Below are positions 1-64,000 of a stretch of DNA of 64,000 nt, piece after piece. The notes under the pieces are model-generated. The model had not been told where the DNA came from, did no database searches, and saw nothing but the letters and a program-made list of their open reading frames with translations. The DNA is taken from contig NZ_KB910924.1 in NCBI RefSeq assembly GCF_000383235.1, positions 62,001-126,000 on the forward strand. The letters run 5' to 3'. Source of the DNA: Bacillus sp. 123MFChir2. GTDB lineage: Bacteria > Bacillota > Bacilli > Bacillales > Bacillaceae_G. Every line of letters starts with the position of its first letter. Positions within the stretch are counted from its first letter, which is position 1. The position numbers and the translations under genes are program-made.

Positions 1-3000
1 ACTGTAAATCTTTTATATATGTTTTTAGTTTCCGTTGAGACGTAGTTTGAAATTCTGTTGCCACTACACCATTATGACTTGATCCATTGCCGGATTTAAT
101 TTGTAATTTTCCATTCCAATGGTCGCTACAATCAAGCATTGTTTTATATAGAGTTAAATGTGATGCGTTAGACTCGGTAACCCATTCATTCTGATAGCGA
201 CCATTAACATTATAAAAATGAATTGCATCTGATGTTATATCTGCAACTTCACCTCTTTCGGGGTTATCAAGTTGTAATGACGGTCTCCACCATCTAGCCT
301 CATCATAAGATTTTGCGGTGATAGACTTATTTTGACCTTTATCATTTATAATAAGTGATCCAGCTCCATATGTTGCGCTATCATTACCATTGTTAAGATT
401 CAATCCCCATGCTGCAATACTGAGAGAATTTGCTTCAGTTCCGTTTTCTTTATAACCTTTACTATAAAAACTTCCCTTTTCTAAACCTGTAACAACTTTC
501 TTTGACCACTGATTCCATTGAGCTGGAGTTTGAACTCCTTGTGTAAAAACTTTACCATTTGACATCTCTGAAAAGTTATTACTATCCTTCGGGTCTTTCG
601 CTCTAATCGTAATACCTTCGAGCAATTTACCAGCAATTGATTCCGCTGTAACCGCGCCAATTAGATTAATACGCTTTGCTTCAATTTGAATCTTTTCTGC
701 CGTTTGGTTAATACTTGAGATGAGATTACCGACTCTAACTGTGCTAAGAATACTTTTTTCAGTAACATCAATACGTGATTCCATCGTTTTTACATAAGCA
801 CTTGTGGCATACTTACCATCAGCTTCCACTCGTGTGTATACTTCTGTCTTTTTAGCTGAAAGGCTAATTCCTTCTTTTGTAGCGGCAATCTCACGATCGA
901 TTTGCTCTGTTTTCTTATTGTAATCAGCTGTCGCTACCTTTTCTGCAATCTGTCCTAATAATTCATCTCTACCGACAACGTCCATTGCATTCTCTGTAAA
1001 CTCAGATGGCTTCATTCCACGCTGTAACATCATTTTAGACGCCCAAAGTTTACCGTTTCTTACTACATAGAACCTAGCATCAACAAGCGCTGTACCCGCT
1101 GGTGCTTTTGCTGTTCCTGATGCGAATTTCCAAACGTTATTTTCTAGAGGAATATCAAAACCAGGACTAGAGATTCTAGCTCCAGAAGCATTATAAAATT
1201 CTATTTCTATCCTTACACCCTTGTCTATTTTGCTTTTATCATCAGTCATAAACCAACCAGATATGACAAAATCTTCACCGGCTACAGCTTTAACTTTTCC
1301 ACTAATGCCACCATGCCAATTATCAGCAGTTAACCCAATTTGGTCTGTTTTAATGCTGTAAGAACCGTTATACATAACATTTGTGTCACGTACAACATTA
1401 GGATGTAAGGACCAATGCTTTGAATCTGTTTTTAATAATGAATTTCTAATTAAGTTATCCATTCCTATACTGCTAACATAGTTACCCACTTCTGTGATTG
1501 TTACCTTTGCTTTTATCGCTTCTGCTTGTGCTTCCAGTGTAGATTTCGCTTCTTTTATTTGCTTTCCTTGCGCTGTTTGTGTTTCCTGGATACTGCTAAC
1601 ACTTTGTTTAATACCTTCTGCATTTTTCTCTACAGTAGTAACACGTTGCTCAAACTTATTTTGATTACTTTCAACCTTTGTTATGTTTTCTTTTATGCCC
1701 TCCACACTCTTTACGATCTCGGTTGTTTTCTTGGTGAACTCTTCATTAGACATTTGATCCTCTGACGGAGTACGATACCCTGTCGCTATATTGCCTTCTT
1801 CTAATTGCATGTTTCTTATTTTAATGTTTGTGTTTTTCGAAGGGATCCACCCTCCACCTACACCAAGAACCGAATTGTCATAAAAATCTTGAGTGATATT
1901 ATCTGGCATTGTAAAGGTAACTGAAGCTTTAGTCCACTTACCAGGAATAGTGTTAGGCGTACGCATTATACGTTTAGCTGTAACGTCATTGTCATTTGAT
2001 CCTGTACTAGTTTTAACTCCTGTGTTATTGATATCAACCGCTAACGGAACGACTTCATCAGCATATACTTCGTAACTGATTGTATATGTCCTTCCAGCGT
2101 ACAAAATAGCGTTCTTAGCATTGTACATGATGCCTTTCCATAAACTTTTATTTCCCGTCGGAATTGTCACATTCCACCATTGATTATTATCATCGTATGA
2201 TACACTTGTTCCACCAGCTGCACTGAAAGCTTTTTGTTTATAAAAGTTCTGACCACCAATTTTAATATCATCAAATTTCTTCTCGACACTTGTTAATTTT
2301 TCACTTACTTGACCTGCCTGCTCTTTAATTTCAGTTGTTGCCTTTTTTAGTGAATTTGTATCAGACTGCACATCAGAAATCAGTTTTTTCGTACCTTCCA
2401 CAGTTTGTTCAACTGTGTTTATTTTGTTGCTGATGGTTTCATTTTTTTTATTTAATGATTCAATAGATTGCTTGAATCCATCAGATGTTTGTTCCATTTG
2501 GGTAATTTTTTTACTAATGTCACCTTGTTCATTTTGAACATTTTTTATAGTTCGATTAACACCATCAACAGTTTCTTTTACTTCATTATATTTTCCATTA
2601 GCTTCTTTTTGAACGGTTGCTACTTTTTCATTAAGCTCTGTTCTCGTTGTTTCTACCTGTTTATTTACTTGTTCTAATGCTTCTTTTTTAACTGCATCTA
2701 CATCTGGAACGATTACATCCCATGTTTTACCGTTCCATTTTTTCAGAATGCCTGGTCTACCTTTTGAAGTATCTAGCCAAAGCGTTTTACCAGGTTCAAG
2801 ATTAGTAGTTGGTTCCGCATTACTTTCAATGATTGTAGTTTGGAAGTTCTTTTGATTTTCTTTCACTAATTCAGCAAGTTTCTTCGCTGCTTCGCTTTCT
2901 TTCTTGGCTTCTTCGACCTTTTTGTCTGTCATTTCGTTAATACGGTCTGTATAGTTATTGGATTCCTCTAATAGCTTTTTATCCAATTCTTTTACAACGG

Positions 3001-4030
3001 AAAGAATATCCGCGGCCCATTTCTTTTGTTCTTCCGTACGATCCACAAGTTCTTCTCGTTTATTACTAAACTCATAGACGTTTGGTGTCTGTTCAAATGG
3101 ATAACGAGTCCGTTTTACTACACGTACATCAAAATCCATGTTGTACTTGTGATGTTGTAGAATTGCTTTATCTCCGACTTTTGGTTCATTTGAATCATCG
3201 AAGCTTGCTTCTTTATGGTCCACAGTGATAAAAACTACAGGAATGTCATTTACAGCCTCTTCACAACGTTTCCTTGCTGTTTCTACACTTTTGATTTTGT
3301 CATCCTCAATGTTTTCAGCTTGTCTGTAACGAATGAGTTCTGGCATCTTGTATTTAAGAGGTGATTCATAATAATACGTAAATTGTGGGCCATCTCCCTC
3401 TTCTTTAGATGGTTTATGACCTAACAGTAAAACAGAGAAGGAACAATTACTGTCATCAGTTGTTTTCTTAATGGCATTCACGTTATAACCAAACTTATAT
3501 AACTTGTCCGTTGTTTTACCAATTCTATCAGCGAAAATAACAGTCATATTATCGAATATACATTCAATATCGAATCGATCTAATAGCTTTCGAATCATTT
3601 TCATTCGACTTTCGCCACCGAAGTTTTCAAACTGTAGTTGATTATGCTTCGAACAACGATTGATATATTTGAAGTTACTTCCCTTAAATGTGTGGGCAAG
3701 TCCTTCTTCTATTGAAAGGGAACCAGTGACCTTATTTTCTTGTGTTTGTAAAGATAACTCGGCACCAACTTGTATTGCATCACAATCCTTGAACCCTAAT
3801 TCATCAAGATGATTCACTAGAATAATGTAGTATTGACCTTCAAAGATAAGTAGATTCCTATCTTCCACATATCCATATACTTTTTTATTCATTTTTGTGT
3901 CTGGAACTTCAAAGCGAATAGAGGACGGTTCATTCTTGCCCTCTATTACCTCAAAAAGTTTCATGTCAACCAGATGAAATTGATCTCCAGTACTCAGTTG
4001 TTCAATTTTAGGTCTTTCAACACGTTTCAT
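1..4030 (-). CDS. Phage tail-associated endopeptidase/minor structural protein (Tal), 3' end outside window
   Basis: An open frame of about 1,343 codons starts at the ATG at 4028-4030 and runs off the left window edge, so the C terminus is missing. The first about 330 residues resemble the siphovirus prophage tail endopeptidase domain that follows Dit at the tail tip. Residues about 340-600 are long charged, heptad-like segments (coiled coil). Then come beta-rich modules resembling carbohydrate-binding or jelly-roll domains, including one starting GGQNFYKQKAF. It would form the tail-tip hub and fibre and take part in host-wall contact. It starts 2 bp beyond the stop of the preceding gene, so the two are probably translationally coupled. 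The endopeptidase call is by family likeness; receptor specificity is unknown. Confidence 0.85.
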   Translation of the reverse strand, partial: MKRVERPKIEQLSTGDQFHLVDMKLFEVIEGKNEPSSIRFEVPDTKMNKKVYGYVEDRNLLIFEGQYYIILVNHLDELGFKDCDAIQVGAELSLQTQENKVTGSLSIEEGLAHTFKGSNFKYINRCSKHNQLQFENFGGESRMKMIRKLLDRFDIECIFDNMTVIFADRIGKTTDKLYKFGYNVNAIKKTTDDSNCSFSVLLLGHKPSKEEGDGPQFTYYYESPLKYKMPELIRYRQAENIEDDKIKSVETARKRCEEAVNDIPVVFITVDHKEASFDDSNEPKVGDKAILQHHKYNMDFDVRVVKRTRYPFEQTPNVYEFSNKREELVDRTEEQKKWAADILSVVKELDKKLLEESNNYTDRINEMTDKKVEEAKKESEAAKKLAELVKENQKNFQTTIIESNAEPTTNLEPGKTLWLDTSKGRPGILKKWNGKTWDVIVPDVDAVKKEALEQVNKQVETTRTELNEKVATVQKEANGKYNEVKETVDGVNRTIKNVQNEQGDISKKITQMEQTSDGFKQSIESLNKKNETISNKINTVEQTVEGTKKLISDVQSDTNSLKKATTEIKEQAGQVSEKLTSVEKKFDDIKIGGQNFYKQKAFSAAGGTSVSYDDNNQWWNVTIPTGNKSLWKGIMYNAKNAILYAGRTYTISYEVYADEVVPLAVDINNTGVKTSTGSNDNDVTAKRIMRTPNTIPGKWTKASVTFTMPDNITQDFYDNSVLGVGGGWIPSKNTNIKIRNMQLEEGNIATGYRTPSEDQMSNEEFTKKTTEIVKSVEGIKENITKVESNQNKFEQRVTTVEKNAEGIKQSVSSIQETQTAQGKQIKEAKSTLEAQAEAIKAKVTITEVGNYVSSIGMDNLIRNSLLKTDSKHWSLHPNVVRDTNVMYNGSYSIKTDQIGLTADNWHGGISGKVKAVAGEDFVISGWFMTDDKSKIDKGVRIEIEFYNASGARISSPGFDIPLENNVWKFASGTAKAPAGTALVDARFYVVRNGKLWASKMMLQRGMKPSEFTENAMDVVGRDELLGQIAEKVATADYNKKTEQIDREIAATKEGISLSAKKTEVYTRVEADGKYATSAYVKTMESRIDVTEKSILSTVRVGNLISSINQTAEKIQIEAKRINLIGAVTAESIAGKLLEGITIRAKDPKDSNNFSEMSNGKVFTQGVQTPAQWNQWSKKVVTGLEKGSFYSKGYKENGTEANSLSIAAWGLNLNNGNDSATYGAGSLIINDKGQNKSITAKSYDEARWWRPSLQLDNPERGEVADITSDAIHFYNVNGRYQNEWVTESNASHLTLYKTMLDCSDHWNGKLQIKSGNGSSHNGVVATEFQTTSQRKLKTYIKDLQ

Positions 4031-4031
4031 A

Positions 4032-5999
4032 CTACCAACCTACTTCTAAATAATCGATTTTGTTATTGAAATCATTTTTGTTATATGTGAATCCGCCGCC
4101 TTTTACAATTACATTCGTTACAATACTATCTTGAATACCAACAAGCATTACTGTTCTCGCTTGACAGTTTGCTAATATTGCTCTAAATGTCTTTTTACCG
4201 CCCTCACCAATGTGAATGTCAGCGCGCGGCCAGCCGCGTTGATTGTTGTATTTTGCGACACCACCTATACAGCTCCAGTCCAATGTGAAATAACACCAAA
4301 TCCCATCTTCTTGACAATAAGTAACGTCTGGATTTGTAATCCTTACTCCGTATCCATAATCAGTTACAATTCCAGCATTCATAGTCTTAATAACAGGGTT
4401 TAAAATCCTCACATTTTGATATTGAGGAGCAGTGTCACCTTCTTTACTCTTGAACCAAACTCCTCGTGAGGTTTCTTTATTTTTACCATTTCTAATATTT
4501 ATACCTTCAAGCGTAAAATCTTCACAGGTGTCGTTTAGAATTTGGAATATCAAACCATGTCCAACGTCATTTCCTATTACTTTTTCTGTCTTGAAGTAAG
4601 ACATATTATTAAACAATCCAAGTTCTTCTAGCACATTTGCGGCTTGAACATTATAAGTAATGTTTTTATGAATCACTTTATCAACGGGACCAATTTCTAC
4701 TAGACCTTTTTTCACATTTTTTAATTTAAGGGCAACTTTAACATTGTCACATGGCGTTAAATCGTAAGGCTTTGTATTTTGGTTTGTGAGCGTGTTTTTA
4801 TCATTGGATATATAAATACCTACCGTTGCACCTATCGACGTCGTAGCAGTGCAATCTATAGCTTCAATATCTATTTCTGAGTCTTTCACAGCATTTAAAG
4901 CAACGTATGCCTGTGACTCCCCGCCATTGATAACTTTTGTATCAATCACAACATCCTGACAATGTGATAACACAAATGCTTTTGCATCTTTTAGTTTTTT
5001 AAGATCAAATAATCCACCTTTAAAAGTGATACTCCTTGTCTTATCATATCCGCCAATGTTGACTGTATCTTTGTTAGTAAAGAATGTTGTACTTCCTGCC
5101 TTTAAAACGAAAACCGCATTCGGATCAGCACGAACGGTTATGTTACTCGGAATTTCTAAATCGCCAATTGTATATGTCCCCGCTGGAATATCTAATGTTT
5201 TTCCTGCCGATTCATTTAATGACTTTTGGAATGCCGTGTTATCGTTTCCGTAAGAAATTGCACTGTTATACGGAATCATTGATTTGATTGCCGCATCTAA
5301 CGAAGGATGAACGCCTTTTACATTTAACACTTCTTGTTTAATGTCATCATAAGCACCAAATAAAGCTAACTGCTTCCAATCTGTCCAAGTATTGTTAGCT
5401 TTTTTGCGGACATACAAACTATTCTCCGCTGTGCTATTCAAGCTATACGCGACCTGCATACAAGCATAATTACTTTCATTATGCGAATAAACTTGAATGT
5501 ACCAATAAAAACCTAATTTCTTAGGAGAATTTTCAAGATTACGACCTCTATAAAATCCAGTTTTAATTACTTGATTAAGATCAGTCTCTTCTTTAAGCGC
5601 AATGGTGTCTCCATTGTCATCGGTTAATTTAATACGTTGAAAACTATCTGTATTATCAAGCTTTGTTTTTATTTTTTGATTCAAATCATATAATGTCTTT
5701 TCTCCTAGCCTTGCCGCGACTACCTCATCAAAATTTGACGGCTTTGCTGCTAGAAAATCCGAGATCATTTTTTTGACTACATTTAAAGCATTGGCGTCTC
5801 CACTTGCTATTAAAGACTGTAATTTGGCAACATCAAGAGCTTCCTTTTCTGCTAAATTTAAAAGAGCTTGTTGAACCCTAACAATAAAATTGTTGTTGTT
5901 CACAAGCTCCGAATAGATGTTGTCTACTTCTAAGTTCAATTCTTTGCGTTCATCAGCAGACATAAGGGTATTTATATAATATTGTCTTGATAAACTCAT
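4032..5999 (-). CDS. Phage tail spike/fibre-like protein with pyocin-knob and right-handed beta-helix regions
   Basis: The protein has 655 aa. The N terminus (about 1-130) is helical and likely an attachment segment. Residues about 145-215 resemble a pyocin-knob module (TGFYRGRNLENSP, then a Trp-rich end at NNTWTDWKQL). From about 235 a parallel beta-helix of the pectate-lyase type follows, with repeated V/I-N-G-N ladders. Such proteins bind or cleave surface glycans. No catalytic residues can be assigned by eye. It lies between Dit (with one small ORF) and Tal, an unusual place, since such proteins usually follow Tal. The start ATG has a good ribosome site just upstream (GAAAGGAGAG). Confidence 0.75.
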   Translation of the reverse strand: MSLSRQYYINTLMSADERKELNLEVDNIYSELVNNNNFIVRVQQALLNLAEKEALDVAKLQSLIASGDANALNVVKKMISDFLAAKPSNFDEVVAARLGEKTLYDLNQKIKTKLDNTDSFQRIKLTDDNGDTIALKEETDLNQVIKTGFYRGRNLENSPKKLGFYWYIQVYSHNESNYACMQVAYSLNSTAENSLYVRKKANNTWTDWKQLALFGAYDDIKQEVLNVKGVHPSLDAAIKSMIPYNSAISYGNDNTAFQKSLNESAGKTLDIPAGTYTIGDLEIPSNITVRADPNAVFVLKAGSTTFFTNKDTVNIGGYDKTRSITFKGGLFDLKKLKDAKAFVLSHCQDVVIDTKVINGGESQAYVALNAVKDSEIDIEAIDCTATTSIGATVGIYISNDKNTLTNQNTKPYDLTPCDNVKVALKLKNVKKGLVEIGPVDKVIHKNITYNVQAANVLEELGLFNNMSYFKTEKVIGNDVGHGLIFQILNDTCEDFTLEGINIRNGKNKETSRGVWFKSKEGDTAPQYQNVRILNPVIKTMNAGIVTDYGYGVRITNPDVTYCQEDGIWCYFTLDWSCIGGVAKYNNQRGWPRADIHIGEGGKKTFRAILANCQARTVMLVGIQDSIVTNVIVKGGGFTYNKNDFNNKIDYLEVGW

Positions 6000-6062
6000 A
6001 GCATTCTCTCCTTTCTATAAAAGCTAAGTATTCATTAATCCCAATTGAACGGGAGAATTCTA

Positions 6063-6230
6063 TTATTCAAAGAAAATATCATTATTTTTTTGATTATCCC
6101 AATCACTAAATTGTTCTTCTAATAATTCTAATTCTTTTTCAAACTCTTCTTTTGTTATTATTCCCTCTTTATAAAGTAATCGTGTGATTATCAATGCAGG
6201 TTGATGTTTTTCATTAATAGATTTAGACAT
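6063..6230 (-). CDS. Small phage protein, 55 aa, SHOCT-like helical motif
   Basis: This short frame has an excellent ribosome site (AAGGAGG, 8 bases before the ATG at 6228-6230). The product is charged and helical, with the segment LLYKEGIITKEEFEKELELL. That resembles short C-terminal SHOCT-type or XkdX-like small tail-region proteins. It lies between Dit and the beta-helix protein and is probably cotranscribed. The function is unknown. Confidence 0.65.
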   Translation of the reverse strand: MSKSINEKHQPALIITRLLYKEGIITKEEFEKELELLEEQFSDWDNQKNNDIFFE

Positions 6231-6247
6231 TTTGTGTTCCTCCTTAA

Positions 6248-7084
6248 TTACAAGTAGTAAAATCTTGTATTCACTTCACACCAATGGAATGTGGAGGATT
6301 CGATTTTAATTTGGTTTATACCAGATGCAAGATGTATTTCACCTGCATCTGCATGCCGTACTAAATTGCGACCATATTCATCTTCTATATGAAGACCCTT
6401 AATAACAATGATTCCCTGTGAAACGGCAGAAGGATTGTAAATAGTCAACGAATCATTAGTAGTAAAGTTAGTAATCTTTAAATAACGTGGATCACATTTA
6501 ATACGCCATGTTATGTCATGTTGCGACGGATTAATTTCCATCGTTCCGACGTTTTTAAAATGGAACATTTTTTCTTTGAATGTGTAATCATATTTATGGT
6601 CCCACTCCAAATTCATACCCCAAGCAAATTTATTAGTATCCCACCCTTTAACGTCTAAAGAGGTAAATATACTTTCACCAAATCCGTCAGGCATTGAAAA
6701 TTCAATGATAATCTCAAATAATAAAGAACCAGGCGGACGGTTAATATTGATATTTTGATACTCAACCCGTCTCCGTATGCCTGGTTCTCGTGAATATATA
6801 ATATAGAAATCATCTAATCTTCCAAATAGGGCGTACAACTCGTTTCTTTTTTCATAAACACCCTCTATGTCCATCGTGTTTACAAGGACCCTGAGCTGAC
6901 AACCTCGTTCTGTATAGCTTTTATTGTAATATTGAACACCGAATTGCCCTTTCATTTTCATCTTATCTGACTCTATTTTAGGTGGATCTACTGTTAACTC
7001 TAACGTTTCAACATTGTGGTCTTTCTTAAGGGAACAAGTTTGTCCATTTTTAAATAAAAGAATTGTATCTGGCATACTTATCAT
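6248..7084 (-). CDS. Distal tail protein (Dit family)
   Basis: The protein has 278 aa. Its position directly after the tape-measure gene and its sequence (NRPPGSLLFEIIIEFSMPDG, C-terminal galectin-like beta sandwich) fit the siphovirus Dit/phage tail component family. Dit forms the hexameric hub joining the tail tube to Tal. The gene overlaps the tape-measure stop by 4 bp. Two starts are possible: the ATG at 7084 lies only 2 nt after GGAGG, while the ATG at 7075 (MPDTILL) lies 11 nt after it. Confidence 0.8.
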   Translation of the reverse strand: MISMPDTILLFKNGQTCSLKKDHNVETLELTVDPPKIESDKMKMKGQFGVQYYNKSYTERGCQLRVLVNTMDIEGVYEKRNELYALFGRLDDFYIIYSREPGIRRRVEYQNININRPPGSLLFEIIIEFSMPDGFGESIFTSLDVKGWDTNKFAWGMNLEWDHKYDYTFKEKMFHFKNVGTMEINPSQHDITWRIKCDPRYLKITNFTTNDSLTIYNPSAVSQGIIVIKGLHIEDEYGRNLVRHADAGEIHLASGINQIKIESSTFHWCEVNTRFYYL

Positions 7085-10000
7085 ATCCTCCCTTTCAGAA
7101 AGTCAATTTTTTCTATTCTTAAATCTTCTTTTCGTACAGAGCGCTGTACAGTACGGCCATCCACAATTACGGGTTGATCTACAGTTAGCCGTACAACTAC
7201 ATCTTTGGGAGTTGAATCCATACCAGACATTCCTTCATATGAAACATTCGTTACACGCATTGCGTTTTCGCTCAGTGACTTTATATTACCAGCCATCGTA
7301 CGATTCATATTCGCAACTAATTCTTTAATTGTACCCGTGATACCAAGTGATTTCTCTCTTGATGATAATGGTGTTACAGATACCTTATTTCCCTTTTTAG
7401 TAAACAACTCTGGCCCAGCTTCACCAGCTATGAATTGACCATCACTAAGAACATGTCCACCTTTAGCGAGCATTGGCACATGTGGAATTTTCGGTGCATC
7501 AACACCAGGTATTTTGTTTAGTGCATCGGCCGGCGTATTAAATCCATCTATAAATTTATTAATCATTTTAATGATAAAATTTATTGTTGCTTTAATACCA
7601 GACTTAATGCCGTCCCATGCATCTAAAATACCTGACTTCATTCCATCAAATGCACTAGTAACTGCATCAGTAACCCGTCGGACAGGACCCATAATTGTTT
7701 CTTTTAGGCCTTCCCAAATGGATGATGCTGTCGATTTAATTCCGTTCCAAACACTTGATAACACAGAACTAATCCCATTCCATATGCTACTACTTGTACT
7801 ACTGATCCAGTTCCACACAGATTCAATTGCACTTCTTATAGCATTAAATATTGTTGTGGCAACTGAAACAATACCATTCCATAATCCAGTTAAGAAACTA
7901 ACGATTGCATTCCACACTGTACTTGTTGTTGAACTGATCGTGTTCCATGCGGATATGATGAAATTCTTTATAGATTCAAAGATTGGTGTAACAAAACTAA
8001 CGAGTCCGTTCCAAACTGATGATAAGAAATCTGTTATTGCTTGCCATACAGAACTCGTTGTTGAACTGATTGTATTCCAAGTATCAACAATAAATTGTTT
8101 TACACTTTCAAATATTGGAGTAGCAAAATACAAAATAGCTGTCCAAATTGCTTGTAAGTATTGTGCGATGAACCCCCAAATCGCTTGTATAACTGTTGAA
8201 ATTCCGTTCCAAATCATTGAAAAGAAATCCGCTATACCTTGAAGAATAGGTGTTAAGAATGCGACAATACCATTCCATATGCTCATAAAAAATTCTGATA
8301 CGGTTGTCCATGATTGGACAAAGAAATCACGAATACCATTCACAGTAGTTGTAAATAGCTCTACTATACCGGCCCAAAGCTCAGCAAAGAAATCCTTGAT
8401 TCCATCCCAAACACTTGTCGTCACTTCAACAACTTTTTCCCAAATATCTGAAGTTGTATCCACAATCCCATTCCACAAGTTAGAAAGAAATTCAATAATT
8501 GAATTCCATATATCAATTGTTTTCTGCTTAATAGAATCCCAGTTTTTAACGATAGCAACAATTAAGGCAACTATCCCAGCAATAATAATCGGTACAATCC
8601 CCCACATTACACCTGTAGCAACACCAAATGCACCAGCAAGCACACCAACTATACTAGACAACGTTATGAATATAGGTGCTAATGCTAATATTGCACCAGA
8701 TATAATACCGATTACGGTTGCTATAGCTGCTAATGTTGCTGCTAATTTAGGGTTTTCCGAAATCCATCCGGCTAATTTACCAATTACATTTGCAACAACC
8801 TCTAACACTGGTTCTAGTGCAATTTTTAAATCCCCCATGGCTTTCTGAAATTTAACGGCTGGTGAAGCATCTAATTTTTTTACTGATTCATTAAGTTGAT
8901 CTTGGTTTTTCTTAAAATCTATTGTTTTTTTTGAAGCACCTATTAAAGTGTTAGTTATGTTTTGTCCTTGATCTTCATACATAGTGGCTAGAACTTTAAC
9001 TCCAACTTGATTCTTTTTAACAGGATCTTCTATCGCATCAATTGCTTTAGCCACTTCTACCATTGCTTGCGAACCTTCGCTTCCACCTTTAGCAACAGCC
9101 GCTCCCCATTGTTCTATTTGTTCAGTTGCAATCCCAGAGCCATCAAGCGCTTCTTTTAACGCCTTATCTGCCCCTTGTGCAAATTCATTTAATTTAACCC
9201 GTCCTTCCTTTAGTCCGTCTAACAGGTTATCAATATTCCATGTACCCGTTTCAATCCCGGCTTCCATAATCGCTTGTACTTCTTCAGCTTTGAACCCAGC
9301 ACGAGTTAATTGACCACCATATTCGGCGATAATGTCTAGTTGCTCTGGCGGAAAGCCTACTTTCAATAGCGCATCAGCCATACCCATCGCGCCTTCTTGA
9401 GATATCCCTAACTCACTGGAAATCTCGTTTGTTTCCTGGATTAACTCAGTAAAATCAATACCCTCATATGTTTGAGAAATGGTTGCTGCTTGTTTCACAA
9501 GAGATGTGTTTGCTTCATCAGAAGCCGTTTTATTTAATGCCCATTGGCGACGAACACCTTCAAGTGCCTCTGCCCCATCAACTCCATATGCTTCAATACC
9601 TCTTATAGCTGTTTCTACTGATTTTTTAGATTCCTCGGGAACATTAAATGATATATCGATTTTTGTTTTTAACTTGGATGTATCTAGTGCAGTCTCAATA
9701 ACTTTATCTATTCCAGCACCAGTAATACCTGCACCTAACATATTTTCTAAACCGATATCAAGTTCTTTGAACTTCTTACCTGTTTGTTCAGCTTCTTGTG
9801 ATAACTTAGATAATTCTTTTCTTACATTCTCTACAGAATTACCATCATCAATCGTTGCAAGAATTTGTTTCATTTTTTCCAAGTCAGTTCTTGTTCCTAA
9901 TGCTTCCACACCAATTTTATTAATAGCTTCGTCAAGTTGTTTAGACGACGCTGTACCGCTTTTGATTGCGTTGACTAGTCTACCACCTAAAGCACTAGAA

Positions 10001-10443
10001 AAGTTGTCTACACTTGTCCCTGTGGCTTGGAATAGTGTTTCTAGTTGTCTTGTGGAACTAGCTATACGGCCTTCTTCAGCTTCCATCTCTCGCATAGAGT
10101 TTTGCAGGCTTTTCAGATGGTTTTCAGTCGCGATTACTTCACGGTTAAACGCCCTGTACTGTTCTGGTGATATCTTACCTTCTGCAAACTTTTGATTAAT
10201 GTGCGTTTGTGCTTCTTTTAGCTTATTTAGCTTTTCAGTTGTTACGGTCACTTGCTCAGCTAATATTTGTTGCTTCTGTGCAACCAATTCAGCGTTACCA
10301 GGATTAAACTTCAGTCCCCTCTCAACTTGTTTCAATTCTTGAGATAAAGCTACAGATTCCTTTGTAACATCTTTTAGTGCGTTACCTAATTTACTTGTAT
10401 CTGCACCAAGTTGTATCGTAATCCCTTTTATTGATTTATCCAC
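7081..10443 (-). CDS. Phage tail tape measure protein
   Basis: The protein has 1,120 aa. It has an N-terminal coiled coil (about 10-240), a TP901-type tape-measure core (about 270-560), hydrophobic segments at about 590-665, and then many Trp-containing 11-residue-like repeats (IWNGI..F, VWNAI..F) to about 900. The length sets tail length and predicts a tail of roughly 160 nm. The repeats make the DNA internally repetitive (7.7-8.5 kb), so long antisense frames there are shadows. It sits between the chaperone pair and Dit, as in other siphoviruses. Confidence 0.93.
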   Translation of the reverse strand: MDKSIKGITIQLGADTSKLGNALKDVTKESVALSQELKQVERGLKFNPGNAELVAQKQQILAEQVTVTTEKLNKLKEAQTHINQKFAEGKISPEQYRAFNREVIATENHLKSLQNSMREMEAEEGRIASSTRQLETLFQATGTSVDNFSSALGGRLVNAIKSGTASSKQLDEAINKIGVEALGTRTDLEKMKQILATIDDGNSVENVRKELSKLSQEAEQTGKKFKELDIGLENMLGAGITGAGIDKVIETALDTSKLKTKIDISFNVPEESKKSVETAIRGIEAYGVDGAEALEGVRRQWALNKTASDEANTSLVKQAATISQTYEGIDFTELIQETNEISSELGISQEGAMGMADALLKVGFPPEQLDIIAEYGGQLTRAGFKAEEVQAIMEAGIETGTWNIDNLLDGLKEGRVKLNEFAQGADKALKEALDGSGIATEQIEQWGAAVAKGGSEGSQAMVEVAKAIDAIEDPVKKNQVGVKVLATMYEDQGQNITNTLIGASKKTIDFKKNQDQLNESVKKLDASPAVKFQKAMGDLKIALEPVLEVVANVIGKLAGWISENPKLAATLAAIATVIGIISGAILALAPIFITLSSIVGVLAGAFGVATGVMWGIVPIIIAGIVALIVAIVKNWDSIKQKTIDIWNSIIEFLSNLWNGIVDTTSDIWEKVVEVTTSVWDGIKDFFAELWAGIVELFTTTVNGIRDFFVQSWTTVSEFFMSIWNGIVAFLTPILQGIADFFSMIWNGISTVIQAIWGFIAQYLQAIWTAILYFATPIFESVKQFIVDTWNTISSTTSSVWQAITDFLSSVWNGLVSFVTPIFESIKNFIISAWNTISSTTSTVWNAIVSFLTGLWNGIVSVATTIFNAIRSAIESVWNWISSTSSSIWNGISSVLSSVWNGIKSTASSIWEGLKETIMGPVRRVTDAVTSAFDGMKSGILDAWDGIKSGIKATINFIIKMINKFIDGFNTPADALNKIPGVDAPKIPHVPMLAKGGHVLSDGQFIAGEAGPELFTKKGNKVSVTPLSSREKSLGITGTIKELVANMNRTMAGNIKSLSENAMRVTNVSYEGMSGMDSTPKDVVVRLTVDQPVIVDGRTVQRSVRKEDLRIEKIDFLKGRI

Positions 10444-10499
10444 ACATTCACCACCTTTTCACAAAAATAAAAATGACCACCAATTATAGGCAGCCATTT

Positions 10500-11050
10500 T
10501 TAGAATGCATTGAAATCTTTTTGAGTAGCTTTTCTCACAGTTTCTTTTTGTGGATTCTGCAAGTCGATATATTCACTAATGTAATCAAGGCACATGCCAA
10601 TTGTCATTTCCTCTAAATCTGCGCTTGTAAGCTTGCATTTATAACATAAAGCAAGAAAAGTCTCGGTTGTAAATCCTTCTCCATCGCCGGTTCCTTGCTC
10701 GTCATTTACATCTTTTTTTTAGATTGCATAGATGCCATTAACATATCTTGAATTTCTGGAATGATTTCATAAATAGGGAATTCATCAAATGTATCAAGCC
10801 AAGTAATCGGATCAGGGATTGTTGGGTCTGCTGTTTTCGCCAATACATAAGTAAAGTTATAGAAAACATCCATATCCAATAAACTGAAATCCATATTATC
10901 TAAATCATTAACATCCGATTTTATTAATGGATACAGTTTCATTAGGTCCGAAAAGTAATCTTTTCCGAATTGTGCTTTATATCGCTTAGGAGTTCCACCT
11001 GTGCTTTTTAATCGTACTTGCTTACCATCTACTACAATCGTTTTTTCCAT
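10500..11050 (-). CDS. Tail assembly chaperone GT fusion made by -1 frameshift
   Basis: The upstream chaperone frame ends with codons TCT AAA AAA AAG ATG TAA. The run of eight A (10713-10720 on the complement) contains the canonical slippery heptamer A-AAA-AAG. A -1 shift there opens a second frame that runs 70 codons, starting DVNDEQGTGD and ending KDFNAF at the stop at 10500-10502. The extension has no ribosome site of its own. This is the conserved lambda G/GT arrangement just upstream of the tape measure gene. The fusion protein would have about 183 residues. Confidence 0.85.
10706..11050 (-). CDS. Tail assembly chaperone (G-like)
   Basis: The protein has 114 aa and begins MEKTIVVDGKQVRLKSTG. 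It matches the Firmicute phage tail chaperone family by sequence style and by position between the major tail protein and tape measure genes. It keeps the tape measure protein soluble before the tube assembles. Translation mostly stops at 10706-10708; a minority of ribosomes shift at the A8 run to make the GT form. Confidence 0.82.
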   Translation of the reverse strand: MEKTIVVDGKQVRLKSTGGTPKRYKAQFGKDYFSDLMKLYPLIKSDVNDLDNMDFSLLDMDVFYNFTYVLAKTADPTIPDPITWLDTFDEFPIYEIIPEIQDMLMASMQSKKKM

Positions 11051-11055
11051 TTACA

Positions 11056-11649
11056 TTACGCTCCTTTTGGTGCTGCTGGTGTTTTTACATACACTTTTTT
11101 GTACCAGTTATCATAAATTGCTTGAGTTGTTTTAGAAGTTGTTTTTGTTTTAACCATCGGTCTACCGCCAGGCGCTAAAACAATTGGACTAGAGACAAAC
11201 TTCAATTCATTTGTGTTAGGTTCAGCGGAATTTGTTTTTGTTTTAGATGCAAGTGTTGGGCGACTTGCTGAACAATTATACATAACATGTCTAGTCGCGT
11301 TCACATCACCATCAAATTCGAATAATAACGCGAACGACTTTCCTTTTGCATCAGCTAACTCATTTAATACTCCATCTTCTACATCTAATTGCTCACCTAG
11401 CGCATCAATAGCAAATTGTTCTGGAATAGTCGCAATAGATAGTGTTCCGTCATACCCCTGGTTATTACTTGCAGCATAATAAAGCATGTCGTCTGCATAA
11501 AATTCAATTAAGTCTCCGCGCGGATCAAAAGTTAACTCAACTCCACCAGGTAGCCGAATTGGTGTTCCAAACGTAACTACAAAATCTTTCACATCATATG
11601 GTACATAATGGACGTTTTTCAAACCGAACGTTACTTTATTTTCAGGCAT
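11056..11649 (-). CDS. Major tail (tube) protein
   Basis: The protein has 197 aa, beginning MPENKVTFGLKNVHYVPY, and resembles the phi13-type major tail protein family. It forms the stacked rings of the siphovirus tail tube. It follows the tail terminator gene directly (1 bp gap) and precedes the chaperone pair, the standard order. Confidence 0.85.
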   Translation of the reverse strand: MPENKVTFGLKNVHYVPYDVKDFVVTFGTPIRLPGGVELTFDPRGDLIEFYADDMLYYAASNNQGYDGTLSIATIPEQFAIDALGEQLDVEDGVLNELADAKGKSFALLFEFDGDVNATRHVMYNCSASRPTLASKTKTNSAEPNTNELKFVSSPIVLAPGGRPMVKTKTTSKTTQAIYDNWYKKVYVKTPAAPKGA

Positions 11650-11967
11650 TTAAATCAACCTCACTTCATAAAATTTTTGATATAACTTCTCAGATTCAAT
11701 AAATATCTCAAATGGAGATTCATAAGGTATCTCGTGTTCATTTAAGACGTTTTTAAGCTTCGCTTCTGCAACCAAATCTTTTTTAATTGTGTAAAGCTCA
11801 ATATTGATATCATTTATTTCGTGATAGACCTTATTGTCAGCCATCATGTTAGATGAGCCGTCCACAAGGATACAAATATACGGTGGCGTTTGTGTTGTTG
11901 TGAAATGCGAATAAGCCACAGGATAACCTGTAGCTTTCAAAATGTTTAATAGTTCTGCTAATGTCAT
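11650..11967 (-). CDS. Tail terminator/completion protein
   Basis: The protein has 105 aa (MTLAELLNILKATGYPVAYS). Size, sequence type and position between the gp10-like protein and the tube protein fit the SPP1 gp17/HK97 gp10-neighbour tail completion family. It would cap the tail and link it to the head. The 5' end overlaps the preceding gene by 4 bp, indicating coupled translation. Confidence 0.75.
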   Translation of the reverse strand: MTLAELLNILKATGYPVAYSHFTTTQTPPYICILVDGSSNMMADNKVYHEINDINIELYTIKKDLVAEAKLKNVLNEHEIPYESPFEIFIESEKLYQKFYEVRLI

Positions 11968-12326
11968 TTCCGTATCGCCCTTTCAACGCGATCTGTGAAT
12001 TCAGAGATGGCTTTCTGTTCTTCTGGTCCAATATGCGGAAATGTCCGCGATCGGCCAGTACCACCAGCAATTACATGCCCACGCTCAAGTAAATGTGTAA
12101 GTTGATATTTTTTATTATAAATAACCCATATACCATTTACTTTCTTACGTGTCCATCCCTTGCGGTAATCACCAGATTTATCGTCAAAGCTACCTGCTGT
12201 TTTTAAATTATTTACAGATTCTTTCGTTACATCATCAGCCGCCTGTTCTACCTTTTCTTCTACTGCTCTTGTATATAGCTCTACTTGTCTAGCGATTTCA
12301 TTAGCTAAGTCGCTAACACTAACCAT
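11964..12326 (-). CDS. HK97 gp10-like head-tail/tail component
   Basis: The protein has 120 aa, with an N-terminal helix rich in Glu and Ala followed by the conserved GDYRKGWTRKK and HLLERGH segments of the HK97-gp10 family. It is a minor structural component of the head-tail interface. It overlaps the next gene by 4 bp and starts 6 bp after the previous one. Confidence 0.82.
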   Translation of the reverse strand: MVSVSDLANEIARQVELYTRAVEEKVEQAADDVTKESVNNLKTAGSFDDKSGDYRKGWTRKKVNGIWVIYNKKYQLTHLLERGHVIAGGTGRSRTFPHIGPEEQKAISEFTDRVERAIRK

Positions 12327-12332
12327 AATACT

Positions 12333-12695
12333 TCACCCAACCTTTTCCATAGCTATGATGGTTAATGTTTTATTCTCTTCATTATCATTTATTGGTGGTT
12401 CAATAATATCGAAGATACGCCCCTTTAAATTAATCCGCATTTCTTCTGTAATTCCAAAAGTGTAGGGGATAATGAACCGATAAATTAGCGTTGCTTGTGA
12501 AGCCGAAGCGGCAATATATTCTGATCCTTTTAATGTTTTTATCATAGCCCAAGCTTTTTTAATTTCTTTCCAATCTATTTCAATAACCTGGTCAAGATCA
12601 TCTTTTATTGTTACAGGCTGTTCAATAATGATTTTATTTCTAAAATCCCCTGTGTTTAATGGCTGTTTATACTGAAAAGGACGCATATCATTCAC
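12333..12695 (-). CDS. Phage head-tail adaptor (head closure) protein
   Basis: The protein has 120 aa. The pattern FRNKIIIEQPV...W....KAWAMIKTLKGSE matches the SPP1 gp16-like head-tail joining family. It closes the capsid after DNA packaging. It overlaps the upstream connector gene by 8 bp. Confidence 0.82.
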   Translation of the reverse strand: MNDMRPFQYKQPLNTGDFRNKIIIEQPVTIKDDLDQVIEIDWKEIKKAWAMIKTLKGSEYIAASASQATLIYRFIIPYTFGITEEMRINLKGRIFDIIEPPINDNEENKTLTIIAMEKVG

Positions 12696-12981
12696 CGTCC
12701 ACTTTAATTTCTTCTAACGCTTTTTCAATGCTAAGACTATTAATCTGACTTAAAAAATTCTTGTCAAAATACTCTAGTGCATCATTATAAACATAACGAG
12801 AGCGTTCAAAGACTAACTCCTTGAACTCCTCGTTATTATTTAAATCATAATCCCCACAAACCCTAAGTAATGCCTTGTTAGATGTAGATAGGATGCGCTT
12901 TAGGTTATCATCTTCCTCATCACCTAAATGCATCCTATCTTTGAATTGCTGTAATATTTCATCTGAAATTACTGTATCCAT
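12688..12981 (-). CDS. Head-tail connector protein (gp6/gp15-like)
   Basis: The protein has 97 aa and is all-helical and acidic, beginning MDTVISDEILQQFKDRMHLG. Its length and location right after the capsid gene fit the gp6-type connector that docks under the portal. There is no catalytic function. Confidence 0.75.
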   Translation of the reverse strand: MDTVISDEILQQFKDRMHLGDEEDDNLKRILSTSNKALLRVCGDYDLNNNEEFKELVFERSRYVYNDALEYFDKNFLSQINSLSIEKALEEIKVDGE

Positions 12982-12993
12982 TCACATCATTCC

Positions 12994-14145
12994 TTATTTA
13001 GTAGCTGGCGTTGGAGCAGAATCAAGTTTTAATGTGTAAACCTGTGATGTATATTTGTCCTTCGGCTTACCAGTAGCATATTGTTTAGCAATATAAAGCG
13101 TTGCATCCTCTAAAGCTAACGTTTCTTCATACTTTTTGATTGGCTCCGTTCCACCCATCGCTGCAATATACTCTCCTTTAACAAAAAACAGTACTTTACC
13201 CTGAGGTACAAATACTGACTCTGTAGAAGTTGGATTGAAAGGTAAACTTGTTACATACACACCAGCCGCATTTTGAATTGTTGCATTTGCTTGAATATCA
13301 AACGTATCAAATGGATTTGTTACCATAACTACTTTTCCAGCAATATTTTTTGGTCTGTCCGCATCTGAACCATCCGCATTTAACTTTTTAGCAAGTAACT
13401 TAACAACGTCTTTCAGTTCATTGATTGTTTTACGACCTGGTTCAAAAGTTAAAGTCCCTGCTGATTTTTTATCTGGATATACTCCACCAACAACACTTCC
13501 ACTTGGATCTTTTAACAGTCCGATAGGCTCATCTTTACCTGTTCCAGTTACAAATCCACGTTCTAAACCTACTGCCATCGCTTCTGAAATCATCGTGCGA
13601 ACATAACGTTCTACCCATACTGGGCCAAGTTTAAGCATGTCGTTTGCTAATGGAATAAATGCTGTTAATTTAAGTTGAGCAATAGACTCTTTTCGGAATG
13701 TAGCATTTAGTTGCCCTTTAATATCACCAAATAATGGTCCCCATACTGCCGCGCCTTCTGGATCTCCATAAATAAACTCTGTCACAGCTCCTAAATTTTC
13801 TAATCCGATATGTTCTAACAGCGGATGGCTTTGAACTAAGTCATCAAAAATTCGTTCTTGAGTTGTTTTCGGTAATGTTTCAGTGGACTTAAAACCACCT
13901 TCTTCAACAACTGCATTAAAGAATTTCATTTCCTCACTTGTTAGTACATTAGCACCACGAGACTGCATAATAGAACGATCTACCATAGATTCATTTACTT
14001 GATTTAAAATATCCGCTCGCACATCTGTAGCAAGTGCTTCAATCATGGAATTTAATGCTGCCGCTTGTTCTTCTGGTGTACCTTCTTGTGTCGCTTTTGC
14101 AAATGCTAGTTTCTTTTCTTCAAAGTTATTAAATTTAATAACCAT
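12994..14145 (-). CDS. Major capsid protein, HK97 fold
   Basis: The protein has 383 aa. An N-terminal helical region of about 90 residues (EEKKLAFAKATQEGTPEEQ) looks like a delta/scaffold domain, followed by the HK97-type shell domain. The protease gene immediately upstream supports removal of the delta domain during maturation; the cleavage site cannot be fixed by eye. The C terminus ends in a short LDSAPTPATK tail. Confidence 0.88.
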   Translation of the reverse strand: MVIKFNNFEEKKLAFAKATQEGTPEEQAAALNSMIEALATDVRADILNQVNESMVDRSIMQSRGANVLTSEEMKFFNAVVEEGGFKSTETLPKTTQERIFDDLVQSHPLLEHIGLENLGAVTEFIYGDPEGAAVWGPLFGDIKGQLNATFRKESIAQLKLTAFIPLANDMLKLGPVWVERYVRTMISEAMAVGLERGFVTGTGKDEPIGLLKDPSGSVVGGVYPDKKSAGTLTFEPGRKTINELKDVVKLLAKKLNADGSDADRPKNIAGKVVMVTNPFDTFDIQANATIQNAAGVYVTSLPFNPTSTESVFVPQGKVLFFVKGEYIAAMGGTEPIKKYEETLALEDATLYIAKQYATGKPKDKYTSQVYTLKLDSAPTPATK

Positions 14146-14148
14146 ATT

Positions 14149-14943
14149 TTATTTTCCTCCTAATTTTAAAAAGAGCGCACTCAAATTCTGTTTTGTATTA
14201 ACAGGCACTTGAATAGGCTCTTTTGGATTTATTTTTGTATTCGTTTGTAACTCATTCAGGATTTCATTTTTCAATCCTGATAAAGATGCATTTAAATCTT
14301 CTTTTGTAATCCCTTGGGTTTTACCTTTACTTAGTGTTCCATTTCTGAAACCATCAATTACTTTCTGTGGGATCATTGCGGATACAGTATTTGAAGCCGT
14401 CATTTTAACTGGATTCTCCATGAACATAATTTCATCCACAAAACTGTTTTCTAATGCTTGTTGTGGACCCATCCATGTTTCTTCAGCCATCATATTAAGT
14501 AATTCCTCTTCTGATTTACCACTTTTAATGACATAAGCATTTACAATTGCTCGATCTGTCGTTTTTAACATCTCGGCTGCCTTTGACATGTTACGATGAT
14601 CTCCACCATTCCACATAGAAGCGTTATGAATCATGATTTGTGCCGTTGGTGAAATACGAACCTTATCACCAGCCATTGCGATAACAGAAGCCGCGCTTGC
14701 AGCCAAACCAACAATTTGGACTTCTACATTACCGGGATAATTTTTTAATGCTGTATAAATCTCTGATCCTTCGTGTACATAACCGCCAGGACTATTAATT
14801 GATACAATTAAATCCTCGCCATTGGCATTAGTAAGTTCTTTTGCAACCATTCCCGGACTTGTCGCATCCATTTCAAGCCATTCATAAATCCAAGCTTCAT
14901 CACTAGAAATGATAGGTCCTTTAACATCAATTTTCACCGCCAT
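14149..14943 (-). CDS. ClpP-like prohead protease
   Basis: A ClpP/crotonase-fold serine protease is seen at about residues 10-190: the Gly-rich oxyanion loop (NSPGGYVHEG), the nucleophile region (GLAASAAS), the histidine in IMIHNAS and the aspartate in SFVDEI. The ATG at 14943 (MAVKIDVKG) has a strong AGGAGGTGAG ribosome site, so it is preferred over 14970. Phage members of this family process the capsid and scaffold inside the prohead. The C-terminal about 70 residues are low complexity and may serve as scaffold. Confidence 0.88.
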   Translation of the reverse strand: MAVKIDVKGPIISSDEAWIYEWLEMDATSPGMVAKELTNANGEDLIVSINSPGGYVHEGSEIYTALKNYPGNVEVQIVGLAASAASVIAMAGDKVRISPTAQIMIHNASMWNGGDHRNMSKAAEMLKTTDRAIVNAYVIKSGKSEEELLNMMAEETWMGPQQALENSFVDEIMFMENPVKMTASNTVSAMIPQKVIDGFRNGTLSKGKTQGITKEDLNASLSGLKNEILNELQTNTKINPKEPIQVPVNTKQNLSALFLKLGGK

Positions 14944-16090
14944 TTTCTTTCTCACCTCCTTCAGATTCATTTAGTTTTGTATAGTTTTTCGTAATATGAT
15001 GGATATTTAAGTTCGGATCATCCGAATCTTCATAATCTACTTCTGATCTAATCTCATTTCCTGTAAATGCACTTGAAGAAATGAGTTTGTCAATACTTGT
15101 TGCAAGGTCAAATATACTTTGATAGGAAACAGCCTTAACCTCAATCTTTTGTCCTGAAAGATATTCACTCATTTCAAAGAATTTAACATTCGCTTCATCA
15201 GATAGCTTTTTTAATAATGGTTTTACTGTGAAAAGCATGTAATTTTTCGTTTGCTTCTCTACGTCAGCCATTTCTCCATATAATAAAGCTGTTGGAATGC
15301 CAATAGCCATGGCTACTTGATTTAAAAAGCCATTCGTTACTTTATTGATTTCTTCCACACTAGGACCGTTAGCAGAACCATTATATACTTCTTTGTACTC
15401 AATCCCTTTTTGTTGTGGAACAATAGCTATATCTTTCGTACCGATCGCCTTATACATGTTGTCTATAAACTCTTGTAATTTCGCTATTTGTTCTTCTGTC
15501 TTGGCACCAATCATATCCATATCAACTGTGCCACGAACTTGATTTTTACGTTTTTGAGAGTTTAGTATCCTACCAAATAAGTCCCCGTAATCTGCAAATA
15601 AACCATCAATAAGTGGAGATAATTTGTCATTTCGATACTTTAAATGAATAACTTCGCTTTGCTTAAAACTTCTCTTAAACGTATAATCCTTTACTATTAC
15701 ATCGGTAAAAGTATCTTCAAACACAGCATACTCATTATGTTGAAATCCATCGGCAATAAGTAAATCACCATCATCTGCTTGTATAACTAAGCATTCATTA
15801 TCATAAATAAGTTTACGAATAAATCTTTCCCAGAAAGTGCTTGCCGTCATATTCTTGTTCGGTCTAACGTTTAATCGATAATAAAGTTCATTCTTCTCAA
15901 ATGCTTTACCATTTCTTACTCTGAATTCTGACTGACTAATCGTCCTTCCTAAGAATGATACGCATGTATCGATTGCTAATCGTTTCATATGAACCCTGTT
16001 TGCTGTATCAGCAATCAAATCCAGATCGACCATAAATTCTAGCTCTTTATTTCTTTTAAATACTGAACCTAACCATCCAATGGTTATCAC
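14927..16090 (-). CDS. Phage portal protein
   Basis: The protein has 387 aa, with typical HK97-type portal sequence (VEEINKVTNGFLNQVAMAIG, then PTALLYGEM). It forms the dodecameric ring through which DNA enters. The start is uncertain: GTG at 16090 lies almost on the ribosome site (GGGGGGTGA), while an in-frame ATG (MVDLDLIADT) lies 57 bp downstream. The 3' end overlaps the protease gene. Confidence 0.88.
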   Translation of the reverse strand: MITIGWLGSVFKRNKELEFMVDLDLIADTANRVHMKRLAIDTCVSFLGRTISQSEFRVRNGKAFEKNELYYRLNVRPNKNMTASTFWERFIRKLIYDNECLVIQADDGDLLIADGFQHNEYAVFEDTFTDVIVKDYTFKRSFKQSEVIHLKYRNDKLSPLIDGLFADYGDLFGRILNSQKRKNQVRGTVDMDMIGAKTEEQIAKLQEFIDNMYKAIGTKDIAIVPQQKGIEYKEVYNGSANGPSVEEINKVTNGFLNQVAMAIGIPTALLYGEMADVEKQTKNYMLFTVKPLLKKLSDEANVKFFEMSEYLSGQKIEVKAVSYQSIFDLATSIDKLISSSAFTGNEIRSEVDYEDSDDPNLNIHHITKNYTKLNESEGGEKENGGEN

Positions 16091-16100
16091 CCCCCCTTTA

Positions 16101-17768
16101 TTAGAATTTAATATCGCTTAGTATAAAGTCGGTTGCCTCTCGTATCTCATCCGCTCGATAAAGAGCATGGACAAAACATTGGAATCCATCTGTTTTTCTA
16201 CGTACTGGCTCTTTTTTCTCGTATATTTTGTTTCCATCACCTTTGATAACAACCAATACGTTTTGCGTGTACCAACGCATTAAAGGGTTATCATCGAAAA
16301 TAATTTGGTTATTTGCAAATGCCATTTCAATACGAGGTGCTAGTAAACTATGAATCGCTTTTGGATTCCTTATAACTTCTATTTCAAAACCTTCTGCTAC
16401 CAATAAAGGTCTTATTGCTTCCATTCGGAAGTTATCAGCTATAATTTTCTTAATGCCATATTGTTCACGCATTTCTACAAACCAATCAACAATGTGTTGA
16501 GGATTAATAGTCGGTTCATCCACAACTGTTAGTAGTCCTTGTTCTTCCCATTCTTTTATTGGAGCAAATTTCTGTTTTTTAAACTCACCTGCTTTTTTAG
16601 AATATCCATAATAGATATCAACAAATTCCTTTCGAACAAAGGAATGAGTTTTAAAAATGTATTCCCCATTTTGCCTGAATAAAAGACCACATGCTGCAAA
16701 ATCTCGAATACTTGCAAAGTCTAATGCTCCAATACATTCTTGAGCATACAAATTAGGGAATGGACGATTTGTAGCAAGAATTTCTGACCACTTTGCAACA
16801 GAACGCTCTAAATTGGTAACTGGTAAGTTCATCCGCTTGGTCATGAACTCTTCTCGGTTACTTGGATCGTCTTCTAAATCTTCGTATTCTTCCTTAATCG
16901 TTTCAAGCAATCCTTCAGCATACTCACTTAATGGCTGCGACAACATAGGATTTGCCATTTCCCAATTATCCGGATTATCTACTTCACTTTCATCATTCAA
17001 TTTACAAATGAACGGAAAAATAGCATTCGGACGGGCTTCACCATTTAATACCTTCATTGCTTTTTCTTTTTGCTTATCTAAGAAACCATCACGGACATAT
17101 CCATCTGTACCAATGTAAAATTCTCGTGGGTTTTTCTTTTTCCCTAAACCACTAATGTGGACTCGAACATCTTTATTGCTTTCATATTGATGTATTTCAT
17201 CAAAAACAACTGCACCATCACGCAAACCATCTTTTGTATCTCCGTTTGATGTTCTAAACTTTAGTACGCTTCCGGTAGCTTTTGAAACAGTTTGAGTTAA
17301 TGTTGTTTTAAATGCTCTTTGTAAAATTTCATTTCGCTTAACACATTTATGAACTTCGTCAGGACTTGTTTTCGCTTGTTCTTCACTATTCGCAACAACT
17401 GAAATGTTATACTCTGGAATACCGTACATTTCACTAATTAAAAAATGAATAATAACTGATATTAAACCATTTTTCCCGCCACCGCGTCCTAGCATCCACA
17501 AGAATTTACGATAAAACACACGCCCATTTTTCTTATAAAATAAAAAGACGAATGCTATTAAGAATTTCTGGAAAGATTGTAATGGAAAGTACCATTTTTC
17601 ACCAAAACGGATACATTTCTCAATCATTTCATCATCAAAATACAAATTGTCTCTGTTTAAAACATATTTTTCTAGATATTCTATTAACAGTTCTCTTTCT
17701 TTGTTGAACTTTACTTTTCCACTTCGATAAAGTTCAATATATTCATCGACGTACTTTTGCCTAATCAT
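16101..17768 (-). CDS. Terminase large subunit (packaging ATPase/nuclease)
   Basis: The protein has 555 aa. It shows a phage-type Walker A (LGRGGGKNG, about residue 94), Walker B with catalytic Glu (AVVFDEIHQY, about 188) and a C-terminal RNase-H-like nuclease region with acidic residues (IGALDFASIRDFA; IIADNFRM). It pumps DNA into the prohead and cuts concatemers. Together with the P27-type small subunit and an adjacent HNH protein this suggests a cos phage. It overlaps the small-subunit stop by 4 bp. Confidence 0.93.
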   Translation of the reverse strand: MIRQKYVDEYIELYRSGKVKFNKERELLIEYLEKYVLNRDNLYFDDEMIEKCIRFGEKWYFPLQSFQKFLIAFVFLFYKKNGRVFYRKFLWMLGRGGGKNGLISVIIHFLISEMYGIPEYNISVVANSEEQAKTSPDEVHKCVKRNEILQRAFKTTLTQTVSKATGSVLKFRTSNGDTKDGLRDGAVVFDEIHQYESNKDVRVHISGLGKKKNPREFYIGTDGYVRDGFLDKQKEKAMKVLNGEARPNAIFPFICKLNDESEVDNPDNWEMANPMLSQPLSEYAEGLLETIKEEYEDLEDDPSNREEFMTKRMNLPVTNLERSVAKWSEILATNRPFPNLYAQECIGALDFASIRDFAACGLLFRQNGEYIFKTHSFVRKEFVDIYYGYSKKAGEFKKQKFAPIKEWEEQGLLTVVDEPTINPQHIVDWFVEMREQYGIKKIIADNFRMEAIRPLLVAEGFEIEVIRNPKAIHSLLAPRIEMAFANNQIIFDDNPLMRWYTQNVLVVIKGDGNKIYEKKEPVRRKTDGFQCFVHALYRADEIREATDFILSDIKF

Positions 17769-18076
17769 ATTAAATCACTTGTACTATATCCCGAATTAGG
17801 AACACCAGCTTTAGGAACAAACTTTATATCCCTTCCTAAAGCAATTAAAGAACTGTTAATTTTATTCCTCTCACTTATAAGAGGGTGGGCCTTAACAAAA
17901 ACTTGAGATCCGTTTTTAATCGTTACGGACTCACCTTCTTTATTAATAGTTCTGTTTATTTTTCTGAACGCTTTAACTAGATCAATGTATCGTTCTACTT
18001 TTTCTACCTCAACTAAATCTTCGATATCAATACTGTTCATTAACTGTTCCTTCAACTTTATAATACTGACAGCCAT
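17765..18076 (-). CDS. Terminase small subunit, P27 family
   Basis: The protein has 103 aa, with the P27-type pattern SIIKLKEQLM...VEKVERYIDLVKAF and a C-terminal PLISERNKINSSLIALGRD. It recognises the packaging site and recruits the large subunit. The start ATG follows a very G-rich leader (AAGGGGGGGTGG). Confidence 0.8.
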   Translation of the reverse strand: MAVSIIKLKEQLMNSIDIEDLVEVEKVERYIDLVKAFRKINRTINKEGESVTIKNGSQVFVKAHPLISERNKINSSLIALGRDIKFVPKAGVPNSGYSTSDLI

Positions 18077-18195
18077 CTACCCACCCCCCCTTACGTGCGT
18101 AAAATTCGAAAAAAACCTGACAGTTACCCCCCTCCTCCGGTGCCCCAGTTCCCCAAAAAAGCTAAAACTTTTGACCGGGGGGTGTATTTAAAACT
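18077..18195. other. G/C-tract region between HNH and terminase genes: candidate cos site
   Basis: In an otherwise AT-rich prophage this 120-bp gap holds homopolymer tracts: C7-C8 near 18080-18090, C6 near 18125, and G6 near 18176-18182. HNH-P27 type Firmicute cos phages are cut in this interval, and their overhangs are often GC-rich. The exact nick positions cannot be read from sequence alone. Confidence 0.35.
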
Positions 18196-18201
18196 ATTTT
18201 T

Positions 18202-18537
18202 CTACCATTTTTCATCGTGTTCCCATTTATTCTGTTTCTTTTCAAACGTTCTTCCATGTTCTTTATTATGACAATCCACACAGACTGTTTCAAGATTATC
18301 TATTTCTAATGCGAGTTCTGGATGATGTTCTAGCTCTTTAATATGATGGACAACGAGTTGTATCTTCTTACGCTTCGCACTCTCGCTGTACTCATTGGTG
18401 TCTGTTTGAACGCGACCGTTACGTTTACATTCCTGACACTCATAGTTGTCTCGCTTCTTTACTTGTTCTCTTAACCGTTTCCATTCACCACTATCATAGA
18501 ACTTACGCTTCTGTTGTTTTGTTTTATACTCTTTCAT
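18202..18537 (-). CDS. HNH endonuclease
   Basis: The protein has 111 aa. It shows two zinc-binding CxxC pairs (CQEC about 36-39, CVDC about 91-94) flanking a His-His-Ile segment (VVHHIKEL) and a terminal HNKEH, the classic HNH/beta-beta-alpha-metal motif. In HK97-type phages such a protein next to the terminase stimulates cos cleavage during packaging. It is the first gene of the late operon. Confidence 0.9.
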   Translation of the reverse strand: MKEYKTKQQKRKFYDSGEWKRLREQVKKRDNYECQECKRNGRVQTDTNEYSESAKRKKIQLVVHHIKELEHHPELALEIDNLETVCVDCHNKEHGRTFEKKQNKWEHDEKW

Positions 18538-18658
18538 CGATTGCTACAGCCACCTCACAATAAACTCTTGAATATATTCCAACTATATTGTATTATCTAG
18601 ATACGGATATTTATTAAACTATTCAAGTTATTACCAAACCATTTTCTTACCTTTTTTC

Positions 18659-18689
18659 AGAACCTAGCTTCCTTAGGTTCTTTTTTTAT
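18659..18689 (+). terminator. Intrinsic terminator, plus strand
   Basis: An 8-bp stem AGAACCTA/TAGGTTCT with a 7-nt loop is followed by a run of seven T. It points rightwards although no plus-strand gene lies to its left, so it may end a short transcript or block antisense transcription of the late operon. Confidence 0.65.
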
Positions 18690-18727
18690 GCAAAATAAAA
18701 GAAGAGCACTTGTTTCCGCAAGCGCTC
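18690..18727 (-). terminator. Intrinsic terminator, minus strand
   Basis: On the minus strand GAGCGCTTG pairs with CAAGTGCTC (one G-U) and is followed by TTCTTTTATTTT. It would stop leftward transcripts from the 19-20 kb genes before HNH, or act as an antitermination point for late transcription. Confidence 0.6.
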
Positions 18728-19188
18728 CTCTTTGGGTAAGGGTAAGAGTTTGAATTACGAGATTCCTTTTAACAAAAGTTAAACGGTGTACAAGCAGTAT
18801 ATGCTCGTCCTTCTCAAAATGTGAAAAGAGCAACCAAATGGATGCTCTAACTTCTACTATTTTTTTATATAATTAATGTACGGTATGTGAAGTTTTATCC
18901 TTCTCTCAATCACTTGATATCAATTTATACTGCTGCACGTTGAACGATACGACATCAAGTAACTGAGAGAAGAGCAAAAGCTCTTCAATACTTCAATGTT
19001 CATTCGATCTGCACCATCGAAGCTGTCGGAAACCAAGTTCAAAACCATAATACAAAAGGACCGTTTAAATTATAAAAGTAACCTTGTAAGTCGTGTTATT
19101 TCCGCCACTTCTCACAATACAAATATAACACGATAAATCCAAAACAACCGGCACTTTTGCGGTCAAAAAACGGTCACGACTCTGCCAC

Positions 19189-19350
19189 TTATTTTTTATT
19201 TATCCTTTTCCAATTCTTCTGCTGTGATCTCTTCTTTTTAATAAACAACTTTCGCTGCCTTCTTCTCTTTTTTTCTTTTCGCTCTTTTATCTCATCCATT
19301 ACCTCCATAAATATTTCTAGTTCACGCCATGCCTCATCTGAAAAACCCAT
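19189..19350 (-). CDS. Small basic phage protein, 53 aa
   Basis: This short frame starts at the ATG at 19348-19350 after GGGGATTAGGA. The N half is acidic and helical (MGFSDEAWRELEIFMEVMDE); the C half is almost entirely Lys/Arg/Gln (KERKEKKRRRQRKLFIKKK). The composition suggests nucleic-acid binding. No family was recognised. An alternative upstream ATG at 19368 lacks a ribosome site. Confidence 0.5.
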   Translation of the reverse strand: MGFSDEAWRELEIFMEVMDEIKERKEKKRRRQRKLFIKKKRSQQKNWKRINKK

Positions 19351-19410
19351 TCCTAATCCCCTTTTCATATAAGTTTTAATATTAATAATGAGTTATCCAT
19401 ATCTTATATT

Positions 19411-19484
19411 TTGTGTAACTAAGCCAAATGCTGAACCACTTGCTATCAGTAACTTTATAAGACTTTCTATTTTGAGTTACACAA
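19411..19484. repeat. 10-bp perfect inverted repeat with 54-bp spacer
   Basis: TTGTGTAACT (19411-19420) and AGTTACACAA (19475-19484) are exact inverted copies, each preceded or followed by T-rich DNA. They lie in the gap downstream of spoVS. Too far apart for a terminator, they could be operator or recombination half-sites. Confidence 0.45.
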
Positions 19485-19513
19485 CACAATAAAAATGGTT
19501 AACTATAAGTAAA

Positions 19514-19541
19514 AAAAGAAAAAGACCGACTTCTATCGGCC
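19514..19541 (-). terminator. Intrinsic terminator downstream of the spoVS homologue
   Basis: On the minus strand GGCCGA pairs with TCGGTC (one G-U) and is followed by TTTTTCTTTTTTT. It lies 32 bp after the spoVS stop, making spoVS a likely single-gene transcript. Confidence 0.75.
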
Positions 19542-19572
19542 TTTTCAAATATTCTTATATTGTTGGTCTCTT

Positions 19573-19848
19573 CTAAGACCTATATTTTCTAGGACCTACA
19601 ATTAGTTTGATTGCTGTTCTTTCTTGATTATCGATTGAAACCTCTTGAAACGCTGGAATAAGAACCAAGTCAATACCACTAGGAGCTACAAATCCTCTTG
19701 CAATAGCAATGGCTTTAATCGCTTGATTTATAGCGCCAGCTCCAATCACTTGAATTTCTGCATTACCGCTTTCTCTTAATACGCCTGCAATTGCGCCTGC
19801 AACTGAATTGGGATTTGATTTTGATGATACTTTTAATATATTTTCCAT
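19573..19848 (-). CDS. spoVS: SpoVS-family sporulation regulator encoded by the prophage
   Basis: The protein has 91 aa, close to Bacillus subtilis SpoVS (86 aa). Diagnostic stretches are ILKVSSKSNPNSVAGAIAGV, VIGAGAINQAIKAIAIARGF, VAPSGIDLVLIPAF and RTAIKLIVGPR. SpoVS is an Alba-like small protein needed for coat assembly and stage V progress, and it affects septation; it probably binds nucleic acid. The gene has its own ribosome site (AGAGGAG) and terminator and a sigma-H-like promoter upstream, so it looks independent of the lytic operons. It is most likely an extra copy beside the host gene, since spoVS normally lies elsewhere in Bacillus chromosomes. Confidence 0.93.
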   Translation of the reverse strand: MENILKVSSKSNPNSVAGAIAGVLRESGNAEIQVIGAGAINQAIKAIAIARGFVAPSGIDLVLIPAFQEVSIDNQERTAIKLIVGPRKYRS

Positions 19849-19958
19849 GTAAGTTGCTCCTCTATTATTTAATCGCTTTTTTGGTTACTGACTGGAATGT
19901 AATTAACGTATCTTTAACTAATATTCATATCAAAAGCAAACAATACTATTGAATGTAT

Positions 19959-19987
19959 TTATTCGATACTTTTTATGTTGTACCTGC
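19959..19987 (-). promoter_or_regulatory. Sigma-H-like promoter upstream of spoVS
   Basis: On the minus strand GCAGGTACA (19979-19987), an 11-bp spacer and ATCGAATAA (19959-19967) approximate the sigma-H consensus RNAGGAWWW-N11-13-RNNGAATWW. The -10 matches fully and the -35 has two mismatches. B. subtilis spoVS is sigma-H controlled, which supports the reading. It is motif-based only. Confidence 0.4.
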
Positions 19988-19999
19988 CCATCTACATAA

Positions 20000-20038
20000 A
20001 TAAAAAGCGATGACTAAATCTTAAACTTAGTCATCGCT
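20000..20038 (-). terminator. Intrinsic terminator overlapping the recombinase stop
   Basis: AGCGATGACTAA (20006-20017) and TTAGTCATCGCT (20027-20038) form a perfect 12-bp stem. On the minus strand it is followed by TTTTTATTTA. The stop codon at 20014 lies inside the hairpin. It ends the arpU-recombinase transcript before the spoVS promoter. Confidence 0.85.
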
Positions 20039-20556
20039 CTATCCATTGCATCTTGGTTTACCCCTATATATCTAAGTGTTACTTTTTCTGATGAATGATT
20101 AAATATCTCCATAAGCAACGCTATATTCTTTGTCTGCATGTACATATGATATCCGAATGTCTTACGTAATGTATGTGTACCAATCTCATCTAAGCCAAAC
20201 TCTGCTGCTGTACTACTAAGTATCTTATATGCCATGCTGCGACCAATAGGCCTGTTACTACCTTGTCTGCTCTTAATTAAGTACTCATGATCTTCTCTCT
20301 CTTCAATGAACCATTTCAACTCTCTTCTTAATGCTGCAGTAATTTGAATACGTTTCTGCTTACCTGTTTTCATTTCACGCATTGAGATGTGGCTTCCTTT
20401 TAAGTCACCAATCTTTAACTTCAAAATATCACTAATGCGTAATCCAGTGTTAACACCCACAACAAACAGGATATAATTACGTTCACTCTTCTCTTTCAAA
20501 TATTCTTTTATTTGCTGTATTTTCTCTGGATCACGGATAGGCTGAACAAAGTTCAT
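20014..20556 (-). CDS. Small tyrosine recombinase/phage integrase family protein
   Basis: The protein has 180 aa, essentially the catalytic domain alone. It shows the first Arg in NTGLRISDIL, Lys in GKQKR, the H-x-x-R box (THTLRKTFG), the second His (FNHSSEKVTLRYIG) and Tyr in the same segment. It lacks the N-terminal core-binding domain of full integrases (usually over 350 aa). It is translationally coupled to arpU (TAATG). In B. cereus phages this gene sits at the end of the middle operon, not at the att site, so it is probably not the integrase; it could act on multimer resolution or late regulation. Confidence 0.85.
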   Translation of the reverse strand: MNFVQPIRDPEKIQQIKEYLKEKSERNYILFVVGVNTGLRISDILKLKIGDLKGSHISMREMKTGKQKRIQITAALRRELKWFIEEREDHEYLIKSRQGSNRPIGRSMAYKILSSTAAEFGLDEIGTHTLRKTFGYHMYMQTKNIALLMEIFNHSSEKVTLRYIGVNQDAMDRAMTKFKI

Positions 20557-21020
20557 TACTCGCCACCTACCTGTTCCTCTTGCTCGTAAACTTCTAACCT
20601 AAGAGCAAAAGCAAGTTTATAAAAAGCATTAGATTTATTTCGTCTATATGTCCGTTCACTCATTCCAATCTCGTTATAAACCATATAATCAAAGATTTCT
20701 TCATCTTCCAAGTAACGTTTTACAATTATGTCTCGTTGATTCTTGCTAAAACGACTTAATGCCTTATCCACTTGAAAAGATAGGCGTTGTAGTCTCTCTT
20801 CTCGCTTACTTAATTCTACATTTTCAAGAGCAACATCTTCAGCTGGATTACCCACCACGTTTGTTGGACCGTGATATCTAACTTCACAAGAAGCTGTCAC
20901 TTTCATTTCATTTCTAATCATGCCGAATTGTCTATAAATGCGAATACTTTCAAGAACTGTTTCTATGCGATCTTGTGTAGCCTTACGATCAATTTTCGGT
21001 AAGAATGTCAATTGTTCCAT
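20556..21020 (-). CDS. ArpU-family late transcription regulator
   Basis: The protein has 154 aa, with sigma-factor-like helices: RFSKNQRDIIVKRYLEDEE followed by the HTH-like IGMSERTYRRNKSNAFYKLA. This matches the ArpU/RinA group of phage activators that switch on the packaging and structural operon. It lies just upstream of the late genes, behind a large terminator hairpin. The start ATG at 21020 is preceded by AAGGAGTG. Confidence 0.85.
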   Translation of the reverse strand: MEQLTFLPKIDRKATQDRIETVLESIRIYRQFGMIRNEMKVTASCEVRYHGPTNVVGNPAEDVALENVELSKREERLQRLSFQVDKALSRFSKNQRDIIVKRYLEDEEIFDYMVYNEIGMSERTYRRNKSNAFYKLAFALRLEVYEQEEQVGGE

Positions 21021-21049
21021 ATATAAAACACTCCTTGTCTATTTGATAA

Positions 21050-21111
21050 CAAAAAAACGGACACCAAACTACAGAGCAGTAATGCTAATGCTCTTTATAG
21101 TTTGATGTCCG
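21050..21111 (-). terminator. Large terminator/attenuator hairpin upstream of arpU
   Basis: CGGACACCAAACTA (21058-21071) pairs with TAGTTTGATGTCCG (21098-21111) over 13 of 14 positions, and an inner 6-bp stem AGAGCA/TGCTCT sits in the loop. On the minus strand a run of seven T follows directly. It stands between the upstream small genes and arpU, so arpU expression would need its own promoter or readthrough. Confidence 0.8.
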
Positions 21112-21233
21112 CTGGTTCTTCCAGTAGGACTAAATATTTAATTTTTCATTATTATACCATTCATAATAACAAATGTTGAATACCACTTACACTAAATAGC
21201 TGTCATAATGCTATTTCCTTTTGTTTCAAAGGA

Positions 21234-21398
21234 TTATTTGGTTACAAAACGTTCTGCAAACCTTAACCGCTGCAATATATATGGATCGTTTTCGTTTCCA
21301 CCAGTTGCCAGCCAATCACCTACACGTTGATTAATATCTTGCAATACTGGCAATGGTAACTGTGATGCAATCTTATTTATCTGCTCTAGGTATGTCAT
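21234..21398 (-). CDS. Small phage protein, 54 aa (MTYLEQINKIAS...)
   Basis: A ribosome site GGAGGAAGA precedes the ATG at 21398, so this start is preferred over 21425. The sequence is helical and ends LQRLRFAERFVTK. It resembles small conserved hypothetical proteins common next to arpU in B. cereus phages. It overlaps the stop of the preceding gene (ATGA). The function is unknown. Confidence 0.6.
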   Translation of the reverse strand: MTYLEQINKIASQLPLPVLQDINQRVGDWLATGGNENDPYILQRLRFAERFVTK

Positions 21399-21589
21399 TC
21401 TTCTTCCTCCCTGTAACCTTGCCAACTGTCTTCTTCTAATCTAAAAGCTTTTGTTTTTAACCATCTATTACGCATGTTGTTCATCCGAACTGCCGAGTCT
21501 TCATATTTCATGAGTCGCGCAGAAATGATCGTGCATGTTAATCCAATCAGAAAGAAAATATCTGCAATAAATATTTCGATTTCCCTCAT
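21395..21589 (-). CDS. Small membrane-anchored phage protein, 64 aa
   Basis: It starts after GGAGGGATGAGGA. The N terminus MREIEIFIADIFFLIGLTCT is one predicted membrane helix (about 5-24), followed by a charged cytoplasmic tail ending EDSWQGYREEEE. It is coupled to the following gene by a 4-bp overlap. The role is unknown. Confidence 0.55.
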   Translation of the reverse strand: MREIEIFIADIFFLIGLTCTIISARLMKYEDSAVRMNNMRNRWLKTKAFRLEEDSWQGYREEEE

Positions 21590-21601
21590 TCCTCATCCCT
21601 C

Positions 21602-21720
21602 CGCATATTATTTCTAAATCTGCGTATACTATAACTGGCTACTCATAGCTGTACTCCATTTGTAGTTCTATTCTTCTCTCCCTTGAGGAGGAGCAGTTAG
21701 CTTTTGCTGACTGCTTTTTT
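21602..21720 (+). ncRNA. Array unit 1: sigma-G-like promoter plus short terminated RNA
   Basis: The promoter CGCATA (21602-21607), 17 bp, TATACTA (21625-21631) is a weaker version of the array consensus. The RNA would run from about 21638 to 21720 (about 80 nt). The terminator is AGCAGTTAGC/GCTGACTGCT with a 4-nt loop at 21692-21720. A pyrimidine tract CTTCTCTCCC precedes it. Confidence 0.5.
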
Positions 21721-21833
21721 CGTATAATATTTCACCATTTGCACATACTACAGTTAGGCCATCTCATGTTCTTGCATCCTAGGCCTGTTTCCCTCTCCAA
21801 GGGTGAGCAGTTAGTTTTTGCTAGCTGCTCTTT
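21721..21833 (+). ncRNA. Array unit 2: sigma-G-like promoter plus short terminated RNA
   Basis: The promoter is CGTATA (21721-21726), 17 bp, CATACTA (21744-21750). The predicted RNA spans about 21757-21833 (77 nt). The terminator is GAGCAGTTAG/CTAGCTGCTC at 21805-21830 followed by TTT. A TTCCCTCTCC tract lies just before the stem. Confidence 0.6.
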
Positions 21834-21870
21834 AAGTTAAATTAGAACAAGTTTTTTCAGTTTCCCTGCA

Positions 21871-21970
21871 ACTTTACAAACATAAAACATATATTATATT
21901 GAGGGTCACTCGTATCCTTTATATAGCACCTTTCTTAAAAGAGCACTTATAAAACGGTGCTCTTTATTTA
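21871..21970 (+). ncRNA. Array unit 3: sigma-K-like promoter plus short terminated RNA
   Basis: AC (21871-21872), 15 bp, CATATATTA (21888-21896) fits the sigma-K -10 CATANNNTA, with a spacer one base shorter than usual. The RNA runs from about 21903 to 21966. The terminator is GAGCAC/GTGCTC (21941-21946, 21957-21962) with a T-rich tail. A CAGTTTCCC block upstream (about 21858-21866) is shared with unit 8. Confidence 0.5.
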
Positions 21971-21977
21971 TTTTCCC

Positions 21978-22101
21978 TGTATAACATTTCAAATTTTGCA
22001 CATACTACAAACTGGTAGTAAAACTCCTTTTATTTTTGATGAGATATAAACGTTCTAGTTCCTTCATGGGCAAGCAGTTAGCGAATGCTAGCTGCTCTTT
22101 T
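21978..22101 (+). ncRNA. Array unit 4: sigma-G promoter plus short terminated RNA
   Basis: TGTATA (21978-21983), 17 bp, CATACTA (22001-22007) is a full sigma-G-type match. The RNA spans about 22014-22101 (88 nt). The terminator is AGCAGTTAGC, loop GAAT, GCTAGCTGCT at 22073-22096, then CTTTT. Confidence 0.65.
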
Positions 22102-22125
22102 CTATCTCAACGTTTTTCCCTTTTC

Positions 22126-22230
22126 CGTATAACATTTCAACATCTGTACATACTACAGTTAGGCTACCCCATAGCCATTCTTGGATCCTCTCTTCTGAAA
22201 AGCAGTTAGCTTTTGCTGACTGCTTTTTTT
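22126..22230 (+). ncRNA. Array unit 5: sigma-G-like promoter plus short terminated RNA
   Basis: CGTATA (22126-22131), 17 bp, CATACTA (22149-22155). The RNA spans about 22162-22230 (69 nt). It contains TCCTCT (22186-22191), complementary to Shine-Dalgarno cores. The terminator is AGCAGTTAGC/GCTGACTGCT at 22201-22224 with seven T. Confidence 0.65.
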
Positions 22231-22345
22231 CGTATAATATTTCACCATTTGCACATACTACAGATAAGCTGTTTTAGCAGCTTAGTCCAGTATTCTTTCT
22301 TTTAACTCTTTTTAGGGAGCAGTTAGTTTTTACTAGCTGTTCTTT
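22231..22345 (+). ncRNA. Array unit 6: sigma-G-like promoter plus short terminated RNA
   Basis: CGTATA (22231-22236), 17 bp, CATACTA (22254-22260), starting at the last base of the previous T-run. The RNA spans about 22267-22345. The terminator GAGCAGTTAG/CTAGCTGTTC at 22317-22342 contains G-U pairs. It is closely related to unit 16 (24554-24669). Confidence 0.6.
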
Positions 22346-22363
22346 AAGTAAGATTGATTTGTC

Positions 22364-22451
22364 ACTTTTATACAGAACAAGAATATATTATATCAAGTCA
22401 TGTACCTTATACTTTCTTACTCCAAATACACCCTATATAGGGTGCTCTTTT
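22364..22451 (+). ncRNA. Array unit 7: sigma-K-like promoter plus short terminated RNA
   Basis: AC (22364-22365), 16 bp, AATATATTA (22382-22390), with one mismatch to CATANNNTA. The RNA would be only about 55 nt. The terminator is the palindrome CACCCTATATAGGGTG (22429-22444) followed by CTCTTTTT. Confidence 0.45.
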
Positions 22452-22489
22452 TACTTTCAAATTGGACAAGTTTTTTTCAGTTTCCCAAC

Positions 22490-22621
22490 ACCTTTAAAAA
22501 AGAAAAACATATGTTATATTAAACCTTGATAAAGTGAATAAATTTTCACACCTTCTGGTTTACCCATAGCACTCTTCTGCAAAAAAGGGCACTTGTAAAA
22601 TAGTGCTCTTTATTTATTTTT
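22490..22621 (+). ncRNA. Array unit 8: sigma-K promoter plus short terminated RNA
   Basis: AC (22490-22491), 16 bp, CATATGTTA (22508-22516) is a full sigma-K-type match. The RNA spans about 22523-22615. The terminator GGGCACT/AGTGCTC (22587-22593, 22602-22608) with a T-rich tail is nearly identical to that of unit 17. Confidence 0.55.
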
Positions 22622-22623
22622 CC

Positions 22624-22736
22624 TGTATAGCATTTCAGATTTTGCACATACTACTTATAAGCCTTCCCTTGGGCGATAGCTATACTTGAATCCTCTTTTC
22701 AAAAGGGCAGCTAGCTTTTGCTGGTTGCTCTTTTAT
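22624..22736 (+). ncRNA. Array unit 9: sigma-G promoter plus short terminated RNA
   Basis: TGTATA (22624-22629), 17 bp, CATACTA (22647-22653). The RNA spans about 22660-22736 and contains TCCTCT (22691-22696). The terminator is an 11-bp stem GGGCAGCTAGC/GCTGGTTGCTC (22705-22730) followed by TTTT. Confidence 0.62.
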
Positions 22737-22761
22737 TCATTTTCAATTGGACACATTTACC

Positions 22762-22862
22762 AATATTATTTCTATAAAATTCATGTTATTGTAATTTAGT
22801 CTAGTACGTTGTTACTTGACAAAATACCTTTTGAGGCCCTGTGATAAACAGGGCTTCTTTTA
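22762..22862 (+). ncRNA. Array unit 10: sigma-E-like element plus short terminated RNA
   Basis: AATATT (22762-22767), 14 bp, CATGTTAT (22782-22789) has the sigma-E spacing and -35 but an imperfect -10. The same arrangement, embedded in a conserved CATTTACCAATATTATTT block, recurs in unit 18. The terminator is GCCCTG/CAGGGC at 22836-22854 with a T-rich tail. Confidence 0.4.
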
Positions 22863-22925
22863 TACAAAATGAAATTTTTATCATAAAACAAACCTTGAAT
22901 GTTTATATCACTTTTAGACATCCTA
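22859..22925 (+). promoter_or_regulatory. Candidate sporulation promoters of the 51-aa gene
   Basis: Two overlapping solutions exist. AC (22864-22865), 16 bp, CATAAAACA (22882-22890) resembles sigma-K with one mismatch and gives a leader of about 50 nt. TGAATG (22896-22901), 17 bp, CATCCTA (22919-22925) fits the sigma-G pattern but would start transcription at the ribosome site itself, which makes it less likely. Confidence 0.4.
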
Positions 22926-22944
22926 AAAATAGGAGGTGATATAT

Positions 22945-23100
22945 ATGAATAACTCTAAAAAAGAAAAAAATGATGTGACAAATAATAATGTGCTTGGTCT
23001 TGATTTAGATGAACAGGCTATGAACGGATTATACGGAATGCCTGAAACTGATATCGAGGACAAAGATCACCGTAAAAAAAGTAATTCACAAAATATCTAA
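22945..23100 (+). CDS. Small hydrophilic protein, 51 aa, inside the sporulation-type array
   Basis: A perfect ribosome site (AGGAGGTGAT, 22931-22940) precedes the ATG at 22945. The product begins MNNSKKEKNDVTNNNVLGLD and ends KKSNSQNI. It is polar, Asn/Asp/Lys-rich, with a short central segment LDEQAMNGLYGMPETD and no membrane helix. No family was recognised. It lies between array units and ends before an array-type terminator. It may be a small spore protein; a recombination directionality factor for the serine integrase is a speculative alternative, as those are often small and, in sporulation elements, mother-cell expressed. Confidence 0.7.
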   Translation: MNNSKKEKNDVTNNNVLGLDLDEQAMNGLYGMPETDIEDKDHRKKSNSQNI

Positions 23101-23152
23101 TACATATCAGATATCACATAAATACTCCCCCTTAAGTCCATTCTCTAACGGT

Positions 23153-23184
23153 GAGCGGTTAGCTTTTGCTAGCTGCTCTTTTAT
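23153..23184 (+). terminator. Array-type terminator after the 51-aa gene
   Basis: GAGCGGTTAGC pairs with GCTAGCTGCTC (11 bp with two G-U) around a TTTT loop (23153-23178), followed by TTTT. It belongs to the same family as the terminators of the small RNA units. Confidence 0.75.
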
Positions 23185-23211
23185 TAAGAAAACATGACCT
23201 TTAATATTTCT

Positions 23212-23357
23212 TACATATTTTCTAGAGGGAATACACATTTTACCTATATGTCGTTCGAACTAGCGGCTTACTCTTCTTTCAATGACTAAACCATTTATCT
23301 AATGAGAAACCTATTGAGCCTACAGGCAGGCAAGGAATCTTTGCCTGCTATTTTTTT
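23212..23357 (+). ncRNA. Array unit 13: weak sigma-G-like element plus terminated RNA
   Basis: TACATA (23212-23217), 18 bp, CATTTTA (23236-23242) matches the consensus only partly. The RNA would be about 108 nt. The terminator is GCAGGCAA/TTGCCTGC (23326-23333, 23341-23348) followed by a run of seven T from 23351. Confidence 0.4.
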
Positions 23358-23487
23358 GTATATTTTTTTTTGATTTGAATCATACTATTCATGAATCAGT
23401 TTACCAATACGAGTCATTTGAGCACTTTGAAAATCTTACTAAGTTATTCTACTCCTCACAGGACAAGCAATTTAGCTTGTCCTGTTT
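23357..23487 (+). ncRNA. Array unit 14: sigma-G promoter plus terminated RNA
   Basis: TGTATA (23357-23362), 18 bp of mostly T, CATACTA (23381-23387) is a full match placed directly in the T-run of the previous terminator. The RNA spans about 23394-23487. It ends in the stem AGGACAAGC/GCTTGTCCT (23460-23468, 23475-23483), but the T-tract is short (TGTTT). Confidence 0.55.
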
Positions 23488-23542
23488 GCAATTAAAGTTA
23501 TAGTTTTCATTTTCCTATTCTCTATATTTAAAATTTATTTTT

Positions 23543-23573
23543 TGTATTAAAAACAAAGGTTTGCAACATTATA
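23543..23573 (+). promoter_or_regulatory. Candidate sigma-G-like promoter of the Gln-rich protein gene
   Basis: TGTATT (23543-23548), 18 bp, CATTATA (23567-23573) has one mismatch in the -35 and matches the -10 pattern CATNNTA. It would give a leader of about 39 nt containing AAAAGGAGG. Confidence 0.4.
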
Positions 23574-23618
23574 AAAATGTTCCTCACTAATATGTGAGTA
23601 CAAAAGGAGGATTTTAAA

Positions 23619-24128
23619 ATGGATAAACGAACAGAGAAACAAGTTGAAGCCGTGGCACGTAAAGCTGCTGATTTGGAAGTTTCACAAGAATTAACTAGCC
23701 TTAAAAATCAAATTCAACAGTTGCAACATTCTTTATCTCAAGCATCTCAGGGGCAACAACAAGGGCAGCAACCACAGCAAGGATTACAACAGGCTAATCA
23801 ACTAATGCAACAACTTCAACAATTTAGTCAACAATCTCAACAACAAATGCAACAAGCTGACCAACAATTACAGCAAACTATTCAACAAGCTATTCAAACA
23901 CTAAATCAAGGATTACAGTATCTACAGGCTAATCAAACACTAAGCCAAGTAAATCAAGCTATTTCTCAGGCTCAATCACAAGTAGGTGGCCAACAAGGAC
24001 AGCAGATGGGCAACCAGCAAATGAGCGGCCAACAAGGACAGCAAATGAGCAACCAGCAAATGAACGGCCAACAAGGACAGCAAATGGGCAACCAGCAAAT
24101 GAACGACACTCAACAACAATTTCATTAA
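23619..24128 (+). CDS. Gln-rich repeat protein, 169 aa, of unknown function
   Basis: A strong ribosome site (AAAAGGAGG) precedes the ATG. Residues 1-35 are charged and helical (MDKRTEKQVEAVARKAADLE); residues 36-120 are Gln-rich amphipathic helix (LQQANQLMQQLQQFSQQ); the C end carries three 13-residue repeats of the type GQQGQQMGNQQMN. There is no signal peptide and no membrane segment. It is the largest protein in the sporulation-type array. Gln-rich repeats are common in Bacillus spore coat and exosporium proteins, but I do not recognise this family. An antisense 98-codon frame over its end is a shadow. Confidence 0.75.
   Translation: MDKRTEKQVEAVARKAADLEVSQELTSLKNQIQQLQHSLSQASQGQQQGQQPQQGLQQANQLMQQLQQFSQQSQQQMQQADQQLQQTIQQAIQTLNQGLQYLQANQTLSQVNQAISQAQSQVGGQQGQQMGNQQMSGQQGQQMSNQQMNGQQGQQMGNQQMNDTQQQFH
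23988..24104 (+). repeat. Three tandem 39-bp coding repeats
   Basis: Copies at 23988-24026, 24027-24065 and 24066-24104 differ at only a few bases and each encodes 13 residues of the GQQGQQMxNQQMx type. Near-identity implies recent expansion, and copy number probably varies between strains. Confidence 0.9.
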
Positions 24129-24249
24129 AACTTGTTCTAGCAAAACAAGAAGCTGTAAAATTTCTATATCTTATATAACAGTGAGCAAAATTCAATTCCT
24201 TTTTGTTAGCTACTCCTAAAACGAAGCAAGAACATAAGAATTCTTTGGG

Positions 24250-24276
24250 GAGCACTTAAATAAGTGCTCTTTTTTA
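24250..24276 (+). terminator. Intrinsic terminator after the Gln-rich protein gene
   Basis: GAGCACTT (24250-24257) and AAGTGCTC (24262-24269) form a perfect stem followed by six T. It is related to the GGGCACTT terminators of units 8 and 17. Confidence 0.8.
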
Positions 24277-24431
24277 TATAAAGACTTTATACAACATGGT
24301 ATTTTCGTTCGAATTTCTTATTTGGCATTTTATCTATTAATGAGATAATCAAATATATTCTTATCTACTTTCTCCTCTTTATGCTCTTAAGGGTTTTCGT
24401 CTCGGCGTATATTTCATTATGGAGATTCTCA

Positions 24432-24553
24432 TGTATAACATTTCAAATTTTGCATATGCTACAAACAGGCAACTCCATGTATTACATATTTGTTGATCTA
24501 TCTGTCCTCTCCCCTCGAGGATGAGCAGTTAGCCTTTGCTGACTGCTTTTTTT
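24432..24553 (+). ncRNA. Array unit 15: sigma-G-like promoter plus terminated RNA
   Basis: TGTATA (24432-24437), 17 bp, TATGCTA (24455-24461); the spacer is nearly identical to unit 4, but the -10 has two changes. The RNA spans about 24468-24553 and contains TCCTCT (24505-24510). The terminator is AGCAGTTAGC/GCTGACTGCT (24524-24547) plus seven T. Confidence 0.52.
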
Positions 24554-24669
24554 CGTATAATATTTCACCATCTGCACATACTACAGATAAGCTATTTTAA
24601 CAGCTTAATTCAGTTTTCTTTCTCTTAACCCTTTTTAGAGAGCAGTTAGTTTTTGCTAGCTGCTCTTTA
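24554..24669 (+). ncRNA. Array unit 16: sigma-G-like promoter plus terminated RNA
   Basis: CGTATA (24554-24559), 17 bp, CATACTA (24577-24583). The RNA spans about 24590-24668 and is a near copy of unit 6. The terminator is GAGCAGTTAG/CTAGCTGCTC (24640-24665) followed by TTT. Confidence 0.6.
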
Positions 24670-24686
24670 GTTTGAAATTCACTTAC

Positions 24687-24808
24687 ACATTTAAGAAACA
24701 AAAACATATATTATATTAAATGTTGGTCAAATGGATAACTCTCCACGCCTTATTGTTTTCCCATAGCATCCTTCTCCAAAAAGGGCACTTGTAAAATAGT
24801 GCTCTTTT
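24687..24808 (+). ncRNA. Array unit 17: sigma-K promoter plus terminated RNA
   Basis: AC (24687-24688), 16 bp, CATATATTA (24705-24713) is a full sigma-K-type match. The RNA spans about 24720-24808 and shares its 3' half with unit 8 (CCCATAGCA, then CCTTCT and the GGGCACT/AGTGCTC stem at 24783-24804). Confidence 0.57.
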
Positions 24809-24828
24809 CCTATTTACATACATTTACC

Positions 24829-24926
24829 AATATTATTTTTCGATATTTCATGTTAAGTTAGATGAGGTGATTTTATCCATGTCACCATTGCAAATTTCTG
24901 CCCCATCAATATATGGGGCCTTTTTA
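24829..24926 (+). ncRNA. Array unit 18: sigma-E-like element plus terminated RNA
   Basis: AATATT (24829-24834), 14 bp, CATGTTAA (24849-24856), matching unit 10. The terminator is GCCCCAT/ATGGGGC (24900-24919) plus TTTTT. A 38-codon frame (24879-24995, MSPLQISAPSIYGAFLLG...) with an AGGTGAT site starts inside the unit but runs through the terminator. Whether it is translated is unclear. Confidence 0.42.
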
Positions 24927-24991
24927 TTGGGAAATTTTAAATTATATTACAACCACACCTTCGCCACTTATGGCGACAATTTCAAATCGTA

Positions 24992-25183
24992 TTAAATCAA
25001 CACTGTTTCCCGCTTTTCAATACGAATTACTTTATTGTTCTTGTATATTAAAGAATGCTCGCCATGTCCGCTAGATGGGGGATCTATTTGCTGAATCTGT
25101 CCATCTTTCACTACATAAATCTTATTTTCTTTTAAATCTATTTCAGCTTTCATTTCTGCAATATTTTCTTTAATAATTCCCAC
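24992..25183 (-). CDS. DUF3954-like small phage protein
   Basis: The conserved core MKAEIDLKENKIYVVKDGQI, then QQIDPPSSGHGEHSLIYKN, is typical of the DUF3954 family found in Bacillus phage early regions. A GTG start at 25183 (VGIIKEN) has a GGAGTGG ribosome site at the right distance; the ATG at 25198 is an alternative without a site. About 63 aa. It is the last gene of the early operon and ends convergently with the RNA array. The function is unknown. Confidence 0.7.
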   Translation of the reverse strand: MGIIKENIAEMKAEIDLKENKIYVVKDGQIQQIDPPSSGHGEHSLIYKNNKVIRIEKRETVLI

Positions 25184-25201
25184 CGAAACCACTCCCATTT
25201 A

Positions 25202-25256
25202 TGCTATAATTACTTTGTGGATAATTATGTCGAGAGCAATCTCGGCTTTTTTTATT
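25202..25256 (+). ncRNA. Promoter-terminator mini-unit antisense to the early operon (A)
   Basis: An extended -10 TGCTATAAT (25202-25210) with no clear -35 is followed about 20 nt later by a hairpin CGAGA/TCTCG (25231-25244) and GGC plus seven T. The predicted RNA is only about 40 nt. The same TATAATTAC start block recurs at 28137 and 28633. Confidence 0.4.
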
Positions 25257-25266
25257 TTGTGTAATC

Positions 25267-25629
25267 TCATAAATACTGCACAACATCTTCTGGGATAAAT
25301 GTTTGTTCCACTGACAAGTAAAGCCGTATTGGAATTGGTTGTTTATTATCCCTTGCTTGCTTACATAATTCTTCAGCTTTCTCCCAACCAAAGCGCTGAT
25401 CTTCCGACCGCTTATATCGCCAAATTCCAATTGTATAATCCTCAAACAGTTCGTACTTTTCATCATATGTAGTTGTTTGTTTCAACTCATCAGTTCCCTT
25501 AGCTCTACGTGGAACTTGAACAATCACATCTGCATAACGCACTTGAGAGCTTGAATATTGAACTTTAGCTCTCTTAATATTAAATTCAGATACTCGTTCG
25601 ACATCAAAGATTGTTAACTGCTTTGGCAT
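25267..25629 (-). CDS. Conserved phage hypothetical protein, 120 aa
   Basis: The preferred start is the ATG at 25629 (MPKQLTIFDVERV) with AAGGATGG upstream; 25638 would leave the ribosome site too close. It is a soluble alpha/beta protein with a mid part of the YDEKYELFEDYTIGIWRYKR type. It follows the replicative helicase gene. No function was recognised. Confidence 0.6.
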   Translation of the reverse strand: MPKQLTIFDVERVSEFNIKRAKVQYSSSQVRYADVIVQVPRRAKGTDELKQTTTYDEKYELFEDYTIGIWRYKRSEDQRFGWEKAEELCKQARDNKQPIPIRLYLSVEQTFIPEDVVQYL

Positions 25630-25664
25630 ATGTCCCATCCTTTTCCCTTCTCATCATCACAACA

Positions 25665-27008
25665 TTACTGTGCCTCCTGCCTAGATTCATTATCAAATCT
25701 ACGTTCAAGATTGATAAACTTACTAAACTCTTTAATAAAAGCCAGTTCTACAACGCCTACAGGGCCGTTTCTCTGTTTAGCTAGAATAATTTCAGTCACA
25801 TTTTTATTCGCTGTTTCTGCATCGTAATAATCTTCACGGTATAGGAATGCAATCAAATCCGCATCTTGCTCGATTTGTCCAGTCTCACGTAAATCAGATA
25901 ACAACGGCCGCTTATCTTGTCTATTTTCAACAGCACGACTTAACTGTGATAATGCAATTACACAAACTTTTAATTCTCTGGCCATCAATTTCAACTTGCG
26001 GCTAATCTCACCAATTTCTTGCATGCGGTTTCCTTTATGTTTTGGATCACCTACGATAAGTTGTAGATAATCGATTGCTATTAACACCTTTTTATTTGGA
26101 TGTTTACGTTTCAATTTTCTTGTCTTTGCATAAATTTCTTGCATTGTTACATTTGGCTTATCATATATTTCTAGCGGCAAGTTATTAATTAGTCCCATCG
26201 CTTGACTAATCTTTTCCCAGTCCTTGATGTTACATAGTTTTTTAGGGTTCTTCATTTTTGTCGCATCAACGTTTCCAGCGCTCGAGATCATGCGCTTAAG
26301 CAATTGTTCTTCTCCCATCTCTAGTGAAAATATTCCTGTCGCTGCATCTGAACTTGCTGCATTATAGGCGATGTTTAACACAAATGCAGTTTTCCCCATC
26401 GATGGACGCCCACCCACAATGATTAAATCTCCTTCCTGCAATCCAGAAGTCATGCTATTCAAGTTGTTGTAACCAGTATTTATGCCTGTTAAATCACCAA
26501 CATCAATCTGCATTTTTTGATATAACTCTACAAGAGTTCCTCTTAAATCAAATTCACCTGCATATCCTGTCTCCTCAATGGCATTCAACTCATCAATTGT
26601 GTTGCTAATCGCACTAATATCCTTGTCATTTTTAAGATTGTTATATAAATTGACAACTACTTCTTGAGCGTGTCTCATCTTCCAAGCTTCGATAACTAGA
26701 CCTTCGTGATAAGAGAAATTCTTTGTTGTTGAAACGACCTCGGTTAGATTAACAAAAAACTCTACACCGCCAATTTGTTGGATAAAGATTTCATCAAATT
26801 TAGCAATTACTGATACAAGATCTATTGGGCTCTCAGCATCATCTAATTCCTTCATAGCCTTAAAAACAATTTGATGTGCTGGATGTGAAAATTGTTTTTC
26901 TTTTAACTGACAATCTTTAATTAAATCACCTTCAAGAAGGATGCTACCTAAAACACTTTGTTCGGCTTCTGTATTGCGAATGATTTCGTTACTCATCGCA
27001 TCATCCAT
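25665..27008 (-). CDS. Replicative DNA helicase, DnaB family
   Basis: The protein has 447 aa. The DnaB N-terminal domain is at about 8-110. The RecA-like core carries Walker A (GGRPSMGKTAF, about 203), Walker B (VLIAIDYLQLI), the H3 region (ALSQLSRAVE) and H4 (DLRETGQIEQDADLI). It unwinds phage DNA at the fork and is loaded by the DnaD-like protein encoded just upstream. It overlaps that gene by 16 bp; the ATG at 26996 (MSNEIIRN) may be the true start. Confidence 0.95.
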   Translation of the reverse strand: MDDAMSNEIIRNTEAEQSVLGSILLEGDLIKDCQLKEKQFSHPAHQIVFKAMKELDDAESPIDLVSVIAKFDEIFIQQIGGVEFFVNLTEVVSTTKNFSYHEGLVIEAWKMRHAQEVVVNLYNNLKNDKDISAISNTIDELNAIEETGYAGEFDLRGTLVELYQKMQIDVGDLTGINTGYNNLNSMTSGLQEGDLIIVGGRPSMGKTAFVLNIAYNAASSDAATGIFSLEMGEEQLLKRMISSAGNVDATKMKNPKKLCNIKDWEKISQAMGLINNLPLEIYDKPNVTMQEIYAKTRKLKRKHPNKKVLIAIDYLQLIVGDPKHKGNRMQEIGEISRKLKLMARELKVCVIALSQLSRAVENRQDKRPLLSDLRETGQIEQDADLIAFLYREDYYDAETANKNVTEIILAKQRNGPVGVVELAFIKEFSKFINLERRFDNESRQEAQ

Positions 27009-27922
27009 CCGTTCTGTTGGTTAAGCGCTGCAAGTTCTTCATCGGTAGGTGCATTTTGTTGCCAAGACTCTTGTTGTTGCAATACTTGCTTAGTTGATTC
27101 AGATAAACCTTTTTGCTGGTAAGTTGGTTGTTGTTTCACCTGTGTTATTTTCTTAGCACGAAATGCTTTATCAGCCACCTCGACATCAGCTACTGTCTTT
27201 AGACCTTTAAGGTGCCAATCTCGTAAAATTGTATTTACGTAAGACATATTTCTAGTATTTTTCTCTAAAGCGATTTCCATTGCTTTAACAACAAGCTCTG
27301 CATTTAGGTCGTCTATCCAACCATGAATACCATCTGCGATAAATGGTGTAATGAATCCGAAGTTCTGTTCGTAAAAAGAAATTGGATTAACTTCAACAAC
27401 GTCTTCCGCGCTCGCGCGTTCTTCTTGTTGTTGTTCTTTTTCTTTTTCTTTTTCTTCTTCTTGCCCACCTGTCGTTGACGTATCGTCGGACGTATCGTTA
27501 GCAACAAGAAATTCTTCGAAAATGGAACGAATTTTATCGTTTTTAACTTTTTGTGCAACTAAACCGACCAGACTAACATCTGACACTCCATCTAATTCTT
27601 TACGGATACAATCCTCAATCGGTTTACCACCTCTATTAAGGTTGTATTTTCCCCAGTTGATAATCGCTAATTCTCGTGTTTCTGGATTATACTTAACTAA
27701 TTTATGGTGCTTTTCAAAACGATCTAAGAGTGAATTAATACTTTCCATGGAATATCCTAAATCAAAAGCCATTTGCTTTTTCGTAATTTGGTATACGCCA
27801 ATTTGTGTAGTGCGTGGATTTGTAAGAAGATACAAATTAAACAACTTATCTTCTGGAGTCATTTCCTCAATAACCTTTGCATCCTGCCAAAATGAAACTT
27901 GTACTTGTCTATAAACTGCCAT
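26993..27922 (-). CDS. Phage replisome organizer, DnaD-like
   Basis: The protein has 309 aa from the ATG at 27922, chosen for its AGGAGG site. The N-terminal winged-helix part (MAVYRQVQVSFWQDAKVIEE) is typical of phage replisome organizers. A low-complexity Glu/Lys/Gln linker (about 165-190) precedes a DnaD/DnaB_2-type C-terminal domain (FYEQNFGFITPFIADGIHGW). It recognises the phage origin and loads the helicase. The origin may lie within or near this gene. Confidence 0.88.
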   Translation of the reverse strand: MAVYRQVQVSFWQDAKVIEEMTPEDKLFNLYLLTNPRTTQIGVYQITKKQMAFDLGYSMESINSLLDRFEKHHKLVKYNPETRELAIINWGKYNLNRGGKPIEDCIRKELDGVSDVSLVGLVAQKVKNDKIRSIFEEFLVANDTSDDTSTTGGQEEEKEKEKEQQQEERASAEDVVEVNPISFYEQNFGFITPFIADGIHGWIDDLNAELVVKAMEIALEKNTRNMSYVNTILRDWHLKGLKTVADVEVADKAFRAKKITQVKQQPTYQQKGLSESTKQVLQQQESWQQNAPTDEELAALNQQNGWMMR

Positions 27923-27923
27923 A

Positions 27924-28100
27924 TTATTCATCCTCCTGTTTGCATATCGCAAATCCATCTTCTATACGTAATAAGCGATAATTCTTATATCCTTTTGCGA
28001 GATACTGCTGTACTAAATGAATGAGATGTTGCTTTGATGTCGATCGCTGAAATATCGTAGGATTCAGCATCACTCTATGTATTTTCTTGTCTAAAAGCAT
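27924..28100 (-). CDS. Small phage protein, 58 aa
   Basis: The ATG at 28098-28100 follows ATGGAGGGTG. The product begins MLLDKKIHRVMLNPTIFQRS and ends FAICKQEDE; it is basic with a helical centre (KQHLIHLVQQYLAKGYKNYR). Its stop is 1 bp from the replisome organizer start, so the two are coupled. No family was recognised. Confidence 0.6.
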   Translation of the reverse strand: MLLDKKIHRVMLNPTIFQRSTSKQHLIHLVQQYLAKGYKNYRLLRIEDGFAICKQEDE

Positions 28101-28113
28101 GCAACACCCTCCA

Positions 28114-28205
28114 TTGTTATCCAGCGTTTAATTTGGTATAATTACCCTAACTTAATTTTTGAAAGCTATTTATCTATCACTTTGCCGAGTGATAGATTTT
28201 TTTAT
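28114..28205 (+). ncRNA. Promoter-terminator mini-unit antisense to the early operon (B)
   Basis: A near-consensus sigma-A promoter, TTGTTA (28114-28119), 17 bp, TATAAT (28137-28142) with a TG extension, is followed within about 60 nt by a terminator stem CTATCACT/AGTGATAG around TTGCCG and seven T (28199-28205). The predicted RNA is about 55 nt and has no ORF. Its 3' end abuts the stop of the minus-strand 94-aa gene. Confidence 0.5.
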
Positions 28206-28486
28206 TTCTTTCGCTTCACTAAAGAAGCATTAACCCCATTCGCTTGGAGCCCCTTAATCACCACACGATAACTTTTATATACCTCATGTTCTTCTTTTGC
28301 ATCACGAAGCATTTTAAATTCTTTCATGCATCGATCCAGTTCTTCTTCCCAGCGATTTGATTCTTCAGCTGATTTTGCATTAAACATGTTATGAACGCTC
28401 GCAATCATACAATCATGGAGCTTATTCGCAAACGAAAAATCTCCTGGAAGAACAAGATCATGTAGACGATCATATTTAGTTGTCAT
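28202..28486 (-). CDS. Conserved phage hypothetical protein, 94 aa
   Basis: A helical soluble protein (MTTKYDRLHDLVLPGDFSFA) with a central WEEELDRCMKEFKMLRDAKE helix and basic C terminus VKRKK. It lies in the early operon upstream of the replication genes. No family was recognised. Confidence 0.6.
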   Translation of the reverse strand: MTTKYDRLHDLVLPGDFSFANKLHDCMIASVHNMFNAKSAEESNRWEEELDRCMKEFKMLRDAKEEHEVYKSYRVVIKGLQANGVNASLVKRKK

Positions 28487-28630
28487 AATTCACACATCTT
28501 CTCTATTTGAATTTGATGCTGTACGCATCGTTACAACCAGAAAGAAGAATCATTTTTAAAGGGGATGGGGTAACAATTCTTTCTGGTCATAACGACAAGC
28601 ACAGTGGCTTGTCCAAATGATTAATAAAAT
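28487..28630. repeat. Inverted repeats in an early-region gap
   Basis: ACCAGAAAGAA (28536-28546) and TTCTTTCTGGT (28577-28587) are a perfect 11-bp inverted pair around a GGGGATGGGG tract. A second pair, GACAAGC/GCTTGTC, lies at 28594-28613. The location upstream of the replication genes is compatible with regulator binding or an origin element. Confidence 0.45.
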
Positions 28631-28690
28631 GTTATAATTACTTTGTTGAATTTATTTTGAGCTACTGTTGTCTAGGCGGTAGCTTTTTCT
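28609..28690 (+). ncRNA. Promoter-terminator mini-unit antisense to the early operon (C)
   Basis: TTGTCC (28609-28614), 18 bp, TATAAT (28633-28638) with a TG extension, then a stem AGCTAC/GTAGCT (about 28661-28683) and TTTTTCTTTT. The predicted RNA is about 45 nt. The terminator lies over the 3' end of the minus-strand 73-aa gene. Confidence 0.42.
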
Positions 28691-28893
28691 TTTGCCTTTT
28701 TATGCTTCAAAGTAAACGAAGCTTCAATAATTCGGATTCGAATTGCTATTAACTTCTTATTAAGCTTTAATTCTCTAACTTTTTTAAAATCCCCAAATAC
28801 TGTAGCTAACTTTATTTCTCCATTTAATTTCGCTTCACAACGAATTAATTTTTTGTAATCATCTAACCTAGGATTTTTATAATCTACCGTCAT
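28672..28893 (-). CDS. Small basic phage protein, 73 aa
   Basis: Lys-rich and helical (MTVDYKNPRLDDYKKLIRCE ... KHKKAKEKATA). It overlaps the upstream gene by 4 bp (ATGA) and so is coupled. No family was recognised. Confidence 0.55.
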   Translation of the reverse strand: MTVDYKNPRLDDYKKLIRCEAKLNGEIKLATVFGDFKKVRELKLNKKLIAIRIRIIEASFTLKHKKAKEKATA

Positions 28894-29171
28894 TCTGTTT
28901 TACCTTCCTCTCCTTGAATCATTTCAATAGTTTGTTGAAGTTTTTCCACATATTTTTCTAAAGTCTTTACTGTTCGTTGATCACAGTGGATATATCCAGA
29001 ATAAATTCCATACTTGACTTGGCTTGAATTATCTTGTTTTTTAATCATCTCGTCTTTCTGAGTTGTGTAGGTTTCAATTTGTTCTTGTAAAAATTGAATT
29101 TCATGCTTCATATTCTCAATTAAGCTTAATTGCATTAAGATAGCTAGTTCTCTGTTCTTATTAAGTGTCAT
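28890..29171 (-). CDS. Coiled-coil phage protein, 93 aa
   Basis: Two predicted coiled-coil helices (about 12-47 and 70-90) flank a short Gly/Tyr turn (KYGIYSGYIHCDQ). The start ATG is preceded by AAAGGAGTG. It is part of the early operon. The function is unknown. Confidence 0.6.
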   Translation of the reverse strand: MTLNKNRELAILMQLSLIENMKHEIQFLQEQIETYTTQKDEMIKKQDNSSQVKYGIYSGYIHCDQRTVKTLEKYVEKLQQTIEMIQGEEGKTE

Positions 29172-29185
29172 TTTCTTTCACTCCT

Positions 29186-29773
29186 TTACAGCACTTTTGT
29201 TAAAGTCATTAAGCTATCCACCGATTGAATAATAACGTTTTCTGCCATAGCCTTTTGCAACCAGCTTCTTTGTATTTGTTCCATAATTCCAAAGTGAACT
29301 TGTTCTAACGCTTGTACTACACATTGAGTAGCTTGGATTGTATCGAAGATTTCCTTAGCATGAACTGCGTATTCGTGTTTCTTCTTTTCATCGAGCTGCC
29401 ATGATCTTGTTGTAACTTGCAAGCTCATAATTTCTTTGGCTGCCGCTATTCCCTCTTCAGCTTGTTTAATGTAGTTCATCAATTGTAAATTCACATCTTG
29501 AGTTAAACGTGGATCTGTAGGCGGTAGATCAACACCATAAATATGTTTAATCGCTTGTTGATTCAACTTTGCCCCTGTCGCATGGCACCAATCCATCGCA
29601 AGTTCAAATTCTGGTTTAGAAAGTCCAGATTCAATACGAGTTAATCGTTCATGTGTAATGCCAAGGTACTTAGATAATCCTTTCTTAGTTTTCAGATGGA
29701 CATTGTCACAACATTCTCTAGCATTCTGTAACAATTCCCCTATTGCTGAATTGCAGTATATGCTTGTTCCCAT
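29186..29773 (-). CDS. HTH (XRE-like) early regulator, 195 aa
   Basis: Residues about 25-80 form a Cro/CI-type helix-turn-helix (LSKYLGITHERLTRIESGLS). The C-terminal 110 residues are helical with no recognised domain. The position after the Cro-like gene suggests control of early functions. The start ATG at 29773 has only a weak site (GGAGACG). Confidence 0.75.
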   Translation of the reverse strand: MGTSIYCNSAIGELLQNARECCDNVHLKTKKGLSKYLGITHERLTRIESGLSKPEFELAMDWCHATGAKLNQQAIKHIYGVDLPPTDPRLTQDVNLQLMNYIKQAEEGIAAAKEIMSLQVTTRSWQLDEKKKHEYAVHAKEIFDTIQATQCVVQALEQVHFGIMEQIQRSWLQKAMAENVIIQSVDSLMTLTKVL

Positions 29774-29863
29774 ATTTGTTCGTCTCCATATTTAGTTTTC
29801 AAATGGTTACAATGAATTTAATACGTACGTAACTTGTCTATTTTTTATGTAAAAAGAGAGGAG

Positions 29864-30112
29864 TTATTCCTCAATATTTTCTTTCACTTGCATTTCTTTG
29901 ATGATGGCCCAACCAGCCTTGTAATATGCTTGAAGGGTTTTATCAATATCCTTTTGCGATTTAGGTTCAGGAGCCACGACATGGACTTTTGTTTTTCCAA
30001 ATTCATAAGTCGCTGCATATTCTTCTTGTTGGCTCATGGTGTCACCTCTTGAAGTGCTTTTTATATGTGTATGCCGCTGATCTGTTGGTACTGCCATTGG
30101 AAGTTCTGACAT
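29864..30112 (-). CDS. Phage early hypothetical protein, 82 aa (alternative start gives 57 aa)
   Basis: Both the ATG at 30112 (AAGGAGGTGG) and the internal ATG at 30037 (AGAGGTGAC) have strong ribosome sites, so two forms may be made. The C-terminal part (YEFGKTKVHVVAPEP, then QAYYKAGWAIIKEMQ) resembles short conserved phage proteins downstream of repressor genes. The role is unknown. Confidence 0.65.
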   Translation of the reverse strand: MSELPMAVPTDQRHTHIKSTSRGDTMSQQEEYAATYEFGKTKVHVVAPEPKSQKDIDKTLQAYYKAGWAIIKEMQVKENIEE

Positions 30113-30128
30113 TTTTCCACCTCCTTAA

Positions 30129-30145
30129 GGACACATTTCGTTTCC
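30129..30145. promoter_or_regulatory. Outlying 17-bp operator downstream of the Cro-like gene
   Basis: GGACACATTTCGTTTCC shares the palindrome form RGAAAC-N5-GTTTCY (one mismatch) with the four operators at 30358-30466. It lies between the Cro-like gene and the next gene, over that gene's leader. Confidence 0.6.
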
Positions 30146-30148
30146 TTT

Positions 30149-30340
30149 TTAGTTAAAAAAAAGATTATCTATTGTATTTTTATATAAATCAGCTATTTTT
30201 TTAGCTAACTCTAGAGATGGTGTTCTATCACCTCTTTCAATAGCTCCCAGCATTTGAGGAGTTATATCTAATTTTTTTGCAATTTCAATTCTTGATTTAC
30301 CATTTCTATACAGAATCAATTTGTTTCTTTTTTTGTTCAC
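30149..30340 (-). CDS. Cro-like XRE regulator, 63 aa
   Basis: The protein is one HTH domain (SRIEIAKKLDITPQMLGAIE), in the position and size of a lytic Cro repressor. It diverges from the ImmR-like repressor across the operator array, so the two probably compete for the same sites to set lysis or lysogeny. Confidence 0.85.
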   Translation of the reverse strand: MNKKRNKLILYRNGKSRIEIAKKLDITPQMLGAIERGDRTPSLELAKKIADLYKNTIDNLFFN

Positions 30341-30357
30341 TTCTTCACCACCTTATC

Positions 30358-30466
30358 GGAAACATTTTGTTTCCTTTCAACTTAAATATATAGAAACAAT
30401 TCGTTTCTGTCAATATTTTTTAGAAACTTTTCGTTTCCTTTGTGGAAATAGAAACTAAACGTTTCT
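30358..30466. promoter_or_regulatory. Immunity operator array: four 17-bp palindromes
   Basis: The sites are 30358-30374, 30392-30408, 30422-30438 and 30450-30466, all of the form RGAAAC-N5-GTTTCY. Spacings are 34, 30 and 28 bp start to start, about three turns of helix. They fill the divergent region between the Cro-like and ImmR-like genes and cover both promoters. Confidence 0.9.
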
Positions 30467-30515
30467 ATAATTAACTTTAATGACTCTATCCTTATACAGA
30501 AAGAAGGGAGAATTT

Positions 30516-30953
30516 ATGCTTGGGAAAAAGATTGCTGAGCTTAGAAAGAACCAAAAACTAAGTCAATATGAATTAGCCAATCGATTAGGGTTTTCACGTG
30601 GAAAATTAGCTAATTATGAACAAGGAACTCGCGAACCTGATTATGAGACACTTAAAAAAATTGCTGATTTTTTTGAAGTATCAACAGACTATTTGTTAGA
30701 TAGAACAGTAAAAAAAGAATTACCTTCTAATGAGCTACCTGATTTATCTAAAAACGAAGAACGTGACATAGCACGCAATTTAGAAAAAGCATTAGAAGAA
30801 TTAAACAATAGTGACGAAGCATTAATGTTCGATGGAGAACCGATCGATGAACATACAAAAGAAATGATCCGTATTTCTCTTGAAAACTCAATGCGAATGG
30901 CAAAAGAATTAGCAAAGCAAAAATTCACTCCAAGCAAATATAAAAAAGATTAA
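30516..30953 (+). CDS. ImmR/CI-like lysogeny repressor
   Basis: The protein has 145 aa from the ATG at 30516 (MLGKKIAELR, site AAGGGAG); the upstream in-frame ATG at 30480 lacks one. The HTH is at about 15-55 (LSQYELANRLGFSRGKLANY), followed by a helical C-terminal region. It is followed 12 bp later by an ImmA-type protease, the arrangement in ICEBs1 and phi105, where damage signals lead to repressor cleavage and induction. Confidence 0.88.
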   Translation: MLGKKIAELRKNQKLSQYELANRLGFSRGKLANYEQGTREPDYETLKKIADFFEVSTDYLLDRTVKKELPSNELPDLSKNEERDIARNLEKALEELNNSDEALMFDGEPIDEHTKEMIRISLENSMRMAKELAKQKFTPSKYKKD

Positions 30954-30965
30954 GTGGAGTAATTT

Positions 30966-31400
30966 ATGAACATCAAAGAATACGTACTAAACATTACAAA
31001 AAAATATGAAACAATAGATCCATTTGAAATTGCCAGACAAAAAAATATTACTGTGTTGTATGCTGACCTAGGGAATACCCTTGGTTTTTACAACACTTAT
31101 AAGCGCTTTAAATTTATACATATTAATAATCAAATTGACGAAACCACTCAACGATTTGTTTGTGCACATGAATTAGGTCATGCTGTACTTCATCCTAAAG
31201 CAAATACCCCCTTCTTACGTAACCAAACATTCTTTTCGGTGGATCGCTTAGAAATTGAAGCGAATACATTCGCTGTAGAGTTATTACTAACTGATGAAAT
31301 GGTTTCTGCATATGAAGATACTCGTTTATCTATTCAAGAAGTTGCAGAGATTCATGGGGTTCCCGGTGGATTCGCCCGGTTAAAATCGTATGTTTGCTAA
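30966..31400 (+). CDS. ImmA/IrrE-family metallopeptidase (anti-repressor)
   Basis: The protein has 144 aa, with a zinc protease motif HELGH (in FVCAHELGHAVLHPKAN, about 66-82) and a downstream Glu in EIEANTFAVELL as third ligand. It would cleave the adjacent repressor to trigger induction. It shares the transcript with the repressor. Confidence 0.9.
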   Translation: MNIKEYVLNITKKYETIDPFEIARQKNITVLYADLGNTLGFYNTYKRFKFIHINNQIDETTQRFVCAHELGHAVLHPKANTPFLRNQTFFSVDRLEIEANTFAVELLLTDEMVSAYEDTRLSIQEVAEIHGVPGGFARLKSYVC

Positions 31401-31418
31401 GTAAGAAAGAGGAGTTTT

Positions 31419-31508
31419 ATGTATACGGAGAATAATAAAATATTTAGCACCATGTTGAAGGTGTTTTTATTTTCATTGAGACTTCCTAAAAAATACACTT
31501 GTACATAA
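31419..31508 (+). CDS. Possible 29-aa peptide overlapping a weak terminator
   Basis: AAGAGGAG precedes the ATG at 31419; the peptide begins MYTENNKIFSTMLKVFLFSL. A short hairpin CACC/GGTG followed by TTTTTATTTT (about 31447-31471) lies inside it, so the stretch may instead be the end of the immR-immA transcript. The rest of the gap to 31680 shows nothing clear. Confidence 0.25.
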   Translation: MYTENNKIFSTMLKVFLFSLRLPKKYTCT

Positions 31509-31689
31509 TATTTCAAAATATTTCACATCAAAGGAAGAGGAATCTAACATTACTCACTTCTTATCATGCTATGAATATACAATAGACACCTTAGAATAAA
31601 TTACATTGAATCATCACCATCCTTATCCTATCAATAAATGAACTAAAATCAATTTAATAATCAGAAAAACTAATAAGGAGATAACTAAT

Positions 31690-32724
31690 ATGAATATTCA
31701 AATTAAACAACTTATCGCACATGACTTAGATTTAGACAAATCAAAGCCTGGATTCTTTGACGATATAATTAACTTGACCTCGATTCCAACTACTGTATTT
31801 GATTTTTTCACCAAACATATAAATAACTCTTTGAACGCAAGACAAATCAAAGCATGTACTTTTGCCAATAAAGACACATATATACAAACAAAGGTATCTA
31901 ATATTGCACAAAAACTAACTGATATTCCTGTTTTTATTGAAGAAACACGTGATATGGCTGAGGACCTCTTCAGCAAAATGAAATCAACCAGTACTAAAAG
32001 TAGTGGTACCCTATTTTTCATTATTTATAACGACACACATCATGATTACTTGGCTATTATGAAAATGGATCCTAATAACGGAATTCAAATTGATAAAGAT
32101 ACTCATACTTTAACTGTTCAGGAGAATATGCTTCCTAACCCTGATGATCGACTACATAAATGTGCGTTTGTAAAATTACAGACAAATATTTTCATAGAAA
32201 ATGTTCACCTTCATGTACTAGATAGACAACAATCCGGTGGAGAAGTTTCTAAGTATTTCATGATTAATTTCTTACAAGCATCTGAAATACTTAATGACAA
32301 AATTATGACCAAACGAATTATTGATAAACTTACTGAAGAGGCTTTAAATATTACTCCTGATCCCGATAAACAATTAGACTTTCAGTTTGACGTAAACCGT
32401 ATGTTTAAAAGTGGAAGACCCATTGACGTAGATCATGATTTAGAAAGATTAATTACCCCATACATCCAAGAAGAAAAAAATAGAGCTGATTTTATAGAAG
32501 GGTTCAAGCTTTCATTACGCGAAGACTATGAAGATGTAAAGTTTCAATTTAACGCTGAAAGAGAAAAAGCCATGTATGTCTGCTTGACTTCTCCTGGAAA
32601 AGAAGTAAAAATTGAGTTTGATGTTGACTTACAAGGGGATATTATTAAGGTACAACAGGATCAAGATAACTTAAAAACAATTATAACTATAGATGGTTTA
32701 GCTCTAGAGAAAAAAATTAGATAG
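31690..32724 (+). CDS. Nucleoid-associated protein, NdpA/YejK (NA37) family
   Basis: The protein has 344 aa. It follows the NA37 pattern: an N-terminal IKQLIAHDLD strand-helix, a middle IEETRDMAEDLFSKM helix and GTLFFIIYND..DYLAIMKM strands, then the conserved GGEVSKYFMINFLQASE block (about 183-199). The family binds nucleoid DNA in Proteobacteria and is scattered in mobile elements of Firmicutes. A good site (AAGGAG) precedes the ATG. The gene is AT-rich and sits in the lysogenic-conversion slot between immunity genes and integrase. It is paired with the next gene (1 bp gap), suggesting a two-component system. Confidence 0.8.
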   Translation: MNIQIKQLIAHDLDLDKSKPGFFDDIINLTSIPTTVFDFFTKHINNSLNARQIKACTFANKDTYIQTKVSNIAQKLTDIPVFIEETRDMAEDLFSKMKSTSTKSSGTLFFIIYNDTHHDYLAIMKMDPNNGIQIDKDTHTLTVQENMLPNPDDRLHKCAFVKLQTNIFIENVHLHVLDRQQSGGEVSKYFMINFLQASEILNDKIMTKRIIDKLTEEALNITPDPDKQLDFQFDVNRMFKSGRPIDVDHDLERLITPYIQEEKNRADFIEGFKLSLREDYEDVKFQFNAEREKAMYVCLTSPGKEVKIEFDVDLQGDIIKVQQDQDNLKTIITIDGLALEKKIR

Positions 32725-32725
32725 A

Positions 32726-34312
32726 ATGGATGTATGTACAATGTTAGAGAAAATAATTTTTTTCGAAAATTGTATGAACGAACTAAAAAAAATATCAACT
32801 ACACAAGAATATAGTGAAAACTCAGATTTAATAGTTGTTTCTTTTACTGGGACTTTCGGAGACTTCCAACATTTCATTAAATCATATTGGGAGCCTCACG
32901 ATACTATCGATGAACACATCAAAATTCGTGTTTCATATGATCATCGTATCTTAAATCCTACTATGATGACTTCAAAGATGGCTTATGACGTTCATAAAAT
33001 CGTGAATCTTAAATTAAATTTTTCGAAATCTGATAGTATATATGCACATTATAAGGATACCCTAGTATTTTTGAATTTAAATTCGTTTACTAAATTTATT
33101 AATGAAACTAAATTAATGGCATTTTTAAATCAACTGGACAATAAAAAATTCATATTCTTACCTATCGATAAAGAATATGAAAACGGAATTATCCATTTAC
33201 TCCCATTAAAAGATATAGAATTTTTCACAACATTTGATAAAGATATACCCTTAGATATAAAAGAAAAACTCGATGAAAGCTCTTCTCTTTATTTTAAGTA
33301 TATGAATAGAAAACATTGTGATTTCATTGCAAACCCCTATGTTTTTCATTTTAGCGATATTGAAAACACTTCATTAAAACAAACCTTAGATTATAATCTA
33401 TTTTTATCTGCCATGCACTTTATTGCCAACTGGTCTTCAAAAGAGAAATTTATAATCAAAGGCTATAAAAATGTTGAACTTACAAATCAGGAATTTTTCT
33501 GTACAAAATATGCAAATGATTTGTTCAATATTTTTGAATTTGTTTACGACAAAGATAAATTTGTAGATAAAGCTGAAATTGCACGAAATATTTTTTCGCT
33601 TTACTTAAATGATGAAGATAATTTAGATCAAGTTGACCTTCAATTACCCAAAATATACGATACTATAACTACACACTTTAAAACGTATATACAGAAGGAA
33701 ATCAAAGAGTTCTTCGATCAACGCAAAGATGTCGAAAAAGAAGCTTATAATGCTGCAATTGAAGCAAAGGGTGAAACAGATAAAGTTGTTCAAAGTATTA
33801 ATTTACTCCTTTTAGGCCTAATCACAGCCGCTTTAACAGGTGTATTTGCATATTCTAAAGGAGAAAAGATTATTTTCCTTCTTGCTTTATTATTTCATAT
33901 TATTTATATAATCCTAACTTATTTTATAAATAATAAAAACTTTTCTTACAAAGAAGCGGATATTTTAGCCTCTTTTAATGGATATATTGAACAATTCTCT
34001 GTGCTAACCATAGAAGAAACTAATAAAATTAAAGAAACATATATTGAACCTGCTTTTATACGATTAAACAATGCATTATTGTGGTACAAATGGCTTGTGT
34101 GTGCACTTGTACTAATCTTAATGTGCGCAACATGTGTTGGTTTCTATTTTTTATATACTAGTCCAGAAAAAACTTCACAAAAAGACAATACAATGAAAGT
34201 TGATAAAATAATTATTCAACAACAAGATACAAATGTTGAAAGAGTTCCTTCTAAACCTGTTTTTCAGGAACAACTACCCCTATTTGATATTAATAAAATA
34301 CTTCAAAAATGA
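32726..34312 (+). CDS. Membrane protein partner of the NdpA-like protein, 528 aa
   Basis: About 350 soluble N-terminal residues of unknown fold are followed by three predicted membrane helices (about 357-376, 381-401, 455-477), with a helical loop between the second and third and a C-terminal tail of about 50 residues. A segment at about 320-355 is coiled-coil-like. No enzyme motif was seen. Start and stop spacing indicates coupling to the upstream NdpA-like gene. A DNA-binding protein paired with a membrane protein in a prophage accessory slot fits an anti-phage or exclusion system, but this is inference. Confidence 0.7.
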   Translation: MDVCTMLEKIIFFENCMNELKKISTTQEYSENSDLIVVSFTGTFGDFQHFIKSYWEPHDTIDEHIKIRVSYDHRILNPTMMTSKMAYDVHKIVNLKLNFSKSDSIYAHYKDTLVFLNLNSFTKFINETKLMAFLNQLDNKKFIFLPIDKEYENGIIHLLPLKDIEFFTTFDKDIPLDIKEKLDESSSLYFKYMNRKHCDFIANPYVFHFSDIENTSLKQTLDYNLFLSAMHFIANWSSKEKFIIKGYKNVELTNQEFFCTKYANDLFNIFEFVYDKDKFVDKAEIARNIFSLYLNDEDNLDQVDLQLPKIYDTITTHFKTYIQKEIKEFFDQRKDVEKEAYNAAIEAKGETDKVVQSINLLLLGLITAALTGVFAYSKGEKIIFLLALLFHIIYIILTYFINNKNFSYKEADILASFNGYIEQFSVLTIEETNKIKETYIEPAFIRLNNALLWYKWLVCALVLILMCATCVGFYFLYTSPEKTSQKDNTMKVDKIIIQQQDTNVERVPSKPVFQEQLPLFDINKILQK

Positions 34313-34421
34313 AAGGCAGCAATGCCTTTTACTTTTAAATAAAAACAGAACAAACATTCTTGTAAGTGGTATATTATTTCATAGGTTTTTCCATATAATA
34401 AATAGAAGGAGGTTATTCCTT

Positions 34422-35969
34422 ATGAAAACAGCAATCTACCTACGTAAATCCCGTGCCGATCTCGAAGCTGAAGCACGTGGCGAAGGTGAAACTCTAGCAA
34501 AGCACCGTACTACCCTGCTGAAAATCGCAAAGGAAATGAACTTAGATGTTTTAGCGGTTCGCGAAGAAATCGTTTCTGGAGAAAGCCTCGTCAAACGTCC
34601 TGAAATGCTGGCACTTCTCGAAGAAATTGAAGATAACAAATATGATGTTGTTCTTTGTATGGATATGGACCGTTTAGGTCGTGGTGGTATGAAAGAACAA
34701 GGAATCATTTTAGAGACGTTTAAACGCTCGAATACGAAGATTATGACACCAAGGAAGACTTATAACCTTAATGATGAGTGGGACGAAGAATATAGCGAAT
34801 TTGAGGCGTTTATGGCACGTAAGGAATTAAAGATTATTACACGTCGTATGCAACGCGGCCGTGTCGCAAGTGTAGAGGCTGGTAATTACCTTGGTACACA
34901 TGCACCTTACGGATATGATATCCATCGTTTAAATAAGCGAGAACGCACGTTAGCAATTAATTCAGAAGAAGCATCTGTCGTAAGAATGATATTTGAGTGG
35001 TATGCCAATGAGGATATGGGCGCAAATGCAATTATGCGTAAATTAAATGAGCTTGGCTACAAAAGCAAGTTAGGTAACAATTGGAACCCGTACAGTATAT
35101 TGGATATGTTAAAAAATCATATTTATATTGGCAAAGTCACATGGCAAAAAAGAAAAGAGGTAAAAAGTCCTAATGCTGTAAAACGTAGTAATACAAGGCA
35201 AGATAAATCAGAATGGATTATTGCTGATGGAAAACATGAGCCTATCATCTCAGAAAGCTTGTTTGAAAAAGTACAGGAGAAACTAAACACCAGATATCAT
35301 GTTCCTTATAATACAAACGGATTAACGAATCCACTGGCTGGGATTATTAGATGCGGTAAATGCGGCTACAGTATGGTACAACGGTATCCAAAGAATCGAA
35401 AGCCTACAATGGATTGTAAACATCGTGGTTGTGAAAATAAATCCAGTTATACAGAGTTGATTGAGAAGCGTTTGCTCGAGGCATTAAAAGAATGGTACAT
35501 CAATTATAAAGCTGATTTCGAGGAAAATAAGAACAGTGGCAACGCAAAAGAAACACAAGTGATACAAATAAATCAAGCTGCTTTACGAAAGCTTGAAAAA
35601 GAATTAGTGGATGTCCAAAAACAAAAAAATAATTTACACGACTTATTAGAACGTGGCGTTTATACTGTTGATATGTTCTTAGAACGTTCAAATGTTGTTT
35701 CCGATCGCATCAATGAAATTACTTCCACGATGGAAAACTTAAAGAAAGAAATTAAAACGGAAATAAAAAAGGAAAAAGTGAAGAAAGATACCATCCCTCA
35801 AGTAGAGCATGTTCTTGATCTATACTTCAAAACAGATGATCCGAAAAAGAAAAACAGCCTCCTAAAGTCGGTTTTAGAAAAGGCTGTTTATAAGAAAGAA
35901 AAGTGGCAAAGACTCGATGATTTCGAACTTGTGCTTTATCCTAAGCTCCCTCAAGATGGCGACAAATAA
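34422..35969 (+). CDS. Large serine recombinase (prophage integrase/excisionase)
   Basis: The protein has 515 aa from the ATG at 34422 (site AGAAGGAGG). The resolvase domain starts MKTAIYLRKSRAD with Ser10 as nucleophile; the recombinase domain spans about 160-300; a zinc ribbon has Cys311, 314, 332 and 337; a coiled coil lies at about 365-460. This is the architecture of CisA (skin), SprA (SPbeta) and phiC31 integrase. It ends 17 bp from the truncated dpaB frame, so it most likely cuts within dpaB. Excision would need a directionality factor, not identified here. Confidence 0.95.
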   Translation: MKTAIYLRKSRADLEAEARGEGETLAKHRTTLLKIAKEMNLDVLAVREEIVSGESLVKRPEMLALLEEIEDNKYDVVLCMDMDRLGRGGMKEQGIILETFKRSNTKIMTPRKTYNLNDEWDEEYSEFEAFMARKELKIITRRMQRGRVASVEAGNYLGTHAPYGYDIHRLNKRERTLAINSEEASVVRMIFEWYANEDMGANAIMRKLNELGYKSKLGNNWNPYSILDMLKNHIYIGKVTWQKRKEVKSPNAVKRSNTRQDKSEWIIADGKHEPIISESLFEKVQEKLNTRYHVPYNTNGLTNPLAGIIRCGKCGYSMVQRYPKNRKPTMDCKHRGCENKSSYTELIEKRLLEALKEWYINYKADFEENKNSGNAKETQVIQINQAALRKLEKELVDVQKQKNNLHDLLERGVYTVDMFLERSNVVSDRINEITSTMENLKKEIKTEIKKEKVKKDTIPQVEHVLDLYFKTDDPKKKNSLLKSVLEKAVYKKEKWQRLDDFELVLYPKLPQDGDK

Positions 35970-36016
35970 GGGTTCGCTCTTTGTCGTCATCTTGTTGGTG
36001 TAATTAGATTGACACC
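35955..36016. other. Right attachment junction in dpaB, with a 12-bp hairpin
   Basis: GATGGCGACAAA (35955-35966) and TTTGTCGTCATC (35980-35991) form a near-perfect inverted repeat covering the recombinase stop. Just beyond it, on the minus strand, DpaB reads ...GLNGVNL and then diverges into ITPTR and a stop; relatives continue MRLM. The crossover therefore lies near 35992-36012. The exact core needs the left junction. Confidence 0.7.
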
Positions 36017-36427
36017 ATTTAATCCAAGAGCATCGTTCGTTGAAACTGCTAATACAACCGGTTTACCATTTCGTAGTGTGGCTTTAGCGGCCATTAATAC
36101 GGGTGAATCTGTCATTGCATTCGCAAATTTACTCATTGTATTTCCTGTTAATGGTGCTATAACCATACAATCCAATGGAATTTTCGGACCAAGCGGTTCT
36201 GCCTTCACAATAGAATCAATTACTTTATGGCCAGTAATAGCTTCTATCTTCTCAATCCACTCTGCACCTTCACCAAATCTTGTGTTTGTCGTTTGTAATG
36301 TATATGATACAACAGGGCGTACTTCCGCTCCATCCGCAACAAGTTTTTCTAAGTGTGGCATGACTTCTGCATACGTACAATGTGAGCCTGTTAATCCAAA
36401 ACCAATTCGTTTCCCTTTTACACTCAT
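35987..36427 (-). CDS. dpaB: Dipicolinate synthase subunit B, 5' part, interrupted by the prophage
   Basis: The frame has 146 codons against about 200 in intact DpaB (SpoVFB). Residues 1-141 are normal flavoprotein-like DpaB (GFGLTGSHCTYAEVMPHLEK; VIAPLTGNTMSKFANAMTDS), and the last five are phage-encoded. About 55 C-terminal residues are missing. DpaA and DpaB make dipicolinic acid in the mother cell for spore core dehydration and heat resistance. It overlaps dpaA by 4 bp. Function would depend on precise prophage excision. Confidence 0.93.
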   Translation of the reverse strand: MSVKGKRIGFGLTGSHCTYAEVMPHLEKLVADGAEVRPVVSYTLQTTNTRFGEGAEWIEKIEAITGHKVIDSIVKAEPLGPKIPLDCMVIAPLTGNTMSKFANAMTDSPVLMAAKATLRNGKPVVLAVSTNDALGLNGVNLITPTR

Positions 36428-37326
36428 TTTTTATTCTCCTTTCTCACATCTACATCTGCCATTAATAAATTAGAAAGGACATTTGCGAGAATTTGCCCTG
36501 CTGTTTTTGGTGCAACAATCCCTGGAAGTCCAGGCGCTAACAAAGCCTTAATTCCTCGCTTTTCTGCATAGCGGAAGTCTGTCCCTCCCGGTTTAGATGC
36601 TAAATCAATAATTAATGTATGAGCAGGCATTTTCGAAATTGCGCTTGCCGTTACAACAAGATGGGGGATTGTATTAATAACAATGTCAACATCGTGTACC
36701 TCTCGCTCTATATCTCGCATTTGAAATGGCATAAATGTCATTTCTGTAATACGCGCAATATGTTCAGAACGACGAGCACCTACTTTCACTTTCGCTCCTA
36801 GTGACTGAAATGCTCTTGCTACACTCATTCCAGTTCTCCCAAAACCTAATACCATTACCGTAGATCCATGAATTGTGTAATCGGTATGTTGAATAACCAT
36901 CATAATAGTCCCTTCAACAGTTGGTATTGAGTTATAAATCGCTACATCATCACGATCAAACAATTTGACAAGTTTTCGATTCGTTGAAGAAGCAATTGTA
37001 TCTAAGTAAGTGTTACTGATACCTGAATATATCGTAAAATGCGCTGGTGTGTTTTCAATATGTTCTTTTGTAATCATAACTGTTGCATTAGAAAAAATTG
37101 TATCGATCTTTCCGTTTGCATCAGTTCCAGCTACCGGCAAAATAATGGCATCTAAAGAAGTAAAATCGAGATTTTGCATACTCTCTTTTGCTGATCCTGT
37201 AAATCCATGATCCAACTGATCAAAACCTACTAATGAGAGTTTCGCATCAAGCTCAACTAGCTTACGAATGACTTCAAGTTGCCTTGCATCTCCTCCTATG
37301 ACAGCGATATGAATATCAGTCAACAT
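36424..37326 (-). CDS. dpaA: Dipicolinate synthase subunit A
   Basis: The protein has 300 aa from the ATG at 37326 (MLTDIHIAVIGGDARQ); a GTG 12 bp upstream is possible but poorly placed. It has an N-terminal dinucleotide-type motif (IAVIGGDARQLEV) and a second Rossmann motif (VMVLGFGRTGMSVARAFQSL). With DpaB it converts a lysine-pathway intermediate to dipicolinate. It is expressed in the mother cell under sigma-K in Bacillus. Intact here. Confidence 0.96.
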   Translation of the reverse strand: MLTDIHIAVIGGDARQLEVIRKLVELDAKLSLVGFDQLDHGFTGSAKESMQNLDFTSLDAIILPVAGTDANGKIDTIFSNATVMITKEHIENTPAHFTIYSGISNTYLDTIASSTNRKLVKLFDRDDVAIYNSIPTVEGTIMMVIQHTDYTIHGSTVMVLGFGRTGMSVARAFQSLGAKVKVGARRSEHIARITEMTFMPFQMRDIEREVHDVDIVINTIPHLVVTASAISKMPAHTLIIDLASKPGGTDFRYAEKRGIKALLAPGLPGIVAPKTAGQILANVLSNLLMADVDVRKENKK

Positions 37327-37389
37327 TCTTTTCTTCACCTTCTTTTTCTCTCATTATAAGAAAAGTGCCTACTTTTTCGTTTTCCTCCA

Positions 37390-37417
37390 CATCATATGTA
37401 ATGTACGAGTATAAGGT
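37390..37417 (-). promoter_or_regulatory. Sigma-K-like promoter of dpaAB
   Basis: On the minus strand AC (37416-37417), 17 bp, CATATGATG (37390-37398) fits AC-N16-17-CATANNNTA with one mismatch. It gives a leader of about 57 nt before dpaA and agrees with the known mother-cell control of this operon. Confidence 0.45.
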
Positions 37418-37465
37418 GATTGAAAACAACAAAGTAAGAATGACTTACATCTATAGATTTTCATA

Positions 37466-37498
37466 ATAAAAAAGACGACCACAATGGTCATCTTTTAA
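37466..37498 (-). terminator. Intrinsic terminator between ymxH and dpaA
   Basis: On the minus strand AAAGATGACCA pairs with TGGTCGTCTTT and is followed by a T-rich tail. It separates the vegetative ymxH transcript from the sporulation operon dpaAB. Confidence 0.8.
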
Positions 37499-37746
37499 TT
37501 AAAATCTGAATAATTAACAAGATCAAAAATGATCATATCTTGCCCTACTTTTTTAATTCGACTCCACTCCACCCTTACTTCTTGTTGCCCTCTTTTAAAT
37601 CCTCCCCATTTTCCAACTGGAATAATGAGCGCTTGAATCTTTCCATCTTTCTCATCAATCTCTAGATCGGCATGCCCTAGTACGCCCATTCGTTCCGCAC
37701 GTTGTAAATCAACAATTTCTTTTCCGCTTAGTTCACTTAATCGCAT
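37495..37746 (-). CDS. ymxH: YlmC/YmxH family PRC-barrel protein
   Basis: The protein has 83 aa, a single PRC-barrel-like fold (MRLSELSGKEIVDLQRAERM; DLEIDEKDGKIQALIIP). It is conserved between mlpA and dpaA in Bacillus. The biochemical role is not established; paralogues are sporulation-linked. Confidence 0.9.
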   Translation of the reverse strand: MRLSELSGKEIVDLQRAERMGVLGHADLEIDEKDGKIQALIIPVGKWGGFKRGQQEVRVEWSRIKKVGQDMIIFDLVNYSDFN

Positions 37747-37799
37747 TCCATCCCCTCCATATATAACATTTTTATTAGAAGATTTCTTTTATATATAAA

Positions 37800-38060
37800 T
37801 CCAAATTAAAAACCTGACATAAACCCCTTTTCTTTTTAGATGGCCCTGAGCGTCTGGCCATGCATAGAAGCGGTCAGGGCCTATTTCTGCCACATGCGAA
37901 GTTTAAACAGAGAGAGAAAGAAAGTAGCCATTATTTTTTGCTTGGCATGGCGGCGACTTGTGTGTTTGAAATTCAAGTTGGATTTATATATTAAGTACCT
38001 ATTCTAGACTTCGCAAAAAAATACCTATATAAAGTGACACTTCCATTAGTGGGAGTATTA
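37800..38060. repeat. Intergenic element with inverted repeat; possible B. cereus group bcr-type repeat
   Basis: No ORF was seen. GGCCCTGA (37842-37849) and TCAGGGCC (37874-37881) are perfect inverted copies. The block ending CTTCCATTAGTGGGAG (about 38040) shares CTTCCATTAGTG with the pnp-ylxY gap (about 40385). B. cereus group genomes carry dispersed intergenic repeats of this size; the family assignment is from memory only. Confidence 0.35.
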
Positions 38061-38089
38061 CTGCCCATTAAAGCGAGATAAATGCAAAT

Positions 38090-38125
38090 AAAACACCGTT
38101 TCTCTTAATAAGAAACGGTGTTTTA
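38090..38125 (-). terminator. Intrinsic terminator after mlpA
   Basis: AAACACCGTTTCT (38091-38103) and AGAAACGGTGTTT (38111-38123) form a perfect 13-bp stem, with A-run and T-run making it bidirectional. Confidence 0.9.
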
Positions 38126-38132
38126 TACATAC

Positions 38133-39377
38133 TTATTTTTGATTTATTCCTTTTGGAAGCTCTCCATTTGGACTAATCAATGACGCAGAAAACTCATCTG
38201 TGAACATATTACGAATCAATGTATCTACATCAGCTTTTGTAACACTGTTTACACTTTCGATAATTTCATCTAAAGAACGGTGTTTTTTTAGAAGTAATTC
38301 ATTTTTACCATTACGGCTCATTCGACTATTTGTACTTTCTAAACTTAACATCAGATTCCCTTTTAGTTGCTCTTTACTGTTAAGTAATTCTTTTTCTGTA
38401 ATACCTGTATTTTTTAATGTATCAAGTGTTTGTTGAATTGTTTCGTACAACATATCAAGTTGCTGACTGCCCGTTCCTCCGTAAATTGTTAACATCCCTG
38501 TATCTTCATAAGAAGAATGATAAGAAAATACAGAGTACGCTAACCCACGTTGCTCGCGCACTTCTTGGAACAAACGACTACTCATACTGCCGCCTAGAAT
38601 ATTATTCAATACAATCAGATTATAAATACTTTCATCACCCATCTGTAATCCTTTAAATCCTAAACATAAATGAGCTTGTTCTGTCTCTTTTTTACGCGCT
38701 ACTTTATTTGGATGAAAAATAGGGCTATGTACTTGTTCACGGTTTGTTGTTCCTTCATAATCTCCAAAGTATTGTTCAACGATTTGAACAAATGATTCAT
38801 CAATGTTACCAGCAATTGAAACAACGACATTTTCTGGCGTATAATGATTTTTCATGTATTCACGAAGCGTATCACCTGTAAACGTTTCAAGCGTTTGCTC
38901 TGTTCCTAAAATAGGATATGCCAGCGGATGTGTCTCATACGTCGCTTTCGTTAACATATCATGAACAATATCATCTGGCGTATCTTCATACATTTTAATT
39001 TCTTCAAACACAACGTTTTTTTCTTTTTTCAATTCTTCTTCAACAAATGTTGAATTAAAGAACATATCCGCTAAAATATCAAGTGCGTATTTTGCATGCT
39101 CATCTAACACTTTCGCGTAATAACATGTATATTCCTTTGATGTAAATGCATTAACTTGCCCGCCAATGCTGTCGAAGGATTCTGCAATTTCTCTAGCACT
39201 ACGTGTTTTCGTTCCTTTAAAAAACATGTGTTCTAAAAAATGAGAAATCCCATTATTCTTTTCATTTTCATTTCGTGATCCCGCATGAATCCATACTCCA
39301 ATTGCAACAGAACGTACTGTTGGAATATGTTCCATTACGATTCTTACTCCATTTTTACATGTATATTTTTTGATCAA
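38133..39377 (-). CDS. mlpA: M16-family zinc protease MlpA
   Basis: About 414 aa from a TTG start at 39377 (site AGGAGGAAGG); the ATG further upstream has no site. It carries the inverted zinc motif HFLEH (HxxEH, about 50) and the downstream Glu in ENVVVSIAGN-type context. It is the processing-protease-like peptidase encoded upstream of ymxH in Bacillus. Confidence 0.93.
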   Translation of the reverse strand: MIKKYTCKNGVRIVMEHIPTVRSVAIGVWIHAGSRNENEKNNGISHFLEHMFFKGTKTRSAREIAESFDSIGGQVNAFTSKEYTCYYAKVLDEHAKYALDILADMFFNSTFVEEELKKEKNVVFEEIKMYEDTPDDIVHDMLTKATYETHPLAYPILGTEQTLETFTGDTLREYMKNHYTPENVVVSIAGNIDESFVQIVEQYFGDYEGTTNREQVHSPIFHPNKVARKKETEQAHLCLGFKGLQMGDESIYNLIVLNNILGGSMSSRLFQEVREQRGLAYSVFSYHSSYEDTGMLTIYGGTGSQQLDMLYETIQQTLDTLKNTGITEKELLNSKEQLKGNLMLSLESTNSRMSRNGKNELLLKKHRSLDEIIESVNSVTKADVDTLIRNMFTDEFSASLISPNGELPKGINQK

Positions 39378-39465
39378 AAGCCTTCCTCCTATTAACAATT
39401 TCTCTGTTAAAAAATTCTATTATATAATCATAACAAGTTTAAAGGCGAATGTCATGCAAATGTGT

Positions 39466-40359
39466 TTAATCAATACGCTTTTCATCTACTAAAGCAGATA
39501 CGTTCCCTACAGTATATCCTTTTTCTTTTAGCTTTGAAATCAATGTATCAAGCGATTCCGCCGAAGAAGAAGTTGGATGCATTAAAATAATGGCACCGGA
39601 ATGTACTTTACTTAATACTCTCTGGAGTAACACGTGTGGTTCTGGATGCTTCCAATCAATTGTATCCACTGTCCACATAATCGTTCCCATTCGTAACCTT
39701 GCAGCCGTATGAACAACATCGTCACGAAAACTGCCACTTGGAGGTGCAAACCAACGCACTCTTTGATTCGTTGCCGCTTCAATGACTTGATTCGTTTTTT
39801 GTAATTGTTCTTGAATTGCAGAAAGCGACAACGTTTTCATATCAGGATGCGTATACGAATGATTTCCCACTTCCTGGTCAGCATCTGCAATCATTTTTGC
39901 AAACCGTAAATTTTCTTTTACCCATCTTCCCTCTAAAAAAAAAGTTGCTTTAACATTATGCTTTTGCAGTACCTCTAACATCCGCGAAAGATATTCATTC
40001 CCCCAAGCAACATTAATAGTAAGTGCAACCATTTTTTTACTTGGATTCCCTCTATAAATCGGGGCAGGTGATAAGTCTGCTAAATGTACTTTGGGCGATA
40101 CTTCTCGGTATACCAATTGTTTCTCATCAAACCTTTCCTGCTTCTTCATGTTATTATAGGAAGCTCGTATATCCACTTCTCTCCCGTTATACCCTGGCGT
40201 CGCTTTCCACACTTTATCAATACATGCATCTTGCGCTGGAATCGCATATACTTTTGCTTTTTCTTCAATTTCCTCATACAAACGGTCTTTTGCATATGAT
40301 ATATGTGAAACATGTATAGCGGAGAACCATAATATAAAAAAAATAATGCGAATCTTCAT
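39466..40359 (-). CDS. ylxY: Polysaccharide deacetylase-family protein YlxY (catalytic Asp changed)
   Basis: The protein has 297 aa, with signal peptide/anchor MKIRIIFFILWFSAIHVSHI and a NodB domain at about 105-290. The motif-1 TFDDG is replaced by LTINVAWGNEY, so the usual Asp pair is absent. The metal-binding H-x3-H (HSYTH) and motif 3 (APPSGSF) are present. It is encoded between pnp and mlpA as in other Bacillus. Activity is therefore doubtful or altered; it probably acts at the cell wall. Confidence 0.9.
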   Translation of the reverse strand: MKIRIIFFILWFSAIHVSHISYAKDRLYEEIEEKAKVYAIPAQDACIDKVWKATPGYNGREVDIRASYNNMKKQERFDEKQLVYREVSPKVHLADLSPAPIYRGNPSKKMVALTINVAWGNEYLSRMLEVLQKHNVKATFFLEGRWVKENLRFAKMIADADQEVGNHSYTHPDMKTLSLSAIQEQLQKTNQVIEAATNQRVRWFAPPSGSFRDDVVHTAARLRMGTIMWTVDTIDWKHPEPHVLLQRVLSKVHSGAIILMHPTSSSAESLDTLISKLKEKGYTVGNVSALVDEKRID

Positions 40360-40545
40360 AAAGCACCCTCCAATAAAGTAAAACTTCCATTAGTGAAGAA
40401 CCTTCCATCCCATCGACGAATGGTTAGTCCGATATCTCTTCTATTCTTTTCATGTACACCTCTTTAAACAAAAGTAATCAACAGCTTCTTTTCTTATCAT
40501 TGTTAATTTAAACGTTCTCATTAAAACTATACTCTGTTATATACA

Positions 40546-40616
40546 AAAAAACCTTGAGATATATCCCAAGGTCTTTTACATAATAAAAAAGCTAAGGAAA
40601 TCCCTTAGCTTTTTTA
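40546..40616 (-). terminator. Tandem intrinsic terminators after pnp
   Basis: Two minus-strand hairpins are present: AAAAAAGCTAAGG/CCTTAGCTTTTTT (40587-40616) directly after the pnp stop, and ACCTTG/CAAGGT with seven T (40547-40572). The remainder of the gap to 40359 shows no gene. Confidence 0.85.
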
Positions 40617-42764
40617 TTATTCCTGCTCTTGCTTTGCAGCTTCTTGTTCTTGCTTTGCAGCTTCTTGTTCTTGCTCTTCTTTAAGCAATACTTTTCGAGA
40701 TAAGTTTACACGACCTTGTTTATCGATTTCGATAACTTTTACTGAAATCTCATCACCGATTTTCACAACATCTTCTACTTTCCCTACACGTTCAAGTGCT
40801 AATTCAGAAATATGAACAAGACCGTCTTTACCACTGAATAACTCAACGAAAGCACCAAACTTTTCAATTCGTTTTACTTTTCCTAAGTAAATTTCACCTA
40901 CTTGAACTTCACGAACGATATCTTCGATAATTTTCTTCGCTTTTTCATTCATTTCTTGATCAATAGATGAGATAAAGACTGTACCATCTTGTTCAATATC
41001 AATTTTTACGCCTGTTTCTTCAATAATCTTGTTAATTTGCTTTCCACTTGGTCCAATAACATCACGAATCTTATCCGGATTAATTGTCATTGTCACAATC
41101 TTAGGAGCATATCGAGATAACTCCGTACGCGGCTCAGCAATAACAGATAACATATGATCTAAAATGTGCATACGCCCAACTTTTGCTTGTTGCAATGCTT
41201 CTTCTAAAATTTCACGTGATAACCCTTCAATTTTAATATCCATTTGAAGTGCCGTTACACCTTTAGCTGTACCTGCCACTTTAAAGTCCATATCACCTAA
41301 GTGATCTTCCATACCTTGGATATCTGTTAAAATTGTGTAATGTTCACCAGACTTCACAAGTCCCATTGCAATACCAGCAACTGGAGCTTTAAGCGGAACA
41401 CCTGCATCCATCATCGCTAAAGTACTACCACAAATACTTGCTTGAGAAGTAGAACCATTTGATTCTAATACTTCTGATACAAGACGTACTGTATACGGGA
41501 AGTCCTTTTCAGATGGAATAACCGGCTCAAGGGCACGTTCACCTAATGCACCATGACCGATTTCACGACGACCTGGTCCGCGCATTGGTCTCGTTTCACC
41601 AACACTAAAGGACGGGAAGTTATAATGATGCATGAAGCGTTTTGATTCTTCTACACCAAGACCATCTAAAATTTGCACATCGCCTAATGCTCCTAATGTA
41701 CAAATACTTAATGCTTGTGTTTGTCCACGTGTAAACAAACCAGAACCATGCGTACGAGATAAAATTCCTACTTCTGATGCTAGAGGACGAATTTCATCAC
41801 CTTTACGTCCATCTGGGCGAATTTTTTCAACTGTAATAAGACGACGTACTTCTTCTTTTACAATTTTATATAAAATTTCATTTACTTGTCCCAATGTTTC
41901 AGCATCAGCTTCTTGCGCCTCATAATGCTGGATAATACGCTTTTTCACTGCATTAATCGCATCTTCACGTGCATGTTTCTCGTGTACTTGAATTGCTGCA
42001 TGCATATCTTTCTCTGCCATTTCACGTACAGCTTGATTAAGCTCAGCGTTCACTTCATATAACTGAACTTCCGTTTTTTCCTTTCCAACTGCTTGTACAA
42101 TTTCTTCTTGGAAAGCAATTAGACGTTTAATTTCTTCATGACCAAACATAATTGCTTCTAACATTGTTTCTTCAGGCACTTGGTCTGCTCCTGCTTCTAC
42201 CATGTTAATAGCATCTTTTGTTCCAGCAACAACAAGGTGAATATCACTTTGCTCTTGTTGTTCAACTGTTGGATTAATAATAAATTCGCCGTCAATACGA
42301 CCAACTGTCGCACCAGCAATCGGCCCTTCAAATGGAATATCTGAAATCGATAACGCCAATGAAGAACCAAGCATAGCTGCCATTTCTGAAGAACAATCTT
42401 GATCCACACTCATTACAATGCTGACTACTTGTACTTCATTACGGAAACCATCAGCAAAAAGAGGACGAATTGGACGATCAATTAAACGGCTCGCTAAAAT
42501 TGCTTTCTCACTTGGACGACCTTCACGTTTAATAAAGCCGCCTGGAATTTTTCCTACTGCATATAAACGTTCTTCATAGTTTACTGTTAGTGGGAAGAAA
42601 TCTACATTTTTTGCCTCTTTTGATGCAGTTGCTGTAGATAGAACCGCTGTGTCGCCATATCTTACTAATACTGCTCCGTTTGCTTGTTTTGCAAGCTGAC
42701 TTGTTTCAATCGTTAGCTGACGACCAGCCCAATCTATCGAGAAGACTTGCTTTTCGTGACTCAT
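40617..42764 (-). CDS. pnp: Polyribonucleotide nucleotidyltransferase
   Basis: The protein has 715 aa: two RNase PH domains (about 10-225 and 310-540), a KH domain ([15 protein letters not shown], about 560-610) and an S1 domain ([20 protein letters not shown], about 620-690). It degrades RNA 3' to 5' phosphorolytically and is the main 3' exonuclease of the degradosome. The C terminus ends in two copies of EAAKQEQ, a 21-bp tandem repeat. Confidence 0.98.
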
Positions 42765-42894
42765 TTAAGTACCCCTCTCAATTTAAAGTATTCAATTCTT
42801 CTATGTAAATGGATAATATATCACAATATTCTTCCTCTAGTATTACCGAAAATCCAGTAAGCTATCAAGAGTAGAAGATATATTTTTACCTAAC

Positions 42895-42922
42895 AAAAAA
42901 GCGGGAATATTCCCGCTTTTTT
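42895..42922 (-). terminator. Intrinsic terminator after rpsO
   Basis: AAAAAAGCGGGAA/TTCCCGCTTTTTT is a perfect palindromic hairpin directly after the rpsO stop. Some readthrough to pnp is usual in bacteria. Confidence 0.88.
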
Positions 42923-42924
42923 GA

Positions 42925-43194
42925 CTATCGACGTAATCCAAGCTTTGTGATTAGTTCACGGTAGCGAGTGATGTCATTGTTACGAAGGTAAGTAAGTAAG
43001 TTACGACGTTTACCAACCATCTTTAAAAGACCGCGACGTGAATGATGATCTTTCTTGTGAGTACGTAAGTGCTCATTTAGAGTGTTAATTTGCTCTGTTA
43101 GGACAGCAACTTGAACCTCTGGAGAACCAGTATCAGTCTCATGAGTTCTAAATTGTGCTATGATTTCATTTTTACGCTCTTGCGTTAAAGCCAT
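42925..43194 (-). CDS. rpsO: 30S ribosomal protein S15
   Basis: The protein has 89 aa with the S15 signature ([20 protein letters not shown], then [20 protein letters not shown]). It binds the central domain of 16S rRNA. A strong AGGAGGTGA site precedes it. Confidence 0.98.
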
Positions 43195-43294
43195 CCTATT
43201 TCACCTCCTAAGTATTAAATCCCCAATTACCTAGCAAACGTCGGTGAGTCGTAATGCCAAGCAATGGTTATTGTAAAGTACATAAGATAGAATA

Positions 43295-44266
43295 CTACTT
43301 TTCATTAGAAAAAGCAAGTATATTATTTGCACGGCTAAAATAATCTTCCGCCGTTCTCTTATCTTTTGCAATTTGTGCAACTAACTCATCAATTCCGTTA
43401 AACTTTTTTTCTTCACGAATGCGGATGTGCCATTCCACAACAACAGACTCATCATATATATCGCGCTGAAATTCAAAAAGATGCACTTCAATAGAAAGCT
43501 GCTTTTCATTTTCTTTAAAAGTAGGTTTATATCCGATATTACATACACCTTCATGCCACTCACCATTCACGTTCATTCGAACAGCATATACACCAACAGG
43601 CGGCAAAAGATATTCATCATTTAAAGCCACATTTGCTGTTGGAAAGCCAATTTGGCGCCCTCGCTTATCTCCGTGAACAACTATGCCTTCAACCGTATAT
43701 GGTCTACCTAAAACAGATGGGATTCGTTCCATTTCTCCGTTACGAATATGTTTTCGTAATAATGTGGAGCTTACTTTTTCTTCTTGAAATTCTACTTTTT
43801 CAATCACAGTTTGTGTAAACTCCCCTCTTGCATGAAATGGCAAAGTTTCCATCGTCCCTTTTCCTAAACGTCCATATGAATAATCAAAACCAGCTACAAC
43901 ATGTTTTACATTTAGCCCAATAATATATGCATCTACAAACTGTTGTGGTAGTAATCCAGCAAATGATTTATCGAATTTCACCACATATAACATATCAATC
44001 CCTAAATCTGCAATTACTTTTTCTTTAATAGATAACGGTGTAATATACTCTACATGCGCTTCTTTTTTCCCTAACACAACAGATGGATGTGGATGAAATG
44101 TTATGACAGCACTTTTATATCCTCTTTCATCCGCTATTTTTTTTGCTGTTCGAATCACACGTTGATGCCCTAAATGAATACCATCAAAAAATCCTAATGC
44201 CATTACAGTAGATGGTAATTCTGATTTATTTTGTTCGTGTGGATGAGTTAAATGAATGAGTTTCAC
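43295..44266 (-). CDS. ribF: Bifunctional riboflavin kinase/FMN adenylyltransferase
   Basis: The protein has 323 aa from a GTG start at 44266 (AAAGGTGA site). The nucleotidyltransferase half shows LGFFDGIHLGHQ (about 23-34); the kinase half shows GRPYTVEGIVVHGDKRGRQI then GFPTAN (about 190-215). It makes FMN and FAD. It follows truB as in Bacillus. Confidence 0.96.
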   Translation of the reverse strand: MKLIHLTHPHEQNKSELPSTVMALGFFDGIHLGHQRVIRTAKKIADERGYKSAVITFHPHPSVVLGKKEAHVEYITPLSIKEKVIADLGIDMLYVVKFDKSFAGLLPQQFVDAYIIGLNVKHVVAGFDYSYGRLGKGTMETLPFHARGEFTQTVIEKVEFQEEKVSSTLLRKHIRNGEMERIPSVLGRPYTVEGIVVHGDKRGRQIGFPTANVALNDEYLLPPVGVYAVRMNVNGEWHEGVCNIGYKPTFKENEKQLSIEVHLFEFQRDIYDESVVVEWHIRIREEKKFNGIDELVAQIAKDKRTAEDYFSRANNILAFSNEK

Positions 44267-44309
44267 GCTTGAATTCACCTTTTTCTGTAATAATCCTTCC
44301 AATTATTCA

Positions 44310-45233
44310 TTATAGCTGTAATTCTTGATTATTCACAAGTACTTTCATCGGTTTCAACATACCTTGATGCTTTGGATGATGTTCATAAATCGCTAAGCAG
44401 CGTTCATTTTCATCAAAAACTGTAATGAATGGTGCTGTTACTTGTTCATTATTTGGTAAAAACATGCCATTCTTCACTTTTTCTGCTTGTTCTCTACTAA
44501 CAACCATTTTTGGAAACTTACGTAATGCTTCATCAATCGAAATGAAGATGGATTCCACTGTTCCATTTTGCACGTTTTGCTCAATTTCTTCAAATGATAT
44601 GCAATTTTCTAATTTAAACTCTCCCGACGCTGTTCTTACAAGATCGGACATATGTGCTGGAAACCCAAGCTTTTCCCCAATCATAACAGCTAATGTTCTT
44701 ACGTATGTTCCTTTACTACAGGTCACACGGAAACGGAAAGAAATTGTCTCTCCTTCAAATAATTCACGATTATCAAGTAAAGTAAACTCACGAATCGTAA
44801 TTGTACGAACAGGACGCTCTACTTCTATTCCCGCTCTTGCATATTCATATAGTTTCTTTCCATTCACTTTTACAGCTGAGTACATTGGTGGTACTTGTTC
44901 GATTGTTCCTGTTAAACCAGCTAATACAGATTCTACTTCTTCACGCGTAATAACACGATTAACATCTTTCTTTTTAACAACTTCACCTGAAGCATCTTCT
45001 GTAGTTGTCGAAAATCCTATTGTAACTTCACCTTCGTATGTTTTTGTTTCACTCGTTAAAAATTGTGCAATTTTCGTAGCACGCCCTACACAAATTGGTA
45101 ATACTCCTGTCACATCCGGATCTAAAGTTCCTGTATGCCCTATACGTTTTTCCCTTAATATTTTTCTTAATTTGAATACACAATCATGTGATGTCATTCC
45201 TTTTGGTTTATGTAATAATACTACACCTTCCAT
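44310..45233 (-). CDS. truB: tRNA pseudouridine-55 synthase
   Basis: The protein has 307 aa, with catalytic motif GHTGTLDPDVTGVLP (Asp about 38). It modifies U55 in the tRNA T-loop. A 304-codon antisense frame over it is a shadow. Confidence 0.97.
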   Translation of the reverse strand: MEGVVLLHKPKGMTSHDCVFKLRKILREKRIGHTGTLDPDVTGVLPICVGRATKIAQFLTSETKTYEGEVTIGFSTTTEDASGEVVKKKDVNRVITREEVESVLAGLTGTIEQVPPMYSAVKVNGKKLYEYARAGIEVERPVRTITIREFTLLDNRELFEGETISFRFRVTCSKGTYVRTLAVMIGEKLGFPAHMSDLVRTASGEFKLENCISFEEIEQNVQNGTVESIFISIDEALRKFPKMVVSREQAEKVKNGMFLPNNEQVTAPFITVFDENERCLAIYEHHPKHQGMLKPMKVLVNNQELQL

Positions 45234-45286
45234 ATATTCACCTCATCGTTATACTATTGAATGCCGAGCTTCATTTAGATTGAAAA

Positions 45287-45314
45287 AATGGATAGACATA
45301 TGTCTATCCATTAT
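45287..45314 (-). terminator. Hairpin terminator/attenuator between rbfA and truB
   Basis: AATGGATAGACATATGTCTATCCATT is a perfect palindrome (written here as 13+13), followed on the minus strand by TTTTTC. It overlaps the end of rbfA. Confidence 0.7.
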
Positions 45315-45667
45315 TCTTCACGTTTACCTTCTTTATTAATTTCATGTAAAAGTGTATCAATTCGATGACCATATCCAATCGATTCATCAAATTCAAAGGA
45401 GATTTCAGGCGTTTTCCGAAGACGAATACGCTGTCCAATTTCGGAACGAATAAAGCCTTTTGCCTTCGCTAAACCTTTTAATGTATTTTCTTTCTGTTCT
45501 TCGTCTCCTAAAACAGAAATATATACTTTGGCAATCTGTAAATCCCCACTTACTTGCACATCTGTTACCGTCACAAAACCGATACGTGGGTCTTTAATTT
45601 TACGACTGATAATTTCGCCTAATTCTTTCTTCATTTGCTCGCCCACGCGATTTGCACGTAGCTTCAT
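45311..45667 (-). CDS. rbfA: 30S ribosome-binding factor A
   Basis: The protein has 118 aa, with a KH-like fold ([40 protein letters not shown]). It is needed for 16S 5' maturation and cold growth. Part of the nusA-infB operon. Confidence 0.97.
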
Positions 45668-45682
45668 AACTAATCACCTCAT

Positions 45683-45964
45683 TCAATACCATTCCAATTG
45701 TGTTATCGTACGCTCAATCTCAGGAAATGAATCAATGTACGCAAGTACACGATTCATTTCTTTTTCGCAGACAACACGATTTGAGGATACGGAAACAATT
45801 GCAATTTCTGTACGTTGCCATACATCTTGATGCCCAACTTCTGAAACAGATACATTGTAACGCTGTTTCACACGAGTTAACACACGCTGTAAAATTGCTC
45901 GTTTCTCTTTTAAAGAATGCACATCATAAATCATACATTCGAATGAGAGCGAAGCGATAATCAT
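45683..45964 (-). CDS. ylxP: YlxP/DUF503 family protein
   Basis: The protein has 93 aa ([40 protein letters not shown]). It overlaps the infB stop by 4 bp. A ribosome-assembly role has been suggested for the family. Confidence 0.92.
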
Positions 45965-48027
45965 CGCTTCACTTCTTCCATAACGTACGCCTCAATGATG
46001 TCCCCTTCTTTAAGATCATTATATCTTTCAATTGTAATACCACACTCATAGTTTTGTGCAACTTCTTTTACGTCATCTTTGAAACGTTTTAACGTATCAA
46101 GTTGGCCTTCGAAAATAACTACACCATCACGAATGATACGTACGCCGCTATCACGTGTAATTTTACCATCAGTTACGTAACAGCCTGCAATTGTTCCAAC
46201 TTTCGTTACTTTGAACGTTTGACGAACTTCTGCTTGACCGATTACTTTTTCAACGAATTCAGGATCTAGCATACCTTGCATTGCTGCTTCAATCTCTTCG
46301 ATTACTTTATAAATAATGCGGTGCAAACGAATATCAACATTTTCTAATTCAGCTGTACGCTTCGCATTGACATCAGGACGTACGTTAAACCCTATTACAA
46401 TCGCATTAGATGCAGAAGCTAAAATAATATCAGATTCTGTAATTGCACCTACGCCAGTATGGATGATTTTCACTTTTACGCCTTCAACATCAATTTTACG
46501 AAGTGATGCTGCCATTGCTTCCACAGAACCTTGTACGTCTGCTTTCACAATCAAGTTAATTTCTTTTACATCGCCTTCTTTAATTTGTTGGAATAAATCT
46601 TCAAGGCTTAATTTAGATTTTTCACCACGCTGTGCAACCAATGCTTGTTGTGCACGTGATTCACCGATTTGACGCGCTTTCTTCTCATCAGCAAATGCCA
46701 TAAAGCGATCTCCTGCTTGTGGTACTTCATTTAAACCTGTAATCTCAACAGGAGTAGATGGACCAGCAACTTTTACACGACGACCAATATCATTTACCAT
46801 CGCACGAACACGGCCGAATGATGTACCAACAACGATTGGATCTCCTACTCGAAGTGTACCGTTTTGTACAAGTAATGTCGCAATTGTTCCTTTACCTTTA
46901 TCAAGCTGCGCTTCAATTACTGTACCAGTTGCATAACGATTTGGATTTGCCTTATATTCTTCTACTTCACTTACAAGAAGAATCATTTCTAACAAGTTGT
47001 CAATTCCTTCACCTTTAATAGCAGCAATTGGTACGAAAATTGTATCACCGCCCCAAGCTTCTGGAACTAATTCGTACTCAGTTAGCTCTTGCATTACACG
47101 GTCTGGATTTGCCGATGGTTTATCCATTTTATTTACAGCAACAATAATTGGTACTCCAGCTGCTTTCGCATGGTTAATCGCTTCAACCGTTTGTGGCATA
47201 ACACCGTCATCAGCTGCTACAACAAGGATTGTAATATCCGTAACTTGTGCACCGCGTGCACGCATTGTTGTAAACGCCGCGTGACCTGGTGTATCTAAGA
47301 ATGTAATTTTCTTGTCATTTACTTCAACTTGGTATGCACCAATATGCTGCGTAATTCCGCCAGCTTCACCAGCAGTTACTTTTGAATTACGAATTGAGTC
47401 AAGTAATGTTGTTTTACCATGGTCAACGTGTCCCATAATTGTAACGACAGCTGGACGCTCTTTTAAGTTTTCTTCGTCATCTTGCTCGTCCATAAACGTT
47501 TCAAATTCTGTTTCACTTACAATTACTTCTTCTTCTACTTCAATACCGTAATCACTCGCAATTAACTCAATTGTATCTTTCTCTAAATCTTGGTTAATTG
47601 TTGCCATGATTCCAAGCATAAAGAGCTTTTTAATAATTTCAGATGGCTCTTTGCTTAATTTTTTCGCAAGTTCACCTACTGTAAGCGTGCCAGAGAACGT
47701 GATTTTGTCTGGTGTTTCAACTACTTGCGTTTGTTGTCTTCCAGCAAAGTTTTCTTGACGTTTGTCTTGACTTCCTTTGCCTTTTTTCTTATTCTTATTG
47801 CTGTTCTTTTTGCTGCGAACAACTTTTTCTTCTACTTCAAACTCATCTGCAACAGAAGGTTTTTCTGCTCCATCATTATACTGATTATCTAACTTGTTTA
47901 CTACTTCATCATCTAACATCGCCATATGATTCGATACCTCAATATTCATTTCTTTTAGTTTTGTAATAATATCCTTACTTGAGATATTGTGTTTTTTTGC
48001 ATATTCATACACTCGAATTTTGCTCAT
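45961..48027 (-). CDS. infB: Translation initiation factor IF-2
   Basis: The protein has 688 aa from the ATG at 48027 ([16 protein letters not shown]; site GGGGGTGAAGG). It has the IF2-N domain, a Lys/Asn-rich linker (about 70-100), and a G domain with [17 protein letters not shown] and NKMD. It brings initiator tRNA to the 30S subunit. Confidence 0.98.
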
Positions 48028-48031
48028 ACCT

Positions 48032-48343
48032 TCACCCCCGGTAAGTTGTATCGAGCATGCTAAGCAGCTTCTTAGCAAAGCCGTCATCTAACACCGCTAC
48101 AACGACTCGTTCTTCTCTCCCAATCGCATGCCCTAACTCTTGTCGATTTTCGACCTTCCTCATTGGTACGTTGTAGAACGTTGTTTTGTCCGTAATGCGC
48201 TTTGTTGTATTTGCTGACGCATCTTCTGAAAGCAATACGAGCTTTGCTTTACCGCCTCGAACTTCTTTTAAAACAAGCTCTTCACCCGATATAATCTTTC
48301 GAGCCCGATTAGCCAGCCCTAAAAACGATTTCCAATTGGACAC
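48032..48343 (-). CDS. rplGA: L7Ae-family RNA-binding protein YlxQ
   Basis: The protein has 103 aa ([40 protein letters not shown]), a kink-turn-binding L7Ae fold. It abuts rnpM with no gap. Confidence 0.94.
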
Positions 48344-48625
48344 TTACTTCGACTCCTTCTCAACAAGCTCAATTAGCTCTTCATAAAGGGAGTCATCAAT
48401 TTTCGCTTTTAGGTGATGTTCCAAGACATTCTTCTTTTTCGCCTGAGAAATGCATTCTTTATCTTTTGACAAATATGCACCGCGTCCTGATTGTTTACCT
48501 GTTAAATCAATCGACACGACTCCCTCCTTGGAACGAACAATGCGAATGAGCTCGCGTTTTGATTTCATTTCTTGTGTTACCACACATTTTCGTAACGGAA
48601 CTTTTCGATTGCTCACGTTCATCAC
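48344..48625 (-). CDS. rnpM: RNase P modulator RnpM (YlxR)
   Basis: The protein has 93 aa with the YlxR signature (RKCVVTQEMKSKRELIRIVR; GRGAYLSKDKECI). The B. subtilis homologue binds RNase P RNA and lowers its activity. It lies between nusA and rplGA. Confidence 0.94.
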   Translation of the reverse strand: MMNVSNRKVPLRKCVVTQEMKSKRELIRIVRSKEGVVSIDLTGKQSGRGAYLSKDKECISQAKKKNVLEHHLKAKIDDSLYEELIELVEKESK

Positions 48626-48627
48626 CT

Positions 48628-49728
48628 CTATTCGATTTCATCTTCAGCAGAATCGAATGCGATCATCATATCCTCTTCTGTTAAAAGTCCTAGTTGTTTC
48701 GCATCAGACTCGCTTTTAATATCAATTTTCCAGTTTGTTAATTTCGCTGCAAGTCGCGCATTTTGTCCACGCTTACCAATTGCTAAGGAAAGTTGATGAT
48801 CTGGAACAATTACAGTAGTTGCTTTGTCTTCTTCGTTTACAAGTACTTTTACAACTTGTGATGGACTCAATGAATTTGCTACATATTCAACTGGATCATT
48901 TGACCAGCGAACAATATCAATTTTTTCACCTTTTAGCTCATCTACGATGCGTTGTACACGTTGTCCTTTCGGTCCTACACAAGAACCTACTGGATCTACA
49001 TCTACATTCTCAGAGTAAACAGAGATTTTAGAGCGGTCTCCAGCTTCACGTGCTACAGAACGAATTTCTACAGTTCCATCATAAATTTCTGGAACTTCAA
49101 TTTCAAACAGACGCTTTAAAAGGCCTGGATGCGTACGTGACACATAAATTTGCGGGCCTTTTGTAGTTTTCTCTACTTTTGTAATGAAAACACGAATGCG
49201 ATCATGCGGTTTGTACTGTTCGTTTGGCATTTGCTCACTTACCGGTAAAAGTGCTTCTACTTTCCCTAAACTTACATAAATAAAGCGAGCATCTTGACGT
49301 TGTACAATACCAACCATAATGTCTTCTTCGCGGTCGCTGAATTCAGAGTAAATCACGCCACGTTCCGCCTCACGTACACGCTGCGTTACAACTTGTTTTG
49401 CTGTTTGCGCTGCAATACGTCCGAAATCTTTTGGCGTTACTTCAATCTCTAATACGTCGCCCTCTTGGTAGTTTGGATTAATTTGTCTTGCTTTTTCAAC
49501 AGAAATTTCAAGACGTGGATCAAATACATTTTCCACTACATCCTTACGCGCTAATACTTGAATCGTACCAACTTCAGGATTGAAGCTAACGCGCACATTT
49601 TGTGCTTGGTTGAAATTTCGTTTATAGGCAGATATTAAAGCTGCTTCAATAGCATCAATAATAATATCCTTGCTAATACCTTTTTCTTGTTCTAATACGA
49701 GCAAAGCATCTAACAACTCAGTGCTCAT
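48628..49728 (-). CDS. nusA: Transcription termination/antitermination factor NusA
   Basis: The protein has 366 aa: N-terminal RNAP-binding domain, S1 (about 135-200) and two KH domains (GSCVGPKGQRVQRIVDELKG; LAIGKRGQNARLAAKL). Pausing, termination and antitermination factor. Confidence 0.98.
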   Translation of the reverse strand: MSTELLDALLVLEQEKGISKDIIIDAIEAALISAYKRNFNQAQNVRVSFNPEVGTIQVLARKDVVENVFDPRLEISVEKARQINPNYQEGDVLEIEVTPKDFGRIAAQTAKQVVTQRVREAERGVIYSEFSDREEDIMVGIVQRQDARFIYVSLGKVEALLPVSEQMPNEQYKPHDRIRVFITKVEKTTKGPQIYVSRTHPGLLKRLFEIEVPEIYDGTVEIRSVAREAGDRSKISVYSENVDVDPVGSCVGPKGQRVQRIVDELKGEKIDIVRWSNDPVEYVANSLSPSQVVKVLVNEEDKATTVIVPDHQLSLAIGKRGQNARLAAKLTNWKIDIKSESDAKQLGLLTEEDMMIAFDSAEDEIE

Positions 49729-49745
49729 GTAGATCCCCCTTCTTA

Positions 49746-50216
49746 CTAAAACGTAACTGCAAGTCGCGCATTGGCAACTTTATCCATTGGAATTTGGATT
49801 TCTTTTTTACGTGTTTTAATTGTTAATAGTAATGTAATTGTTGTTCCATCATATGCAAGTAGTTTTCCTTCAAACATTTTCTCACCATCGATTGGCTCGT
49901 ATGTTTTAATTGAAACTTGTTTGTCTACTGCTTGGTGGAAATCTTTTTCTTTCTTTAATGGACGCTCCGCTCCTGGAGAGGATACATCTAAAAAGTAAAG
50001 ATGAGGAATTGGATCCTCTTTATCTAAAGCTTCACTTAACCGCTCACTTACCGCACCACAGTCCTCAATATCTACTCCAGTATCAGAGTCAATGGATACG
50101 CGTAAAAACCAATCTTTTCCTTCTTTCACATACTCTACATCTACAAGCTCAAGGCCAAGCTCTTCGACAATTGGCTGCGTAAGTGCTTCAACAACTTCTG
50201 TAACTTTCTTATCCAT
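49746..50216 (-). CDS. rimP: Ribosome maturation factor RimP
   Basis: The protein has 156 aa from the ATG at 50216 ([20 protein letters not shown]; site AAGGAGG). It shows [20 protein letters not shown] and [15 protein letters not shown]. First gene of the nusA operon. Confidence 0.97.
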
Positions 50217-50556
50217 AAACAGCCTCCTTTCTGCCGCCATGTAACAGTTGAAAGACTTCATCCTGCGTACTTTTAACCAATGCAGTTTGTATATTCTTTC
50301 TCGTTAGCTAACAAAAGCCCCTGCTAATAAGCAGGGAATATCTGTCTTAGTATTACCAAATTTAAGAAGTAAAACTTGTAACAAAATATGTATATACGAC
50401 AGAAGCGTCTACGTAAATTTCAGACGCAAAAACGTAGATAGTAAAACGAAAGAGTGGGTTTCCCCACTCTTTTTTTCACAAAATATACATGCCATGGTTA
50501 TCTCGCTATCTAGTATAGCATAGCAACCATGGTTTTGCAAAGACTTTTCCTACCTA
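50217..50556. other. polC-rimP intergenic region with terminator and leader hairpin
   Basis: A 10-bp stem AAAGAGTGGG/CCCACTCTTT (50449-50472) with flanking A/T runs ends polC. A second hairpin, CCCTGC/GCAGGG (about 50314-50331), lies closer to rimP and could attenuate the nusA operon leader. No gene was seen. Confidence 0.75.
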
Positions 50557-53500
50557 TTAGAACAGTGATAACTGATTTTGATCTGGTAGTTCTCCTAAAC
50601 AACCTTGACTATCTAAATACTCAATAATTGTTTTTGAAATCTTGCTGCGCTGTTGTAAATCCTCTTTCGATAAAAATTCGCCATTTTCACGTGCTGCTAC
50701 AATATTTAATGCCGCATTTGTACCAAGACCCGGTATTGCATTAAACGGTGGAATCAATGTATTTCCATCAATAATAAAGTCAGTTGCACTAGAGCGATAT
50801 AAATCAACCTTTTGGAATGAGTAACCACGTTCACACATTTCAAGTGTCATTTCCAATACTGTTAATAAGCTTTTCTCTTTCGGCGATGCATCTAATCCTT
50901 TTTGCGCAATTTCATCAATTTTAACGCGGATAGATGCTGAACCTTTAGCCATTGCCTCTAAATCAAAATCATCGGCACGAACTGTGAAATATGCCGCATA
51001 GAATAAAAGCGCAAAATGCACTTTGAAATACGCAATGCGCACAGCCATGAGTACATATGCTGCCGCATGGGCCTTTGGGAACATATACTTAATCTTTTTA
51101 CATGATTCAATATACCATCCCGGCACATTATTATTGCGCATTTCCTCTTCCCACTCTGAAGGTACACCTTTCCCTTTACGTACAGATTCCATAATTTTAA
51201 ACGCTAAAGATGGTTCTAAACCTTGGTATATTAAATACACCATAATGTCATCACGACAACCAATTACTTCACTCAGTGTACACGTGCCATCATAAATAAG
51301 TTCATTTGCATTTCCAAGCCATACATCTGTACCGTGAGATAGTCCAGAAATTTGGACAAGCTCTGAGAATGTCGTCGGCTTCGTTTCCTCTAACATTTGG
51401 CGAACAAATTTTGTACCAAATTCCGGGATACCAAGTGTACCTGTTTTACAGTTAATTTGTTCCTCTGTTACGCCAAGTGATTCTGTACCTGAGAAAATTT
51501 TCATTACTTCTGGATCATCGGTTGGAATCGTCTTCGGATCAACTCCACTTAAATCTTGAAGCATACGAATCACTGTCGGATCATCGTGTCCAAGTATATC
51601 AAGTTTTAATAAGTTATCATGGATAGAATGGAAATCAAAATGTGTAGTTCTCCATTCTGCCTCTAAAGAATCTGCTGGATATTGGATCGGTGTAAAATCA
51701 AAGACATCCATGTAATCTGGAACTACGATAATACCACCTGGATGTTGCCCTGTCGTTCTCTTAACACCAGTACACCCTGATACAAGACGATCTACCTCTG
51801 CTCCTCGTATCGTTAAATTATGGTCTGAAGCATAGCCTTTCACATAACCATACGCGGTCTTTTCGGCAACAGTACCTATTGTTCCAGCACGATATACATT
51901 ATCTTCACCGAACAGTACTTTCGTATAGTTATGGGCACGAGGCTGGTATTCTCCTGAAAAGTTCAAATCAATATCCGGAACCTTATCTCCTTTAAAACCA
52001 AGGAACGTTTCGAACGGAATATCATGACCATCTTTTTTATATGCAGTTCCGCAATTTGGACAATCTTTATCAGGTAAATCAAATCCAGAACCGACCGATC
52101 CATCATTAAAGAACTGCGATTGCTTACAATTTGGGCAAACATAATGCGGCGGCAATGGGTTTACCTCTGTAATTTCCATCATTGTCGCAACAAATGATGA
52201 ACCAACTGAACCACGCGAACCAACAAGATAGCCATCGATAAGCGATTTCTTTACAAGCTTATGAGAAATCAAGTAAATAACAGCAAATCCATGTCCAATA
52301 ATACTTTTCAATTCTTTTTCCAAGCGGGCTTCTACAATTTCTGGAAGTTCATCTCCGTAAATACTTCGCGCCATTACGTAACTCATATCCCGCGTTTCAT
52401 CATCTGCACCTTCAATTTTTGGCGTGTAAAGATCATCTTTTACAGGCTTTACGTCCCCAATCATTGATGCGACTTTTTGTGTATTTGTTACAACAATTTC
52501 TTTTGCTTTCTCTTCACCTAAGAAAGAGAAGCATTCTAACATTTCATCTGTTGTTCGGAAATACACAGGCGGCAATGAATGACGGTTTAATGGATTCGCT
52601 CCGCCTTGCGAACTCACTAAAATTTTCCGATACATTGCATCTTCTGGATTTAAATAATGAACATTTCCAGTTCCAACAACAGGCTTATCTAACGTTTCAC
52701 CTAACTTTACTAAGTTAGAAATAATTGTTTTTAATTGACCTTCATCACGAACGAGCTCAAGTTCTACCAAATGCCGTAACACTTCTGGAGGCATTACCTC
52801 AATGTAATCATAGAACTGGGCAATTTCCTCTACTTCTTCCGGTGCCTTTTGCATCATCGCTTCAAATACTTCACCTTTATCGCAAGCTGTACCGACTAAT
52901 ATACCTTCGCGATATTTCTTTAATAAAGAACGCGGGATACGAGGTACGCGGTAGAAATATTGAAGATGCGCGTAAGAAACAAGTTTATATAAATTTTTCA
53001 GCCCTTCATCCGACGTTGCAAGCAGTGTCACATGACTTGGGCGTCCACGTTTATACGCATCTCCTTGTCCCATACTATCATTTAGCTGATCGTGATATTC
53101 AAAACCTTTTTCAATTACACTTTTTAGCATTTTCACAAGCAAATATCCAGTTGCTTCTGTATCATAAATCGCGCGGTGATGTTGCGTTAATTCAATATCA
53201 AGCTTTTTACATAACGTATTTAAACGATGGTTTTTCATCTCTGGAAATAAGAAGCGCGCCAACTCTAACGTATCGATAACTGGGTTTTTCGTTTTTTCTA
53301 ATCCACTTTTCTTAAATCCAACGTTTAAAAATCCCATATCAAAGCTGGCATTATGAGCTACAAGCGTATGATCCCCCATCCACTGTTCAAACTTTTTAAA
53401 TACCTCTTCTACTTCCGGGGCATCCGTTAGCATATCATCTGTAATACCAGTTAATTCAATGATTGTTGCTGATAGCGGTTGATGTGGATTGGCAAAGGAT

Positions 53501-54858
53501 TCAAAACGATCAATAATCTCTCCGCCCTTTACTTTTACAGCAGCAAGCTCAATAACCGTATCATAAACAGCCGATAATCCTGTTGTCTCAACGTCAAATA
53601 CAACATATGTTTCGTCTGCAAGTAATCGATGTTCCTCATTATAGGCAATTGGCACACCGTCATTCACAAGGTTCGCTTCTACACCAAAAATCACTTTAAT
53701 TCCTGCTTTTTTTCCAGCAGAATACGCTTCAGGAAAAGATTGTGCAACAGCATGATCTGTTATAGCTACCGCTTCATGTCCCCATTTTGCTGCTTGACTC
53801 ACAAGTGTAGATGCAGAAGTTACAGCATCCATTTGACTCATCGGCGTATGCATATGCAGCTCTACCCTTTTTTCTCCTTCTGGTGCTTTATCTTTACGAG
53901 ATGGTCCTGTTATTTCATTAATATCGTTTGCAATCATGACTAAATCCCGAACAAAAGTATCATTTTGAACAGATCCGCGTGCTTTCACCCACATTCCTTT
54001 TTTCAATGATTGTAAGAGTGGAATATCTTCTTTATCGCGTGAAAACATTTTAATCATAATGGAATCGGTGTAATCAGTTATCTTTAATGTCAATAACGTA
54101 CGTCCGCTACGAAGTTCTTTTGTTTCCACATGGAAGACATAACCTTGAACAGTTTTTCTTCTTTCTTCATCTTGAATTTCACGTAGTGGTGTAATCTCCT
54201 CATCAGGCTTAATGAGATAACCGAGTACAATCGGCCCTTCGTGTACAACATCATTTTCTTCCGCTTGTTTCTTGGCCATTTCTTCCATGGCTTGTATAAC
54301 ACGCTGACGATCCTCTTGCTGTGTTTGTTCACGAAACTTTTGAACTTCCTCTTCATTTTGTTTTATATTTGTTTCTAACTGAAAACGAGGAAATCCAAAA
54401 ACTTCATATTGGTCTCCGACTGGCTTAGCAAGATTTTTCTTTAGCGCAGTAGATTCTAAATCATTATTCACATCAAGTAACAACTTCACTCCGGTTACAT
54501 GCGGAAGTTGCTTTTTTAAATACGCAAACATAGGTGAGAAAGTAATTCGATCTGTACAGAGCGGCCAATACGCCTTAACCTCTTCTTCCGTAAATTGCTT
54601 ATTCTCTGTTTCTAGTGAAAATGATGTTTTTGCAATATGAGAAAATGACTGCTTAAGCTGTGTTTCAAGCAATTCATATAATTCTGTTGGTAAAATACGT
54701 GGTACTTGTAAATCAAAATGCCAACTCTTATTTGCTTTATCAACAACTAACCTTTGAATGCCACCACCTTGTAAATATTGATTGATAAGGTCTTCAGGCA
54801 TTTGTAACTGCTCAAGCAAAATTTGAAATCGCTCTTGTTGTTCGTTTGTTAATGACAT
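50557..54858 (-). CDS. polC: DNA polymerase III alpha subunit, PolC type
   Basis: The protein has 1,433 aa from the ATG at 54858 ([13 protein letters not shown]; site GGAAGGAGG). It contains an OB domain (about 235-320), a PHP domain ([20 protein letters not shown]) split by a DEDDh 3'-5' exonuclease ([20 protein letters not shown], about 420-590), a zinc motif (CPNC...CPNC) and the polymerase core with [12 protein letters not shown]. Main replicative polymerase. Confidence 0.98.
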
Positions 54859-54911
54859 AAGCAACCTCCTTCCATCTGCTATTATAAATTGAAACGTTCC
54901 ACAAAGAAAGA

Positions 54912-54940
54912 GAAGGTACCTCACCTGGAGGTACCTCTTC
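54912..54940 (-). terminator. Intrinsic terminator upstream of proS end/after polC promoter region
   Basis: GAAGGTACCTC (54912-54922) and GAGGTACCTCTTC (54928-54940) form a strong stem; on the minus strand TTCTCTTTCTTT follows. It lies just after the proS stop and so ends the proS transcript before polC. Confidence 0.75.
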
Positions 54941-56638
54941 TTATTTTAAAATATTTGCAATGTATGTGTGAAGTTCTTCGACTTTCACTTCTGCTGATTC
55001 ATTTGTTGCACGTACTTTTACTTCAACAATACCTTCATCAGCCTTTTTACCAACTGTTACTCGAACCGGAAGACCGAATAAATCTGCATCAGCAAATTTT
55101 ACACCGGCACGCTCTGTACGGTCATCTAATAATACTTCATATCCTTGTTCTTGTAATGAATTGTAGATATTTCCACCCACTTCACGCTGTACATCAGATT
55201 TCATATTTACTGGAATCACGTGTACATGGAATGGTGCAACTGCTTTTGGCCAAACCAAACCATTTTCATCATTAAATTGCTCAGCAATAGCTGCAACTGT
55301 ACGAGATACGCCAATTCCGTAGCAACCCATAATGATCGGCTGCGTTTTACCATTTTCATCCAGGAATGTTGCATTCATAGATTCACTGTAGCGAGTACCT
55401 AGTTTAAAGACATGTCCTACCTCAATACCGCGAGCAAAACGAATTGTTCCCTCACCATCTGGAGAAAGGTCTCCTTCTTGAATAAAACGCAAATCAGTAT
55501 ATTGGCTTACTTTAAAGTCACGTTCTGGATTTACATTCACATAATGGAAACCTTCTTCATTTGCTCCGCAGCATCCATTTACGATAGCCTGCACTGCATG
55601 ATCAGCAATGATTTCTACTTCTGCTGTGCCGATTGGACCTAAAGAACCGACTTCACAGTTTAACAGCTCTTTTACTTCTTCATGCGTTGCAAGTTCAACA
55701 ACAGAAGCACCGTATAAGTTTTTCAACTTCACATCGTTTACTTCATGATCGCCGCGAACGAGTACAACGATAAACTTCTCGTCTATTTTAAAGACCATAG
55801 ATTTAATACAATTTGTTGCTTCAATATTTAAGAATGCACATACTTCTTCAATTGCTTTTTGATCTGGCGTTGCTACTTTTTCAAGTGCTTTTTCTACTTC
55901 ACCGCTCTTTTCATAAGAAGCAATAACAGGTGCCATCTCAATATTTGCAGCATAGTCAGATGTATCAGAATATGCGATTGTGTCTTCCCCTACGTCTGAT
56001 AATACCATAAATTCATGTGTATCTTTTCCGCCCATCGCTCCAGAATCAGCAATAACAGCACGGAAATTTAAACCGCAACGTGTGAAAATATTAGAGTACG
56101 CTTGAAACAGACGGTTATATACCTCGTCTAAACTCTCTTGCGTTGCGTGGAAAGAATATGCATCCTTCATTAAAAATTCTCTTCCGCGCAACAAACCAAA
56201 ACGAGGTCTTTGTTCATCACGGAATTTTGTTTGAATTTGATAAAGTGTTAAAGGTAATTTCTTATATGACTTAATTTCATCGCGTACAAGATCAGTAATC
56301 ACCTCTTCATGCGTTGCTCCTAAAGCAAATTCACGATTATTACGATCATTCATACGCATTAATTCTGAACCATATGAATACCAGCGTCCAGATTCTTGCC
56401 ATAATTCAGCTGCTTGAAGAGCTGGCATTAACAATTCTACAGCACCAGCTTTCTCCATTTCTTCACGAACAATACGTTCTACTTTATGCAGCACTTTCAG
56501 ACCAAGCGGTAAAAAACTATATATGCCTGAAGCGTTTTGACGCATAAATCCTGCGCGTAATAGAAGCTGATGACTTTTTATTTCTGCATCAGCTGGCACT
56601 TCACGCAGTGTAGGACTAAATATCATACTTTGTTTCAT
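54941..56638 (-). CDS. proS: Prolyl-tRNA synthetase
   Basis: The protein has 565 aa, bacterial type with an editing (YbaK-like) insertion at about 225-405. It shows class II motif 2 ([20 protein letters not shown]) and motif 3 ([18 protein letters not shown]). Confidence 0.98.
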
Positions 56639-56653
56639 TCTATAGCACCTCTT

Positions 56654-57910
56654 TTATAAGAAAAACTTCCGTATATCATTCCATGTTACCACTAACATCA
56701 ATAACATTAATAAAGCAAAACCAATAAAGTGAACCATTCCTTCTTTTTGACGGTCAATCGGCTTCCCGCGGAGCGCTTCAATTAAGAAGAAGAACAGACG
56801 CCCTCCATCAAGTGCAGGAACAGGTAATAAATTAAACAAACCAAGATTTATACTTAAAACAGCTGCTAAGCTCATCACACGAATCGTACCATATTCTACA
56901 ACTTGGTCTGTTAAATTATAAATCCCTACTGGACCAGATAAATCGTTAATAGAAAAATGTCCTGTAACGAGCTGAATAAGTGAGACAAATATGAGCTTTG
57001 TCCATCTGTATGTTTCTTCAAACCCCGATTTGATTGAACCTAAGACTGATTTCTCAACAGGTGATTGTACACCGAGTCTACCAACTGTAACGTCGCCCTC
57101 TTTTTCAGCAGCTGGAGTAACTTGAATTACTACTTTTTTACTATCACGTGTTACATCCATCGTAATTTCTTTTCCTGGATTTCCACGGACGATACTCGTA
57201 ACATCTTTCCAACTATTTGTTGGCTTCTTATTAATCGACGTAATGATATCATCTTCGTGTAAGCCTACTTTCTCTGCTACACTACCAGATACGACTTTTC
57301 CAATCATTGGTTTATCTACTGGAATCCCCTGTACGAAACCGATGATAACAAAGATAACAAAGGCAAGCACAAAGTTCATAGCAGGACCAGCAACAATGGC
57401 AAGCGCTCGTTGTCCTAGTGTTTTTGAACCAAACTGCCGGTTAAACGGCGCAATTTGTGTCTCTTCTCCTGCGGAAACACAGCGAGCTTTCTCATGCACT
57501 CGAAATGTTTGTAACTCTTCTTCATACTCTTCATAGCCAGATATGGTCAACTTATGTTCCAAGTCAGCTTGTTCTACTTCAACGATACGAATATTTGGAT
57601 ATTTTTCACGATTATCCAAAACAATTTTTATAACCTCTTCTTTTTCATTTAGAACAAGACCTACTTTTGTCCCAGGTTTTAGTTCAACTGTTTCTGGATC
57701 CTCTCCAGCCATTCGTACATAGCCACCAAGCGGAAGTAAACGAATTGTATAAACTGTTTCATTTTTTTCAAACGAGTACAATTTTGGACCAAAACCGATG
57801 GCAAATTCACGACACAAAATGCCAGCACGTTTGGCAAAGTACAAATGTCCAAGTTCATGGAAAAATACAAGTGCACCGAAAATTAAAATAAAGGCAATCG
57901 CTGTATTCAA
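56654..57910 (-). CDS. rasP: Site-2 metalloprotease RasP (RseP family)
   Basis: The protein has 418 aa. The zinc motif HELGH is in the first membrane helix (FHELGHLYFAKRAG), LDGG is near the C terminus, and a PDZ domain lies at about 205-285. It cleaves anti-sigma factors and remnant signal peptides in the membrane. Confidence 0.97.
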   Translation of the reverse strand: MNTAIAFILIFGALVFFHELGHLYFAKRAGILCREFAIGFGPKLYSFEKNETVYTIRLLPLGGYVRMAGEDPETVELKPGTKVGLVLNEKEEVIKIVLDNREKYPNIRIVEVEQADLEHKLTISGYEEYEEELQTFRVHEKARCVSAGEETQIAPFNRQFGSKTLGQRALAIVAGPAMNFVLAFVIFVIIGFVQGIPVDKPMIGKVVSGSVAEKVGLHEDDIITSINKKPTNSWKDVTSIVRGNPGKEITMDVTRDSKKVVIQVTPAAEKEGDVTVGRLGVQSPVEKSVLGSIKSGFEETYRWTKLIFVSLIQLVTGHFSINDLSGPVGIYNLTDQVVEYGTIRVMSLAAVLSINLGLFNLLPVPALDGGRLFFFLIEALRGKPIDRQKEGMVHFIGFALLMLLMLVVTWNDIRKFFL

Positions 57911-57928
57911 TTCTCATAACCACCTTTG

Positions 57929-59071
57929 CTAAATTTGTTCCATCACAAACCGTCTTGTGGCAGCATCAATGTCTTGAATTTCTTCTAAGCTTGGACGCGC
58001 AATGACATTGTGATGGTGCATTGCTTTTTCAATGAGTTCTTCCACTGTTAAGAAACTGATTTTCTTTTGCAGAAAAGCTTCTACAGCAGCCTCATTAGCT
58101 GCATTCATCACAGTTGGCATACTTCCTCCCATTTTTCCAGCTTCATATGCAAATTGAAGACAGCGGAAACGTTCCATATCCATTGTTTGAAAATGTAACG
58201 TACCAATCTCCCATAAATTCAGCTGTTTAGCGTTTGGAAGTGAAAAACGATCAGGGTAAGTAAGTGCATATTGAATTGGAACACGCATATCAGGTGTACC
58301 AAGTTGCGCCATTACACTGCGATCTTCAAACTCAACCATAGAGTGAATGATACTCTCTTTATGTAATACAACATCGATTTGCTCATAAGGAATATTAAAA
58401 AGCCAATGCGCTTCAATAACCTCTAATCCCTTATTCATCATTGTAGCAGAATCAATAGTAATTTTCGAACCCATAGACCAGTTTGGATGACAGAGTGCAT
58501 CCTCCACTGTTACATGTTTAAGCTCATCCCTCGTTTTATCTCGGAAACTTCCACCTGATGCCGTTAAAATCAATCTAGAAATACGCTTCTCATTTTCCCC
58601 ATTCAAGCATTGAAAAATAGCAGAATGTTCACTATCTACCGGAAGCAAAGGTACGTTATGTTTCTTTGCAGCTTCTATAACTAAATGGCCTGCTGTTACT
58701 AATGTTTCTTTATTTGCAATTGCAATCGTTTTTTTCGCTTCAATTGCTCGTAATGTCGGTAATAATCCGACACTCCCAACAACAGCGTTTACAACTATTT
58801 CTGCATCTGGATGAAGTGCAACTGCAAGCAGCCCTTCATCTCCATATACAACTTTCGTATTTCCACAAACCGTCTGTAATTTCAAAGCTTCTTCTTTCTG
58901 CTGTACAGAAACAATTTCAGGAGAAAATTCTTGAATCATCTGCTGAGCAAACTCAATATTTCTTCCAACAGAAAAAGCAACGAGACGGAATTTGTCTTGG
59001 TGCGTGCGCAATACATCTAATGTTTGCGTTCCAATTGAGCCGCTTGCACCTAATAAACTAATGGTTTTCAT
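57929..59071 (-). CDS. dxr: 1-deoxy-D-xylulose-5-phosphate reductoisomerase
   Basis: The protein has 380 aa from the ATG at 59071 ([20 protein letters not shown]). NADPH-binding GASGSIG and the metal-binding [13 protein letters not shown] motif are present. Second step of the MEP isoprenoid pathway. Confidence 0.98.
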
Positions 59072-59094
59072 TACTTCTACTCCTCGTCCATTCA

Positions 59095-59883
59095 TTAAAT
59101 GAAATGTAAGAAATGTAATAGCGGTAATACAAATAGCCAACTATCCGTGCGATCGAGAATACCACCATGCCCTGGCAAAATCGTACCTGAATCTTTCACA
59201 CCGTAATGACGTTTAAATGCTGACTCTACTAAGTCTCCAATTTGGCCAAATACCGCTATTGCAATTGTAACTGCAATAAGGACAGCTATATTGGAATGGA
59301 CCGGTAAAAACGCATTATACACAAGTGCAACAACAATTCCACATAAAATGCCACCGATAGAACCTTCTATCGTTTTATTTGGACTAATCTCGGGCCAAAG
59401 CTTCCGTTTCCCGATAGCTTTTCCGATAAAATAAGCGCCGGAATCCGTTGCCCAAATTACAAACAGCGCATAAAATACGTACTGAATTCCTGCAATACGT
59501 GTTTCATTTAAATAAAAGAAACCCATTGCGACATATGTTGTTGCCATTAATAAAAATGCAGCATTGTCAAAAGTAAATGTATTCTTAGAGAGGACCGTAT
59601 ATGATAAAAGTAATAAGACAATTACAAATGTAATTTCTCCTTTTGATAAACCTATTGTTTCAAATACGTCCGCTACATTACTTGGAACTAAACTAACCCA
59701 TAACAATAATGCTGCTAAAATTGTTGGTACAGAAATAATTGTTAGTTTGTTCATTCGAATTAATTCATATAACCCAACAGAAGCTAATGCATACACTAAA
59801 ATTGTAAAAGGCACGCCACCGTAAAATACGATGGGGATGAATAGCGCGGCAGCAATCACTCCATTAATTATTCTCTGTTTCAC
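59095..59883 (-). CDS. cdsA: Phosphatidate cytidylyltransferase
   Basis: About 262 aa from a GTG at 59883 (GAGAGGG site). Eight predicted membrane helices and the C-terminal signature [19 protein letters not shown]. Makes CDP-diacylglycerol for phospholipid synthesis. Confidence 0.96.
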
Positions 59884-59900
59884 TACCAAACCCTCTCTTT

Positions 59901-60677
59901 CTACACGCCTCCAAATCTGCGACCTCTATTTTGGAAGTCAGTAATAGACTGTAATAAATGTTCCTCTGTAAAATCTGGCCAAAATACATCGGTAAAACAA
60001 AACTCTGTATAAGCAATTTGCCATAACATAAAATTACTTATACGAAGCTCACCGCTTGTCCGGATCAGCAAATCAGGATCAGGCAATGTTCTTGTCATTA
60101 AATACGAAGAAATTGTTTCTTCTGTTATGCCTTCAGAATGAAGTTTTCCTTCCTCACTATCCTTCACCATATTTTGTACAGCAGACACAATTTCATCACG
60201 ACTTCCATAGTTTAACGCAAAATTTAAAATTAACCCCGTGTTTTCTTTTGTATCTTCAATTGCTTTATCCATCGCTCTTCGCGTATGAGTTGGAAGGCGA
60301 TCCTTTTGTCCTATCACACGTACTTGTACATTTTCTTCAACAAGTTCTGGTAAAAATGTACCTAGAAACTCTTCAGGAAGTTTCATTAAATAATCCACTT
60401 CTAATTTTGGTCTTTTCCAGTTCTCTGTAGAGAAGGCATAAAGAGTCAACACTTTAACACCGAGCCTACTGGCAAACTTCGTAATTTTCTTTACGACTTG
60501 CATCCCTTCATGATGACCTGCAATACGGGGCATCGCTCTTCTTTTCGCCCATCTTCCATTGCCATCCATAATGATTGCAATATGTGCTGGAATTTCTCCT
60601 TTTTTTGCTTCTTCTACGAGATGATCAAACGACGCAATCTTATTGCCTTTAAAAAAAGGAAGTTTTCTAAACATCAT
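59901..60677 (-). CDS. uppS: Undecaprenyl diphosphate synthase
   Basis: The protein has 258 aa, cis-prenyltransferase with IIMDGNGRWAKRRAMPRIAG and C-terminal DLLIRTSGELRISNFMLWQI. Provides the lipid carrier for wall synthesis. Confidence 0.98.
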   Translation of the reverse strand: MMFRKLPFFKGNKIASFDHLVEEAKKGEIPAHIAIIMDGNGRWAKRRAMPRIAGHHEGMQVVKKITKFASRLGVKVLTLYAFSTENWKRPKLEVDYLMKLPEEFLGTFLPELVEENVQVRVIGQKDRLPTHTRRAMDKAIEDTKENTGLILNFALNYGSRDEIVSAVQNMVKDSEEGKLHSEGITEETISSYLMTRTLPDPDLLIRTSGELRISNFMLWQIAYTEFCFTDVFWPDFTEEHLLQSITDFQNRGRRFGGV

Positions 60678-60715
60678 TCAAACCCTCCAACGAGCAGACA
60701 TATGCCTAAAAGTGT

Positions 60716-60742
60716 AAAAAGACCCCCTTAAGAAGAGGGTCA
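60716..60742 (-). terminator. Intrinsic terminator between frr and uppS
   Basis: On the minus strand GACCCTCTT pairs with AAGGGGGTC (one G-U) and is followed by TTTTTAC. It ends the rpsB-tsf-pyrH-frr transcript. Confidence 0.8.
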
Positions 60743-60762
60743 TATTTGCGAAAGTTTCGCGA

Positions 60763-61320
60763 TTACACTTCCATAATTTCTTTTTCTTTGTTTTTTGTAA
60801 CTTCATCAACTTTTACGATATACTTATCTGTTTCTTTTTGAATATCTTCTGTATATCCTCTTAAGTCATCTTCTGTAATGTCGCCGTTTTTCTCAAGTTT
60901 TTTTAGATCATCATTTGCATCGCGGCGTACGTTACGAACAGCTACTTTTGCATCTTCAGAATATTTCTTCACAACTTTAACAAGTTCACGACGACGTTCT
61001 TCTGTTAACGCAGGGAATGCGATACGAATAACAGTACCATCATTAGAAGGATTTAACCCTAAATCAGCTTTTAAAATCGCCTTCTCAATATCACCGATAG
61101 ATGTCTTATCATACGGTTGAATAACTAGTAAACGAGCTTCTGGTACTGTGATATTTGCTAATTGTACAACTGGCGTTGGTGCACCGTAGTAATCTACTTG
61201 TACTTTATCTAACACAGAAGCACTCGCACGACCTGCACGAACTGTTGAAAGTTCACGAGAATATGCTGCAACTGCTTTCTCCATTTTTTCTTTTGCATTA
61301 TTCATTACTTGTTGCGCCAT
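60763..61320 (-). CDS. frr: Ribosome recycling factor
   Basis: The protein has 185 aa with [20 protein letters not shown] and [20 protein letters not shown]. Splits post-termination ribosomes with EF-G. It starts 1 bp from pyrH. Confidence 0.98.
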
Positions 61321-61321
61321 T

Positions 61322-62044
61322 TTATTTCCCCCTTACAATTGTTCCGATATTTTCGCCGAGAACGGCACGCTTAATATTTCCTTCTTCCATAATTGAGAAT
61401 ACAATTAGTGGAATGTCATTGTCCATACATAAAGAAGAAGCTGTAGAATCCATTACACCTAAACCTTCTTTTAAGACATCTAAATATGTAAGTGACTCAT
61501 ATTTTGTTGCTGTTTCATCAATAGTTGGATCTGCACTGTATACGCCATCTACATTATTTTTCGCCATTAAAATAACATCTGCCTCAATCTCAGCTGCGCG
61601 TAATGCCGCTGTTGTATCAGTAGAGAAGTAAGGGTTACCTGTACCTGCTGCAAAAATTACAACACGCTTCTTCTCTAAGTGACGATTTGCTTTACGACGA
61701 ATATAAGGTTCTGCCACTTGGCGCATTTCAATAGAAGTTTGCACACGAGTTTGAACTCCTAAATTTTCCAAGCTATCTTGAAGAGCTAAGGAATTCATCA
61801 CTGTTGCTAACATACCCATATAGTCTGCTGTTGCACGATCCATTCCCATCTCGCTCCCGATTTTCCCACGCCAAATGTTACCGCCACCAACAACGACTGC
61901 AACTTCTACATCAAGCTCAGCAACTTCTTTTACTTGCTGTGCAACCGATTTAATAACAGATGGGTTAATTCCAAACCCTTTATCTCCAGCTAAAGCTTCA
62001 CCGCTTAGCTTTAATACAACACGATCATATTTTGGCTTACCCAT
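61322..62044 (-). CDS. pyrH: UMP kinase
   Basis: The protein has 240 aa, amino-acid-kinase fold: [30 protein letters not shown], and [14 protein letters not shown]. Phosphorylates UMP to UDP. Confidence 0.98.
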
Positions 62045-62075
62045 AATGAACCTCCAGTACTTGCATCTTTATTTT

Positions 62076-62100
62076 AAAAAAGGGAACACAATGTGTCCCC
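62076..62100 (-). terminator. Intrinsic terminator/attenuator between tsf and pyrH
   Basis: GGGAACACA/TGTGTCCC forms a hairpin followed on the minus strand by TTTTTTAAAA. Partial readthrough to pyrH is likely. Confidence 0.75.
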
Positions 62101-62109
62101 CAATCTTTA

Positions 62110-62997
62110 TTAGTTGTTACCTTTTACTTGGTTCATTACTTCTTCAGCAAAGTTGTCTTCACGTTTTTCGATACCTTCACCAACAGCGTAGCGAACGAAT
62201 CCTTTTAATGTTCCGCCTTTAGACTCAACAAACTGACGAACTTTCATATCAGGGTTTTTAACGAATGCTTGGTCAAGTAAGCAAATCTCTTCGAAGAATT
62301 TGCCAAGACGACCTTCAACCATTTTCGCAACGATTTTTTCTGGCTTCCCTTCATTTAAAGCTTGTTGTGTTAATACTTGACGCTCATGCTCAACTTCTTC
62401 AGCTGTTACAGCATCGCGGTCGATGTATTTAGGATTAACTGCTGCAATGTGCATTGCTACATCTTTAGCAGCTGCTTCATCTGTAGAACCTTCAAGAACT
62501 GTTAATACACCAATGCGTCCACCCATGTGTAGGTAAGCACCGAATGCATCAGCATCAGTTTTTGATACGATTTCGAAACGACGAAGTGTAAGTTTTTCAC
62601 CAATTTTAGCGATTGCTTCGTTGATGTGCTCTTCTACTGTTTTGCCGCTTGAAATTGTTTGAGCCATAGCTTCTTCAATGTTAGCAGGTTTATTAGTTAA
62701 TAAGTGAGCAGCTAATTCTTTAATTAATGTTTGGAAACCTTCGTTTTTCGCAACGAAATCAGTTTCAGAGTTTAATTCTAAGATTAAAGCGTCGTTACCG
62801 TTTGCTTCGATGTAAGTTAAACCTTCAGCAGCAATGCGGTCTGCTTTTTTCGCAGCTTTCGCAATACCTTTCTCACGTAAGAAGTCAATTGCTTTCTCCA
62901 TGTCACCGTTAGTTTCTGTTAGCGCTTTTTTGCAATCCATCATACCTGCGCCAGTTTTTTCACGAAGTTCTTTTACCATTTGTGCAGTAATTGCCAT
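62110..62997 (-). CDS. tsf: Translation elongation factor Ts
   Basis: The protein has 295 aa from the ATG at 62997 ([20 protein letters not shown]; site AGGAGGATG). It has the signatures [19 protein letters not shown] and [15 protein letters not shown]. Guanine exchange factor for EF-Tu. Confidence 0.98.
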
Positions 62998-63029
62998 GCT
63001 TTTCATCCTCCTAAAATATGTATATACCT

Positions 63030-63068
63030 TAAAAAAGGTGATAAAAGGCCTACCCCCTTATCACCTTT
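63030..63068 (-). terminator. Attenuator/terminator between rpsB and tsf
   Basis: AAAGGTGATAA (63034-63044) and TTATCACCTTT (63058-63068) pair perfectly. On the minus strand T-rich DNA follows. It would lower tsf relative to rpsB. Confidence 0.8.
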
Positions 63069-63077
63069 CTAAATTTG

Positions 63078-63931
<854 letters not shown>

Positions 63932-64000
63932 GTCGAAAATACATACATTGTGAAACTTTCTTTTTCATTGCTCTTTTTTGCTATGAAATCATTACTCACT

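Follow-up and report, generated by a model that had tools for sequence, protein, structure and literature searches.

Between coordinates 21602 and 24926 of the 64,000-nt stretch of DNA analyzed here (the window), a prophage carries an array of 15 promoter-terminator units, all on the + strand, of which nine have sigma-G-type promoters, four have sigma-K-type promoters, and two have an AATATT-N14-CATGTTA element. We favor, with a probability of about 0.55, reading the array as autonomous cassettes for trans-acting small RNAs made in the forespore and the mother cell. The array is not peculiar to one prophage, and related viral sequences hold cassette sets of their own.

Organization of the array and its prophage setting

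The units and neighboring features are listed in Table 1. The preliminary description recognized nine sigma-G, four sigma-K, and two AATATT/CATGTTA units in a total of about 16, and the motif counts bear out these classes; its statement that no lytic genes lie between the units needs qualification, as two protein genes are inside the array, one coding for a 51-aa DUF4021 protein (PF13213) with a sigma-G-like site at 22897 and the other for a Gln-rich protein (P0001). P0001 has relatives in 12 other IMG/VR loci, and the G7 body resembles the body preceding the P0001 relative in two of these (L010 and L012). Units G5 and G9 are paralogues (repeat D5, which takes in the preceding terminator, 92% over 146 nt), as are K3 and K4 (repeat D7, 79%), and repeat families D1 and D2 correspond to the terminator (nine copies) and the promoter (seven copies), respectively.

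Table 1. Promoter-terminator units, genes within the array, and prophage landmarks, in window coordinates
Feature	Coordinates	Strand	Description
SpoVS, prophage-borne	19573..19848	-	PF04232, 5.5e-39
Unit G1	21602..21719	+	Sigma-G-type promoter GCATATT..GTATACTA; predicted ~86-nt RNA; terminator AGCAGTTAG
Unit G2	21721..21834	+	Sigma-G type
Unit K1	21868..21969	+	Sigma-K type; terminator GAGCAC..GTGCTC
Unit G3	21978..22100	+	Sigma-G type
Unit G4	22126..22229	+	Sigma-G type; predicted fold with 5' hairpin GGCUA-UAGCC
Unit G5	22231..22345	+	Sigma-G type
Unit K2	22362..22450	+	Sigma-K type, -10 GAATATATTA; terminator CACCCTATATAGGGTG
Unit K3	22488..22615	+	Sigma-K type
Unit G6	22624..22735	+	Sigma-G type
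Unit E1	22762..22861	+	AATATT-N14-CATGTTA element and terminator
DUF4021 gene unit	22897..23181	+	Site GAATG-N17-CATCCTA; CDS 22945-23100; sigma-G-class terminator 23153-23178
Unit G7	23357..23490	+	GTATA-N18-CATACTA; hairpin GGACAAGC..GCTTGTCC, weak T tail
P0001, Gln-rich 169-aa protein	23619..24272	+	CDS 23619-24128; GTGCTC terminator 24247-24272
Unit G8	24432..24553	+	Sigma-G type (ATATGCTA)
Unit G9	24554..24669	+	Sigma-G type
Unit K4	24685..24812	+	Sigma-K type
Unit E2	24829..24926	+	AATATT-N14-CATGTTA element and terminator
Large serine recombinase	34233..35969	+	PF07508, PF00239, PF13408; prophage edge
spoVFB (dpaB), 5' part	35987..36427	-	TIGR02852, profile 1-137 of 187; interrupted at prophage edge

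The strict sigma-G motif G[CT]ATA-N17/18-CATACTA occurs seven times on the + strand of the array (21722, 21979, 22127, 22232, 22625, 23358, and 24555) and not at all on its - strand or in the other 121,350 nt of the window (both strands). A comparison with shuffled DNA, which the preliminary description had proposed as a check, comes out in its favor, with no such site in 500 dinucleotide shuffles. A class-G matrix, trained on the same set that it scores, gives 8.6 at 21602 and 9.7 at 24432, bringing the sigma-G-type units to nine; at a threshold of 9 it finds seven matches in the array, with the sites at 21602 and 23358 falling below, and six elsewhere in the window, the best of which scores 13.0. 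The strict sigma-K motif AC-N15/16-CATANNNTA is present at three positions in the array (21871, 22490, and 24687; 0.22 per shuffle) and at five in the remainder of the window, and a fourth sigma-K-type site at 22362 scores 16.4 with the class-K matrix. AATATT-N14-CATGTTA occurs twice in the array and nowhere else in the window.

Seventeen terminators are predicted on both strands between 20500 and 26000 (14 of them on the + strand), compared with 2.5 ± 1.8 in shuffled sequences. The scan covers nine of the 15 units (G2, G3, G6, G8, K1, K2, K3, E1, and E2); the terminators of G1, G4, G5, G9, and K4 are seen as repeat copies (families D1 and D9) and in folds, and the G7 hairpin is visible in the fold only.

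The prophage interrupts spoVFB at the edge that lies within the window, beside the serine recombinase. The sequence record (G001) starts in phage genes, and the left edge is outside both it and the window; the right edge and the beginning of the record share no stretch longer than 12 nt, a match that we attribute to chance. Six prophage proteins have no match to defense-system models.

Recurrence of the cassettes and properties of the candidate RNA bodies

One 30-mer of the sigma-G-class terminator is present in at least 120 IMG/VR stretches, and among the matches listed, 219 of 267 distinct class-G terminator copies have a promoter of the same type upstream (controls: 0.6% Markov and 1.9% reverse complement). 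A second class couples the sigma-K promoter to a different terminator (85 of 150; controls, 4% and 10%). Searching from the promoter side finds a terminator within 150 nt in 42 of 56, 42 of 45, and 45 of 65 distinct matches, compared with 6 to 11% at random positions and 0 to 5% in reverse. Loci L002, L004, and L005 were dropped as copies of L001, as was L137 in the class-K terminator analysis. A class-G terminator was excluded when it lay within 230 nt of the oriented locus start, a class-K terminator when it lay within 180 nt, and either when N occurred upstream; bodies longer than 90 nt were left out of the covariation, conservation, pairing, frame, and permutation analyses (203 of 209 were kept for the last two).

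The 209 class-G units fall into 42 body clusters. Within families, identity is 0.83 in the middle and 0.91 in the terminator but 0.52 to 0.54 in the outer flanks (baseline, 0.49 to 0.50), with the 50 nt directly upstream of the units at 0.62 (baseline, 0.51); because similarity drops to near background beyond the promoter and terminator, the units are cassettes. The earlier view of conserved ends around a variable middle needs refinement, as the middles form families common to several records. Predicted structure in the middles is weak (mean z, -0.42), with zero to four base pairs changed on both sides per family (helices pooled).

These patterns might also arise from a spreading repeat, selfish or amplified by recombination, in which promoter and terminator are kept by copying and the RNA has no function. 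The abundance of the terminator 30-mer fits such an element, as does the finding that in four of eight comparable families conservation of the middle does not exceed that of the promoter spacer, and the 72-bp Bant-1 repeat, listed with 104 copies for B. anthracis, is a possible parallel (PMC2267715). However, the two promoter classes remain coupled to two terminator classes, same-family pairs within one locus are fewer than in permutations (9 of 257 compared with 18.7), and the middles have a pairing bias, so we regard this explanation as rather unlikely.

The pairing bias is toward translation initiation regions: middles (one per cluster) pair with the 39 initiation regions in the window at -2.24 kcal, compared with -1.34 kcal for shuffled middles (p 5e-7), and the preference is absent for their reverse complements. 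UCUCC and UUUCU are enriched in the 209 class-G bodies (63 compared with 19.8 and 118 compared with 45.9, respectively), whereas the core anti-Shine-Dalgarno sequence CCTCC is found less often than expected by chance (7 of 209 compared with 17.5 ± 4.1), as is CCTC (37 compared with 46.9), and GAGG is found more often (27 compared with 18.1). Class-K bodies have no clear enrichment of CU motifs. No single mRNA target among the 39 initiation regions rises above shuffles, and self-targeting of the prophage is not supported, as 96 units have no preference for the mRNAs of their own prophage (p 0.34 and 0.20).

Numerous strong promoters that have terminators but no gene could instead act as decoys, titrating sigma-G and sigma-K RNA polymerase and thereby weakening or delaying host sporulation, with the terminators stopping wasteful transcription. 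That phage sigma factors are able to reduce spore yield makes interference at this level plausible (PMC9429907). Decoys need no conserved middles, though, and the middle families kept in unrelated flanks, together with their Shine-Dalgarno pairing bias, count against this reading, as does the presence of only about 15 sites in the prophage; we think it improbable.

Sigma factor assignment and coding content

Sigma-G promoters follow the pattern TGAATA/GHATR, a spacing of 17 to 18, and CATNHTA, and sigma-K promoters have AC in the -35 and CATANNNTA as the -10, both of which are found in the class-K units. Measured against CATNHTA, 70 of 209 class-G -10 elements fit strictly, and 195 fit with the first and last bases relaxed. 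When applied to SPbeta, the class-G matrix recovers the promoter of its one SASP gene, which we take to be sspC, with a score of 20.3, the next best of 38 tiles scoring 5.0; the class-K matrix finds a site (37419-37390, score 16.8) in the window upstream of spoVFA, which is under sigma-K control. sspC is SigG-regulated (PMC8270828), and the available text of PMC517825 does not name spoVFA. These two added controls agree with the preliminary sigma-G and sigma-K assignments, from which the compartments of the candidate RNAs would follow.

Recognition of the class-G promoters by sigma-E is a further alternative, and one that we consider quite unlikely. The class-G -35 contains ATA, with T, as in sigma-E, where sigma-K has C (PMC517825; the placement on class G is our own alignment). 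However, the -10 is common to sigma-E and sigma-K (PMC517825), and since the -10 elements of class G and class K differ, this speaks against sigma-E, as does the match of the class-G matrix to the SPbeta SASP gene.

The bodies are short and CU-rich, each unit having its own predicted promoter and terminator, and Shine-Dalgarno-led reading frames of at least 5 aa are at or below the shuffled level (4 of 203 compared with 5.7), in support of the earlier proposal of short RNAs rather than mRNAs. It is very unlikely that the units code for short peptides made in sporulation, since this frame count and the lack of any ATG in 111 of 203 middles outweigh an excess of plain ATG frames of at least 10 aa (60 of 203 compared with 39.6, with frames running off the unit counted) and the real small gene (DUF4021) with the same signals inside the array.

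Proposed role and relation to known systems

In the cassette interpretation, the forespore would express the sigma-G cassettes and the mother cell the sigma-K cassettes, with an RNA of roughly 55 to 110 nt from each. Class-G RNAs would often begin with a 5' hairpin; a C-rich hairpin loop or CU-rich stretch would come next, then the class-specific terminator. The CU-rich part may pair around Shine-Dalgarno sites, blocking translation of chosen mRNAs, most likely those of the host. This could occur in late sporulation or through RNA kept into germination, and related prophages would carry different, largely nonredundant sets, with cassettes passed on as units. As a tentative extension, prophages of the B. 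cereus group may carry exchangeable two-cell-type repertoires, with the forespore RNAs being kept in the spore to direct translation at germination in the prophage's favor. To our knowledge, roles are established for few of the small RNAs of sporulation, and a modular, recurrent prophage set split by cell type would add a new layer to the coexistence of temperate phages and spore formers. The roughly three hundred natural variants (209 of class G and 85 of class K) might themselves reveal seeds and targets.

Like the predicted class-G RNAs, CsfG and Bvs196 of Bacillus are forespore noncoding RNAs (under sigma-F/sigma-G), but each comes from a single gene, the 294-nt Bvs196 from one located between hinT and ecsA, and the available text describes no array, cassette families, or paired sigma-K class for them (PMC9147052). 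Vfbin is a phage-like element in the mother-cell sporulation gene spoVFB, similar to skin, SPbeta in spsM, and vrin, and the insertion seen here at one edge resembles it; these elements are known for gene-restoring excision, and small-RNA arrays are not mentioned in the available parts of the sources (PMC4191935, PMC6957869). The bcr and Bant-1 elements are short, dispersed stem-loop repeats of the B. cereus group, for which the available text, compared by description only, does not describe a promoter-RNA-terminator anatomy (PMC2267715).

No Rfam model, CsfG included, matches the window at gathering thresholds or positions 21500-25000 at E<=1. Whole-array similarity searches of phage and plasmid collections gave no match, nor did P0001 in the phage collection or the terminator pattern and P0001 in the genome contigs searched, and the array of locus L116 matched only phage SpaA1 (two records of one phage; one unit) and a Klebsiella-labeled plasmid. 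The L116 matches and those listed for two proteins of the prophage include no record carrying a B. cereus-group name; a lack of matches in these collections is therefore no evidence of absence, and chromosomal copies of the cassettes in B. cereus-group genomes are possible.

The streptococcal csRNAs and RNAs of the RsaE/RoxS type are chromosomal, multicopy, anti-Shine-Dalgarno small RNAs of Firmicutes that are not known to be sporulation timed. The array is like them in comprising several candidate short RNAs that have CU- or C-rich segments and share one regulator, but it is prophage-borne and has two sigma classes and dozens of body clusters.

Array anatomy and motif specificity

The array is a plus-strand stretch of 3.3 kb, flanked by early replication genes and the gene of a late transcriptional activator, which is presumably ArpU-like. 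The run of promoter-terminator units in the preliminary description is borne out: nine have a sigma-G-type promoter, four a sigma-K-type promoter, and two a promoter of unassigned type. Each is followed by a terminator or hairpin (nine from the terminator scan and five more as repeat copies; the sigma-G-type unit G7 ends in a predicted hairpin whose T tail is weak). The array also contains genes for two proteins, a DUF4021 protein and the Gln-rich protein P0001, whose relatives are found in 12 other IMG/VR loci (seven displayed whole; 4/12 match over 28 residues only). A further body, with a terminator-like hairpin, resembles one in the related loci L010 and L012 and has no assignable promoter.

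Coordinates of features in the window and in related records
Record	Feature	Positions	Strand	Remark
Window	SpoVS homologue	19573-19848	-	PF04232, 5.5e-39
Window	Late transcriptional activator	20556-21020	-	PHROG 248
Window	Hairpin-ended body	23190-23349	+	hairpin 23325-23349
Window	P0001	23619-24128	+	variable C-terminal GQQMGNQQ-type repeats in family; no Pfam or PHROG match
Window	DnaB helicase (early replication)	25665-27008	-
Window	Large serine recombinase	34233-35969		adjoins spoVFB
Window	spoVFB	35987-36427	-	interrupted at prophage edge
L012 (related array)	DUF4183 gene	6738-7007	+	DUF4021 there in window
Phage SpaA1 (L138, species Beceayunavirus BceA1)	One class-G unit	4985-5111		antisense between P51 and P52
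Plasmid CP079755 (L139)	Several cassettes of this Bacillus type	4887-5735		labelled Klebsiella grimontii

Strict sigma-G sites number seven in the array, with none on its other strand, elsewhere in the window, or in 500 shuffles, and the array region contains 17 terminators versus 2.5 in shuffles. The contrast between array and surroundings is softer with the matrix trained on class G, one of two promoter-terminator classes across related loci, which at scores of ≥9 has seven matches in the array and six outside in the window (top outside, 13.0). Strict sigma-K sites are less exclusive to the array than strict sigma-G sites (three inside, five elsewhere in the window), and the class-K matrix at ≥16 gives four matches inside and five outside, one of these upstream of spoVFA.

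Shared cassettes in two matched classes

The nearest related record, G001, contains an identical array (100% over 3331 nt), and the class-G terminator 30-mer is present in at least 120 IMG/VR stretches. Among 267 distinct terminators whose upstream sequence is long enough, 219 are preceded by a class-G promoter; the control rates are 0.6% for Markov copies and 1.9% for reverse complements. The matrix behind these values was trained on the same set as it scores; a fixed pattern used before the matrix placed a promoter at 135/285. In the second class, a TCACCT-N12-AGCATATATTA promoter is coupled with a GAGCAC..GTGCTC terminator (85/150, versus 4% and 10% in controls). Searching promoter first, a terminator follows within 150 nt for 42/56, 42/45, and 45/65 distinct matches, counts that include loci originally gathered by terminator, on which the second pattern rests; the control rates are 6-11% for random positions and 0-5% when the orientation is reversed. 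The preliminary description was right, and understated. The units are common to many loci, modular, and of two matched promoter-terminator classes.

The 209 class-G middles, between promoter and terminator, form 42 clusters. Within 15 families with enough pairs at middle identity 0.6-0.97, identity is 0.89 in the -35, 0.80 in the spacer, 0.89 in the -10, 0.91 in the terminator, and 0.83 in the middle, the last partly by construction. Flank values are not so constructed, and fall to 0.62 (near) and 0.53 (far) upstream and 0.54 and 0.52 downstream, versus 0.49-0.51 between unrelated families. Same-family pairs within a locus number 9/257, versus 18.7 under permutation (fraction at or below, 0.0095), and cassette sets are therefore largely non-redundant. 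By a crude frame search, the 5'-side gene is on the opposite strand for 145/209 units, and both neighbours are for 73. Cargo genes between cassettes may be exchangeable, as with DUF4183 and DUF4021, and the Klebsiella grimontii label of CP079755 possibly reflects mixed culture or assembly.

Sigma factor class and predicted RNAs

Two controls support the proposed sigma assignment. The class-K matrix scores 16.8 upstream of spoVFA, a sigma-K-dependent gene. SPbeta has a single SASP gene, which we take to be sspC, a SigG-regulated gene (PMC8270828); upstream of it the class-G matrix scores 20.3, and the second-best of the 38 tiles scores 5.0. Sigma-E and sigma-K are described as sharing a -10 and differing in the -35, where the base is T or C (PMC517825), whereas the class-G and class-K -10 elements differ; class G is therefore not just a sigma-E class. 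Counting against sigma-G, A is commoner than C as first base of the class-G -10, and 70/209 units fit the strict -10 pattern.

Class-G RNAs have an expected length of 59-108 nt (5th-95th percentile; median, 79), and several in the window are predicted to fold with a hairpin at the 5' end, then a segment that is CU-rich or has a C-rich loop, then the terminator. Among the 209 units, UCUCC (63 versus 19.8), UUUCU (118 versus 45.9), and GAGG (27 versus 18.1) are above chance, CCUCC is below it (7 versus 17.5), and GGAGG is not enriched (4 versus 4.5). Plain ATG frames of ≥10 aa exceed chance (60/203 versus 39.6), and SD-led frames are at or below it. With one middle per cluster and 39 initiation regions of the window, middles pair better with initiation regions than with internal segments (-2.24 kcal, versus -1.34 for shuffled middles). 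No single mRNA target emerged among these regions, and no preference for the own prophage's mRNAs was found for 96 units (23 loci chosen, less any with <5 initiation regions). The p values of these tests serve as guides only, since many of the sequences are related and so not independent. The putative function of the RNAs is, for now, best read as control of translation in trans.

Prophage setting and known elements

Among the matches listed in open-licence PMC literature, none deals with arrays of this kind in its title or abstract. The 72-bp repeat family Bant-1 of B. anthracis, represented here by its table row, which gives no sequence (PMC2267715), may be related to the cassettes.

The prophage has one edge in the window, where it interrupts spoVFB; its second edge lies beyond the window. 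The spoVFB product aligns to the profile over positions 1-137 of 187, and a SpoVS homologue is a sporulation protein encoded among the phage genes. The prophage is therefore linked to sporulation in three ways: by where it is inserted, by SpoVS, and by the array together with the DUF4021 gene inside it. The host is probably a member of the B. cereus group, judging from phage SpaA1 and from the papers on the element vfbin. By its edge in spoVFB, the prophage resembles vfbin, described as an element in spoVFB of B. weihenstephanensis KBAB4 (PMC4191935, PMC6957869).
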